64,000 nt of DNA from Dichomitus squalens LYAD-421 SS1 (lineage: Eukaryota > Basidiomycota > Agaricomycetes > Polyporales > Polyporaceae). Below the pieces are notes generated by a model. That model was given only the letters and a program-made list of their open reading frames with translations. It was not told the DNA's origin and ran no database searches. The stretch covers positions 811,739 through 875,738 of the forward strand of contig NW_006766884.1 in the NCBI RefSeq assembly GCF_000275845.1. Direction: 5' to 3'. Every line of letters starts with the position of its first letter. Within the stretch, counting starts at the first letter, position 1. A program made the translations under genes and the position numbers. Shown piece by piece: positions 1 to 64,000 of the stretch.

Positions 1-517
1 CACGGCTCGAGCTTGTGACCTGACATATGAAGATGCGAGAGTAAGCAAGTTCTGGATGTGCACAGGCGTATACTAGAAGGTTCCCTCGGCCAACATCGGT
101 GAGGATGCCTGGGTATGCGAGGACAAACTTGGTCGGATCCAGACTTGGTCACCTATCGGAACACTAGACTGCACCCACTGCAACCGGGTCCAAAACTCTG
201 GAGTCTGGACCAAGATCGTCCTGGGGATGCATGGTGAGCTGTCTGTGGAGAAGTCGTGGGGGTGAGATAGGTACCCGCTGTACGAACCTCCTCCAGTATT
301 TGCGTGAAGGAGACGGCGATCCAAAGCGAAACAGGAAAATGAAATGAATGATTGACGTGTGGGTACTACTTGGTAGGAGTCGGACAGGAGAGACAGCGTG
401 TCACGGACTGCGTCTCTCCTGGGGCGCCCAGGCCTGGGCTCCGCCAGCGGGTCGCACAACCTGACGCGGTGCTTAACGAGCTCTCTCGTCTAACCGGCAT
501 CTCCTCTGACCCATCCC
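1..517. other. Window edge, no gene recognised
   Basis: Open frames here are short, lack recognisable domains and do not splice into anything convincing. The last part should hold the promoter and 5' UTR of the RRM-like gene that starts at 518; an in-frame TAA at 491-493 closes the frame upstream of that start. Confidence 0.4.
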
Positions 518-1332
518 ATGGCTAGTCGTGTTGCAGGGACAGTAGCGGAAGGTATTTGAGGCATCTCATCGTGCGCGTGGCGACACAATTCACATATTCT
601 TCCAGGCGGCTCGAAGATTTCCGTCACGTTGAAGGGGCTGTCTCGTTCTGTTCTGCCTAACGATCTGAAGCGGTTATGCGGGAGGTTGCGCGTGGAAAAT
701 GTGGCTTCCGGTGAGCGCGATATATTCACAACCGGTCAATCTCATACGAACGCGGGTTTGTAACAGTGGCCGTGAACTATACTCGGTTCAGACCAAACGG
801 GAGCGCGACCCTTGCCTTCACGCGTCCGGAATTCGTCCCCGCTGCTGTGAAGGCTCTAGATAGGCATGTCCTGGGAGGCAAGATTATTCGTGCCGAAGCG
901 AGCGATGAGATTCCCCAACTACCCCGGACGCGAGGGCCAAAAGGAGCGTTGGAAGCAGCGCAGCGAGCTGTCTACAGGGGTGACGGCCCCAACGCTGGGA
1001 TCACAGGCGGAGGCAGGACGGTCTTGCTGTACGGTCTCCCTGCAAGGTTGACTCCTCAGATTGTTACGGATAATCTCCGCAACTTCAAATTTGCTGGATC
1101 AGAGAAGGGTGTCCCGGCCGTCTTGAAGATAGTCTAGTAAGTGGTTCATGTTAGCTCGGAGGAGTTATCTTGACTAACTGTTCGCAGTGCCCAGTCGTCA
1201 ATGTCCCGCTTCCTGATCCGTCTAGCTTCGGTTTCAGAAGCATACCGCTTCGTACGCTCACTACACATGCAGAAGTGGCGGCCCGACCTCTACAACGACC
1301 AATTCATTGTGCGGGCGTCCCTGGTGTCATAG
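518..1332 (+). CDS. RRM-fold RNA-binding-like protein, 217 aa
   Basis: Four exons: 518-551, 606-710, 767-1136, 1188-1332; introns are 51-56 nt with GT..AG ends and the last has a clear CTAAC branch site. The sum is 654 nt (217 codons plus stop). The protein begins MASRVAGTVAEGGSK. It has a first RRM-like unit (KISVTLKGLSRSVLPNDLKR, then VENVASVAVNYTRF and SATLAFTRPEF) and a second one after a Gly/Pro-rich linker (TVLLYGLPARLTPQIVTDNL ... RFLIRLASVSEAYRFVRSL). RNP motifs are degenerate, so RNA binding is inferred from the fold pattern only. No family name could be assigned. It is convergent with CBC2, whose stop lies 172 bp away. The ATG at 518 is the first in frame after a stop. Confidence 0.75.
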
Positions 1333-1503
1333 AGCGATCTCAGCACCGTCACGAGCAGTCTCTACTGTATACTTGGCAGACTTCCATGCGCATAATCTCA
1401 TAGGCTCGTTCGAGTTCAAAATCTCGGATGCTGATAAGCAAACAACAAATGGCTAACGAACGATACACCGGACAACGGATAAGAGCTACGCTGCAAAGCC
1501 TCC

Positions 1504-2394
1504 TCACATGCGACTGGCGTCGTGTTCCTGCTCTTCCATTTTTGCGCGAGGTTCCTGCCATAGTGTGGTGTAAGCCCTTGTCAAGTGTCTCCGAATTTAG
1601 GGTACGCACCCCTCGTCCGCTCTCGCCTTCGTCGTCTGGCGATCGGGCACGTTTGAGAGGGTTCTCTGAGACATCTTTCCAGTCCCCTCCGCCTCCAGCA
1701 ACGGCACCAGGTACGTCTTGGGCATCGTTGTAACGCTCTTCCACCTCTCTCCTACGTTCAATCTCCGCCCGCTGTGCTTGCGCGCCCCATCCTCCACGAC
1801 CAGGATCGTAGTCTTGTCTGTGTTCGTCTCGGACCTGAAGGAGGCTTGTCAGTCGGGCTGTTTTGCTTCGAGGGACAGACTGCAACACACCTGACCACCG
1901 CTCTTTCCTCTGCCAAACTGCCGGCCATCTCGGTAGCCTAGGTCAAGGTCACAACGGATGATGCGCTCGTCAAGCTTGGTACCGCTGATGTATCGCAAGC
2001 AAGCTAGCGCCTCCGCATGACTATAATACTCAACAAAGCAGAACCCACACGGTGTCCTGCAAGCCAAATGAATGTAGATAAATTGACCTAGACGTAACAT
2101 GGCATACCTTGTATTGCGGTCAAGGCCCATGATTATACGTTTGATTCCACCGCCATCCTCGGGTGTTGTGCACTTTGAAAAGAGCTCATATATCTGTTCC
2201 TCAGTGGTGTAAAAGCTCAGGTTGCCGACCTATGCACGCAGGTTAGCCCCTTGGAGTCGAGCCATAGGAGGACTGCAGCCCACGTAAAGGGTAGTGGACT
2301 TGGAGAGCAACTCGTTTTGTGTCTGGCGATCAACGCGGGACTGCGAGTCCTTGTAGTTGGAAGGCTGATCAAGAGGGGTGATTACATGGGCCAT
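1504..2394 (-). CDS. CBC2: Nuclear cap-binding complex small subunit (CBP20)
   Basis: Five exons on the minus strand: 2394-2284, 2229-2108, 2056-1891, 1834-1610, 1554-1504; sum 675 nt, 224 aa. The product binds the m7G cap of nuclear transcripts together with CBP80. Seen: N-terminal segment with [14 protein letters not shown]2 as [22 protein letters not shown]1 as GFCFVEYY, then [20 protein letters not shown] and [14 protein letters not shown]. The last two blocks are diagnostic of CBP20 and carry cap-contacting residues. The acidic tail ends [10 protein letters not shown] and is reached only through the last intron (1609-1555); without it the frame runs on into low-quality sequence. It is divergent from RPT3, with 220 bp between the two start codons. 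Confidence 0.93.
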
Positions 2395-2614
2395 CGCGAG
2401 TCGACCAAGGGCAAAGCAGATGGATTTCGAGCACACCGGGGTGAACGTCCAGCGCAAAACGCTGCCTTCCCACAGACGCCCAAGGCGCTATCCTCCTCAG
2501 CTCACGTGCAAGCGCGAGACGCGTCGCCCTGTTCCACGGCCGCGTCAGCCTTACGCTCTCGACAGTACTCTCGACGTCCACACCACCTCCCTCGCCTGAC
2601 AATAACTTGCTACC
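2395..2614. promoter_or_regulatory. Divergent promoter CBC2 / RPT3
   Basis: The two ATGs face away from each other with 220 bp between them, so this segment must hold both core promoters and both 5' UTRs. No TATA box or known motif stands out. Confidence 0.5.
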
Positions 2615-4260
<1,646 letters not shown>

Positions 4261-5099
4261 GCTATCGTGTTCTTTGTGTGGTGAGTCTGATGACGTGTCG
4301 TCTACCCGTACCGTCGCTCACCCTTGTTGGCTTTCGCAGGTCGCATTTGTATCGTACTGGACAATATATTCTTCGCATTTTGACCATGTTTCCATGGGCC
4401 ACCAATTCGAGATAATAGCTCTACACTTTAGTGTCCTGTCGGCCTGTTTCATCGGCGGGACATTCATTCAATAGAGCAAAATCAACGTGTTCATCTGTCC
4501 CGTGCTTTTTTTGCCTCTCCTTCCAATTGCGTTGTCTCTGCGGAGGGCGTTCACGCGTTCTTCGTATGGGAGGAGTGGTTCACACGCGGGAGACACTACT
4601 TTCAGGATGCTCATAGTAGGCTGAATGGTATGTTGGACCTTCCTCCGGCATGTTGCGATGCTCACGATCCCCTACAGTACACTCGTCAAATATATTTGCT
4701 ACTATTTTTCATGATCGTATACGTGCAATCGTGCTTCCGACCAGCTCTCCAACACTCTGGGTGACGTTACTTGTTGACACGATCATCCTCATTTTATGAG
4801 AGCAAGAGTATCATCTACCGTCTCTCTAGCGACAGTCTTCAGAACAGTGGAGGCTGTCGACTCGAATCGATGGTCACATCCTCATTGCCTTACATGTTAT
4901 CTGTTGTACGTTCTCGTCCAATATATATCCATGTCTAGCTATGTTGCGACTGCTCGCGAGATATGATATTCCTTCATCGTCCGATACCGTAGCCATCGTA
5001 AGTGCAGCTTAGCTAATCGCCCTGTGTACTTACAATGTAGAAGTTTCTACTTTGTCGTACAGTACTGTACAACTTCCTATCCATTGATATCCGTACAGC
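4261..5099. other. Intergenic region between convergent genes
   Basis: About 840 bp between the stops of RPT3 and P5CR. It is AT-richer than the flanks and carries only short, domain-free frames. It should contain both 3' UTRs. No gene or repeat is seen. Confidence 0.5.
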
Positions 5100-6346
5100 C
5101 TATCTTTTGCCCGGTTGCCCAAGCTCGCTCGCCCTCTCTGTAGCTACCTGGATGGCACGAGCGATAGTCGAACGAACACGACCGTCTTCCATAGCCAACA
5201 AGCCCGCAATTGTGCAGCCACCAGGAGCTACGAACCAGACGTCTTAGAAACCCTGTGGTGGAGAGCTGAAACAAGGTCGGCTTACTCGTCACAGCGTCCT
5301 TGAGCTGCGCAGGATGAGTACCGGCTTGCAGTGTCATTCGGGCGGCTCCCTGCAACGCTATACTTTGAGCTGGTATCTGGTGCTCAGCTTCGATACACGG
5401 GCAAAAGCATACTCTGTGCTGCGAGCTCTAACGCTTCCGCGCGCGGCAGCCCCATCATCACTCCGCCGTCGGCCATTGCCTCAAGGAAGATGCAAGCGAA
5501 CGCGGGCCCAGACCCGGACAGCGCCGTGCAAGCGTCGAAGTGCTTCTCTTCCAGGAAGCGGCATCGGCCAATGGACGAAAATATGTTGAGGATGATGGAC
5601 CTCTCAAGCTCAGACTCGTCCGACGGCTCGAGGGTACTGACGACCGTCATGCCCTCACGGATCTAGACGTGGTCGAGCAAGCGTCAGCGCGAGAGGGGGC
5701 ACCTCCAAGAGGCCCCGGAACATGGGGCGCACGGACCTTGCAGGGGGTATTGGGCATCGCGCGCACGACCTTCGTGGAAGGCAGGACCATCGCCTCGAGC
5801 TGCGCGATGGTTACCCCGGCCAGGATGCTGATCAGCAGTTTCCCGTCTAGGGCTTCTTTCATCCCCGACTCGCTGAGGATCTTTTGGGCTATCTGCGGCT
5901 TGCAGCTGGAGGATAAATGCATGTGCTCAGAATTGTCGCCGGGCGCAGAGGGGACGTAAGATGTTTTGATCTCACCAGAGCAGTATGACATTGGACTGGC
6001 GGGCCGCGTCCACATTCCGTGCTTGGACGATCTCGACATTCCGTCCAAGAGTACCGGCAGAGAAGAACGCGTTTGCCAGCTTCTTTGCGGTCTCCTCGCG
6101 GCTCACGCACGCGATGAAGCGAGAAGGAAGGGACTCGTCCTCCAAGGTTTGCGGGGTGACCGTGCCCGGAGTGTGCGACTCCCATTTCTTGGGCTGAGGG
6201 ACGAATGAATGTCTGGCGTCAAGACTGGCGAGGACGCCGGAAAGGATGGCGACGCCCATAGTACCGCATCCTAGATGAACGTAAGGACGACGTGGAGAAG
6301 CGTGAAATGCGGGGGAATTACCTAGAACGCAGAGAGTATAGCCCAT
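5100..6346 (-). CDS. PRO3: Pyrroline-5-carboxylate reductase
   Basis: Six exons: 6346-6322, 6270-5976, 5905-5737, 5662-5413, 5357-5286, 5227-5100; 939 nt, 312 aa. The enzyme reduces delta-1-pyrroline-5-carboxylate to proline with NAD(P)H, the last step of proline synthesis. Seen: N-terminal Rossmann motif LGCGTMGVAILSG, CKPQ, ISILAGVTIAQL, the signature VVRAMPNTPCKIREGMT, the dimerisation-domain stretch ALSGSGPAFACIFLEAMADG, and the C-terminal block TTPGGCTIAGL. All are canonical for the family and the length is typical. Two acceptors were chosen by frame: 5357 (AQTLQGAA) and 5227 (PGGCTIAG). The start ATG at 6346 lies 219 bp from the divergent ALG13 start. Confidence 0.95.
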
Positions 6347-6565
6347 GGCGGTTACGGAGGAGTCAGCTGAGAAGAGTGGGCAGGGCAACTCGTCGCGGGT
6401 GCTGGATCTGATCAAATCGCCGGTGGAAACACGAGAGCGAATTCAATGGCCGAGGCCTCAGAATATATGAAGCAGCTCCTGAAGCGCGTCAAGGTCGAGA
6501 ATGCGCACCAAAGTTGCAGCAGCCTCACTACCCATAGCTTGAACCCCCGCGCGTGCTCGACGACC
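6347..6565. promoter_or_regulatory. Divergent promoter PRO3 / ALG13
   Basis: 219 bp separate the two divergent start codons. An upstream ATG at 6446 is in frame with ALG13 but would give an N-terminus unlike the family, so it was not used. Confidence 0.45.
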
Positions 6566-7341
6566 ATGCCCGAGTCATTCGACCCCTCGCCCGCCTCGAT
6601 CTCCGACGGCAGCTCTACCTCCACCGCCTCCGACCGGGGCCATGTCTTCGTGACCGTCGGATCCACTCGCTTCGACGCCCTCGTGCAGAAAGTCCTCTCT
6701 GAGCCCGTGCTGGATGTGCTCCGCGCCAAGGGGTACCGGACTCTGGACGTCCAATGCGGCAACTCTGACTTCGACGCATCCCAGCTCAGCCGGAATGGCG
6801 AAGACCGCTGGCAGCGCGCAGGGGACGTAGAGACAAGCGTATGGCGATTCAAGCCGACTCTGAAGGAGGAGTACGAACGGGCTGACTTGATCATTAGCCA
6901 TGCAGGTAACGTCTATTCCCCCACATGCATCATGGCTCTAGCGCGAACCGACGTATCTACCCCCGCATCCGCATCCGCTCCCGTTCCCCAGGCTCCGGCA
7001 CCATCATCGACGTTCTTCGCCTTGGAAAGCCTCTCATCGTCGTTCCCAATGAGACCCTCATGGACAACCACCAGGCCGAGCTCTCCGATGCCTTAGCAGC
7101 CCTGGGGCACTTGATGTCGTCGTCTGTCGCGTGAGCACATCTCCGCCGTCTCGTCTGTATTGCGTGAGTTGCGCTAACACCTTCAATGACGCTATGCAGC
7201 GGTCTGTCGAAGGCCATCGAGACCCTTAATACCTCTGCCCTCGTGCCCTTCCCGCAGTTCGACGGCAGCAGGTTCCGGGAGTTGCTCGACGAGGAGATGG
7301 GCTTCATTCATAGTCGCGACAATAGCAGCAGCGGGCGCTGA
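6566..7341 (+). CDS. ALG13: UDP-GlcNAc transferase catalytic subunit ALG13
   Basis: Three exons: 6566-6905, 6992-7130, 7200-7341; 621 nt, 206 aa. With the membrane partner ALG14 it adds the second GlcNAc to dolichol-PP-GlcNAc on the cytosolic face of the ER. Seen: the N-terminal block [15 protein letters not shown], then [20 protein letters not shown] across intron 1, followed by [19 protein letters not shown]. These are the GT28 C-terminal-type UDP-GlcNAc binding motifs of ALG13/EpsE proteins. Length matches the single-domain fungal form. The start at 6566 (ACCATGC context) was preferred over the in-frame ATG at 6446, which would add 40 residues lacking family features. Confidence 0.92.
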
Positions 7342-7557
7342 TCAAGTGTACAATTCTCCGTTCTTTCCTACCCTGGACCTTCTGATGTATGAATCCTTGT
7401 CACCACTGCTACCACACCCCATTCAAGTCCTGTTATACCCCACCTGTACGCCATCCATGTCACCAATAGTATAGCAATCGATCTGCAATATTCTTATTTC
7501 CGTGTGCGATCTCTTTCTCGGCATCTGCCATCCGTCGACGCACTCTATACCGTCAAG

Positions 7558-8635
7558 ATGCCCGACGTTCAGCCGACTACCGTGTCTGTGGAAAATCCTC
7601 AGTCATACGAAGATACGCACGTACACGCTGTCTATGACGAGATTGCGCCGCACTTTGCATCGACGCGCTACAAGGTGAGTCTCTGCCTTCATTGCATGAC
7701 TGTGTGCTGATAGGATGCCCTCTAGCCGTGGCCTATCATTGCCGCTTTCCTTGCTTCTCTGCCTACAGGATGGATTGGCGTTGATTTAGGCACTGGGAAT
7801 GGCAAATATCTTCCCCTGCCTGCGGACCGGCCAGGTAGTGTCTGGACCATTGGGTACGACAGGAGTATCAACCTGCTCAAAATCGCCAAGCGAGCAGGCG
7901 ATGTCGACCGCGAGGTCGTCTTGGGAGATGTTCTGGACAACCCCTGGCGTAAGGGTGCCTTTGTATGTATCTTCGACGACTGGGCTCAGCTGCTTGTGCT
8001 GTATACTGAACATATCAATCACAGGACTATGCTATCTCAATAGCCACCATACACCATCTAGCCACCCCCGCAAGACGAAAACTCGCCGTTCAAGTAAGTT
8101 CTGCCCACTACTGCATTACATGTATCGCCAATTACATGCTTGCACGCAGAGGCTACTCCAGACAATATCTCCTTCGCATGGACGTGGCCTGATCTACGTC
8201 TGGGCGATCGAACAAGACGACCTTTCAAAACGCAGCATACCGACGTGTCCGAATCCCAAAGACTCACGGTTTGACATATTCACCCTGATAAACAAGGGCC
8301 AGGACGTATTTGTCCCTTGGGTGCTGGCGCAACAGGCAGACCCCAAGCCGAAGGGTCGGAAAGGGAAGAAGACGCATGCCATTTCGTCAGAAGAATCTGA
8401 GCCCGCACCGACAGCACCTAGTTCTCCTCCCAAAGTCTTCGAGAGATACTACCATATGTTCGCACATGGAGAGTTAACCGACTTGGTCACAGAGGCAGCG
8501 TTGGAGACGGGGCTGGTAATAGGACAGCCTCCTGAGGCTATTGTTCCAGGTCGGAAGATTCAAGGTGTGCAAATTGTCCAGGATGGCTGGGAGAGGTCGA
8601 ATTACTATGTAGAGGTGCATCGTTGGGAACTATGA
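7558..8635 (+). CDS. TRM9: tRNA wobble-uridine carboxymethyl methyltransferase, TRM9 type
   Basis: Four exons: 7558-7674, 7726-7962, 8025-8093, 8150-8635; 909 nt, 302 aa. TRM9 transfers a methyl group from SAM to cm5U34 in certain tRNAs, working with TRM112. Seen: the start region ENPQSYEDTHVHAVYDEIAPHF, SAM motif I as GVDLGTGNGKYLP, a VVLGDVLDNPW block, DYAISIATIHHLAT and GLIYVWAIEQ, all in the order of TRM9/ALKBH8 methyltransferase domains. A Lys/Ser/Pro-rich insert precedes FERYYHMFAHGELTDLV. It ends with YYVEVHRWEL. Convergent with the NAC-alpha gene, 127 bp between stops. Confidence 0.92.
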
Positions 8636-8762
8636 CTTGAAGCGACTGAGGGTGTGTAGCACGCAAGTACATGGCAATCATCGAAAAGCCTAAGGGGTAG
8701 ATTTTGGAGGCGACAAGACAATGCAAAGCAATGTGGTAATAATACAATGAGACACAGCACGA

Positions 8763-9530
<768 letters not shown>

Positions 9531-10248
9531 CTGAGAGGACAAGCATTCCCATTAGCGCTGTCTGTGCATTCATCCGGGAAGTCGAAGGCCAATCCATCGA
9601 CATCGACAAGTTCGCCGGACGTGTGCTATTCCCCTGCATGTTTGAAGTGACTATCAGTGCTGAACAAAGCGCTTACCTTGGTTTTGGGCGAGGGAAACGG
9701 GTCAAGGGGCGTGCTCGCTGTAGTGAACGGTGGCGGGGGTGTGCAGGCGAAACCCTAACCTCATGTCTTCGATAGCCGAGATGAAGTAAAAGCGCTCAAT
9801 GGAACCCTTCTCTTGACCTTGTAACTGAACCGTTGGCCCTCATGCAGGCAGCATACATGTGTATCACTTCGTACAATGACCCCATTCCCCTACGTACCAA
9901 AGATGCGAACTGAAAAATTGCTTCTGTGCTAGTCTGGTGGTGCGTCATGAGTTCGGTGTATCCTCCGTCCTGAAGTGTACCCTGTACCTCCCAGGATCGA
10001 GTTGACACCAGCGGTATATACACTGAGAACGCCCCTTTCAGATGCCATGCGTAATACAACGCGCGATTTCATGATCGGTAATTGGTGTTCTCTATTCCTC
10101 CTGTCTGGAGTTGCATACTCCGCAAGTGATGGAGTGCAACGTCATAAGTCGCATATTGAGCGGTATGCATAGAGTATATATTGCAGCCGCCCCCTCCGTC
10201 TTATTGTGCTATAAACCTACTGCACTGCAACGCGAACTTCAACTCAAC
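9531..10248. promoter_or_regulatory. Divergent intergenic region, NAC-alpha / DUF1264 gene
   Basis: 718 bp between divergent starts. A TATA-like GTATATATT lies at about 10174-10182, some 70 bp ahead of the ATG at 10249, which supports that start over upstream in-frame ATGs. Pyrimidine-rich stretches near 9600-9720 could be the NAC-alpha 5' UTR or a UTR intron. No protein gene is seen. Confidence 0.45.
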
Positions 10249-11161
10249 ATGGACCCGGAGACAAAACAGGCGGCGTATCACAGCTCCGCGTACAACGCGG
10301 CAGGCGGGGCAATCATGAGCTTCACCCCCATAAAGCAAATTCACCAGCATATATGTGCTTTCCACGTATACTCGTGAGTCTGACTTCGCGTCTTTGCGAC
10401 TTCGTTGACCAGTACCTTCCAGACATGACCACTCCCGCCATGTTCGTGCGGACCATTTTTGCACGCATTTGAACCATGAGTTTCATCAATGTGTCATTTA
10501 CGACTCCGATAAGCCTGATGCCAGACTCATCGGTATCGAGTACATCATATCCGAGAAGGTAAACCTCATATCACATGGTGAGCGTGCGAGCCGGCTTACT
10601 TAGACGTCCCTAGATCTTCGAGTCTCTGCCTGTGGACGAGAAGAAGTTCTGGCACTCTCATAAATACGAGGCATGTTGCGGACATGTGCTTTCAGTTGGA
10701 ACCTTGGTATACTGAATGTACTCTTAGGTAGAGAGCGGTCTCCTGCAGCTCGCTCCGAAATCGTTCGTGCCAGGTGCGTCTACATCGACGCAGAGTTCCC
10801 ATGTTAGGCATATACCAACGCTCGATCAGGCGCTGCGATAGACCTGGCTGAGCAGCCAGCAATGATACAGCTGCAGAAGACCTACGGCAAGACGATCCAC
10901 ACATGGCAATATGACATCCATCCAGATCTTCCTCTTGGCCCTCCTACGCTTATGACCTCATACACGCGTGACGGTCAGGGACCTCCTGAGGACATGGTGA
11001 AGAAGAGAGATGAGGAGACGGGTCAAGATACCTCGGTGAAGAAGGAAGTCCGCAAGGGATACCTGCCCCCTTATGAGACCATGGTAGGAAGCTCGGACTC
11101 GCTGCAGGAGGGCGGGCGTGGGATTGTGTTTGAGGTAAAGGAAGTGTCAGCGAAGAAGTAG
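10249..11161 (+). CDS. Oil body-associated protein-like (DUF1264) protein
   Basis: Five exons: 10249-10373, 10423-10558, 10614-10670, 10728-10773, 10830-11161; 696 nt, 231 aa. DUF1264 proteins are widespread in fungi and plants (OBAP in seeds, tied to oil bodies); the role in fungi is not established. Seen: [67 protein letters not shown], and [13 protein letters not shown] followed by LPLGPPTLM, matching the family in order. Intron 3 (10671-10727) starts with GC instead of GT; the frame and the motif HKYE/VESG leave no other splice. No signal peptide or membrane segment is seen. Confidence 0.88.
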
Positions 11162-11577
11162 GCTTTGCATGGCACCCACGGATCGCAGCGCGTGAGTTCA
11201 CTTGTCCCGCGCCCCACACTTACGGTGTCGGATACAATAGTTGGCCTTAACGTGCATGTGAGAATCTACTCGCGGCGCATTGTTTGCTTTCATAGCTCGT
11301 TACTTCCAGTTCTCTTAAAAAGTCTGCGGTCTGCGCAGCGACCGTCCTGTGCAAGCAAATCGTCATCGCTGCCGTGCAGGAGGGAGTAGCGCAACCTCCG
11401 CGATATTTAGCTGCTCTTGTGAACGGTTCCCGAGACTGCGCGATCAAGGTGGCCGGATTCCCGGGCATTACTCATCATAACGTACACGAATCGCGAGCAC
11501 TATAAAGCAAAGGCTTCCTCACAATTCGGACTGCCTCCCCTTCCTTTCCAAGCTCAGGTTGGCGACGCATCAGAGCT

Positions 11578-12827
11578 ATGGGGCAGTCGGGCCCTCTGCT
11601 CCGCCGTCAGCCCTTCAAGGGACTCTACATCGCATACCTCGTGGGCTCCACGGTCTTGATCCGCCTACCGTACTGGTGTATACGCTACGCGCTACCATAC
11701 ATGCGTCCTAGGTCGTCCTGGTCCCTCAGACGATGCGTCACGGTTGCTGCATATAGAGAGGTCTTGACCGGCGTTCCTTTGAAGCTCGGTCTTGACAATA
11801 GTCATCCTCCCCCAACGTCAGACAACGAGCTGAAGGACGCGAAGTTCGTACGGATCGAAGGGCTCAGCGAAGACTCCGTCGAATTCTGCGGAGAGCTCCG
11901 TAGAGCAACGAGACGCACAGGCATACGGCCAGAGACAATATCTGCCTACTGGTTTCTCAGACCTGGAACAAATATTACAAGGGATCTGCAGGCGACGGCG
12001 GGGGAGAAGGTTGCAATGCATATCCATGGAGGTGCTTTCTACGTAAGTGTACTAAGCTATATGCGAGGCATTCCCATAATTGACATCATATTCAGTTAAA
12101 CAGCGCTCATCCCGACGATGCGACGTCCCAGTTAAGCCTTGGGCTTCTGGCACATAGTCACTCACTGAGCCGGGTGCTCGGTGTGGATTATAGGCTTTCA
12201 GCAACGGCGCCCAACCCACCGAAGAATGCTTACCCCGCAGCGCTGCTCGATTGCGTCGCGGCGTACCGATATCTCGTCAAGGAGCTGGGGTTTGCGCCCG
12301 AGAACATAACCATTGTCGGGGACTCCGCAGGTGGAAATCTCGCAGTCGCCACGACTCGGCACCTTGTCGAAAACTCCATTCCGGGACTGCCGCCGCCAGG
12401 TCGTCTTCTCCTGTGCTCCCCTTGGCTGGATATCGCGGGTAGTCGCGGCGGACCCAACGACCCGAGGGTCTGCAACTGGTATAGCGATATCCTGGGCGGC
12501 CTCTCAGACTACCCGCACAGAGCCTACCTCGGGACGCTGATCGACGCGGGCGATAAGAAGACGAACCCATACATCTCCCCTGCGTCGGGGTATATCACCG
12601 AGACCGAAGGCTTGTTTAAGGGCTTTCCGCGTACGTACATCTCAGCGGGCGGCGCGGAGTTGATCTTGGACGACTCTATTGTGGCTGCAGAGAGGATGGA
12701 GGCCGACGGCGTGGACGTCGTGCTTAATGTCGAGCCCGACGCTGTACACGATTACATGATCTTCACCTGGATGGAGCCTGAGCGCACCGAGGGTCTCAAG
12801 AAGGCGAGCAAATGGTTGGATAGCTGA
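11578..12827 (+). CDS. Alpha/beta hydrolase of the hormone-sensitive-lipase group
   Basis: Two exons: 11578-12042 and 12096-12827; 1197 nt, 398 aa. Seen: an N-terminal hydrophobic segment (about residues 14-33, GLYIAYLVGSTVLIRLPYW) that could anchor it in a membrane; the oxyanion-hole motif HIHGGAFY (HGG) just before the intron; the nucleophile elbow GDSAGG near residue 230; a likely acid in LILDDS; and the catalytic His in VHDYMIF. This is the HSL/BioHY esterase layout, and such proteins hydrolyse small esters or lipids; the substrate cannot be told from sequence. A TATAAAG at 11501-11507 fits transcription shortly before the ATG. Confidence 0.88.
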
Positions 12828-13164
12828 GAAGCCGGTAGAACGACGGTGCGCGTCTTTTTACAAGTACTTCATAATCCGTGACTGAAGGACTCTAATGCCG
12901 CAACAGGACTATACCCGATGGACTTGGTCGGACGAGCTTGAGGACTGGGAGGTTGCGCGTTGTATTTGAGGTGTATATTCCTGGTGTGCCTTTATACAGG
13001 TGTACTTCAGCTCTGTTCAAAATGTACATAGCTTGCAAGTACTGGCCGGTGTATGGTCGAATAGAGAGAACGCCGACTCAGAAGATATCTGGCGGCTACT
13101 GTGAGATCAGTGAGCGCCTACACAGATCAACCCGGTTTGGCGAAAGGATCCGCGCTATGCGGTC
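12828..13164. other. Intergenic region hydrolase / TSC1
   Basis: 337 bp between two same-strand genes. It should carry the hydrolase 3' UTR and the TSC1 promoter; no distinct motif is seen. Confidence 0.4.
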
Positions 13165-16100
13165 ATGTCTTCTTCCCCGACCGTCGCCGACCTATGCACT
13201 CAACTTCGACTGCTCCTCGAATCCTCTCCCGATGCCATATCAATCAACGAGATTCTTGCACGCGTAGACTCATTCGTACTAGAATGTTCTGCATCTCAAG
13301 AAGCAAGCACGCTCCTTTATCAGCTCGAAGTCGAGCTCGAAGCAGTTTACGACGAAGTCCTCTGCCATGCCTTGTTTCCTCGAGTTGAACTTTTCCTTGC
13401 ATTCCTCTACCACCTGCGCCCGGTATTGCCATCAATTGCAATCATATCCACCTGGTTCGACCTTGTGCTTCGACCTACCTTACGAGAACCAAAGCTTCCG
13501 CTGCCGGCTGTGAACTATGCGAAAGAGCTCATCATCACTGCGCTCGACCCTGGAAACAACTTCAGCCATTCGGACGCAGAGGACGCGAATTCAGAGGCCG
13601 ACAAACAAAAGGAACGAGTAGGCGACTTTCGGAGGCGACTGGTAGATCTATACCTGTTGGATGCGTACAACGAAAGCTCCGGAGATGATGTTTTGGAGTG
13701 GGCGGAGCTAGATCAGGACCAACGAGAGAGGAAGGCCTGCTGGAAGTCTAATCTTGAGGATATCCTCGTCAGAATTGGACTCGAACGACCCAAGGTGAGC
13801 TTGCTCCAAAGTGTGACGCTACTTATAGTGGGTGACCGCCTTGCAGGATTTCTTTACCGAACTATATCACTGCTTCATCCTGCCGATATCTCGTCTACAA
13901 CTCCTCACTCTCCTCAATGCATACACCTCGCACCCTCATTTCCCAGCACATGCGGACGTCCTAGCATCACACCCCCTCATGACCTCACTATTGCACTCCC
14001 TCATCTTTGACAACTCCTCCACGGTCTGCACTATTGCATTGACTATCCTTAGCAAGCTCCTACCTGTATTCGCCGTCAAGGCCTCCGGTCACCTGAAGAG
14101 CCTTTTGCCCCTTCTGCTCGTTGTTCTTGCACGCATTCTCTGCTGGAAAGAACGCCCACCATGGACTCCACTGCTCCCTGCATCTCCTGAAACGGATGAC
14201 ACTGATGCTGAGGATGCAGCGGCATCCGGCGACGACGGTCTGAACCCTCGTGAAGGCGCACGTCCACTTCCTATACGCGAGGACCTCGACTGGACACGGC
14301 TGGAGCTGACGTTTGACGGCGCACCATCGGGTGCGCCATCTGTCCATCGCTACTTCACGTTCCTGTACTACCTCTTCCCGTGCAATACCATACGGTTCCT
14401 CCGTTTCCCTGTCAAGTATCTGAACGACAGCGGGCTTGAAAGCGTGTACGCGTTGGACTGGGATGCCGCGCTCGACGAAGAGAAGGTCCGGAGCAAGAGC
14501 GAGGTGAGCAGTGCTGACATTCATGTTCGATGATCCATGAGCCGACTTCGTCTACCTCCATGTGATTATAGCGACTGTTGCGCGGGCACGTCCTACACCC
14601 GCTACTGATCTGGCGCGAGCCGCAAGAGGAGCTCGAGAAGCCGGACTTCTGGTCGAATTACGACATCCCACAGATCGTGGGCGGCGCAACTATGCTCGAC
14701 GTGCGCAACGCCGCCCTGGGGCTGCGCCAACAAGAGCAGCAGGGACCGCAACCCGTCGGTGCTTCCCAGCCTTCCGAGCAACCTCCATCTCCACAGTACG
14801 AAAGGGCATCTCGGCCGCCATCCATCGCCGAGCCCATGTCACTCGTTGCGGAGGCTGAGGGTGGTGTGGATGCCGCCGCACCGCTGTCATCGTCAGTGGA
14901 GACCGTCCATCTAGGGCCAGAATTGCACTCACCGGACACGCCTGCGGCAGCGGCTCCCGTGCGGCTGAAGGTGTCGCTGTCGGAGATGGTGGCGACGTCA
15001 GTCGCGTTGCGGTCGGGTTTCGATGTCGAGATTGTGGACGCGCCGTCGGAGTGGTCGACTACGTTGTTTCCCCTCCAGCCCCGGACGCGCTCGCCGTCGC
15101 GCAACGATGGCGAATCGCCACAGCCTCGGGAAGAGGGCGGTGAGCCGTCTCCTGGTCCCACGCCGTCAGACAAGGCGACGCAAGGGGATGGGACCGTGCC
15201 CGCGCACGTCGCGCAGGCTATATCGGCGCTGCAGCGGGAGATTCTGCTCCTCCGGAACGACCTGAACCTCGAACTGTGGACAGCGCGCGAGAATGTGGCG
15301 CATATCGGACGGCTGTATAAGGACCGTGTGTTGTCGCGGAACGAGGAGGCCGAACGGCAGGGTCTGGTGCGTTTCTACGTTGTGTACGCTATCGAACCAA
15401 CTCACTGAGCGCTACCGTAGCACAACAAGCTGAAGGAGTACAAACACATGGTCACGCGTCTGAGGCGGGAGCTGAAGGAAGAGAAGGACCAAGCGGTTAC
15501 ACAGCGGCTGCGGTACACGGACTGGAACAGGGAGCTGCAGGATAGGATTGCGGCGCTCCGTGCCGAGAAGAAGAAATGGACGAGCGAAGCTGCGTCAATG
15601 CGTGCTGCGGAGAAGGAAGCGAAAGTGAGCATCGCCTGAAACTGGTTCTTGCAATCGGTGGCTCATGCTGGGGATGTGTTCAGGACACGTTCGCTGCGCA
15701 GGGCAAGCTTTTGGCAGACGCCAATCAACTGGTGTTCCGCCTCGAGACACAGATAAAGGAGAACGCGCATAAAGTGGATCGGCTGCACGACTACGAGACG
15801 CAGATTGACCAACTGATCAAGCTGCAGCGGCTATGGTGACCAGTGCTCGGCAGTGTATTATCTGTTCGTATTCCGCTTACATGGACACTGGCACAGGGAA
15901 TCGGACGTGCAGAAGCTGAACGATAGCAAGGAGTATCTCACCGCCTTTGCGAGCAAGTACCGGAAGATGGAACTTCGGCTGGAAGCATATGAGAAGACAC
16001 TTGGCCAGATGGACGCAAGTGCCGCGTGAGTGTCCTACAATTGACAGAAACATCGAGCAACTGATTGTCCCGATGACAGTGTTCAACGGCAACAAATTCT

Positions 16101-16380
16101 CGTTCTCGAGAGCGAAGTCAAACATTGCAAGAAACAGCTAGAAACGGCGCGGCGGAGTTCGGTGCATAATGCACATGCTGCTTTGCCCACCGAGTTGGTG
16201 AAAGCGCGGGAAACGCATGAGCGGCTCAGAAGGGAGAACGACGAGTTGCGAGAAGAAGTAGAAGAGCTGAATGCTATGGTGGAGGAGCTGAAGGGCAAGG
16301 TGAGCGGGCGGACAGGCCTCATAGGATCGCCGCGAGTAGGGTCGCCGATCTCGCCGCGGTCGTCGCCGCCGCGACCTTGA
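13165..16380 (+). CDS. TSC1: Hamartin (TSC1) homologue
   Basis: Seven exons: 13165-13794, 13847-14503, 14572-15366, 15421-15624, 15684-15835, 15897-16025, 16080-16380; 955 aa. Hamartin scaffolds the TSC1-TSC2 complex that switches off Rheb and so restrains TORC1. Seen: an N-terminal all-helical repeat region (LFLAFLYHLRPVLPSIAIIS, DFFTELYHCFILPISRLQLL, then TIALTILSKLLPVFAVKA); the fungal hamartin motif SVHRYFTFLYYLFPCNTIRFLR; a low-complexity Ser/Pro linker encoded around 14700-15200; and a long C-terminal coiled coil (about residue 620 onward) ending ELKGKVSGRTGLIG. The layout matches the hamartin family. No TSC2 gene is in this window. The name rests on the N-terminal pattern plus architecture. 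Confidence 0.8.
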
Positions 16381-16446
16381 TATCTAGCGCTCTGTAATAG
16401 TTGCACCCAATAAGGAAAGTGAGGTAGAACGTCGTAGAAGAGGATG

Positions 16447-16522
16447 GAAGGTTCGCGCTGAGGACGAGACGAGGACACGGGCGCCTGGCCGCATTGGTAG
16501 AGAAAGACGGAAGGTTCTCGAA
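16447..16522 (+). promoter_or_regulatory. Heat-shock elements upstream of HSP90
   Basis: A perfect three-unit element GAAggTTCtcGAA lies at 16510-16522 and a two-unit GAAggTTC at about 16447-16454, 110-190 bp ahead of the HSP90 ATG. Alternating GAA/TTC units with 2-nt spacers are the binding sites of the heat-shock factor trimer, so heat induction of the next gene is expected. Confidence 0.75.
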
Positions 16523-16633
16523 TGGCGAGGCGAGGCAAGTACATAAACCGTCTGCAGCCCTCTGCCCGCTCTCCAGATCTGCTCAATCTTTGTCCCACAT
16601 CTCGTCTTTCCCTCACGACCCTCACGCTCAAAA

Positions 16634-19011
16634 ATGGCCTCTGAAAGCTTTGGCTTCCAGGCTGAGATCAGCCAGCTGCTCGACCTCATCATCAGTGCGT
16701 ACCTGCCTTATTCGTTATGTCCTAGAACAAGCCTCTCATACGCCTTACCGCAGATACCTTCTACTCCAACAAGGAGATTTTCCTTCGTGAACTCATCTCC
16801 AACGCGTCCGATGCCCTCGACAAGATCCGTTACGCGTCCCTCACGGATCCCTCTGTCCTTGACACGGGCAAGGACCTTGTCATCAAAATCATCCCCGACA
16901 AAGAGAACAAGATCCTCTCCATCATTGATACCGGTATCGGTATGACCAAGGCCGACCTCGTCAACAACCTTGGTACTATCGCCAAGTCCGGTACAAAGGT
17001 AATTTTCAGTGTATTCAGTAGTAACTGAGGGGAATCGTTAACATTTTGCGCAGGGTTTCATGGAGGCGCTCCAGTCTGGCGCCGACATCTCCATGATTGG
17101 CCAGTTCGGTGTCGGTTTCTACTCCGCTTACCTCGTCGCGGAGCGCGTGCAGGTCATCTCGAAGCACAACGACGACGAGCAGTACATCTGGGAGTCTGCG
17201 GCCGGCGGCACCTTCACCATCACCCCCGATACCATTAACCCCCCTCTTGGCCGTGGTACCGAGATTCGCCTCTACCTCAAGGAGGACCAGACTGAGTACC
17301 TCGAGGAGAAGCGCATCAAGGAGATCGTCAAGAAACACTCCGAGTTCATCTCCTACCCCATCCAGTTGGCGGTGACTAAGGAGGTGGAGAAGGCAAGTAA
17401 TCATTCGGCTGCCTGCGCGCTTTTGGGATGTTTCTGACCGGTCAATTGTAGGAGGTCGAGGACGAGGAGGAAGTCGCCGAGGACAAGGAGGAGTCCAAGG
17501 TTGAGGAGGTCGAGGACGAGGAGAAGCCCAAGGAGAAGAAGACCAAGAAGATCAAGGAGAAGGAGGTCACGACCGAGGAGCTCAACAAGACGAAGCCTAT
17601 CTGGACGCGCAACCCTTCAGACATCACCCAAGAGGAGTACGCGGCGTTTTACAAGAGCTTGACCAACGACTGGGAGGATCACCTGGCTGTCAAGCACTTC
17701 TCGGTCGAAGGTCAGCTCGAGTTCAAGGCTATTCTCTTCGTCCCCAAGCGGTGCGTAGTCTCGCGATCAGCGTTGCCACTCTCAAACTGACGGGCATCTC
17801 ACAGCGCACCCTTTGACCTCTTCGAGTCGAAGAAGAAGCGCAACAACATCAAGCTCTACGTCCGCCGTGTCTTCATCATGGATGACTGCGAGGACCTCAT
17901 CCCCGAGTACCTCAACTTCATCAAGGGTATCGTCGACTCGGAGGATCTTCCGCTCAACATTTCGCGTGAGACGCTCCAGCAGAACAAGATCCTCAAGGTC
18001 ATCCGCAAGAACCTGGTCAAGAAGTCACTTGACCTCTTCTCCGAGATCGCAGAGGACAAGGACAACTTCAACAAGTTCTACGAGGCGTTCGGCAAGAACA
18101 TCAAGCTCGGTATTCACGAGGATGCCCAGAACCGTAGCAAGCTTGCCGAGTTCTTGCGCTTCTACACGACGAAGTCTACCGAGGAGTTGACTTCGCTCAA
18201 GGGTGAGTGGTTGTCGACATTTCTTTCGCGTTCATGACGCTAACTTGCATCTTCAGACTACATCACTCGCATGCCCGAGGTCCAGAAGAACGTCTACTAC
18301 CTCACTGGCGAGTCGCTCTCCGCTGTCAAGGACTCTCCTTTCCTCGAGGTCCTCAAGAAGAAGGGCTTCGAGGTTCTCCTCCTCGTCGACCCCATCGACG
18401 AGTACGCCATCACTCAGCTCAAGGAGTTCGAGGGCCACAAGCTCGTTTGCGTGTCGAAGGAAGGTCTCGAGCTCGAGGAGACTGAGGAGGAGAAGAAGGC
18501 GCGTGAGGAGGAGGCCAAGCAGTTTGAAGACCTGTGCAAGGCGGTGAAGGACGCGCTCGGCGACAAGGTCGAGAAGGTCGTCGTCTCGAACCGTATCACA
18601 GACTCGCCCTGCGTTCTCGTCACCGGCCAATTCGGCTGGTCGTCGAACATGGAGCGTATCATGAAGGCGCAAGCACTCCGTGACTCTTCGATGTCGTCGT
18701 ACATGGCGTCGAAGAAGACCCTCGAACTCAACCCCCACAACCCCATCGTCAAGGAGCTCAAGCGGAAGGTTGCAGAGGACAAGGCGGACAAGTCCGTCCG
18801 CGACCTCACCTACCTCCTCTTCGAGACCGCTCTCCTTACCTCCGGTTTCTCGCTCGACGACCCCACGTCATTCGCGAAGCGCATCCACCGCATGATCGCT
18901 CTCGGTCTCGACGTTGACGAGGAGGAGTCCCAGCCTGTGGCGGCGCCAACGAGCACTGAGACTCCCGCAGCTGAGGCTGCGGCGACCTCTGCGATGGAGG
19001 AGATCGACTAG
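16634..19011 (+). CDS. HSP90: Cytosolic HSP90 chaperone
   Basis: Six exons: 16634-16694, 16754-16998, 17054-17392, 17452-17750, 17805-18202, 18257-19011; 2097 nt, 698 aa. It is the ATP-dependent chaperone for kinases, receptors and HSF. Seen: GHKL ATPase motifs ([47 protein letters not shown]), a charged linker starting at the GC-AG intron ([16 protein letters not shown]), the middle domain ([20 protein letters not shown]; the catalytic-loop region [18 protein letters not shown]) and the C-terminal dimerisation domain. The end reads MEEID rather than the usual MEEVD that binds TPR co-chaperones. Intron 3 (17393-17451) uses a GC donor (AAG/GCAAGT). Promoter heat-shock elements are present. Confidence 0.97.
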
Positions 19012-19326
19012 AGGACACGCGCGTTTCTTCTTGATGCCTCTGGGGTTACGGTCGATACGCTACGCAGTTTACATTCATCTGTATATTAGACTATCTGTCG
19101 AGCATTGCTGTCTTGTTGCATCTCATACACTCATCACCTACGGTAGCATCGCAATAGCATTCCCTTTGCTTCTCTGCTGGTCTCGTGTGACTTGTGCGGG
19201 TTAGTAGGCGTCGAGAAACAATCGTCCGTATCTGGCCATGCACGATGATAACAACGGAGCGCTCGAACTTATTGCATATCGTCCCTTCCGAAGTCTATTG
19301 TACACGTTCGGCACTTGGGCATTCGT
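19012..19326. other. Intergenic region between convergent genes
   Basis: 315 bp between the HSP90 stop and the methyltransferase stop; expected to hold both 3' UTRs. Nothing else seen. Confidence 0.4.
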
Positions 19327-20406
19327 CTACTTCTTCCTCCACAGGACGACGGTAGTCGTGTACGGGTACTCGAAGATCCCCTTGTCTTCGTCAATCCACT
19401 TCAAGATGTCCTTCTGTTTCAGAACTGAGTCGATATCATCGATGACCTTCTGCTTCTCATCCGGAGGAAGGATCGCAATGTAGCTCTTGCTGCACGCACG
19501 GTTGACGACGATGTCGCGGGTACCTTCCAGGACAAACTCGAATACTTCCTCTTCCGGCGGCTCGAAGTTTGCCTGATACCCAGGTGTCGAAAAGGTGGCA
19601 CGCCACAGGCCGAGACGGAATTGCGGTGTTCCGCTCTCGTGTGATTCATAGCGATCACGGAGCTGGGCAACCCACGCTGAGCGGTCTCTGAGGAGACGGG
19701 TTCAAATGGTGAGCTTAAGTCGCAGCGTGGGTAGCTTTGGAAGTGTTCACCTGTCCTCGAGGTTCCAAATGAGTGCGACGACCCCTCCTTGTTTGAGCAC
19801 TCGGGCGAACTCAACGGCCGCCTTGTTGTAGTCCGGGCACCAATGGTACGCCTGCGGGAAGTTTATATGAGCTACGGGCCCAACGAGCAATGAGCGAAGA
19901 CGTCGGGAGGACGAAATACGCACTTGAGCGATAACGATGAGATCGGCCCATCCGTCCTCGATGCCGGTCTCGTCAAACGTGCCCTCACGGATCGACACGC
20001 GCGGGTCCGTCACGGTCTTGGTGAACTGCTCGCGCATGCCCGCGCTGGGCTCGACGGCGCGGAGCTCATTCACGGCATGCGTCCAGTCGGGGTGCGCGAG
20101 CAGGGCGCGGGTGAAGATACCGGTGCCCGCGCCGAGCCTGTATGATCTCGTGAGCTATTCACCGGCATCGATGGCAACCAGGCGCGACGCGTACTCGACA
20201 ATGTTTAGCGGTCCGGATGTTTGAACAGCTTTGCGGATGTGCGCTATGGCACTGGGCTTGTAGGAGGGACGTGCGCTATTGACGGCAAACCGAAATGAGA
20301 TTCGCCGCTCTGGCATCTGAGTGCAAAGCATCGCATACCGATCATAGAGTTCATTCGTCCCGGCACCGAAGCCAGCTTGGGCGAGTGTATGCACCTTGGC
20401 GGACAT
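19327..20406 (-). CDS. Class I SAM-dependent methyltransferase
   Basis: Five exons: 20406-20339, 20275-20195, 20137-19924, 19851-19751, 19687-19327; 825 nt, 274 aa. Seen: the N-terminal block AQAGFGAGTNELYDRARPSY; motif I IVELGAGTGIFTRAL, split by intron 2; an acidic post-I strand in AVEPSAGMREQF; motif IV DLIVIAQAYHWCPD; and ARVLKQGGVVALIWNLED. This is the methyltransferase-11 layout common in fungi (TMT1/YHR209W-like proteins); small-molecule substrates are typical and the substrate here is unknown. The ATG at 20406 gives the usual N-terminus; an in-frame upstream ATG near 20484 remains possible. Confidence 0.88.
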
Positions 20407-21342
20407 CTCGACTGACAAGTGAGGTCTAGGAACGATGTGGGCGGTATGTTTGTGTGTAGATCTAAATTCAATGCAATCGATCAATAGCGATCACCTGGTT
20501 CCGGGAACATGCTTACCTCGCGCAGTTGCCTTGGGCAGCAGGTCTCGCGGCGTGAGCGATATGTGTACAGACATCCTCAAGTTTTCCCCTTTATGTATAT
20601 CGGCTGCCTGCGATAATGCAAACCCGGTGACGCCATACTTGGGCTGTTGATATCTACAGGCCGAGGGCGTCCGACGCCGAAGACTGCTACAGCAATAATT
20701 AGACCAATGGTGTGAGATGCTGGGATATTCTCGTGACCCAAATGTGCAATCGTCCGAGTCAGAGCAGGTTCCGTCCCACACCGGGGGCAATCCGCCGTGT
20801 AACGCAAAGTGGGATTGCTATTGCATAGGCAGAACGTGAGATCTTCGTCCTGGTGCGCTACGTAGCGGGTCAAGACTTTTTTGCCGCTCAAAAGTTCTTC
20901 GGTTAGGTCCGTTAGGTTTTGAGTTCGGGTTTGGGTTCGGGCGGTAACAACACCTTTTCCCCCAGAGGGGAGCTGCCGCCTGTATTAATCGCGCGAACGA
21001 GGCTTTAGAGTGCCTGCCTGAGTGCTACCGGCTTGAGGGACCCCCGAGCGCAGCGAGGGAGGGGAGGGAGCACGAATGGCGGGTCCTCTTCGCGCAAACC
21101 CCAAGACCTCACTTCAAGCGCCTGACCACGAAATTTGGAACTTTTTGATATACATAAACTACTTAGAAATCGACTTGCTATAGCAACGCTATGGTCCCGC
21201 TATGGGGCCGCCAATAGCGCACTGGGACGAAGACCGATGTTCCCAGCGCACCAGGACGAAAAACTGACGTTATGCTCTATACAGTATAGCACATGTATTT
21301 GAAGCGGCGGCCAGACTACAAAAGGATGAGGACAAAAACGAA
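20407..21342. other. Intergenic region, GC-rich and low complexity in part
   Basis: About 940 bp without a supportable gene. Notable are G/T-rich direct repeats of GTTCGGGTTTGG type at 20915-20945, a purine-rich run around 21043-21075, and CTATAGC/CGCTATGG repeats at 21175-21200. A minus-strand frame at 20577-20891 has no domain. Confidence 0.4.
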
Positions 21343-21433
21343 CGACACCAGCAGGATTTGAACCTGCGCCCGCAGAGCGGAACAGATAATCGAGCATTCG
21401 AATCTGTCGCCTTAACCACTCGGCCATAGTGTC
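21343..21433 (-). tRNA. tRNA-Ser (CGA) with a 9-nt intron
   Basis: Read on the minus strand, the acceptor stem GACACTA pairs with TGGTGTC. The D-arm reads GCCGAGTGGTTAAGGC, and the anticodon stem ACAGA/TCTGT encloses TTCGAA, giving anticodon CGA. A 9-nt intron TGCTCGATT follows position 37. The long class II variable arm (CCGC..GCGG) and T-arm GCAGG TTCAAAT CCTGC are present. The long variable arm identifies serine. It decodes UCG. The 91-nt length includes the intron; the boundary could shift by a base. Confidence 0.92.
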
Positions 21434-21568
21434 TCCTGGTCATGTTCTAGCTTTTACCATCCTATGTGCTTGCTTCGTTGCTGATGAAGCTCAAGGTTTC
21501 GTAACCCTGGCAATGGGCTAAACTCCTTGACCACTGTCGACATTGTGTTCATTGACAAGATGTATAAC

Positions 21569-21618
21569 GGCCAGTTCGGATACCAGATTCTGAGCCAGAA
21601 TCCAGGTTCCGCCGGATT
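21569..21618 (-). repeat. 50-bp interspersed repeat, copy C (inverted)
   Basis: Starts GGCCAGTTCGGATACC and ends GGTTCCGCCGGATT. Reverse complement of the repeat seen at 22096-22145 and 22475-22524, with a few substitutions. Probably a transposable-element remnant. Confidence 0.8.
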
Positions 21619-21828
21619 CTGCACTGCATCTTCCATGCCGCCAGTACGGGCGTCTCCTGTCACCCTACTATATCGGGTAGTCACGGCGCTTGAGTCCTCT
21701 ATCTCTCGTCAGCTTTAGAAGTGGGTTATCGGGGGCGTATGAGAGCTTTATGATGTTGATGCCGTCTCTTTGAAGTCATATCTTGAGGAATATGCACAGA
21801 TAACACCCTTGGTACCTTTTCACCAAGT

Positions 21829-22145
21829 CAAATAACAGGTTCAGCCCAGCCATACAATGGAAAGCACCTGTCTCCAATACATACTCAGTCGAATCAGGAC
21901 ACGGTCCTCTTTTCCTTTAGCAGGGTACATTTATATACGTATAAGTGCTGTATAGCCATACATAGAGGCCAAAAGCAAGTGGACAATTTGCACCGTAGTC
22001 CCCGGCGTGCATCCGTGACTGCTGGTCACCTACAGCTGTCACTCAGTTAGTCACTCATCAGTCACAGTAGCGCTCGGACGGAGACTTTGGCTGGGAATCC
22101 GGCGGAACCTGGATTCCGGCTCAGAACCCGGTATCCGAACTGGCC
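21829..22145 (+). repeat. ~320-bp repeat, copy A
   Basis: Aligns by eye with 22203-22524. Shared blocks include CACTCATCA followed by TCAC.GTAGCGC, and the terminal 50-bp core (22096-22145) ending GTATCCGAACTGGCC. The two copies are well diverged, with substitutions and indels, so this is an old duplication or two insertions of one element. Confidence 0.65.
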
Positions 22146-22202
22146 CTAAATGCATGGACTATATTGACTAGTATTTGCCACAAAAATCCTGTCAGCTCAG
22201 TA

Positions 22203-22524
22203 AGTCAAATGATGGTTTGCTCCCCTCCATACAGCGGAAAGCAAACATCTCTAGTCCATCCCGAGCAGGGGAGTGCATGTGCCTCTGTGCTTTGAGCAAT
22301 ATGACACATGTATGTGTTTTGAGTGCCATCTCTCATTATATCCAGGCGAAAAGCGGGCGTACAACTTACACTACAGTGCCCGGCATGCCTGTTATTGCTA
22401 GTCACATCTGCTTGTCACTAGATCAGTCACTCATCAATCACGGTAGCGCCCAAGCGGAGGATGTGGTGCAGATTAATCTGGCGGAACCTGGATTCTGGCT
22501 CAGAATCCGGTATCCGAACTGGCC
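22203..22524 (+). repeat. ~320-bp repeat, copy B
   Basis: Second copy of the repeat at 21829-22145. The 50-bp core is at 22475-22524. The TIR element begins 3 bp after its right end, so the element inserted next to or into this repeat. Confidence 0.65.
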
Positions 22525-22527
22525 ATA

Positions 22528-23222
22528 CTATCGCGACCCCAGTGTTCGGACAGACCCCAGTGTTCGGACAAACGACCGTATCTCCGTCATTGTCCACTCG
22601 ATAAACTTGCAAGTTGGAAGGTAGGTGCCCATATGTGTTCCAAATAAGCAGCAAAAAGAACTGAATTTATATCATAAGCCCTTGGGGCGATCTTGCGGAA
22701 GGGAGTGGTGCAACCCTTCCCTATCAAAGCTTCGGGAGTCTCGCTTCGTATCCCTCTTCGGGCGCTTCCATCCAAATTTCGTGTACGTATTTCTACCTAC
22801 GCATATTACTCACTACCCAATTTTCCGAGGCCTGCTCAGGGGAACACAGAGGAGAAACAAGAAGCAGCCCTCAAGGGCGTGACAATGCAGCCACAGTTTG
22901 ACTCTCCGACTTGCTCGGGATGCTCGGCTAAGGCTCATCAAGCTGGAGAACGGGGATTCCCCGAAGACCGGCAGGTGTCGGCAAGCGTGACAGATCGTGA
23001 CCTGCTGTGCGGAGAATTGTCCGAACACTGGGGTCAGGCCCTGTATATCCTGTCTCCATTGCTCGTATCTCCTTCAATATGTCTTATGTTTGGCACGTAG
23101 TCTATGCATATGCATCTCCTTTTGCATGCCAAAATTGAGCATTATCGGAGTACAGGAAAGTACATAAAACGAAGGGTTTTCGCAGCGGGCGCCTTTTTGT
23201 CCGAACACTGGGGTCGCGATAG
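22528..23222. mobile_element. 695-bp non-autonomous TIR element, Tc1/mariner style
   Basis: Perfect 25-bp terminal inverted repeats (22528-22552 and 23198-23222) begin CTATCGCGACCCC and are flanked on both sides by the dinucleotide TA, as in a TA target-site duplication. The inner 18 bp of the left repeat (GACCCCAGTGTTCGGACA) is repeated directly at 22553-22570 and again, inverted, at 23018-23035. There is no transposase frame inside, so this is a MITE-like element that would need a transposase from elsewhere. TA duplication with short TIRs points to the Tc1/mariner/pogo superfamily. Confidence 0.8.
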
Positions 23223-24139
23223 TAAGACTCAGCGATTTGTGGTTCTCCAATTCATCTCTCGACTCCATATTCATCGACTTGCATCGCTCGTAGGTGAGGC
23301 CGCTGTCGCCCCCTTCTAGGTATCCGATCTGCCATTGCAATACATGGTATGCCGCTTGATTCGTGTGCGTCAAGCAATACCAATACTGAGGGGTTCTTCT
23401 AGACCTACAAACGGACATCATACGTTTCCTGCTGGCCTAATGCAGCACTGTAGATGCTTACGGAACTCGATATCCTAGGCTGAGATGTTGAATGTCATGT
23501 CATTGCACAGGCGGCGTCGTGTGCGCCGCGGAACGCCGGCTCTGGTTTCCCAGCATCCTTCCGCCGGAAGACGGCTGTCCGGCATGCAGTGTTCTTACCG
23601 GGGCATTTTTGCATTGCAGCATATCATGATCAGCTGTGCATCCGTGTTCCGCATGTTAGGCCGTGTGATGGTTGACGAGCAACTGCGACTGAGAAGTGAT
23701 GCACATCCTTGACAGCTGCCCGACGTGATGGTAAGTCAAAATAGCATCCCTGAGAACTGATAGCTATACTTACATCACGAATAGCGTGTCACTGTGGCGA
23801 ATAGGGCAAAGCCCGAGTCCCTGGACACAGTGCACGATTAGCAGTCTACGGGCGCGTTACAAAGGAGGACCGCTCAATCTAGTAACTCAGAAGCGCGAGC
23901 GGGTCGGACCAGATATAGGCGTTTGCCTTGTGAAACGTTATGTTCGAAGTGCGAATGATGTGTCCATGTAAATGGCGCGGACATATTACCGCTGGCTTGG
24001 GAATCTGACAGCGCATTGTTCAGGAACTTCTCGACAGAGCCCACGCCGGCGCTGCCTAGCAGCACTTATACTCGCGCCCTCCCGCAAATCGCACCTTGTT
24101 GGCCTTGATGGTCGGCCCTCGTTCTAATTCTCACCAAAC

Positions 24140-25763
24140 ATGGATTCGACCATCGGTGCCGACTCCCAGGAGGAGCTGCAGGACTTAATGAGCTACCTTG
24201 TTGCCACGTGAGGTAGCGCTGCCTGTCGATGGGAACTCAAAGTGTTAACGACTATCACCACCTTGCAGGGAGATCTTCAACTTTACTGATCTCGCTGTTT
24301 TTGGTAAGAATTCCCGTTGCGTGCTACGCACCCGCGCTGATTTTGCTGCACATACCAGTGGTGATTCTCTATGAATACCTGATAACGGTCGACCGCGAAG
24401 TTCACTTTGCCTGGGGCCGTAAACTCTCATGGGCAAGATGTGTTTTCCTCCTGAACCGGTACCTCACTATCCTGGTCTACCTGGTTGTCTTGGGTCCGCT
24501 GTTGCCTACCGTCAATACTTTTGTGAGTGGTCTTCAAGGTTACAATTGAAGAACTCGTTAACGTACTTCTACAGAGGTAAGCATTGATCACTGCCCGGTT
24601 TGTCGCAAGGGTAAGATGTCTTTCGCAGCTGCGTATTTTTGACCAGGATGATGCAAGCACTTCAAGTCACTCTCTATATCGTGTGGGCCGGTGCGTCAGT
24701 CCCTTTTTTGAGACGGAAAGCTGCACTATCTGAACTATGAGTAGCCTTCGCCGGAATCCGTATATATGCGATCAGTGCGCGCAATCGGGTCGTATCGGTC
24801 ATTGTCGTTGCACTCGCTCTGGTACCTGCGGTCACCAATGCGGTATGAGCCCCATAATATTTGACTTAAGATATGCTAACGAGAGACGTCGTCTTCAGTA
24901 CGTTTCCACTCTGACACCGGTCGCCGTCACTCCTCAAGGCTGCATGGGCTCAATGAACTTGTCGATCATAACATGGACTACGTAGGTTGACTTGTCCTAT
25001 CGTGCATTGCTTTGACTCATTCTGTTTCTTGCAGGCGTAGGTTTTCACGTCTCTTATCACCCTTCGTCCACTCAAGAGAGGCGCATGGTAGTGTCTGTGG
25101 TTACCAGGTCTTGCATGATCTTGTCGGATGCCATTGTGATTATAGTGACTTGGATCAAGACTTGGAGCACCATTCGTGCCGCAGAGAGGCTCAACGTGAA
25201 GATGTCCTTCACAAACCTGGTTCTGAAAGAAGGCATGCTTTACTTCAGGTAAGCTTGGTTGAGGGTATGTGTCGCGCACCTCAAGATCCTAAAACGGGAC
25301 TCGTTAGCATCGCGTTGTCCCTCAATATCGTGCAGATCATCTTCGACTTTGTGGAGGTCGATGACTTTTCGCTGATACTTCCCTTCCTCAATATGTGAGT
25401 TGGGAACTTTACCCCTCCCAAACTTGCATGCTCATGACAATGGCAGGTTCACACCCATTCTCATCTCGCGCTTCTTCCTGGACCTTGATGATCTTGTGAC
25501 CACACATGACCCGCAGTCGCCTTGGACTACTTTGACAGGGACGGGTCGGCAGGCGATCGAGTCCACTATCCGTTTTGCGGATCTCAGCAGGGCGGTACGC
25601 ACTCTGCTGCCTACCTTCTCTCAGGATCTTCGCTGACTTCGCGTAGACTTCGAGCTACCCGCAATCTGCTGCACATATCACTGGATTCCACAGCGAGGGT
25701 GGCATTGAGGATATTGACTCTCTGTTTACAGAGAAGGGATACCGACCGTCGGAGACCTGGTAG
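24140..25763 (+). CDS. DUF6533-family multi-pass membrane protein, paralog 1
   Basis: Exons: 24140-24207, 24269-24303, 24359-24522, 24575-24576, 24629-24690, 24745-24842, 24899-24981, 25035-25036, 25077-25248, 25308-25394, 25447-25594, 25647-25763; 1038 nt, 345 aa. The family signature is LYEYLITVDREVHFAW followed by LLNRYL; about seven hydrophobic segments follow, including MQALQVTLYIVWAAFAGIRI and LS-DAIVIIVTWIKTW. DUF6533 proteins are expanded in mushroom-forming fungi and have no known function. Two exons are only 2 nt long (AG at 24575, GC at 25035); both are required to keep the conserved frame. The second is less certain because its downstream intron would be only 40 nt. The terminal exon (ITGFHSEGGIEDIDSLF) follows a 52-nt intron. 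Confidence 0.85.
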
Positions 25764-26564
25764 GTCTCACTCGGCGCTGCGAAGAAGAACCCGGGCACGG
25801 TCATATTGTATAGTATGTCTCCATGATTGATCAAGCGTGTCCGTGTTTCCGTGTCAATTAGATACAGCTTACACGCAGCCCACCGGCGTACTGCATCCGA
25901 TGCCGGTGAGCCTCGGATGCGGTACTCGTGGCTAAGGTTCAACGATCTGACAGGGGTTGTGGCATCCAGTGTGCGAGTGCAGAGTCAGATCTGTCGTCGC
26001 GTCCCCTCTTCGTTGCCTCCTGCCACAGCATCGCTTCGGCGTCCAATCCCGTCTGACGGCGACTGCGGACGCTGGACGACGGCCGCTCATAGGGCGATGT
26101 GGGTGCCGGAATGATCGACAAACAGCAAGTGACGCCGCTTCCCGTCGAACTTTATCACACTCTGTATCACATACGGCAAGTACCGTTGGACGGGGTTCAC
26201 AGTCCATTTATACCGGCAGAAGATGGGTATTGCCTGCCAGCAATGTCGGTGGACCGTGACTGCCGTCTGTCCAACCAACGTTGCTCCTCGCCGACTCCGC
26301 ATATGCACAGGTGTCACAGGTCAAGCTTCATTGCGAAGCTGCGTTGGTGCGAATACGATGCACCGAACTGAGACGAAAGACACGACTGGCGTCCTGAGAA
26401 AATCTCACCACAGTTGTTGTTGTGCAGGCTTCCATTGATACATCGCCCGACCCCTCATGGCGGCGCGCGCGCTCTCGACGGATATATATACCTCCCGCGG
26501 GCGAGGAGCGGTGTATCCCAGTTGGCCTTGATGGCCCGTTCGTTCCTTTGGGTCGCCTTACAAC
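25764..26564. other. Intergenic region between the DUF6533 paralogs
   Basis: 801 bp with only domain-free frames. TATATATA at about 26483-26490 precedes paralog 2. A shared block GTTGGCCTTGATGG lies upstream of both paralogs (about 24098 and 26521), consistent with a tandem duplication that included promoter sequence. Confidence 0.5.
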
Positions 26565-28207
26565 ATGTCGTCTTCCGCTGGTTCTGACAGTCCTGGAGAG
26601 GGTAGTGATCTTATCCTTGAGTACTATCAAGGCGAGTGAGTAACTTCCGTCCTCCAAGACCAAGCTCCTGGCAGCCAATCTCACAATGCTCCCCTTAGCC
26701 AGCTGAGTCGATACACTGCTTTGGCCGGCTTTGGTTTGTTGCCCCTTGCGTTGCTGCTGGCAATACAGTTGCTGACATTCTCGATAGCTATATTATTGTA
26801 TGAATATTTGATCACTTTCGACCGAGAGGTTCGCTATGTCTCGGAACACAAACGAACTTGGGCAATGGCGGTGTTTGTACTCAACCGGTACATCAGCCTC
26901 CTCCAATCTTTGGCGACTCTTCTCTCTACCTTGCTACCTGTGAATACCTTCGTGCGTGATCCTTCTTGCTTCGAGCTCGACTTCGACGCTGACGTATGTC
27001 CCAGAGGTGAGCAGAGACGCACAATACGTCTGAGGTGCTATTAATATCTATCCGTTGGTAGTTGTATATATATGACGCGTACCATAGCCGCATGTCAGAT
27101 CCTACTTTACGTCGTCTGGGCAGGTGAGCAACTCATTCGTTCCTCCACAGAGAGTCTCATGGAAGGAAATCATAGTGTTCTCCGCCTTGAGGGTTTATGC
27201 TTTCAGTGGCAACAATGCTACTGTCGTTGTTGTCGTCGTCGTGCTTTCGTTAGTCCCGGTTGCGACAAACACTGTAAGTTGCTTCAATATGTATTACTGA
27301 ACGACTGGCGTGGCTAATCCATACTAGGCACTGTCTGCCGTCACTTGGATCGAGGTCGACCCCTTATTGCCCTCTTCAAACATCAACTATTGCAGTGAGG
27401 AGTACAACATCACTCCCCAGGTGTTCGCGGAGTAAGCAGTTGCACTGACGTTTAACCCTACAATGCTGAAGCTGATTGCATGGTTTAGCCGTAAGCGCAT
27501 CGCACCCTCGATTACCCCATTCTCAAGCCCTCTGACGTCTGCCTTTCAGTCGGTTTGCTCACGCATGTCCCGCTCCTACTCTCGGAGGCCATCGTGATTA
27601 TAGTGACCTTCGTGCGAACGTGGAACCTGGCGCCAAGGCGTGACAAGTCCTCAATGGTCGAGTTAGCACGGCTGGTTCTGAAGGAAGGAATCCTCTACTT
27701 TCTGTCAGTCCATGGCTGTTTACTCTCGACATTGCTGCATACTGATGGTCTCGCAACGGGCAGGGCCATGCTCTTGATCAACAGCACTCTGATTATTTCA
27801 GACTTCATCCTGGACGCCAACTTTGCGGTCGCTTGTGTTATATTCGGCCTGTTAGTTACATTTGTTGGCTCATGTTGACGTCTGTGCTCACGTTTCTTCA
27901 CTCTACAAGGATGGTTCCTGTACTCGTCTCCCGCTTCTATCTAGACTTGGACCGCATACGCAGGGCCGAAGATGCACGAAAAGCGGAGGAGAAACGTCGG
28001 GCCGATCCGGAGAGAACCAAGTCGTGGAAGATAAAGGTATGGTTAAGCTTATGCGTCCTTGAAACGAATTCTGAGCGGTCGCGCGATAATCTATCGCAGC
28101 CTCTTCCTCCTCTCCCCGAAGACGAGGGCGGTGAGAAGGTCCGCTACGTGGAGGAGGTGTTCCAGTACAACGGGCGATTACGAGGAAAGAACGCCATTCT
28201 GTTATAG
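26565..28207 (+). CDS. DUF6533-family multi-pass membrane protein, paralog 2
   Basis: Exons: 26565-26635, 26699-26733, 26788-26951, 27005-27006, 27062-27123, 27176-27273, 27328-27431, 27489-27490, 27550-27703, 27764-27850, 27910-28036, 28100-28207; 1014 nt, 337 aa. The signature is LLYEYLITFDREVRYV followed by FVLNRYI. Several exon lengths are identical to paralog 1 (35, 164, 2, 62, 98, 2 and 87 nt), which proves common descent. Both 2-nt exons (AG at 27005, CC at 27489) are flanked by good AG/GT sites and introns of 53-59 nt. The cytosolic tail is charged (RRAEDARKAEEKRRADPERT). Function unknown; a membrane sensor or channel-like role would be a guess. Confidence 0.9.
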
Positions 28208-28532
28208 ACGGCGAGCCGTGCAGGTCCACGTCCAGATACAGCTGGAATCTGCTAATTTATCATGTGGGAGCTTGGTCTCAATCCACGCGTTGTCTTCGTT
28301 GTTTTTTTGTCGTACCGTAGACCGCAGTTGTTCTTCTGTTCGTTGCTTATCACTTCGCCGGCCGTACGGTGCCGTTGTATCATGAATTTTCGGGGTTGAA
28401 ATATGTAGCAGTACAGCTCGTGGAACGATGATCCTTTATAGTGATGTTATGATGTTGTACAGTCGGTCGCTTGTGTAATGCAAGCGAACCACTCGGGCTC
28501 AGAGAGAGCAGCCTCATCGTTCACCTCAGGCA
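28208..28532. other. Intergenic region between convergent genes
   Basis: 325 bp between the stop of DUF6533 paralog 2 and the stop of the MYND gene; both 3' UTRs expected. Nothing else seen. Confidence 0.4.
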
Positions 28533-29395
28533 TCACTCCCAGTTCTCGAAGGTGACCGAGTAAATCTGGCTACAGGTAACTTTGTGCCTTGGCCAGTCCT
28601 TCTTCTGGCATTCGAGGCTGTGGACAAACAAATGTCAGCATCTTCCAGATGCATCTGACAGGTCTCAGCATTGGCGGACGCACCTGCAGTACCTGGATAT
28701 GTATGATGCTTCAGCACATCTCTCACAGGCAACTCGCACCATTCAACACGCACCTCGTCAGCTTGCACTTGCTGCACTTCTTCAACGTCTGCGCATTCGC
28801 AGCGGTCTCGTCGCGCTCGCAGCACGCGCAACTGCCCGCTAGAGCATACACCGCGCCCGGCTGCCTCTCCAGGCGGTCGGGCATCGGCCCGAGCTGGCCC
28901 ATGTGCATCGTGTTCAGCATGTTGTGGCACGAAGTCAGGCCTTGCATGACGTGCGGCTCGTCGATGTCGCACACGAAGTGTATGTACAAGACGAGGCGCG
29001 GCGGGTCGAGGTGCTGCCAGGAGAGCATCTCCACATGTGTCTCCCGCGAGGGTTTGCCTGGATGTCACAGAGATGGTCTGTTATCAATCCCATCCGTACA
29101 CCTAGGGGAAGCAAGACAAGCGAACCGCAGAACTCGCACGCCCAGTTCTTGGAATGCTTCATGTCGCGTCCCATGTATAGAAGCGCGAGCTGGACGCGCT
29201 CGTTGTTGCGGTCCTTCGGGAGGTGGAAACGGACAATGACGCGTTTTCCCTCCCTATATGGGCGTCGTTATCTTTCAGCGATTCTGGCACAACTTGAAAT
29301 CAATGGGACGGATACCATCCGTAGCCAACAAACTCGACGTTCAGCTTGTCCGCGCGTTCCCAGTCTTTCAGTGGTGGCGCAGGGAAACCAGCCAT
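28533..29395 (-). CDS. MYND-type zinc-finger protein
   Basis: Five exons: 29395-29316, 29253-29126, 29057-28754, 28692-28684, 28617-28533; 606 nt, 201 aa. The N-terminal part (FVGYGWEGKRVIVRFHLPKD, LALLYMGRDMKHSKNWACEFCG) is typical of small basidiomycete MYND proteins with no assigned function. The C-terminal MYND finger has Cys pairs CACC, CSKC, YCSLEC, and the final HKVTC. Exon 4 is 9 nt (GTACTGCAG) and encodes the YC of the finger, so it cannot be skipped without destroying the domain. MYND domains usually mediate protein-protein contacts with proline-rich partners. The protein ends YSVTFENWE. Confidence 0.85.
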
Positions 29396-30590
29396 CTTGA
29401 ATGTTTGAGCGCTGATGTAATAGACTTTTGAGTCAGTGGTCGCTAGTCGCGTCGTTAAGCTTAAGGAGCTGGAGGTAGACGGGAGAGGAACAAAACGTTC
29501 TTTGTACGCTCAGGTGGAGAGCGAACGATAAGCGCTTGAGATTCGAATCGCTGCTAGGCTTGTCGGCGGTCCTCGGACGCTTAACTTGTTTGGCCAACCT
29601 ATGGGGACAGGTAGAGGACCGCTAGTATGTACCAAGTATCCTTACTTAGGAGTTATCCTTGCATAGTATGGCGAAGACTTCAAGACCGGCGTAGACGGGG
29701 TACGGGTTGTAATTATCCCTGTGAAGTCCGGTGAGCAACTGCGCCCCGAGATCCCCATGTTACGCAGACTTGATAACTTACCGCTTAACAGATCACCGGG
29801 CACATCGCCGCCAGCGAACCCAGCCCGAACGGCCGGTGGGGAAGCCGTGCAAGTATTGAAGTTCACTGCGGAACTATTATCGCCGGGACACCGCACGCTC
29901 CCAGATGGGATCCGGGTAATGAGGAATAAGTCAGGCTATACAATATTGACAGGCCAACGACAGGACAGACTCATGGGACGTGATGAATAATAGGCAGACG
30001 GTAGACGAGGCACGAGGGGGCGACGGACGGACGGACGGACGGACGGACGAGAGAGACGGAGAGGGAGACCGGCAAAGAGAACACGAACATTATTTCCAGA
30101 GCAGCAGGAGCGGCAGACATGCATGCGCAACCGTCGCCGGTGAGGCATTAGTTGGCACGCGCATCTATGACGCCGCTTTTACACAAGCAGGGACACGTGT
30201 AATATGAGGGGAGAGAGAGAGAACCGAGTCTGAGTCCAGTCAGGGTTGGCACGGGCATGGGGACGGAGAGACGGAGTAGTAGGCGAGCTAGGACAGAACA
30301 CAAGCAGCGGCAGCGGGCAGCAACAGCAGCACTACAGTACAGTATACACCAAATAGTACGAGCTCGGGGCAGTGGTGGGTCGGCGGCGAAAGCAAAGAAA
30401 ACATTCGACATAATGGCGCGTTTTCCGCGTGCTCCAGTGAAGCGCATGGTAGCGGCACACGACTAAACTTTGTGTGTATGGGGCAAGGGGAGGGAGGGAG
30501 GGAGGGGGGCTACAGCTAGCCGACATGAGCTGTGAAGCATCTTGCCATGCGTGCATGGTTACTTCGCCTATGCACGACCGTGCCTCTGCT
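29396..30590. other. Intergenic region with microsatellites
   Basis: 1.2 kb between two minus-strand genes. It contains a (GGAC)6 tract at 30025-30048 and a GGGA/AGGG purine tract at about 30486-30508. It should hold the promoter of the MYND gene and the 3' UTR of the zinc-cluster gene. No gene seen. Confidence 0.5.
30025..30048 (+). repeat. (GGAC)6 microsatellite
   Basis: Six perfect GGAC units, inside a wider purine-rich stretch. Simple repeat. Confidence 0.95.
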
Positions 30591-32156
30591 TCAGCGCCCA
30601 GCAGCTGCATCAGCGTTCACCTGGTCCTGCAGCTCCTTCACGGCTGTCTGGACCATGCCCAAGATGCCGGAGATGACCTGAAGTTTCTCCTGGTAGTACT
30701 GGTGCCGCGAGTTGTGCGCGGGCACGGTGTTAGTGGGTGCACGGGCAGCCCGTGATGCTGATGCGGCGAGCGCTGCGAGCGAGAGGTTCTGGGCGTTGCT
30801 CGAAGATGCGGCCGCATTGCCATTCTGCATGGGGGGCTTCTTCGGAGCCGGGGGCCGCTGAACTGGCGCAGACGCAGATGCGGAGGTGCCCGCAGCCGAG
30901 GAAGCAGCGGCAGCGGCGGGGCGCTGGGGGCGCGCAGGACGTTTCGCGGCGGACTCGTTGCGTTTGGTGTCTTCCTCGATGGCCGTGCGCTTACGCTTGG
31001 GCGCGCGCGCGCTTGCGCTGTCTCCGTTCGCGTCCGCTGGTGCGTCTGATAATTCGGGGACGTGTTCCAAATGGGTTGGATGCGTTGCAATAAAACAATG
31101 CCCGCGACTCACCTCCTGGGCCTTTACCCTTCACCGACGCGGACTTTGTCTCGCGGGAGGGACGAGTGGGGGGCGTGAGAACCTTCGAGCAGCGGTGGCG
31201 CTTCATGAAGCAGGAGTCGCAGCGCTGGCGGCTGCTGTTGACGATGCAGGTCGGGTTGTTACGCATTATGCAGTTGGTGCAGCGGTCGTCGCCGGTAAAG
31301 GTATGGTCCTTGCGAGTAGAGAAGATTACGATATGCACGAGGTTTCGAAGCGGAGAAACGACGTACTACTCCATTCGCAGCGGAAGCGGAGGCGGAGGCA
31401 GAGGCGGACTTCTTCTGGTCTGCTTTCTGCTGAGCGGGCGCACTGACCGTGCTCCGGGGCTCCGGACTGGAGACTGGTGGGCGAGGTGGGGTGTGAGACG
31501 CGCGTGGTGATGGGAAAGAGGCGAGAGACGTACCAGTGGTGTTGCCCGCAGTACCTGTAGTTAGGCGTGGAGAAGAAGGTGAGGGAGTGGGGAGGCGAGC
31601 ATCAAGCAGGGGCTGCGCACCGGCGAGACTGGCAGTCGGACCCAAGCTGGGGCTCTTTGGGTGTTCGGAGCCGATGGCATCCTCATCAGAGTCTCTGTCG
31701 TCGTCGGGAGAGGGCTCGCCGACGCCGTCTTTGTCGTCGCCATCGGAGGAGTCGATGTCGTCGAGAGCGAGGTCCGCGCGACGCGCATAGAGGTAGTGAG
31801 AGAGAGACTCGTTCTGGTTGGGGCCCTTGAGGTAGGCGTCTACTTGCTTGAGGGGCGGGGGGAGCGCGGCCTTGTCGGCGGCACCGTAGCGAGCGAACGC
31901 GCGGTGCTGGAGGGAGCGCGGGGAGTGAGGAAGGGGCAGGTGGAATGGAGGAAGGAAAACTCACAGCAAGCGAGAGGATGGCCTGATCCTCCTTCGCGCG
32001 AGAGTCTGGGGGAAGCTGGAACACGCGGGCGACCTCCTGGCGGATGTGTCTGAGGAGGGCGTCGAAAGAGGGCGCGGCGTCCGCGTCGCGGGGCGCTGGC
32101 GCGGAAGCGGGGTGCCTGGCGGGGGCAGCGACGGGCTGGGGGGGTGCGTTGGGCAT
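30591..32156 (-). CDS. Variant Cys6 zinc-cluster protein, putative transcription factor
   Basis: Four exons: 32156-31965, 31906-31367, 31308-31113, 31045-30591; 1383 nt, 460 aa. The Cys-rich core (exon 3) has spacing C-X2-C-X7-C-X8-C-X2-C-X6-C, starting CTNCIMRNNPTC and ending CDSCFMKRHRC, followed by a basic stretch. This resembles the fungal Zn2Cys6 cluster but has one extra residue between Cys2 and Cys3 and sits in the middle of the protein rather than at the N-terminus. Before it are low-complexity acidic and Ser/Pro stretches; after it a bipartite basic segment (APKRKRTAIEED) that could be a nuclear signal, and a helical C-terminus (YQEKLQVISGILGMVQ). DNA binding is inferred. Divergent from the lipid kinase. 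Confidence 0.75.
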
Positions 32157-32517
32157 GGGAGCGGGAGCGACGGGGTCGACGGTAGGAGACAGGTGGGAGA
32201 GACCAAGGGAGAGACGCGTCCGGCGCCAGGCTGTCTGGGCGCACGCCGTCCGTGACCCCGCCCTAGGCCTCTGTCACGCTGTGACAGGGCGTGGTAACGC
32301 AGGCCAGGGCGAGTGTGACGTCACAGTGCTGAGGAGGGACGGGCGCCGGCGACTCGGAATCAGCGACGCGAGCTGCTCGGACGGGTCGGATATGCAACCG
32401 CTCCTCCTCCGGCCTCCTCAGCAATGCTGCCCGCGACGGCCGCCCCCCTGACCCGCTCTGCTTGACTTTTTTTACTTACATCCATCCCCGCGACCCCGCG
32501 CCCCGACTCCGCCAACC
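32157..32517. promoter_or_regulatory. Divergent promoter with palindromes, zinc-cluster gene / lipid kinase
   Basis: 361 bp between divergent starts. It holds a perfect 12-bp palindrome TGTGACGTCACA at 32314-32325, containing the CRE core TGACGTCA bound by ATF/CREB-type bZIP factors, and a hairpin CTGTCAC-GCT-GTGACAG at 32271-32287. Regulation of one or both genes by a bZIP factor is inferred. Confidence 0.5.
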
Positions 32518-34726
32518 ATGGCATCTCACTCGCTCTACCTCGGCTCGGGCACCAACACCTCCAAGTTCACCCTCACAGAGAAGGAGCTTGTACTGGAACA
32601 ACCAGCAAACAGTGAGTATCATCTCCGGACGCGTCGCTGCAACCGCATCGTCTGACGCGTCCGCGCAGAGAAATGGCCCCTCGTTCGCACGTCTCTTCGA
32701 AATGTGCTCTGGGCCGGCATAGACGACGGGAACCGCCTCCAGATTTCCGTTCTCGCAACCAAGAAGCGCAAGTCCCCCTTGTCTCTCGTCCATGTCGCAG
32801 GCGTCGTGCCCGATGCAGATATCGACTCGGCAGCCGCCTTCACCTCCTCCGTAATGCACTCAGCGTACTATGGTAATCGCGTTCTCGTCATGCCTCCGCC
32901 GGTCGTTATCTCACTCTCCCAGGCCTCACGCCGCGCAGACGACTCAAAGTGATCGTCAACCCCAAGAGCGGGCCGGTGAGCATCCTTCTCCTTGTGGCCT
33001 GTGATCAGTCTGAGCCTACGCGATATCTGCGTTCCAGGGCAAAGGCGCGAAGCACTTCCGCAAGAGGGTCGAGCCCATTTTCCGCGCCGCGCGGTGCCAT
33101 GTGGCCGTAACTTGTGCGCATCGTTCTCCCTACCCTCCCTTTGGGCAAAGCTGACGGTGCCTCCATTCAGTCACCTCGCGAGCAAGACACGCCCAGGAGA
33201 TCGCACAGGCTCTTCCCCTTGATGATTTTGACGCTGTCGTCGTATTGTCCGGGGACGGCAGCATATACGAAGTCTTTAACGGCTTCGCTGCGCACGCCGA
33301 CCCTGCGAGAGCGTTTCGCATGCCAGTCACACCGGTTCCGACGGGGTCGGGTAACGGTTCCTCGAACAACTTGCTCGGCAGAGAGGTGGGCCCCCGAATT
33401 CCCTCAGACGTTCCCCCGCGACTTAGAATATTCACTCCGAAGGCTGCGAAGGATCTGGCAATGGCCGCCTTGAACGCCATCAAGGGTAAGCTTCCTCGAC
33501 CCCGCGGAAACCGTGTTCCTCACCGCTTTGGCTTTCAGGTCACCCGATGAGCATCGACTTGGTGTCTATCCTGCAGAACGGGAAGAGGACCATCTCGTTC
33601 ATGACCTCATGCCTAGGCGTGATGGCCAATCTCGATCTCGGCACCGAGCACCTACGGTTCATGGGCTCACAGTACGCCGCGTACCTCCTGTTGCTGACAC
33701 GCATCGCTCAACTTGTCCGCGTCCAGACGGTTTGTCGTTGGATTCCTTCGCGAGGGTCCGCGATTCTACTTCTTCGACGTGGCAACATCTAACCCGCGTC
33801 CCTAGTGATCAAGCACCGTTCGTACCCTTACCGCGTGTCGATCAAGGTCGCCGAGTCCGACAAATACAAGATGGTTGAGACCCTCGACGCCGTCCGCGCG
33901 CATGCCCAAGCTGTGCACGGCACCGCGGCCTCCCCATACAACGCCTCCGCCGCTCCGACGTCCAAGGGCCTTCCCGAGCTCAAGCACATAGGCCCCGGCG
34001 CGGACGTGGACGGGGACGGGTGGATCACGTTCGCCAAGCCTGTCATGTACGTCTACGCGGGCAAGGGCCCGTTCGTCTCGAAAGACTTGATGCAGTTCCC
34101 TGTGTCGCATCCGGACGACGGACTGATCGACGTCGTCATTTCTGAAAGGGTGCGTTCTCAGCTGCCGAATCGCGTCTGTCCTGGCTGACGTCTCGGGGTG
34201 TCATCTTTACCGACAATTACCTACCTGTCCTGTCGTGGTGCTGGGACGGCGATGCGACGACGCTTGCTCTGTTTTGTGGACGCGAATCTGGGTCTTCGAT
34301 CCGCCTCGCATTGGACCGCCCCCTCCCGCCGCAGACAACGCGCCTGGCGATGATCAAGGGCATGGACGGCTCGGAGCGCGGCGAGCAGTACTGGATGGAC
34401 ATCGTGCGTACCCCCCATTTCACGCATCCCGCTTTTTGCGAATAGCTACACGCATCTCTGACTGACGGACTTTCGCCCCGGCCGTCGGGCGTCCATGTCG
34501 CTTTGTGTGGTTTATCAAATCTTCTGACGCACGACAACAGCAACACTACTTCAAGGCGTACGCGTATCGCGTCGAGCCGCTCGCGCCCAAGGGCTATCTC
34601 TCTATCGACGGCGAGGCGTACCCGCACGAGACGTTCGAGGCGGAGGTCCATCAGGGCCTCGGCACATTCCTCAGCATGTACGGGCACTACATGAATGACT
34701 TCAGCCTCCCCCCTGACCGCAAATAA
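32518..34726 (+). CDS. Sphingoid long-chain-base / diacylglycerol kinase family protein
   Basis: Eleven exons: 32518-32611, 32669-32872, 32923-32975, 33038-33113, 33171-33385, 33443-33485, 33539-33671, 33727-33755, 33806-34149, 34335-34403, 34541-34726; 1446 nt, 481 aa. Seen: the DAGK catalytic motifs KVIVNPKSGPGKG, VVLSGDGSIYEVFNG (nucleotide-binding SGDG) and PVPTGSGNGSSNNLLG, then SCLGVMANLDLGTEHLRFMG and a C-terminal lobe with VSHPDDGLIDVVI and GYLSIDGEAYP. The order fits LCB4/LCB5-like sphingosine kinases, which phosphorylate sphingoid bases on membranes to give LCB-1-phosphates. The alternative is a broader lipid kinase. No membrane segment is seen. Confidence 0.87.
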
Positions 34727-35222
34727 TTCGTCGGGTAAGTCGGTCGGTCGTGGCGTCGTCCTTTTCCAGCGCAGTGTACCGCTCACTCACTCGCTAAATG
34801 TACATTCGCTCGTATGGACGATATTGCGCTTGTTTACTCCGTAGAAGTTCAGATCATGTATATACCCGGGTTCTGCGCTGCCTCATGGCATTGACATCCC
34901 CCACCCTGCCGAGTTGTGCGAATGGGAGGAACCTTTGGTGCCATCACAACGCAGGAAAGACAGGGAATGGCAGTGCATGCAATAGGGAAAGCGGCTACGT
35001 TTGTTTGCTGCCGGGAGATGCGACATTATGCAAAATACTCTAGTCTATGACACAGGTGTAGTAGAGAGTGTGTGGAGCGACTATGTGGCGCGAGTACAGA
35101 GAAAAGTCCGACCCAGTATCTAACTAACTCCAGAGTCCATGCGTATGTGAGATGCCCTTGTAAGATAAGTAATGGAAGTGTCCATGAGTAATGCGAATGC
35201 CAAGTCTCTTTACAAGTCGTGA
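34727..35222. other. Intergenic region between convergent genes
   Basis: About 500 bp between the stop of the lipid kinase and that of the glucan synthase; both 3' UTRs are expected. No gene seen. Confidence 0.4.
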
Positions 35223-38200
35223 TCATGGGCGGGCTATAAGAGAGAAAGCGGTTAGCATCTGTCGTTGCGCACAATCGAGGCAGAGAGGGAGGAGAGAGTA
35301 GCTTACCAAGCTGCTCCTTGCGGTAGAACCAGAAGTAACCAATGACGATCACGAGCTGGCAGATGAGGGCAATCCAGAACGGTGCGGACGCGAGCGGGCT
35401 GCCTTTTAGGCCGTCCTCGAAGTCCCATTGCGCCGCGTCTGGGAACACGCTCTCTGGTCCGATACGGTTCGGTGCCGTTGCGCGGGCGACCATGACACAT
35501 ACTGAACCGATGACCTGTGCGAAGGCAAGCGTTGCGCACACGTGTAGACGGGAGAGTGTTTGAAGGAGGATGAGACCGAGACCAACACCTTGAATGGCAT
35601 CGAGCACACCGAGCCAGAGCCAGAGCGAGATGCCGAGGTATGGTCCCGCGTGGCCTGCCCATGGGATGTATAGTGCGAGCGAGGACGTTCCCCAGAGCAT
35701 CTGACACCACCTTGGCGCGCCGAGACCGACGGCAAAGACAGGCAGGAGCCATGTGTGCGTCTTGCTCAGCCAGGTGAGGATGCCCATCATGATAGCCCAG
35801 ACGAAGATGAAGAATGCGACCACAAGAACCGCAATCTGCCACTTGGGAATGGGCACGTTCCACAGGAAGCTCCAGTTGCGTCCATAGGGCTAGAAACAGC
35901 GAAATCGTCAGAGCATGCGAACATACAAGCCGGCGATCAAACTTACCCCGCTGAGCCAATAGTCGCGCAGGATCTCGGAACCAAGGAACCAAAGAACGAT
36001 CTTCCGGCGGAACAGCGTTCTCAAGAAGTTTGGTACCTTAGGCGGCGTCTGACGGTAGTAATCTAGTAGAATTGGTTAGCTGGCTTCTCTTGCCTGCATC
36101 ACGTCAACTTACCAGGCAAGCCGTAGAGCATGAGGTAAGCGAAGAGTAAGCTCATAACGGCCAGAGGCCAGACGATGAGCACGATCCACCACGGCGCGAG
36201 GTTGTCCTGGCCGACGCCATCGAGGTTGTAACCCCAATACCACAGGGCAGCGACCCAAATCTGCTGGGAACCCTGGACGACACACGCACGCAACATCCAG
36301 ACTTCCGTCGCAGCACCGGCTTCCTCACCGAAGTTGAGGCCGAAGAAGCAGAAGGCTGCTGCAGAGGCAACAGCATACGCCCAGGTCGCAGCACTAGACA
36401 ACGCGACGTGTGCGACGTTCAACTTCGCGGTGACAGATGGGAGACCAATGAGGAAGAAGGCCAGAGCGAAGAAGACCCATGGTGCCGACAGGACATACAC
36501 GGAAGGCTTCATGCGGAAAAGGGTGTACCAGACGACAGAAGATGCAAGGAAGACACCGCCGAGGACGTAGAGCTGAAGGTTCGACTGCGAATTCTGGCCG
36601 GAAAGCAGTGTGATCTGGAAACTAGTTGCCGCCAACATCTGTCCGAGCGCTATGATGATTGTGTACAACGGCCAACCGAAGACCTCTCGTGACAGAGCGA
36701 TTTGAAGACCAGTCATGATGACGACGTCGTTACCGTTGGGAAGGGGGCCGCTGTACTCGCCGTTGAGGTTCATGCCGCTCGCAGCGAAGGAAGTATTGCT
36801 AGGAGACGAAGGGCGAGAGTGGTCGAATGTTGAGGCCACTGGTGTTCCCCAGACGGAATCGCGCTGGGACGAACGGATACTCGCAGCGCTTGAAAGCTTG
36901 TCTTTCTTGACCTTGTCGAAGAATGCCTCCTCGCTCTTCATCAGGTATTTCTCGATGGACAGCTCATGCTTCGAGTTGTGGGCGTTGAGCATCTGGAGCT
37001 TCTGCACGAACTCCGAGGCGACCCCTCCGTCGGAATCAGTGAACTGCGATGATGACGTAAGTCTGAGCTACTAGGAACTGTGAACACAAGAACGTACCGA
37101 AGCGATCGCTTTATTCAAAGGCGAGTTCTGCTTCTCATCGACGATAGACGCGATCGACTCGACGGAGGACACGCGCGAGTGAGCACCGAAGGGGCGCGTT
37201 GGGGCCGCATCCAAGAACGGATCGGGCGCATGCTTCTGGTCACGAGCGATGGTCTTGTTTGCGCGTTCCAAGAAGTTACCAAAGTCCTGTCGCGTCTCTC
37301 CAGGGCTGTTGGGGTTGTGAGAGAAGTAGTCGCCGTCATTCTCTGAGACGTCAGTGCTAACAGAGCCTCTACGTCCGTGAGGGACCAGGCGAGGAGGTGC
37401 AATCAGGTGCGGGTCGCCACCAGGAGTCAATGACTCTTGGCTCCACTGTCCGGGTGATCCCGGCGATGCGGGACTAAGGCTAAACCGAGGGCTGTGGCTC
37501 TCAGCAATGCTACGACTGTCCCAGTCCGGCTGCGAAGGGTAAGCTTGGTACTCGGGCTCCCAACTCGATGGCTCCTGAGCGTGCGTGGTCGGGTTGAAGT
37601 TTGCGTCCGATGGCCTCCATGCGTTTGGGCCGGCGACATGACGGCTCATGTTGATACTGCGCTTGTGGAAGTCTTCCATGCGCTGACGCCACTCGACAAC
37701 AGGGAAACGCTGAACAGCGGACCGCGCACGGAGCATGGCACGCTCTTCTTCCGTTGACTTGAGAGCCATCTTGATTGTCTTTGTGAGCTGAGACATCATG
37801 TGCTCCGTAGACGTCGACTCCACAGGGAACCACTGCAGACGTTCGGGATCAGTAGCAGCTTCGTGAGAGAGACGGCAGAGTCACTTACCCAACCAGGCAT
37901 GAGACCAAGACCTCCGAGACGAGAACCGACACCAAGAGCACCCTTACGACCGAACTCGACGGCAACAAGACCGAACGGCTCATCACGCGAGGGAATTAGA
38001 GCAAAGTCCGCACCACTGAACAGATACGGCGGAAGCGCAGTGAACTCCGGCTTCGAGTACACCCGGTCAGGGTACATCTCCATGAGACGGGCGAGCTTCT
38101 CCGCCGCAAATCGACCGTAGAGATCGATGACGGGACCGACGGTAATGAGCTGGATGGAAGGACGCTTCTCGAGCCTATTAGAGCGGCGTCAGCGTCGATC

Positions 38201-41200
38201 CCTCCAGTTAGAAGTCAATTTGACAAAATCACTCACAGTGACGGCATGACGTCGGCAATGAGATCTACACCCTTCTGCTTGGACCAACGACNNNNNNNNN
38301 NNNNNNNNNNNNNNNNNNNNNNNNNNNNNNNNNNNNNNNNNNNNNNNNNNNNNNNNNNNNNNNNNNNNNNNNNNNNNNNNNNNNNNNNNNNNNNNNNNNN
38401 NNNNNNNNNNNNNNNNNNNNNNNNNNNNNNNNNNNNNNNNNNNNNNNNNNNNNNNNNNNNNNNNNNNNNNNNNNNNNNNNNNNNNNNNNNNNNNNNNNNN
38501 NNNNNNNNNNNNNNNNNNNNNNNNNNNNNNNNNNNNNNNNNNNNNNNNNNNNNNNNNNNNNNNNNNNNNNNNNNNNNNNNNNNNNNNNNNNNNNNNNNNN
38601 NNNNNNNNNNNNNNNNNNNNNNNNNNNNNNNNNNNNNNNNNNNNNNNNNNNNNNNNNNNNNNNNNNNNNNNNNNNNNNNNNNNNNNNNNNNNNNNNNNNN
38701 NNNNNNNNNNNNNNNNNNNNNNNNNNNNNNNNNNNNNNNNNNNNNNNNNNNNNNNNNNNNNNNNNNNNNNNNNNNNNNNNNNNNNNNNNNNNNNNNNNNN
38801 NNNNNNNNNNNNNNNNNNNNNNNNNNNNNNNNNNNNNNNNNNNNNNNNNNNNNNNNNNNNNNNNNNNNNNNNNNNNNNNNNNNNNNNNNNNNNNNNNNNN
38901 NNNNNNNNNNNNNNNNNNNNNNNNNNNNNNNNNNNNNNNNNNNNNNNNNNNNNNNNNNNNNNNNNNNNNNNNNNNNNNNNNNNNNNNNNNNNNNNNNNNN
39001 NNNNNNNNNNNNNNNNNNNNNNNNNNNNNNNNNNNNNNNNNNNNNNNNNNNNNNNNNNNNNNNNNNNNNNNNNNNNNNNNNNNNNNNNNNNNNNNNNNNN
39101 NNNNNNNNNNNNNNNNNNNNNNNNNNNNNNNNNNNNNNNNNNNNNNNNNNNNNNNNNNNNNNNNNNCCACCAGGAGTCAATGACTCTTGGCTCCACTGTC
39201 CGGGTGATCCCGGCGATGCGGGACTAAGGCTAAACCGAGGGCTGTGGCTCTCAGCAATGCTACGACTGTCCCAGTCCGGCTGCGAAGGGTAAGCTTGGTA
39301 CTCGGGCTCCCAACTCGATGGCTCCTGAGCGTGCGTGGTCGGGTTGAAGTTTGCGTCCGATGGCCTCCATGCGTTTGGGCCGGCGACATGACGGCTCATG
39401 TTGATACTGCGCTTGTGGAAGTCTTCCATGCGCTGACGCCACTCGACAACAGGGAAACGCTGAACAGCGGACCGCGCACGGAGCATGGCACGCTCTTCTT
39501 CCGTTGACTTGAGAGCCATCTTGATTGTCTTTGTGAGCTGAGACATCATGTGCTCCGTAGACGTCGACTCCACAGGGAACCACTGCAGACGTTCGGGATC
39601 AGTAGCAGCTTCGTGAGAGAGACGGCAGAGTCACTTACCCAACCAGGCATGAGACCAAGACCTCCGAGACGAGAACCGACACCAAGAGCACCCTTACGAC
39701 CGAACTCGACGGCAACAAGACCGAACGGCTCATCACGCGAGGGAATTAGAGCAAAGTCCGCACCACTGAACAGATACGGCGGAAGCGCAGTGAACTCCGG
39801 CTTCGAGTACACCCGGTCAGGGTACATCTCCATGAGACGGGCGAGCTTCTCCGCCGCAAATCGACCGTAGAGATCGATGACGGGACCGACGGTAATGAGC
39901 TGGATGGAAGGACGCTTCTCGAGCCTATTAGAGCGGCGTCAGCGTCGATCCCTCCAGTTAGAAGTCAATTTGACAAAATCACTCACAGTGACGGCATGAC
40001 GTCGGCAATGAGATCTACACCCTTCTGCTTGGACCAACGACCGACGAACACAAACAAGTCCGCATTAGGGTCCTGCTTAAGACCAGCCCACTCCTGCGCC
40101 TGACGCTTGTGTTCTGGACGCTCTGCCTCGGCCGACTGGTCAATCTGGATGTCGCGTACAGAAACAGGGCTCTCGTCGAGAGCAGCGATATCCGTGGGAT
40201 CGGGGTTAGGCAGAGAGTCAACGTGCTTCAGAGTCCACAGGGCGGGGTACCGAGCCCAGGACCGCTTTCCGTACTTGTCCGACACACCGGCGACACCGAC
40301 GGACTTCTGGTGGACCGAGATGAACGACGCAGCAGCGTGGAGCAGGTTGAACGTGTTTCCGAACTGGACGTATTTCGTGCAGTGCTCCTTGCTGATGTTG
40401 AACGCCGAGCAGACCTCCTTCATCTCCTCTTTCGTGCGCAGCGGCCAAAGGCCCTGGAACTCGGCGTTGTGAAGCGAGAGACAGACCGGAAGGACCTTCG
40501 GCAGCAAGTAAATCGGAGCGAGCGCACCGTGGTAGTCGTTGATATGGTAGATGTCGATGTGCGGGAAGCGGCGGACGGTAGCAGCGATGGCCTGGTTCCA
40601 AGTCGAATAGAAAATCGCAGAGCTGAGATCGTCCATGCGAGCGGGGTACGGGTCTGCCTTGGTTTGAGCGCGGAAGACCGGCGAATCGAGGATGACGTAG
40701 GTGATGTTGTCCAGGACGTGGTACTCGACCTCGATGAGGTAGGGCTCGCCGAAAATGACGACCTCAATCGGGTCGGCAGGCTCGCCAGGCGGGTACTCCA
40801 GGTCCTTGACCTTCGGGATGACCCAGATCAGGTCGACGTCCGTCATAGCTTTACCCATCAAACTCGACATGACACCAAGACCACCAATCTTGACCTTGAG
40901 CTTCCAGTCGATGATCTCGTACTCGAGCGTGGCAATGAGCACACAGCGGCGCTTGTCCTTGTCCTCGGGCCAGCCGATCACCTCCTGGTTCTTGTGATGG
41001 TGACCAAAGACCTTCTCCGAGAAGGGCGTGTGCTCCTTGTTGACATTCGAGCTCGACTTGTTACCCAGCGAGCCCAGGATGGGGAAGTAGTTGCTGTGGT
41101 CCTTGGTCGGCTTCACACCCCACTTGTTGTACTTGATGCCATAGAACGACCACATGAAGACAACGACAGCCAGTGCACCGGTGATGAGCGGGATGGACAG

Positions 41201-44200
41201 TAAGAGGGCGTACGTGATCGCCCCGATAATAGACTCGCCGCGCGGCTCGAGAGACCAAGTCATATGCTGGTCGTCGACGACAAGGGCCCAGGCAAGGTGA
41301 GGCTTGGGAGGAGCGGAGATGTTGAGGTAGTTGGGAGCGGCCGTATTCGGCGGGAGACGGTCGAGAACACCGTCCGAGTCGATGTCTCCGTAGTAATAGT
41401 TGTCGTAGCCGAAGACGTTGATCTGCATGTACGTCGGCCAGCTCGCCATGATCTCGAGCTCCCACTTCCCGCTCGACTGCTGCGTCATTTGCGCGGTGAT
41501 ACCCTTGTCGAAACCCCACTGGTTGAAGGGACCACGAGCAAGCAGCTGAGGAACACGCCGGGGAGTACTGTATCCATGATCCGCGTGAACGACCACGGTC
41601 GCTGACTTGGCAAGGTCGCTCCAGTCTGATTCCGTGAACGTTAGCCATGTCCCTTGAGCATATAACGATTGAGAGACGCTTACACTGCACCATCACATGG
41701 TTGCCCTCCCAGAAGTTCGCCTTGTCGTGGAACAAGCTCGCATTGAGCGTCGACGTCGCCTCAAACTGCTGCCACTCCGTCCAGTTCTGTCCAAAGTTCG
41801 CTGAGTACCGGAACATGTCCGCGCCGAACGCCTGGTGCGTGAACGTGAAAGTCCCGCCCGAGACGCTCAGCGCCGAGCTGTCGTAGTCCGCTTCCGGGAA
41901 CACCATCACGTTCTTCGACGAGCCCTTCCGCAACAGAAGGTGGTCCGTAACCTGTCAAAAGCCAACGGCAGATACGCGCGTGAGTCCGAAACCCGTTCCT
42001 CATCGCGCAGCCCGTCAGGCACTTACGTTAGTCGACACGCCGGTCTGCGTGGCCGCATTCTTGACCTGGATCTCGAGGATACCGTCGGGGAAGTTCACAA
42101 GGTTGCCTGTCCACGACCACTGCGAGATCGGTGTGCCAGGAATACGCGGCGCAGGGGCGTCCGTGAGCGTAAGACACTTGATGGTGTTGTGGTCGATAGT
42201 CGGCGCGTTGCCATTACCGGACATGTTAAACGTCATCGCATTCGTGACGCTGTTGCAGTCCATCGGCAGGTTGAACTCGAGCGAGATCTGAACCGTCGTC
42301 GCATTAGCGTCTCCAGACTCGGCTTGGATGCGCGCGTCGTGCCCAGGCGTGAACTTGGTGAGCATCGGCGGGGGAGGGACCCATTCTGTGATCGGGACGA
42401 GCGCCTTGAACCCGAAGGGGTCCATCGTGACCGAAGACATGCATCCGAACCAAGGCGCCTGGCTGTTGTTATTAATCGACGAGCCCGATTGGGCGAGGGT
42501 GTAGTTCTCGTAGGGATAGAACAGGTTGCGAACGACCTGGCCGCTCTGATACGGGGACGAGATCCACAAGGAACTGTGACAGTCGTACTCCCACGTCTTC
42601 GTCGTGTTCTCGTTTGAGTACAGCATCCAGACTTGGTCGGTGTTCCCGGTGAGCGTCTGGACGCCGGAGATCGGAGACCGGGAAACAGACCAGAGGCCCA
42701 TCTCAGTCAGCGTTCCATTCGAACCCGGCCGGGCAATGAAGTACGTCCAGTTACCCCGCTGCACAAGGTTGAACCCGTCTTGAAGCGAGCTGAACTGCTT
42801 CCGGAGAGCAAGGAAGTGAGTGAAGAGGCGACGGCTGTCGGTGGTAGGATCGAAGTGGTCGAGCGAGTTCCAGTCATCCTGGCAGCCGAGTACGGTCTTG
42901 CCCATGGGCATGTTGAAGTACTGATCAGATCCGAGAGAGTAGCATCCGTGCCTCTGCCACGCCTTGTTGCTGAACATGGCCTGCCGTCTACAAGACATCG
43001 ATTAATCACGATTAATCACGCAACCGCTATTGAACCAACACATGAACCTACCCGTAAAGATAGTTGGATGCGGTGGTGTCGTAGAGATAAAAGTTTTGCT
43101 CCTCGCCGTAGTAATACTGCAAAGAGAGTCAATCAGACAACATCTTCGAAGCATCCTGAGATCACGTACCAATGCCACACCAGGCATAACCAAGTTCGTA
43201 ATGAACGTGCCCAAAGCGCTGCGCTGTGTCCCATTCTCCAAACTAGGCCAGCGGAAGACATCGAAGTTGCTCGTGCCGAACATGTGCCTCGGGTCGACGT
43301 CACCCGAAGACGGGTTCAAGAAGTCGTTGTTGACGAACATCTCGTTCCACGCAGTGATGAAGTTCGTGTCCACGTCGAATGCGACCTGCAGGTTACCATC
43401 CATGCCCAAGAAACGTGTGAGGGAGCGGTACGTCGAATAATGGAAGGCGGCGCCGTCAAGTGCGTTGAGGGGCTTGTCGCGCATGAAGAACTGATCCATA
43501 TCAGCCGTCGTGTTTGCCGCCTGCAGGAAGCCCGAGGGCCGCTGAGTTGGCGTACGACCGCGTCCGCTGTCAGATTGCGATCAGTTTGACGTGCGCCTTC
43601 CATATCCTGTGAATGCAAGCCTAAACTTACTAGTAGAGGGAACCGAACGTGTCACCACCGGTAACTTCACCAGGGATGTAGAAGTTGGTCTTGTTCAGGG
43701 CAGCGGCGCAAGCACGGGTGCTGGAAGCCCATTCTGCAAGAGCGTCTACGGTGACCTGGGTCGACTTGTCGATACGGATGGCATCAATGTCGAGAGCGGT
43801 GATGGCCATGCACGAGAAAGTCTTGAGCTTTGCCATAACCTCTGGCTTCCATTCACGCAGCCGGTCCTGTACTGACGCGAACTTTGCTAATTGACGTTGC
43901 CAGTCAGGGTGAACACCGAACGCCTCCATGTCACCGTACTGATCGAAATCGGACTCCCTGCAGCCGGTAGTCCAACCGATGTTCTGAATGGTTCCGTCAT
44001 CTCCCCAGAACGTGGGAAGTTGGCAAGAGTCATTCCAGGCGTTGTTAACCTAGGGACGGCATAGCAGATGCGTTAGCCAGCAGCACAGTGACAGTCAAAT
44101 TCACGCCGCACAGCGAAGTCCTTGTACTCCTGGAATCCCCAGGGCGTATAGAGAGGATCCTTCCAAACTGCATCGTACTCGTTTAATGAGAAGGGCGTGG

Positions 44201-44888
44201 ACTCGTTCAGGAAACTGAAGCGAATGAGCACAAACTCGAGGCTCAGAGCGCGAGACGAACGCACCCTTTGAAGCCGACGAGGTCAGCCATGGTACCAACT
44301 GTGAAGTCCGCCATGATATACATCCCGCGGGAATGGATCTCGTCGATGGCGGCTTGCCAATCGGCCAGCGTTCCCCAGTGGGGATCAAGCACCGTGAAAT
44401 CAAGCGGCGAGTAGCCTGCGCGATTGATGGAACGTGAAACATGAGCCCGAGACGCATCTAGGGCGACGTGACAGGGAATACGCACTGTCTGCCTGCCAGA
44501 TCATATTGAGGAAAGGTGTCCCGGAGATGAAGATACCCTTGATGCCCATGCCCTGTAGGTAGTCCAATCTGGACACCAGGCCCTTCAAGTCACCACCGAA
44601 CCGAAGCTGTGTCTCCCGCCAGTCCCACTCGTACATCGTTCCAAAGTAGTCGTTGTTGGAAGGGTCGCCATCGGCGAACTTGTCCATGAGAACGGTGTAG
44701 AAGGGGATTGCACGCCAGTTGGGTGGCGACTTGGTGTAGCTGGAGCGTTTATTGGTCGAGTAGTCTGTCGGGGTCTGGGCATTTTGGTTGGTGTTGATGT
44801 TGTAGTCGACGAGGTCTGCGCGGTACGGCGAGGCGGACCCCCACTGGGCTAATGCCAGGAGGGAGAGAAGGACTGTCCTTACCCACAT
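35223..44888 (-). CDS. AGS1: Cell-wall alpha-1,3-glucan synthase
   Basis: Fifteen exons, 2355 aa once the assembly duplication is collapsed: 44888-44486, 44415-44265, 44214-44112, 44049-43631, 43566-43170, 43116-43052, 42987-42027, 41951-41684, 41625-39987, 39924-39639, 39582-37098 (interrupted by gap and duplicate), 37043-36113, 36062-35947, 35889-35307, 35233-35223. Signal peptide ([20 protein letters not shown]). Extracellular GH13 domain with nucleophile motif DIDAIRID (about 43785) and GEVTGGD. One membrane segment near 41190 ([20 protein letters not shown]). Cytosolic GT5 synthase domain with KIGGLG (about 40880) and the E-X7-E motif in [16 protein letters not shown] Ser-rich linker and a multi-pass C-terminal membrane region follow. 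The enzyme makes and probably exports alpha-1,3-glucan. Confidence 0.95.
37417..38291. repeat. 875-bp duplicate inside AGS1, copy 1 (assembly artefact)
   Basis: Identical by eye to 39167-40041, shifted by exactly 1750 bases. It abuts the N gap on its right. It carries part of AGS1 exon 11, exon 10 and the start of the preceding exon. Confidence 0.93.
38292..39166. other. Assembly gap, 875 Ns
   Basis: A run of 875 N bases, exactly the length of the duplicated flanks. No sequence can be missing here if the duplicates are the overlapping ends of two contigs, because AGS1 reads through in frame after collapse. Confidence 0.98.
39167..40041. repeat. 875-bp duplicate inside AGS1, copy 2 (assembly artefact)
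   Basis: Second copy of 37417-38291. It starts at the end of the N gap and continues without a break into unique AGS1 sequence at 40042. Confidence 0.93.
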
Positions 44889-46844
44889 GGCGGGTACAGG
44901 ACTTGGGCTAGGGAGAAAACGTCTTGTCCGTCGGAGAGCTGGTGGTCGAGCGCAGAGATGTGGCTATTACGTTGTATGTGAAGAAGAGAGAAAGCAAACC
45001 GCGGAGGGTAAGGAAAGGAAGGGGCAAAAGACCTGCCGGATACCCGGGTCGAGGACGTGGAGGACGAGGGGAAAGGTCGGCGACCTTGAGGTCGGACGGG
45101 AAAGGTGGATGCGAGCCAGGGCGTGCGGCAGAAGCCTGTTTTATTTAGCAGCTCCCATACTCCGAACGGCCGTGACCCAGATTCGAGATGTCCGTTGCCG
45201 TCCTAGACGCCGCCCCCTTCTCCATCATCATTTTGGCCCTTCTAGCCTTTTCCGGCCATCCCTCGAGCCCTTTTTGCCCGCAATGCCCATTTCCAGCCAT
45301 TCCCTGTCTCGATAACGGCGCGATGGGCGCATGCGCGCTCGCCGTCTTATCGTCGTCTACACGCCTCTGTCCTCACCTCAACCACATATACATGTCGACC
45401 ACGTCCCTACCCGTCACAATGCGGCCGCCCATGCCTGCCAGCTGCACCTCTCCACACATCCTACGGGCACCCAGCGCGGACAGTCACCAAACACCGACAT
45501 CTTTAGACGCGAGACGAACGTGGCTGAAAGTAGCTGCTGATCGCATTTACTGGAGGGGCCCCCAGGTCAGGAACACATAGCCACGTTGCTGGAGCGCCAC
45601 TATCCAATCCTGCGAGGGAGTCTCCTCTTCGGACGAGTGCACAACTAGACATGCCGGCAGACGGCGATGTTTCGACAGAGCGCTTGATTAAGAGAGGGAA
45701 AAGGTCGGCCGCAGGCAATGCTTGGCGCGGCATACCCTGAGTAGAATTATCAGGTTAAAACGCACTCTCATTGATGTCAACGGCAGCCGCATGGACAAAC
45801 CGCCCGGACGCCGCGCCCAACGCTTCTGGCCAGAGGGGTCAACATCGAAAGAGACATCCATGATGTACATGTCATTGATGATCAACATCCGACACGACAT
45901 CTTCGACTCGCGTCTGGCGTAGGCAGTACAGTAATTGCTCAGTATCTATAGATATAAGTATAGCGCACATTTTTCAACTTACGCGATAGACAACTGGCGG
46001 ACGTGTAGGATCGGGGCTGGATAAGGACGTCAGTTCACAGCACGGGTTCGGATGACCGAATACACGACTTGCGCTAAAGGTGATAGGGTCAGGATTGGCT
46101 CGCCTGTACCGTCAACGGAACTACGCCAGAAGATCGTACAAGAAAGCGACAAGCTCAACCAACCACAGAATGTTCTGTACGCGGGACCGGGGATGGATGG
46201 GCGTGAGCTTAGCTGAGAGATCAGAGCATCGATGTATACCCGCAAACAGACGCGAAGGATACGATAGCAGCCGGGCGCTTGAAGTTGCGATTGTATCCAG
46301 GGAACCCAGCACGCAGCAAAAGAAGCCTGTATCATTCCCAGCTGGACAGCTCATACGAAGCTGTCAGCTGTAGGGCATCTACACTGCATATGCGCTGCTG
46401 AGTACCGTTACTGCCAGCTGCAGCAAAGTTGGCTTGAGGGCGTTGCGAGAGACGAAAATCCGGTTGTGATGAGCCGGTTGATGTCAGGGCGCCGGGTCTG
46501 GCGCCTATTGAGGAGAGTTGTTGCGTGCGGACTTGGTCGTCGTTCTTCTCTTGCCTTGGCTTCATTGTCTGTCTCTCCCTGCTGCTCTCCGCCGTTTCTT
46601 TCTCTGCCCCTCCCCCGCCTGGTCGACGCCTACTCTGCGCTTTGTCGTTTCTCTTTTACGCAGCTGTAACACCACGAGAGGTCCGAGCATTTACTCATAC
46701 CGGTCTATGAGTCGTTAAAAGGCGCTGGACGACGAGCTTGGACCGTCCATCGTCGACCATCTTTCCTCCAGCTCCTAGTGACGACCGTTATCTGACGAAA
46801 GAGTATCCTCGAATCCCTTCTAGACCTGCGTATCATAAACACAG
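44889..46844. promoter_or_regulatory. Divergent intergenic region AGS1 / STE11
   Basis: Nearly 2 kb between divergent starts, the longest promoter region in the window. Only short frames without domains are present. It should contain the AGS1 promoter on the left and the STE11 promoter and long 5' UTR on the right. No repeat is obvious. Confidence 0.45.
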
Positions 46845-49800
46845 ATGTCTGTGGCAGTGGCAAGCTCAAGCAATCTGCAGGCGCTCGAAGACGCGTCTCA
46901 GCCAACATCCCGTGCCTCTTCCCCAACGTCCCCGACCTCAGTTCACTTCCAGACTCCTCAGGCCCGCGCCACCGCAAATTATAATGGCTCCTATGCCAAT
47001 ACACCCACGAATGGCTCACACAATCATGCGCTCGAGCCGCCCGCGGGCGTATCATACCCTGAATTCCTGCGATCGTGGACGGACGCGCACGTCGCGCACT
47101 GGCTCTCCGACATAAAGTGCGGGCACCATGCCGCAACTTTCCGAGCGAACGACATCCGCGGCGATGTGCTCCTGGAGCTAGACCAGATGACATTGAAAGA
47201 GATGGGCATGACCAGCATCGGAGACAGATTGCGGATCGTCAATGCAGTTAAGCAGCTCCGGGCCAAGTGCACGTCCAGCGCCGCGCTGTCCTCCCTTACC
47301 AATCGTCCCAGCAAGGCGGATCACAGTCGTACGTCGAGTGTCTCGAGCGATCATGGCGGCTCTTCGCGTGCGAACGGTGCCAGAAGGCTCGAGTCGGGTC
47401 GACCAGCCCCTTTGCACCTCCCGCCGAACGGCAGCTCCCCTGATCTTCCCCGCCTCGTACGAGATGGGCAAGATTCGGCGCGGCTTGGGAGCAATATGCG
47501 CCCGCTGCCGGTGCAGCCCAATAGTGCGACGCAGCACGGGACGCCTACCACAGCCCACAACCGCGCAAACCTTCCCCCTCTGCCTCCTCCTCCACGTGGG
47601 CAGCCTCCTCTTCCTCCCATTGCCCGCACTCCCCGTAATTTCCATCATTCCCCGAATCCGGGCACCCCGAGCACGTCTGGGCGGCGCACGCCCACCCTCC
47701 TGGAGGCCCCGCTGACGCTGCCTCAGGCTGGCTTGCTCACGCCATCCTCTCAGACGCCAACCCCGAATTGGTCTGGCTATGGATTGCCTGCGGACCCGCG
47801 GCAAGGAAATCAGAACCTTCGGACGCCTAACAGTCGATCAACGTCGCCCCTGCCGTTTCCCCCCAGCCAACCGCCTGTACGTAACGCCAGCCGCGCAGCG
47901 TCCGACCTATCACATGCGAGGAGCAGCTCCCAGTCCCAGTCCACGCCGACTAACGACAAGCCGCTGCCCCGCCCGGGGGTGGGCGCGCGCAACCCCCATC
48001 CGTTCGCGAGCTCGCAGCTGCAGCAGTCGATTGCGCTCTCCCCGATCGCGGAGTCGTTCATGACGCAGAGAAGCAACGGCACGATGAATCCCTCTCCGCC
48101 GACGTACAGAGGGCTGAACGTGCCGTACCGCCCTGGCACCCCGTCGCACAATCCCACCCTGGACGATCTGCGCCGGAAACTGATTAAATTCACGATGTCG
48201 GACGAGAGCGTGACGACGACGCTGAACGTCGCGGACTGTAACGGGGGCGTCGAGGTCCTGTCCAAAGCGCTGAAGAAGTTCAATATGTTAGGCACGGACG
48301 GCTCAGAGTCTATTGAGTCCGAGGACGGCGCCCTCAAGATCGATGGGTGGGGCGCTTTCCTGGGTTGGGGACAAGGCGACGCGACCCGTAAGTGTCCTTT
48401 GTCTGACGGTGGCGTAACTCTATACTTTGGCTGACATGCATTACGTTTACTATTCTACAACTCTACAGGAGGCCCCTTGAGCGAAGCAGAACTCATGGCG
48501 ATTATCGCCGCACCGCCGGACGACCCCGCGCGGGAGCGCGGCCTGACTCTGCACAAGGTTGGACGCGTGAAGCGCGTTATCACCCCTCCAACTCCGACGC
48601 CCAACGCGTCTGGCTCGGACGACGAGGATGTGCTCGACAAGGCGCTCGCCGCAGAGCCCCCGGTGTACACGAAGGCGATGAAGCGGGCGAGCTCCGTGAG
48701 CATCCTGAGCGGCCTGGGCGTGAACTTCCCCGACAAAGCGGCCGAGAGCGCGAGCCAGGAGGCCCCGTCGTCGCCGACTTCCGCGCAGAATTCGGCGAGC
48801 CCGACCAAGAGCTTCACGAGCAAGAAGGGCCCGTCCAAGCTGCGCAACTTCTTCGGGCAGCGGCCCCCCAGCGAGCTCATCACGACGCATCTTGCGGAGT
48901 ACTTCCCGTTCACGGAGAAGAAGGTGCTCGAGCGGACCAGGCGGCAGAGCATGATGCGGCAGAGCGGCGTGCCCAATCGGCGCGACAGCATCATATCGTT
49001 CAGGGACATGCCGTCGCAGAGCCGCTTCAGCGTGAGCACGATCGGCTCGCAGAAGGAGCGGTCCCCGCGAGTGTCCATGGCGTCGTCTATGTCCGCGACC
49101 GCGGTGGGCAGGGCGTCGCCGGATCCGTCGTTGCTCAGCGAAGGAAGCACGATGCACGACCCACCGCCTCGCGTGTCTCTGTCGACAGACGACGGGCATT
49201 CCGTCGACCTCTCCACGGGGGATGGCAGCGCGTCCAAGCACATAGGGACCAGCCCGCACCTCTTGCCCCCCGTAGCGTTCCCGTCCGAGTCGTTGTCGGA
49301 GTCGCTGAATCTTTCGGAGAGCCAGAGCTCGAGGCGCTTGTCGAGGCGCATGTCCACCGCGTCCAAGCGGATGAGTTACATCACTGAGCTCAGGAGCAAG
49401 CGCGATCGCTCGGATACTGCGAGTTTGATGACTGTGGACGAGATTACCGCTGAGGTTGAGAGCCGGCAGGAGACTGCGGCGAAGTCCGGAGACTCAGACG
49501 AGTGGACGAAAGTCGATGTTCCTGACGACAAGCAGAGCATCAAGAGTGGGGAAGGAGAGGATGAGGAAGACGAAGACGAGGAAGTAGATGAGGATGAGGA
49601 AGGAGGCGAAACGGTTGCGACAGATGAGGAAGAGGAGACTGGGAAGCCGATCATGTCCACAGGTAAGCATGAATTCCAGTACGGGCAGTGAGACTGCCAG
49701 GTTGACATGATGTGCTTGTCAACGGCAACACAGGCGAGAAGACGATTAAGTGGATCAAGGGTGCCCTCATAGGTGCTGGGTCGTTCGGCAAAGTGTACCT

Positions 49801-50689
49801 TGGCATGGATGCGGCGACAGGTCTGCTCATGGCTGTGAAACAAGTCGAGCTCCCGACCGGTTCTGCTCCGAACGAGGAGCGGAAGAAATCCATGCTCAGC
49901 GCGCTCGAGCGGGAGATTGAGCTGTTGCGCGATCTCCACCATGAGAACATTGTGCAATATCATTGTGAGCAATTTCAGAAGATCAGTTACTTTTGCTCCA
50001 ACTAACTTGGTTTCAGCTTCCTGCATTGACGATGATCATCTCAACATCTTCCTGGAGTACGTTCCCGGTGGCTCCGTCACATCTCTCCTCCGTAACTACG
50101 GCGCGTTCGAGGAGCCGCTTGTGCGCAATTGGGTTCGCCAGATCTTGCTCGGCCTCAACTATCTCCACGAGCGTGATATCATCCACCGAGACATCAAAGG
50201 CGCTAATATGCTTGTCGACAACAAGGGCGGTATCAAGATCTCTGACTTTGGTATCTCGAAGAAGGTAGAGGACAGTAAGTCGATCCCCAGCCTAGTACGT
50301 GTAATCTGAAGGCTCACGATCCCATCTCCGCAGACCTACTCCCGGGTCACCGTGCGCACCGCCCTTCTCTCCAGGGATCAGTCTTTTGGATGGCGCCCGA
50401 AGTGGTGCAGCAGAAGGCTTACACATTCAAGGCGGATATCTGGAGTGTCGGCTGTTTGGTCGTCGAGATGTTGACAGGCGAACACCCATGGCCGCATCTC
50501 TCCCAGATGCAAGCCATCTTCAAGGTTGGCTCCGCTAAGGCGAAGCCCTCTATACCGCCGGACATATCCGCCGAGGCTGTCAACTTCCTGGAGCTCACGT
50601 TCGAGCTCGACCACGAGCTCCGTCCTTCTGCTGCCGACCTCCTCAAGCACCCCTGGATCGCCAATACGCCGGGTCCATTTGGTCAGTAA
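46845..50689 (+). CDS. STE11: STE11-type MAP kinase kinase kinase
   Basis: Five exons: 46845-48387, 48469-49662, 49734-49964, 50017-50274, 50334-50689; 3582 nt, 1193 aa. It acts at the top of the pheromone/filamentation MAPK cascade. Seen: SAM domain about residues 74-140 ([34 protein letters not shown]); a long Ser/Pro-rich linker; a Ras-association-like domain from about 444 ([20 protein letters not shown]); a disordered, acidic stretch ([16 protein letters not shown]); and a C-terminal kinase domain with [35 protein letters not shown] and [13 protein letters not shown]-kinase order is that of Ste11/Byr2/Ubc4. The last ~1.1 kb of the gene plus 3' flank has a decayed inverted copy at 61876-63165. 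Confidence 0.93.
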
Positions 50690-50976
50690 GATCATACATA
50701 CAGTCGTTACTCGTCTCTCGTTGCCCACTTCGTCTTATTTACGAGCACTGACTCGCGACGTTACCTTCGATGCTCTCATCGCATGAGTCCCTTATTTTTA
50801 TATCTAGTAGCACATCTAGTCATCCCGGGATATCAATATCTGTACTCTTCCACGACAGCCAGCATATGCTTTGTAACGGTCGAGCTATGGAATGTGTTCA
50901 TCTTTTGTTGTTACATCAATCGTCATCGTTTCTCTTCCGTTTACCGCCTGGCTTCGCGCCTGGGCCCCAATTCGGT
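49600..50976 (+). repeat. Inversion-breakpoint duplicate 'a' (intact STE11 side)
   Basis: Covers the STE11 kinase region, its 3' flank and the tail of a TRM1 gene in antisense. Its inverted partner is 61876-63165. Borders are by eye, within some 10-20 bp. Confidence 0.85.
50916..50976 (-). pseudogene. Remnant of the TRM1 C-terminus
   Basis: On the minus strand this encodes [18 protein letters not shown] and a stop, nearly the same as the end of the intact TRM1 at 61936 ([18 protein letters not shown]). No other part of TRM1 is here. It lies tail-to-tail with STE11, as TRM1 must have done before the inversion. Confidence 0.88.
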
Positions 50977-50983
50977 AAGTTGA

Positions 50984-51672
50984 TGTTGCATTGCCATGAA
51001 TGGTCGATATTCAGGCATATTTGTAGGGAACCGGCGAGCTGCCCGTCCAAGTTCCTCCCTTGACACCTCCTTTTGTGCCAGTTATAGCAAGTCTTTTCCT
51101 GTGATATCGTCTCTCGAACTGGGTCAGAGACAGTACCTCGTCTCGTATGGTGCATCTGCGGTAGTGCCATGAGTGTATGTTAATGGGAAACACTATTCCG
51201 GGCGATGTGCTGCTTCTCGGCCAGAATATCCTGACCGAACTATCAGAGCGCGTGGGCATTGCAGTAGTCCCGAGGGCCACTGTACATAAAGCGCCGCTCC
51301 TTTCTTGTCGAATGGTCACTTCTTCGTGCATGCTCTGCTGCGCCGAGGATGATGGGTTGGGTACGAGCAAGTGATCGCGATTTGCCCGAGCGCCTACTCT
51401 GGAAAGCTCGTTCTCGGGACTGGAGTAGACGATTCGCGCGTGTACGTTTGCGTCCACCTAGACTCCAACGCTGTCTTCACACCCTACTGCCTGCTGAGAC
51501 GACCTGCCACGTTTTGTTCACTGCCTTCACGACTATTTGCAAGACCTTTTCAAGGCGATTACAACTCGTATGACACCTACGGCCAACACAACGCTACTGG
51601 ACAACCTCAAGTCACCTCGGAGCGCTACTTCGCAAATATACTCCCCATCTATCCGGTCAACACGTCTCTCAG
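50984..51672 (+). repeat. Inversion-breakpoint duplicate 'b' (intact transporter side)
   Basis: Holds the promoter and first ~34 codons of the amino-acid transporter. The inverted partner is about 63166-63826. Shared landmarks are GATATTCAGGC, CTTGACACCTCCTT and CTATCCGGTCAA. Confidence 0.85.
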
Positions 51673-54001
51673 AGGACTCTGATGACTCGCTACGTGACTT
51701 GGAGTTATCCGAGGGGCCACTGTTGGCAGAAACCTCGAGACCGTTTCGTGGGCGGTCATACTCTGTCACCGGCTTCGACTTTCAGCACGATCTTCTGCCT
51801 CTGAGCGCGAGCGTGAGCGAACCCGAAGACGTGCACTTGGAGTCGAACGAAAAACGATTAGGACTGGTTAATGGTGCGTGTTTTCCTTACAGGAGCTCGG
51901 CACGCCGCCTGAAGAAATTGGATCTCTGGAAGGGATTGCCCTCATTGTGGGTCTTCAAATTGGTTCGGGAATCTTGTGAGTCTCTTCAGTTCGCGGGCTC
52001 TCTCTTTGTACTTCCGCTAAGTCATCCGGGTAAGTTCTTCGCCTGGAGTGGTATTGGCAAATACCCAGAGTGTCGGGGCGAGTCTGCTGGTCTGGTTCGC
52101 CGCCGGAATTCTAGCTTGGACAGGCGCAAGTAGCTTCGCCGAGCTGGGGTCCTCTATACCCGTCAACGGAGGCGCGCAGGCGTATCTCCAATATTCCTAC
52201 GGACCCCTTGTGTCGTATCTATTCGCATGGACAGCAATATCAGCCCTCAAACCAGGTACGCGAACAAACGTCTTCGGACACACGAGCACCTGTGACCTAA
52301 CGCGGTTCTCCTGGTGCAGGCGGCAACGCCGTAATAAGCCTAATTTTCTCAGAATACCTTAATCGACTCTTCTGGCACACTACCCGCGCTGATGTATCGC
52401 CAGATGATATTCCCCAGTGGGCCATCAAACTCACTGCCGTCGCGGCAGTCTTGGTGGTGTCCATCATCTGCGTGGCTACGCCTACCCTCGGCTCCCGCGC
52501 TGCCGTAGTATTCACAACAGTCAAGGTGAGTTCTCCCCAAATATACAGACTTGTCCCAAGACGTTGACGGTCTCTAGATCATCGCTTTGGTGTGTACGAG
52601 CTGCCAATTCTCCGGTACAATTCGAATTAACAGCACCATCCACATGAAACAAACAATGGCTAGACCTCCATCACTGTGCTCGGCCTTGTGCAACTGGCCC
52701 GCGGAAAGGCTTCTACCTCCTTGACTGAACCACCCTTCGAACAGTCGAGCACTAGTCCATCGGCGTACGCTTTGGCACTCTACTCTAGCTTGTGGGCCTT
52801 TGATGGCTGGGACCAGGCCAACTACGTCGGAGGCGAGATGAAGCGCCCCGAGAAGAACATCCCTCGTGCCATTCATTCCAGCATGGCAATGGTCATGGTA
52901 TGTACCCATGGCACGATAGGTGGACTATGACTTCAGCTTGTTTTAGGCGCTCTTCATCCTCGCGAATATTGCATACTTCGCCGTGCTCGACAAGGTAGGT
53001 TGTCTCGATCTGGCACCAGTTCTTTATACTAGGAGCTCATTCGGTTATGTAGAGGACAGTGAGCCTCAGTAACACGGTCGCGCTCGATTTTGGGCGCGCT
53101 CTGTTTGGTCCGGTCGGCGGTGCGGTGTTCGCGGCCATGGTGGCGTTCTCGTGCTTCGGCGCGTTGAACGGTAAGGAGGCAGTGTCACGCCGGCAATATG
53201 CACATACTCATTCGCTGTCGCACAGGGAGCTCGTTCACGACTGCACGCCTGATATACGTCGCCGGAAAGGAAGGCTACCTTCCTGCGCTCTTCGGTCGCC
53301 ATAACTCCACGCTCAAGACACCTCTCAACGCGATGTGTTTACAAGCAGGACTCACGATCGCGTTCATTTTGATCGGAGGCGGATTCCGCTCCTTGATCAA
53401 CTTCGCGGTGGTTGCTTCATGGGCATTCTACTTCTTGACAGTAGGTGGCTTGCAGGATGCCGAGTGCTGCCCGCTCACTGCCATCGATCGGTGTAGGTGC
53501 TAGGGCTTGTCATCTTGCGCGTCAAGGAGCCAATGCTAGAAAGACCTTATAAGACATGGATCATTACACCACTGGTCTTTTGCGCGGTGCGTGCTGCGAT
53601 CGGCCTGTATACTGTTTCATACGACTGATCAGCGTTGCAGGTCTGCCTATTCCTGCTCTGCATGCCTGTCGTTGCTGCGCCGCTCGAGGCTATGGCTGTT
53701 CTTGGTAAGCATCGGACTATTAGCTCTGCTTATTCATTCACAACTCACGCTGCCGCTAGCATTCGTACTTGCTGGCATACCTGTGTACTACATTACACAA
53801 CGACAAGATGGTCAGCCGACAGCTGTTCAAGGTAAATCCTCGCAGGAATCGCGTACGGATTCAGCGGAGCTGATTCAACACGTAGCCTTCTTCTCGAATC
53901 TCCTAGCGCGGATACGTGGTAGGCCAGATACGAGTTCCGGGTGGCAAGCTGTTGCGACAGAAGGAGATGAGCAGCTGGAGATGCGGACACCTGCCCGATG
54001 A
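51570..54001 (+). CDS. L-type (LAT-family) amino-acid transporter, APC superfamily
   Basis: Twelve exons: 51570-51873, 51933-51975, 52035-52255, 52320-52525, 52578-52589, 52664-52897, 52947-52994, 53053-53170, 53226-53440, 53497-53586, 53641-53704, 53760-54001; 1797 nt, 598 aa. It has a long cytosolic N-terminus and then about 12 membrane helices. Signatures are GLQIGSGIFSSPGVVLANTQ in TM1, WAFDGWDQANYVGGEMKRPE in the TM6 region, and FGALNGSSFTTARLIYVAGK. Basidiomycete LATs import neutral amino acids, methionine included. Intron 1 (51874-51932) ends in an AAG acceptor; a nearer TACAG gives only a 19-nt intron and was rejected because it breaks the VNG/IALIVGLQIGSG frame. Exon 5 is only 12 nt. 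Confidence 0.92.
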
Positions 54002-54449
54002 CAGTTCCGTCCCACATAGATCCATTACACTTGTTGCACGCATCCAGGGGAGATGTACAAGTTTCTACTTATAGCGAAGACGTTTAGAGTACGCCGCAGT
54101 CAAGACCTAGGCCGGCCTATACACATGTCCGAAGTTTCACAGGTGTCTGGATGACTGAAGCAGAGCACTGTGAGACGGTATGCTGACTGAGCGTTGCTGT
54201 GAAAGTGTGTCGACTTAGCTACCGCGGACCGCCGGCACTTCCCGTCCGTAGCAGTCTGTCGTGGCCTTTGCGCGATTGGTCACGATGGGCGCGCCTTCGC
54301 CGCGATAAATAGGAATAGCACTCGTTGCGTTCCAGTTCCAATCCATCGCCCATCTGCCTGCTAGCCCTCCCTTCCTACACTCGCCTCCGACCCAGACGTA
54401 TCCCGTATTATCACCGCTTCCCTACAGGAGAACCGCCCCACTTACCGCC
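54002..54449. promoter_or_regulatory. Intergenic region, transporter / ATX1
   Basis: 448 bp between same-strand genes. An AT box (GATAAATAGG, about 54304) lies 140 bp before the ATX1 start. No other motif seen. Confidence 0.4.
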
Positions 54450-54961
54450 ATGGTGCGTAGCCGCTCGTCTATTCCTATTCATGATGAGGGGAAGTGGTCT
54501 GACGGACAGCGGCTTGACGGCACAGTCTGAGCACACCTACAAGTTCAACGTGAAGGTGATGATGCAACGCCATCAGCATTACAAGAGCGACCGAGGAGAG
54601 CTGACCGAGCGAGCGTCCCCCGTCCTTCCCAGATGACCTGCAGCGGCTGCTCAGGTGCCGTTGATCGCGTACTGAAGAAGACCGAAGGTGCGCACAGAAC
54701 TCTTCTTGGCGACCGTGCCCAGACGCTGCTCGGAGGCTGACCGAGACCTGTTCCATTTGTGCTGGGCGGTACATGCAGGCGTGTCTTCGTACGACATCAG
54801 CCTGGAGAAGCAGGAGGTCATCGTGAAGGGGACGATCCCGTACGACGACCTGCACGCGAAGATCGCGAAGACGGGCAAGGAGGTGCGTACTGCTGTGCTC
54901 TTCTCTGCGAGGCGGCAGCTGATGGCGGTTCCAGGTCATCTCCGGCACGACTGTCGAGTAA
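54450..54961 (+). CDS. ATX1: Copper chaperone ATX1
   Basis: Five exons: 54450-54452, 54526-54555, 54633-54687, 54779-54882, 54935-54961; 219 nt, 72 aa. ATX1 carries Cu(I) in the cytosol to the CCC2 P-type ATPase of the Golgi, which loads multicopper oxidases used for iron uptake. Seen: an HMA fold with copper-binding MTCSGCSG (MXCXXC), AVDRVLKKTEGVSSYDISLE, EVIVKGTIPYDDLHAKIAKTG with the conserved Lys-Thr-Gly loop, ending VISGTTVE. The length matches yeast Atx1. Exon 1 is the ATG alone: reading on past it meets a stop, while splicing gives the family N-terminus SEHTYKFNVK. Its neighbour, a ferric reductase, fits the same metal pathway. Confidence 0.93.
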
Positions 54962-55800
54962 GCGCATGGGAGTTGATTGACTTGGAAGGGTACATCGCAT
55001 TACTGGAAGCAGTAGACGCGTTCTGTTGTAGAAGATAAACCTGTTCTGATTTGGATTGTACGAGACGTGATGGTATCCTTTGCTTGAGTGTATGGACAGT
55101 GCGGCGATGCGTCGTCTACGCTGCGGTCTATGGCAGCCGGCGGAGATGCCAGTTCGACAGTCTAGGTCGACATGCCAGCTTGAATATGGCTCGATGCGCA
55201 ACAGACCGGGGGCCGCTGCATTTGAGTTGGTGTCGTCGGTGGCGGCTACCTTTAGGCGACGCTTGCGAGCTTGTGGCAGATAATTCCTGAGGCTCGGGAT
55301 GTTGTGCCGGAGCGGCAGAGATCGCGATTGTAGGAGGTGACGGCACGGATGCTGCTGCGAGTGGCCGGACAGCGGGCTGTCAATGCCGGAGACCGCGCCA
55401 ACTCGAGAACACCTCCTCGGTCTCTTCTTTCTTCCCCCCCTCCCAGGTCCTATACCCGTTCCAAGACGCTGTATCATGCACCATCTTGCCTCTCCCCACC
55501 ACACTTACGTACCATAAATTTCGCCCTGCGCGCGACCCGCGATACAGCAACGCACCCTCTCCCACAAGCCGCCTAGAGCACTCCAGATTGTTGCGCGCGG
55601 CCTCCGAGCCAAGACTTATTCCCGGTACCTAGACCGCACGACAACGCATTTAGATTTGAGTTCGATATACCTGGACTCTCCCTGTCTCGGTAGTCCTTAA
55701 AATCCCTTGGAGGATCGTCCGGTAAGTCCCTTCTAACTTCCCCAAGCCCACACACCCGCACACTCATTTATCGGTTCTGTAACCAGGGCTCTGTCGCCCC
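54962..55800. promoter_or_regulatory. Intergenic region ATX1 / ferric reductase
   Basis: 839 bp between two same-strand genes. Pyrimidine-rich sequence from 55420 on is probably the promoter and 5' UTR of the reductase. No GATA-site cluster or other iron motif was recognised with confidence. Confidence 0.4.
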
Positions 55801-58800
55801 ATGGCATCCACCGCTTCCTCGCGGCCCGCCAATCCCACCTCTCCTTCCTACTCAGATGACCTCGAGTTCGTAACTGCTTATCTTACCGTCCACGCTCTCA
55901 GCGACGCCAGTCATGTGTACGCATATCTGCTTTGGATAGCCCTAGGCTCCCTCCTCCTCTTCTGGTCAACCTTCCATCATCTCCATCTTCGCGGAGGCTA
56001 TCTGGGCGCCCTCTGGTCCAAATGGGCATTGCGACGGCGAACCTGGAGGAAGAAGCACAGTCTCGCCGTCGCGAAAGCGAAGGGTCAGCCCCATCGACAA
56101 CCTTACTCCTTCCCCTCCAACGCGCAGATATTCACCGTTTGCCTCGTTGCTATCTGTACTCTTGTGGTCTCTTTCGTCGGCCCTGACAACCTCGCTCCCG
56201 GCTCCTACTTGTGGACTTTGAGCAAATATCCTCATGCTACTACCTCCGGCTTTGCCAAGCGCGAGTACACTATGGACCAGTTCATGCAGTTCCAGCCTCA
56301 GTACACTATCCCTAAGGCCTGGTGGACCATGGGTGATCGTACTGGTATGATCGCGTTTGCGCTTTTCCCCCTCTGTGTCCTCTTCGCCTTGAAGTCCCCT
56401 CCCTTCGCTATACTCTCCATGTCCCTCACCGTCCAGGTGTTCTGCGACAAGCTGATGTTACTCCACAAGTGGACGGCTCTGCTTATTTATCTTCTCACTG
56501 TCCTTCATGTCGCTTTCTGGAGCGTACAACTATTCATAGACCATCGTAACGGGAAGATTGCGTATTTCTACGCATGGCAATATGAGAAATTCCTTTTCGC
56601 CTGGATCGTAAGTCTGTCTTAACGTCTTGCATGATTAGCTTGTTGATACTCATTGCAATGGTCGTCAGGCATTTGGTTGCATGACCCTGGTCTTCTTGCT
56701 TTCCATCGGGCCCTTTAGGAAGAGGCACTATGAGGCGTTCTGGTTCCTACACATCCTCTTCGTCCCCCTCACCATTGTTATGGCCGCATTGCATCATCCT
56801 CCGGTATGGTGGTGGTGTTGGGCCGCCTTGGCTCTCTGGGTCGGGGAGCGCACATGGCGGTTTACGTGGTGGCTCTACACAAATGGTTTCGTCGGAGCGA
56901 AATCTGCAGCCCCCTCAAGCAAGCTTCGGAAGGCCCAGTCTCAAGACAAGGATCCTGCTCCTGGGCAGCCACCGAAAGTGGAGGGCGGTTATCCCTACCC
57001 GCCCACCCTCCCGTCGTCCGCACCAGGACTCGACCAGTATCCCCCAATCGTTCAGCTTCCTGGCGTTGGACTGTCTCTTCCGACGGATTACGTTCCCCCT
57101 CCCGGTTTCGCCCACGCGGAACTTCTCCCTGGGCGCACCGTCCGCCTACGCATCGTAACGCCCGGATACCTGACCTGGGCACCTGGCCAGCACTTTCTCA
57201 TTTCCGTCCTGGCCGTAACACGCTTCACGACGCACCCGTTCACTACGGCGTCCATCTGTGACGAACAGAACCAGTATGACGACGGCCGCGTGCTCGTCTT
57301 CATCATCCGGGCGAAGAACGGGTGGACGAAGGACCTCTGGGACACCATCGCGATGATGCACGCGCGGGGGCAGCAGTGTCTACGGGAGGAGCATGTGCCG
57401 CGCTGCGAGATGCCGGAGCGCGGGGTGCTGCTGCGCGCATGCGTCGACGGGCCGTTCGGGTCGTCCGCGCGCGCGTCGTGGGGAGAGTACTCGTCGGTGG
57501 TGATCGTGGCTGGCGGGTCGGGGGTGAGCTATGCGCTCTCGATCCTGCAGTACATCTGCCTGTGCATGGCCGGGCGCGATGGGCGGTTCCTGGGAGGGAG
57601 GAAGGGTGGCTTCGGGCAACCTGGGTATAAGACGAGCCGGGTGCGGTTTCTCTGGCTTATCCGCGAGTTCGGTGAGTGTCCGATCTTGAACATCCATATA
57701 CCGCTCGGAGAGGTTTCATGGCTAAATGATATGCCGTATGCTCAGGCCATATCCAGTGGTGCGCACCTACTCTTCGGAGATGTCTGGACATGATCTCGCC
57801 TTCGGAGCTGCAGATCGACATTTTCGTGACGAACGTCAAGCCTGTGCCGCAGCCGAACCTTGCGACGACGCCCTCCCGTATCTCGTTTGCTCTTCTGCCC
57901 CACAAGCAGGAGTTAGAGCCACCGCGGCCCGAATTCGCTCGCCCCAAGTCGATCTCGTCTCTCTCATCGGACGAGAGCGGCGAGGACAGCGACGTTGACC
58001 TGAGCTACTACACCGGCTTCGTACAAGACGAGGGCGAGCTTGGGCACGAAGAGCACGTGCTCGACCTGACGAACTTCGAGGGTGACAACGACGCAGCCAT
58101 GCCCGGGGAGGCTCAGTTCAACCTCTCGATCAAGAACGAGGGCAGATCGCGTCGGTTCCTCTCGCGGAGAGCGTCGACCGCGCTCCAGGCGAAGGAGCAG
58201 CTCACGCAACGCGCATCACAGTTGGACTTCGAGGGCCCTAGTCATTCCTCGGTCCAGCTCGTGAGGAAGCCACATCCTATCCCGCCCATCGACACGAGCC
58301 TACCGCCTCCTGTCCGTGTTAGCGTGGGCAGCCCAGGGTCGAGAGCGTCTAGCAGCAGCGACTTAGGAACACGGCGCCCCGAGAGCCAGAGTACGGACGG
58401 ACGACATGACAGCTACTCGAGCCAGACGAGCCTGCGGAAGACGCCGACGAGCGCGGCGCCCCTCGTTGGGGGCAGTATGCAGACCCAGCTGCCCCCGATC
58501 CAGACGCGCAACCTCACAGGCGCCCCTGGGCGGAAACGCTTCTCACACCTCTCGACGCTCTCGGAGCGCACGGACCTGCTCCCTACCCCTACTACCTCGG
58601 TGACTCCCCGCTCAACGTCGAGGCTGAGCCAGTGGACGGACACGGACAGCTTCGCGGCGCTCGTGCCGCGGGGGGAGGTGGAGAGCGTGCGGGAGCAGCT
58701 GCGGCTGAACTTGGACGAGCAGGAGGCGGAGGACGTTGGGATCGTGGCGGAGCATGCGAGGCCGGGGAAGCCGAAGTTGGAGCGGATACTGGCAGACGAG

Positions 58801-59039
58801 GTCGAGCGGGCGAAGGGCGCGATCGCTGTCGCATGTGAGTGTCCTGTTGTGTCCTTCCTGGAGCGTGGCTCGTTGGGCTGTGAGCTGACTGGAGTGTGGG
58901 CGACGACGCAGGTTGTGGTCCGACGTCTCTGGATGCTATGATTCGCAAGATCGTCGCAGCTCAAATCGACCCTCAGAAGGTCAAGCGGGGCGACATGCGA
59001 GGCTCGATTGCGCTTTTCTCGGAGGAGTTCTCGTATTGA
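55801..59039 (+). CDS. Ferric/cupric reductase, transmembrane flavocytochrome (FRE family)
   Basis: Four exons: 55801-56607, 56669-57671, 57746-58834, 58912-59039; 3027 nt, 1008 aa. It moves electrons from NADPH through FAD and two hemes to external Fe3+ or Cu2+. Seen: N-terminal membrane helices; the ferric-reductase domain with heme-type His in LHKWTALLIYLLTVLHV and HYEAFWFLHILFVPL; the FAD motif HPFTTASI near residue 457; the NADPH motif VAGGSGVSYALSIL near 549; and the C-terminal CGPTSLDAMIRKI with the nicotinamide-binding Cys-Gly. A ~330-residue low-complexity insert (about 635-965) separates the last two parts of the NADPH domain. The protein ends FSEEFSY, where an aromatic end is usual. 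Confidence 0.92.
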
Positions 59040-59545
59040 ACGACTTCGTCTTGGACTCTTCGCCTGCTTCATCACTTTCCTTCTGCTCTAGAACTATCAT
59101 ACGCGTTGCGAGGCGTCTTACCATCTCGCCATCGTTCGTAGTTGGACACCTGAACACTTTCACGGATCGCATCTACCATTTGGACGGCTTGTTCTGCATC
59201 GTCGTACGTACATTATCACTCGCACAACACAACACTGTATTTCTATCATTGTTATCCTCCGTACTCTGTTTCGATCTGTTAATGGCATCGCTTGACAAAG
59301 ACTGCATGGAGTTTCACTGGTTCACTGCCGCAACTAGCAGCACAAGTGTCCGGCAAGCCGGGTAGATTCAAACGGGCGTCTCCAAGCGAAGACATCATCG
59401 AGAGCGCTCGTGAGTCGACTTGCGCGGAGTCGATGCTGCACCAGTCTCTGCGAAACTGTTCACTCTTGCTAGGCTCCACATCCTAAGGCCTTCGTGCCGC
59501 AATTGTACCATAGCACCGCACAGTGTCCGTATACTGTTCCGGAAG
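59040..59545. promoter_or_regulatory. Intergenic region ferric reductase / TRM1
   Basis: 506 bp between same-strand genes. No gene or repeat is seen. Confidence 0.4.
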
Positions 59546-61936
59546 ATGAGCGCCCCCGCACCGACGCTCATCGTGCCCGAGGGCTTCACGCTTCACAAAG
59601 AAAACACGTCCGCGATCCTCCTGCCCGCGTCCAACGACGCGTTCCTGAACCCGGTCCAGGAGTTCAATCGCGACCTGAGCGTTGCGTGCATAAGGACATG
59701 GGGAGACCTCATGAACAAGGAGAAGGAGAAGAAGTGGAGGCAGAGTCTGGAGAGGCGCGCGAAGAAGGCGGAGGCGGGGCACAAGGCGAAGAAGGCGAAA
59801 AGTGAGTCGCGTGTCTAGTGATACGTCGCGTTTCACAGGTACGAATAAATCTGTTGTATAGCGGAAGAGAATGGGCACGCTTCTGAGCAGCCTGCCGAGG
59901 GAGCGGCCGTGCCCCAGGAGACGTCAGAGGGTACGCAGGCTCCTCCAGAGGTGAGCACATGTAGCCCTCTTGTGCCTGCTCTCAATTGATCGAGCTTTGC
60001 GTTGAAGTTCCGTCCCCAACGTTTTGTGATTTTGGAAGCGTTGTCCGCGACCGGGCTTCGTTCAATACGCTACGCCAATGAAATCCCCCTCGTGAAGTCT
60101 GCCCTCTTGAGCGGTCTTGAAGGAATTCAATGCTGATGCTTGCGCTATGTCTCAGATATGTCATTGCGAATGACTTGTCTCCCGCTGCTGTTGAAGCGAT
60201 GCGTAGGAACATTGAACTTAACGATATGCATGAAAAGGAGGTATCTCCCTCTGAGAGTTCGTCGGAGAAGGTCGTCAGGCCTGCGAAGGTCAGAGTGAAC
60301 GAGGGCGATGCGTGGTGAGTGCGTAATATGCTCTAGAAATTACTGAGTAGTGCTCACAGAGTACAGCGCATTGATGTATAATCACCGCGCAGAGCGGAAT
60401 CGCGTAGACGTCGTTGACCTCGATCCCTATGGGACGGCTGCACCCTTCGTAGATGCCTCCGTACAATGTGTGAATGATGGCGGTAAGTCCTGCAGGTCCT
60501 ACATGCTTCGGGAATTGACAGCGACTTCGCCTTTTAGGTCTTCTTTGCGTCACTTGCACCGACATGTCCGTGTTAGCCACGACTAACTACCCTGAAAAAT
60601 GGTACTAGGACCTCATGCAAGCCTATGATGACCCTGACTCTTCTTTCAGCTTCTCCAATTACGGTGGCGCTCCCGTCAAAGCGGAATATTGCCATGAAGC
60701 CGTGAGTCGAAATACTCATTCCGCCACACACTGCTAACAACGGTCTGCAGGCACTACGACTCGTCCTCCATACCCTCGCAACCTCCGCTGCGAGATATGG
60801 ACGCTATATTCAACCGCTGCTATCTTTATCCATTGACTTCTACGTTCGAATTTTTGTCCGTGTCTACTCTTCTCCCATCGACGTAAAAAAGGTCTTCAGG
60901 TACGCAGTCCTGCCCGTGATCCACATTGTGTCCTCGCTGCAACTGAAGACTAGCAAGACCGCCATTTACTACGTCTGTACTGGCTGCCAGTCTTTCTATG
61001 AGCAGCCGATCGGTCGCATGGTTGAGAACGTGAGTGGCAAGGGCAATGTCAACCTCCACTTCAAAGCGCACACGGGCCCCCCGGTCTCAGAGCGGTGCCC
61101 GGAATGCAACTCCGCCCTCCACGTACGTGACGCGTCCTTTTACATTGCAGTCATAGGTCCATAGGTCTACAACGATGACAATACAGGCCGCCGGGCCCAT
61201 GTGGTCAGGGCCGCTCCACGACCCGGAGTTCGTGGGTAGCGTGCTCGGTCACGTTGAGAGTAACGAGGACAAGTACGGCACATCAGCGAGGATGAAGGGT
61301 ATGCTCACAGTAGCGAAAGAGGTTAGTCGACTTGAACAGATAAGCACCCATTTTAACGGGTCAGCTAACTTCCGTCCGACATGTAGGAGCTCGATACTCC
61401 ATTCTACTTCACCCCGTCCAGAGTCTCCAGCCACTTCCATTGCGTGTGTCCGAGCCTGGATGAGACTGCGTGAGTGTCCCGATCGTTCCTTTCCAGCGTA
61501 CCGGACGTTTCAGGATGGATCGACATCTGACCACTGCTGGCTTGGCAACAGCTCAGCACTCCTGCATGCAGGGTACAAAGTCTCGCGCTCGCACGCTTGC
61601 GCAGGGTCGTTGAAGACGACAGCGACCTATGCAGACATTCATGATATCTTCCGTTCCTGGGTCAAGACGCATCCTGTCAGAATGGACAAAATATCGGAGA
61701 ACTCGCCCGCGCGCCATCTGCTCAGTAAAGAGCCCCGGTACGCATCCCCTCCGCACTTCATCACCATGAGTTCCTCACCATTCCTCTATAGAATCGAAGC
61801 CAACTTCAAGCGGCATCCTGACTCCGTCACACCATCCTCCAAGGTGAAGCTGGTTCGGTACCAGCAGAATCCAACACCAAACTGGGGCCCAGGCGCGAAA
61901 CCCAGCGGTAAACGGAAGAGGAATGATGACGATTGA
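59546..61936 (+). CDS. TRM1: tRNA (guanine26-N2)-dimethyltransferase
   Basis: Twelve exons: 59546-59801, 59862-59950, 60008-60096, 60156-60314, 60367-60482, 60538-60601, 60650-60701, 60751-60899, 60954-61122, 61187-61321, 61387-61469, 61552-61936; 1746 nt, 581 aa. It makes m2,2G26 in nuclear and mitochondrial tRNAs using SAM. Seen: [20 protein letters not shown] motif [38 protein letters not shown], catalytic [30 protein letters not shown], a C-terminal zinc-binding region (CTGCQSF and CPECNSAL), and [14 protein letters not shown]. It ends with a basic-acidic tail, KRKRNDDD. Its last ~60 bp is duplicated at 50916-50976 as part of the inversion scar. Confidence 0.94.
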
Positions 61937-63165
61937 TGGAACAACACAATATGAATACATTCCATAGTCCGACCGTTACAGAGCATATGTTGGGTGTCGT
62001 GAAAGAGTACAGATATTGAAATCCCGGGAGGACAAGATGTGCTACTAGATATAAAAATAGGGGCCTCATGTGATGAGAGTATCGAAAGTAACGTCGCGAG
62101 TCAGTGCGGCGTGTTGGCAATCCAGGGATGCTTGAGGAGGTCGGCAGCGGAAGGACGGAGCTCGTGATCGAGTTCGAACGTGAGCTCCAGGAAATTAACG
62201 GCCTCGGCGGAGATGTCTGGCGGTATAGGGGGCTTCGCCTTAGCGGAGCCAACCTGAGAGACGGCTTCCATCTGGGAGAGGTGCGGCCACGGATGTTCGC
62301 CTGTCAACATCTCAACGACCAAGCAGCCGACACTCCAGATATCCGCCTTAAACGTATAAGCCTTCTGCTGCACGACTTCGGGCGCCATCCAGAAGACTGA
62401 ACCCTGGAGAGAAGCGCGGTGGGCACGGTGGCCCGGGAGTAAGCCTGCCGAGATAGGATCGTGAGCCTTCCGACCGCACGAACTGGACTGGAGATCGACT
62501 TACTATCCTCTAGCTTCTTCGATAAACTGAAGTCGGAGATCTTACTAATGCCCTTGTTGTCGACAAGCACGTTAGCCCCTTTAATGTCTCGGTGGATGAT
62601 ATCACGCTCGTGAAGATAGCTGAGGCCGAGCAAGATCTGGCGAACCATATTGCGTACAAGCGGCTCCTCGAACGCGCCCTAGTTGCGCAGGAGAGATGTC
62701 ACGGAGCCGCCGGGAACGTACTCCAAGAAGATATTGAGATGATCATCGTCGATGCAGGAAGCTGAATCAAGGTGAGCAAGAGCAAATTCGACTACTGGTA
62801 TTACTCACAATGATATTGCACAATGTTCTCATGGTGGAGATCGCGCAACAGCTCAATCTCCCGCTCGAGCGCGCTGAGCATGGATTTCTTCCGCTCCTCG
62901 TTCGGAGCAGAGCCGGTCGGGAGCTCGACTTGTTTCACAGCCATGAGCAGACCTGTCGCCGCATCCATGCCAAGGTACACTTTGCCGAACGACCCAGCAC
63001 CTATGAGGGCACAAGTGAACGTCTTCTCGCCTGTGTTGCCGTTGACAAGCACTTCATGTCAATCTGGCAATCATGCTGCACGTAATGGAAACGATGCTTA
63101 CCTGTGGACATGATCGGCTTCCCAGTCTCCTCTTCTTCATGTGTCGCAACCGCTTCGCCTTCTTC
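61876..63165 (-). repeat. Inversion-breakpoint duplicate 'a' (inverted copy)
   Basis: Inverted and diverged copy of 49600-50976. Its left end is the functional TRM1 tail; the rest is a dead STE11 kinase fragment. The junction with copy 'b' is near 63165, at the sequence CTTCTGAGAGACG. Confidence 0.85.
61940..63165 (-). pseudogene. Decayed STE11 kinase-domain fragment
   Basis: On the minus strand it starts in the acidic linker ([13 protein letters not shown]) and runs through [31 protein letters not shown] and [13 protein letters not shown] to IANTPH. It lacks the SAM and RA parts. Damage: a TAG stop at 62679-62681 where the intact gene has a Tyr codon (RNYGAFEEP); DFG changed to DFS; and loss of three residues before the Gly-rich loop. 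Intron positions are those of STE11, so it is a genomic and not a retro-copy. It is not expected to make an active kinase. Confidence 0.9.
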
Positions 63166-63826
63166 TGAGAGACGAGTTGACCGGATAGACGGGGGGTCTA
63201 ATCGCGAAATAGCACTCTGAGGTGACTTGAGATTGTCTAGCGGCGTTGCGTTGGCCGTGTGTGTCATACGAGTTGTGATCACCTCAAAAAGTCTTGCGAA
63301 CAGTCGTGAAGGCAGTAAGGAAACGTTGCAGGTCGTCTCAGCAGACAGTAGAGTGTGAAGACAGCCTTGGGGTGTAATTGGGCGCAAACGTACACACGCG
63401 AATCGTGATTCGTCTTCAGCCCTTCCTGGCGTAGGCGCGGAGGCAAAACTCGATCACTTCGCCGAGCTTGATGTATGTACCCAACCCATCCCGGCGCAGC
63501 AGAGCAAATACGGCGATGTGTCCATTGGACAAGAAAGGAGCGGCGCTTTATGCACGGTGGCTCTCGGGACTACTGCCCTGCCCACGCACGCTGATGTTTC
63601 CGTCAGGATGTTCTGGCCGAGAAGCATATCGCCCGAATAGCGTTTCCCTTGAACATACACTCACATACGAGACGTGGCACTAAATCCGACCCAGTTCGAG
63701 AGACAAGATCACAGGAAAAGAGTTGCCAATACTGGCACATAAGGAGGTGTCAAGCGAGGGACGTGAATGGGCAGCTCGCCCGCTCCGTACTAACAGGCCT
63801 GAATATCCGTCACTCGTGGCAATGCG
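63166..63826 (-). pseudogene. Inverted remnant of the amino-acid transporter 5' end
   Basis: Inverted, diverged copy of about 50984-51672: promoter region plus the first ~33 codons (MTHTANATPLDNLKSPQSA, compare MTPTANTTLLDNLKSPRSA). It joins in frame to the STE11 fragment (STRLSEEGEAVATHEEEE), a chance chimera that the TAG at 62679 cuts short. No membrane helix of the transporter is included. Confidence 0.87.
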
Positions 63827-64000
63827 TCATGAAGATATCATGTAGTCTGCACATTCTCGAGGAGTGCCTGCGCAATCACGGCATGTATGTCCGTGTACCG
63901 CTCTTGGCATGCCTCCATACACTAAGAGGCGATAAGCCTTAGCCAGGGGAAATTAAGTCAAGGGGACTCACCTTCATTGCATCCTCAGGTGCCATGGAAC
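63827..64000. other. Window edge, unassigned
   Basis: Unique sequence beyond the end of duplicate 'b'. No gene can be called from what is visible. Confidence 0.3.

What the first reader, a model, noticed from the sequence alone, without database searches (positions are those of the whole stretch)
24575..27490. 2-nt micro-exons conserved in two tandem DUF6533 paralogs
Both genes need the same 2-nt exon AG (24575-24576 and 27005-27006) between two introns of 52-55 nt to keep the conserved frame (VNTF / S / C..). A second 2-nt exon lies at an equivalent place (GC at 25035-25036, CC at 27489-27490). All four are bounded by AG..GT. Without them the downstream membrane segments fall out of frame; with them the exon sums are exact (1038 and 1014 nt), and several neighbouring exons have equal length in the two genes. 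Exons this small are at or below the size thought possible for exon definition, and gene finders would miss them. They may act as recursive splice sites.
Basis: seen in the sequence. Interest (0 to 1): 0.78.

Follow-up and report, generated by a model that had tools for sequence, protein, structure and literature searches.

The report
Two-nucleotide exons throughout a gene family
Two neighbouring fungal genes really do contain exons only two letters long, and the same two tiny exons recur at the same two places in most of the 80 other copies examined, so they look like an old, routine part of how these receptor-like genes are spliced.

Summary
All four 2-nt exons are at the stated coordinates between AG and GT, and both genes give full 12-exon reading frames (1023 and 1014 nt). 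The genome, apparently the polypore Dichomitus squalens, has at least 150 DUF6533 matches. In a spliced alignment of the 80 best-scoring other copies plus these two, trained on copies under 40% identical and with the micro-exon columns blanked, a 2-nt exon appears at site 1 in 70 of 82 and at site 2 in 62 of 82; no exon of 3 nt or less appears elsewhere in these models. Shuffled decoys give such exons in 7.6% and 11.2%. Five copies lack one flanking intron and keep the two bases in a neighbouring exon. The 2-nt model of gene 2 is identical to a public D. squalens protein; three public models of gene 1 differ at both sites. Two transcript-like contigs from relatives read through sites where close annotated genes depart. 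Best explanation: constitutive coding micro-exons, each flanking intron recognised on its own. The recursive-splice idea is not supported. One-nt exons are already published; a family-wide pair is a new variant. Direct RNA reads are missing.

The parts
24140..25763 (+). Gene 1: DUF6533 gene, 12 exons, 1023 nt coding with stop (340 aa)
   Evidence: PF20151 48.8 bits against a cut-off of 24.1; profile models
24359..24522 (+). Gene 1 exon 3 (164 nt), ends phase 0 at VNTF
   Evidence: same length in gene 2
24523..24574 (+). Gene 1 intron upstream of micro-exon 1 (52 nt, GTGAGT...ACAG)
24575..24576 (+). Gene 1 micro-exon 1: AG, first two bases of the Ser codon before the conserved Cys
24577..24628 (+). 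Gene 1 intron downstream of micro-exon 1 (52 nt)
24629..24690 (+). Gene 1 exon 5 (62 nt; conserved Cys and start of helix 3)
24982..25034 (+). Gene 1 intron upstream of micro-exon 2 (53 nt)
25035..25036 (+). Gene 1 micro-exon 2: GC (third base of one codon, first base of the next)
25037..25091 (+). Gene 1 intron downstream of micro-exon 2 (55 nt); ends at 25091 rather than 25076
25092..25248 (+). Gene 1 exon 9 (157 nt)
   Evidence: 157 nt also in L013 and L028
26565..28207 (+). Gene 2: DUF6533 gene, 12 exons, 1014 nt coding with stop (337 aa), 100% identical to public protein P0001
26788..26951 (+). Gene 2 exon 3 (164 nt)
26952..27004 (+). Gene 2 intron upstream of micro-exon 1 (53 nt)
27005..27006 (+). 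Gene 2 micro-exon 1: AG
27007..27061 (+). Gene 2 intron downstream of micro-exon 1 (55 nt)
27062..27123 (+). Gene 2 exon 5 (62 nt)
27432..27488 (+). Gene 2 intron upstream of micro-exon 2 (57 nt)
27489..27490 (+). Gene 2 micro-exon 2: CC
27491..27549 (+). Gene 2 intron downstream of micro-exon 2 (59 nt)

Best explanation
The four dinucleotides are real, constitutive coding exons of 2 nt. They belong to an exon-intron layout shared by most of the DUF6533 copies examined here: micro-exon 1 supplies the first two bases of the codon before a conserved Cys (phase 0 / 2 nt / phase 2), and micro-exon 2 supplies the last base of one codon and the first of the next (phase 2 / 2 nt / phase 1). They are spliced by intron definition: each flanking intron of about 53-58 nt carries its own donor, branch-like site and acceptor and is recognised across itself, so exon length hardly matters. 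Because the 3' site of the first intron and the 5' site of the second lie 2 nt apart, the two introns are probably removed one after the other. Shown: position, phase, frame and recurrence across the family. Inferred: inclusion in RNA of this species, constitutive inclusion, intron definition, and step-by-step removal.
For: (1) 2-nt exons at site 1 in 70 and at site 2 in 62 of 82 loci, none of 3 nt or less elsewhere in the models, with each locus judged by a profile of models under 40% identical to it and with the micro-exon columns blanked; one search counted 70 and 59. (2) Decoys with the interior shuffled, 10 for each locus that has the exon: 53 of 700 and 67 of 600. (3) Spacer spectrum AG-N{k}-GT: k=2 in 44 of 76 loci against 3.7 in shuffles at site 1, and 39 of 74 against 4.4 at site 2. 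(4) The best model without micro-exons loses a median of 13.6 and 20.0 bits; in gene 1 and gene 2 about 29 and 30 bits at site 1, 20 and 19 at site 2. (5) Copies lacking one flanking intron keep the bases in an adjacent exon: L028, L041, L064, L050 at site 1, L013 and L028 at site 2; the nearest relatives of L041 and L064 have the 2-nt exon. (6) The gene 2 model equals public protein P0001, 337 aa at 100% identity and coverage. (7) Uninterrupted proteins from 1.3-1.8 kb contigs (P0090, P0074) read through site 1, and P0090 also through site 2, where close annotated relatives carry inserts or gaps. (8) Flanking introns have ordinary lengths and signals, apart from one weak donor class.
Against: No RNA reads of this species could be examined. 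P0001 may be a prediction rather than transcript-based. The 82 loci are paralogues, not independent samples, and the alignment program is my own. Site-1 downstream donors are weak inside the intron (mean -0.21 bits against 2.98 elsewhere; +5 G in 41 of 70), which could mean inefficient splicing. For some loci the advantage over a micro-exon-free model is small (minimum 1.8 bits at site 1, 0.6 at site 2). 33 of 700 and 16 of 600 decoys scored at least as high as the real sequence. Twelve of 82 loci at site 1 and 20 of 82 at site 2 do not give a 2-nt exon; at site 2, 9 of these have an 8-nt exon. The annotated relatives of P0090 and P0074 depart from them at other places too (P0141, P0143, and three residues in P0080), so annotation error is not confined to the two sites.
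Confidence: 0.9

Rival explanations
1. The micro-exons act as recursive splice sites (ratchet points): the first intron is spliced to an AG|GT point that regenerates a donor, and the bases matter for splicing, not for coding.
For: At site 1 the commonest dinucleotide is AG (40 of 70), which recreates AG|GT; donors after a micro-exon ending in G are weaker inside the intron (-1.11 against 2.40 bits, Mann-Whitney p 2.6e-4, paralogues not independent), so the two letters seem to act as the exonic half of the donor. Zero-length spacers are somewhat frequent at site 2 (8 of 74 against 2.8).
Against: Zero-length AG|GT is rarer than in shuffles at site 1 (1 of 76 against 3.1). At site 2 only 8 of 60 micro-exons end in G. 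The letters vary and the frame needs 2 nt.
Confidence: 0.05
2. Annotation artefact: each site holds one intron of about 110 nt, or other donor/acceptor pairs, and the 2-nt exon is a chance AGNNGT that happens to mend the frame.
For: Some loci can be modelled with one intron of 87-109 nt at little cost; three public models of gene 1 differ at both sites, one of them through other pairs. At site 2 spacings k=0, 6, 8, 9 and 13 also exceed shuffles.
Against: k=2 stands 12-fold (site 1) and 9-fold (site 2) above shuffles; at site 1 no other spacing exceeds 7 of 76. At site 2 k=6 is probably the second GT of GTNNGT donors and k=8 the 8-nt exons. Introns of 80 nt or more are rare at other positions (median 58, 95th percentile 76). 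The reference-strain model of gene 1 needs a 29-nt intron and drops a 62-nt exon.
Confidence: 0.04
3. Stwintron: the 100-129-nt unit is a pair of nested introns removed entirely, leaving no exon.
For: Two adjacent canonical introns within one span, a known fungal arrangement (PMC12403724, start of abstract in the listing).
Against: Removal without the two bases ends in premature stops in both genes. The [D1,2] type needs G before the inner GT and T after the inner AG; in the four window sites the base before the first GT is T, C, C or A and the base after the inner AG is A, G, A or C.
Confidence: 0.02
4. The micro-exons are real but regulated: inclusion or skipping switches the receptor-like proteins on or off.
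For: Skipping gives premature stops in both genes; the weak site-1 downstream donors could be tuned; a regulated micro-exon is reported in Trichoderma (PMC11121469, start of abstract in the listings).
Against: No expression data; donors after micro-exon 2 are near ordinary (2.33 against 2.98 bits).
Confidence: 0.12

Closest known systems
1-nt exon of CYP621A in Fusarium (PMC12940212; parts 1 and 2 of 3 read)
   Same: Ultra-small fungal coding exon between two canonical introns, needed for the frame, usually wrong in public models; an intronless relative shows the missing base in place
   Different: One site with a 1-nt exon in 20-24 genes of one P450 subfamily, supported by SRA reads; here two 2-nt sites per gene across most examined copies of a large family in a basidiomycete, without reads
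1-nt exons of plant APC11 and VPS55 (PMC4674806 part 1 of 3 read; PMC8831610 passages)
   Same: Conserved ultra-small exon, often misannotated; APC11 copies without introns carry the base inside a larger exon
   Different: One such exon per gene in small families; APC11 was shown experimentally with reporter constructs
Micro-exons of Phanerochaete P450 genes (PMC1184071, passages)
   Same: White-rot basidiomycete, many very small exons and 45-55-bp introns across a gene family
   Different: The shortest exon reported there is 6 bp
Stwintrons (PMC12403724 start of abstract; PMC5639578 passages)
   Same: Two adjacent fungal introns that must be removed in sequence
   Different: Stwintrons leave no exon between them; here two coding bases remain
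SNB1 (Snowball) of Coprinopsis cinerea, a DUF6533 seven-helix protein (PMC10949477, passages)
   Same: Same Pfam domain, seven predicted helices
   Different: No micro-exon appears in the passages seen

Membership tests
Ultra-small constitutive micro-exon (APC11/CYP621A kind) | Exon of 1-3 nt flanked by canonical GT-AG introns of normal size | tested here: met
Ultra-small constitutive micro-exon (APC11/CYP621A kind) | Omission breaks the reading frame | tested here: met
   premature stops in both genes
Ultra-small constitutive micro-exon (APC11/CYP621A kind) | Relatives without the flanking introns carry the bases in a larger exon | tested here: met
   L028, L041, L064, L050 (site 1), L013, L028 (site 2); in each only one of the two introns is missing
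Ultra-small constitutive micro-exon (APC11/CYP621A kind) | Spliced reads of the same gene contain the bases, in all conditions | not testable with these tools
   No reads available; indirect support only from contig-encoded proteins of relatives
Recursive splice site | Zero-length AG|GT point that regenerates a donor | tested here: not met
   Window sites have 2 nt between AG and GT; k=0 in 1 of 76 at site 1 and 8 of 74 at site 2
Stwintron | Whole unit removed, inner intron interrupts a splice element of the outer one | tested here: not met
   Frame requires 2 nt; [D1,2] bases absent in the four window sites; other stwintron types not examined
PF20151 (DUF6533) | Score above Pfam's cut-off | tested here: met
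   48.8 and 48.6 bits against 24.1
GPCR (fold) | Seven-helix GPCR fold | tested here: met
GPCR (function) | Ligand binding and G-protein coupling | not testable with these tools
   Fold only; no sequence match among solved structures up to E 1

The most novel reading that the evidence does not exclude
Since most examined copies of a family with at least 150 GPCR-like genes need two 2-nt exons, and skipping one causes premature stops in the two genes tested, one shared splicing condition could gate the whole receptor repertoire of a mushroom-forming fungus: micro-exon inclusion as a family-wide on/off switch. The weak donor after micro-exon 1 would be the tuned step.
Probability: 0.12. Interest if true: 0.87.

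Novelty: new variant of a known kind. Interest (0 to 1): 0.68.

Why it matters
Published 1-nt exons are few and scattered. Here 132 exons of 2 nt are inferred in 82 genes of one genome (70 + 62), at two fixed places in a divergent family (median pairwise identity 27% among 79 models). If RNA confirms it, this spliceosome handles 2-nt exons routinely, which gives a natural series of paired sites, letters and intron-lacking copies for testing intron definition and the lower size limit of exons. It also means that many public models of DUF6533 proteins, which have a GPCR-like predicted fold, are probably wrong where the conserved helix-3 Cys is encoded.

Tried and rejected
Single-intron and other donor/acceptor models: fitted per locus, they lose a median of 13.6 (site 1) and 20.0 (site 2) bits. 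A first run with nine junction columns blanked left 18 of 82 loci without a small exon at site 1; a later run left a similar set. Reading the 18 by eye I saw a 2-nt option in 10, one intron missing in 4, 2 unclear and 2 not covered. A splice model trained on 490 introns from other positions then raised the count to 70. All 82 loci stay in the counts.

Duplication origin: the two introns of a pair are no more alike than introns of different genes (site 1 0.439 against 0.444, site 2 0.460 against 0.449), so no trace of a tandem duplication. The k=6 peak at site 2 (21 of 74) I explain by the second GT in GTNNGT donors, and k=8 by the 8-nt exons; neither was tested separately, and k=9 and k=13 remain unexplained.

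Three loci (L025, L045, L047) look intronless or odd at site 2 in the model, but an acceptor-like CAG lies at the expected place in L025 and L045 (by eye); I left them unresolved and did not count them as intron-lacking copies.

The remaining DUF6533 matches (68 of 148 outside the window) were not examined. Papers: DUF6533 appears in 2 held papers; the passages read in them do not mention micro-exons. Searches for 2-nt exons and for micro-exons in fungi listed no paper on micro-exons in this family; the library lacks most subscription journals.
Full report
What is there. The four dinucleotides are at the stated places, each between AG and GT. Joining exons gives two complete 12-exon genes: gene 1 at 24140-25763 (68, 35, 164, 2, 62, 98, 83, 2, 157, 87, 148, 117 nt; 1023 nt) and gene 2 at 26565-28207 (71, 35, 164, 2, 62, 98, 104, 2, 154, 87, 127, 108 nt; 1014 nt). 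Both proteins match DUF6533 (PF20151; 48.8 and 48.6 bits, cut-off 24.1). The 337-residue gene 2 model is 100% identical to a public D. squalens protein, P0001, so an annotation pipeline had reached the same protein. Public models of gene 1 from three D. squalens strains (P0030, P0031, P0032) differ from it at both sites. The first 130 residues of P0032 are reproduced by a 29-nt intron 24523-24551, a 25-nt exon and loss of the 62-nt exon; introns elsewhere in the family have a 1st percentile of 45 nt. The genome is probably D. squalens LYAD-421 SS1: contig C3 (2008877 bases) has the length given for the contig of P0002. This is an inference; C2 (2223129) and the contig of P0032 (2227603) do not have equal lengths.

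A family-wide feature. The genome has at least 150 DUF6533 matches (150 of 204 candidates scored, all 150 over the cut-off). I fetched the 80 best-scoring ones outside the window, 80 of 148. They give 80 non-overlapping models on 36 contigs. I wrote a spliced-alignment program and retrained its splice model on 490 introns from other positions. In the strictest run each locus was aligned to a profile of models under 40% identical to it, with the micro-exon columns blanked: a 2-nt exon at site 1 in 70 of 82, at site 2 in 62 of 82, both in 55 of 82, an 8-nt exon at site 2 in 9 of 82, and no exon of 3 nt or less elsewhere in the models. One search counted 70, 59 and 54 for both. Median pairwise identity is 27% among the 79 models scoring over 150.

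Chance. Shuffling the interior between the outer splice sites and rerunning the program, 10 times for each locus with the exon, gave an exon of 3 nt or less at the site in 53 of 700 decoys (site 1) and 67 of 600 (site 2); 33 of 700 and 16 of 600 decoys scored at least as high as the real sequence. Counting AG-N{k}-GT with a donor-like filter between anchor codons, k=2 occurs in 44 of 76 loci at site 1 (3.7 in shuffles) and 39 of 74 at site 2 (4.4); at site 1 the other spacings run from 1 to 7. At site 2 k=6 (21), k=9 (11), k=13 (9), k=0 (8) and k=8 (8) are also above their shuffles (2.8 to 4.4); k=6 is probably the second GT of a GTNNGT donor and k=8 the 8-nt exons. Banning micro-exons costs a median of 13.6 bits at site 1 and 20.0 at site 2, with minima of 1.8 and 0.6.

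Natural controls. In L028 and L064 one 59-nt intron fills site 1 and the codon before the Cys is whole in the downstream exon (GCG TGT; AGA TGT). In L041 (47 nt) and L050 (55 nt) the two bases are fused to the upstream exon. At site 2, L013 and L028 have one intron. The nearest relatives of L041 and L064 (43% and 48% identical) have the 2-nt exon, which suggests intron loss.

Transcript-like evidence. A profile search returned 102 proteins. Sixteen carry only the source tags lgn or jgi, on contigs of 1.0-1.8 kb; the tool does not define the tags. Since the 79 better D. squalens models all have 7 or more introns, I take such uninterrupted proteins as transcript-derived; this is an inference. 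P0090 (1315-base contig) is 91.7% identical over 314 columns to a Suillus protein, P0116, which has a 19-residue insert at site 1 and agrees at site 2. Two further Suillus models, P0141 and P0143, depart from P0090 at both sites, and also elsewhere. P0074 (1770-base contig) is 92.5% identical over 333 columns to P0080 of Fomes fomentarius, which departs at site 1 and also lacks three residues further on. In a pattern count, 45 of 120 non-contig proteins with both anchors (of 137) had a spacing of 46-53 (36 of the 45 with the Cys in place), against 9 of 16 of the contig proteins (all 9 with the Cys); the anchors misfired in some rows of both groups.

Mechanism. The introns before and after micro-exon 1 and before and after micro-exon 2 have median lengths 53, 56, 55 and 58 nt (others 58), pyrimidine-AG acceptors in 85-99%, and a branch-like YTRAY in 47-66% against 26-31% in shuffles (others 53% against 27%). 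They look self-sufficient, which is what intron definition needs. The donor after micro-exon 1 is weak inside the intron (mean -0.21 bits against 2.98 elsewhere), mainly where the micro-exon ends in G (-1.11 in 52 against 2.40 in 18, p 2.6e-4), so exonic and intronic donor strength seem to trade off; no such difference shows at site 2 (2.06 in 8 against 2.37 in 52), and paralogues are not independent, so this p value is only a guide. The two splice sites 2 nt apart cannot easily be occupied together, so removal in sequence is likely (inference from general knowledge of splice-site footprints).

Recursive splicing and stwintrons fail on the need for two retained bases.

Novelty. One-nt exons are published in plants and Fusarium, so the kind is known. 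I found no report of 2-nt exons in this family in the held library. A pair of 2-nt exons kept across most examined copies of a large family is a new variant.

Noticed in passing
window 22526-22552 and 23198-23224: 27-nt perfect inverted repeats about 0.7 kb apart, with further copies of an 18-19-nt core between them; looks like a small non-autonomous DNA transposon 0.9 kb upstream of gene 1.
   Followed up: partly
window 26565-28207 (protein P0001): The predicted DUF6533 structure has a GPCR-like seven-helix fold, closest to class D GPCR Ste2 by VIA-align.
   Followed up: partly
L017, L024, L042, L061, L062, L064, L066, L067, L083: These copies have an 8-nt exon at site 2 in the same phases (2 to 1) as the 2-nt exon elsewhere, so the micro-exon length differs by two codons.
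   Followed up: partly
L061, L062, L067 and others, profile columns 237-241; protein P0074: A 9-nt exon is modelled in a few copies of that same group, and the transcript-like protein P0074 has three residues near there that the annotated P0080 lacks: possibly a third micro-exon.
   Followed up: no
many of L009-L088, profile columns 218-223: Many copies have a further 16-nt exon (218.1 to 223.2) that the two window genes lack as a separate exon.
   Followed up: no
window gene 1, 24523-24576: The public reference-strain model P0032 is reproduced by a 29-nt intron and loss of the 62-nt exon that carries the conserved Cys.
   Followed up: yes
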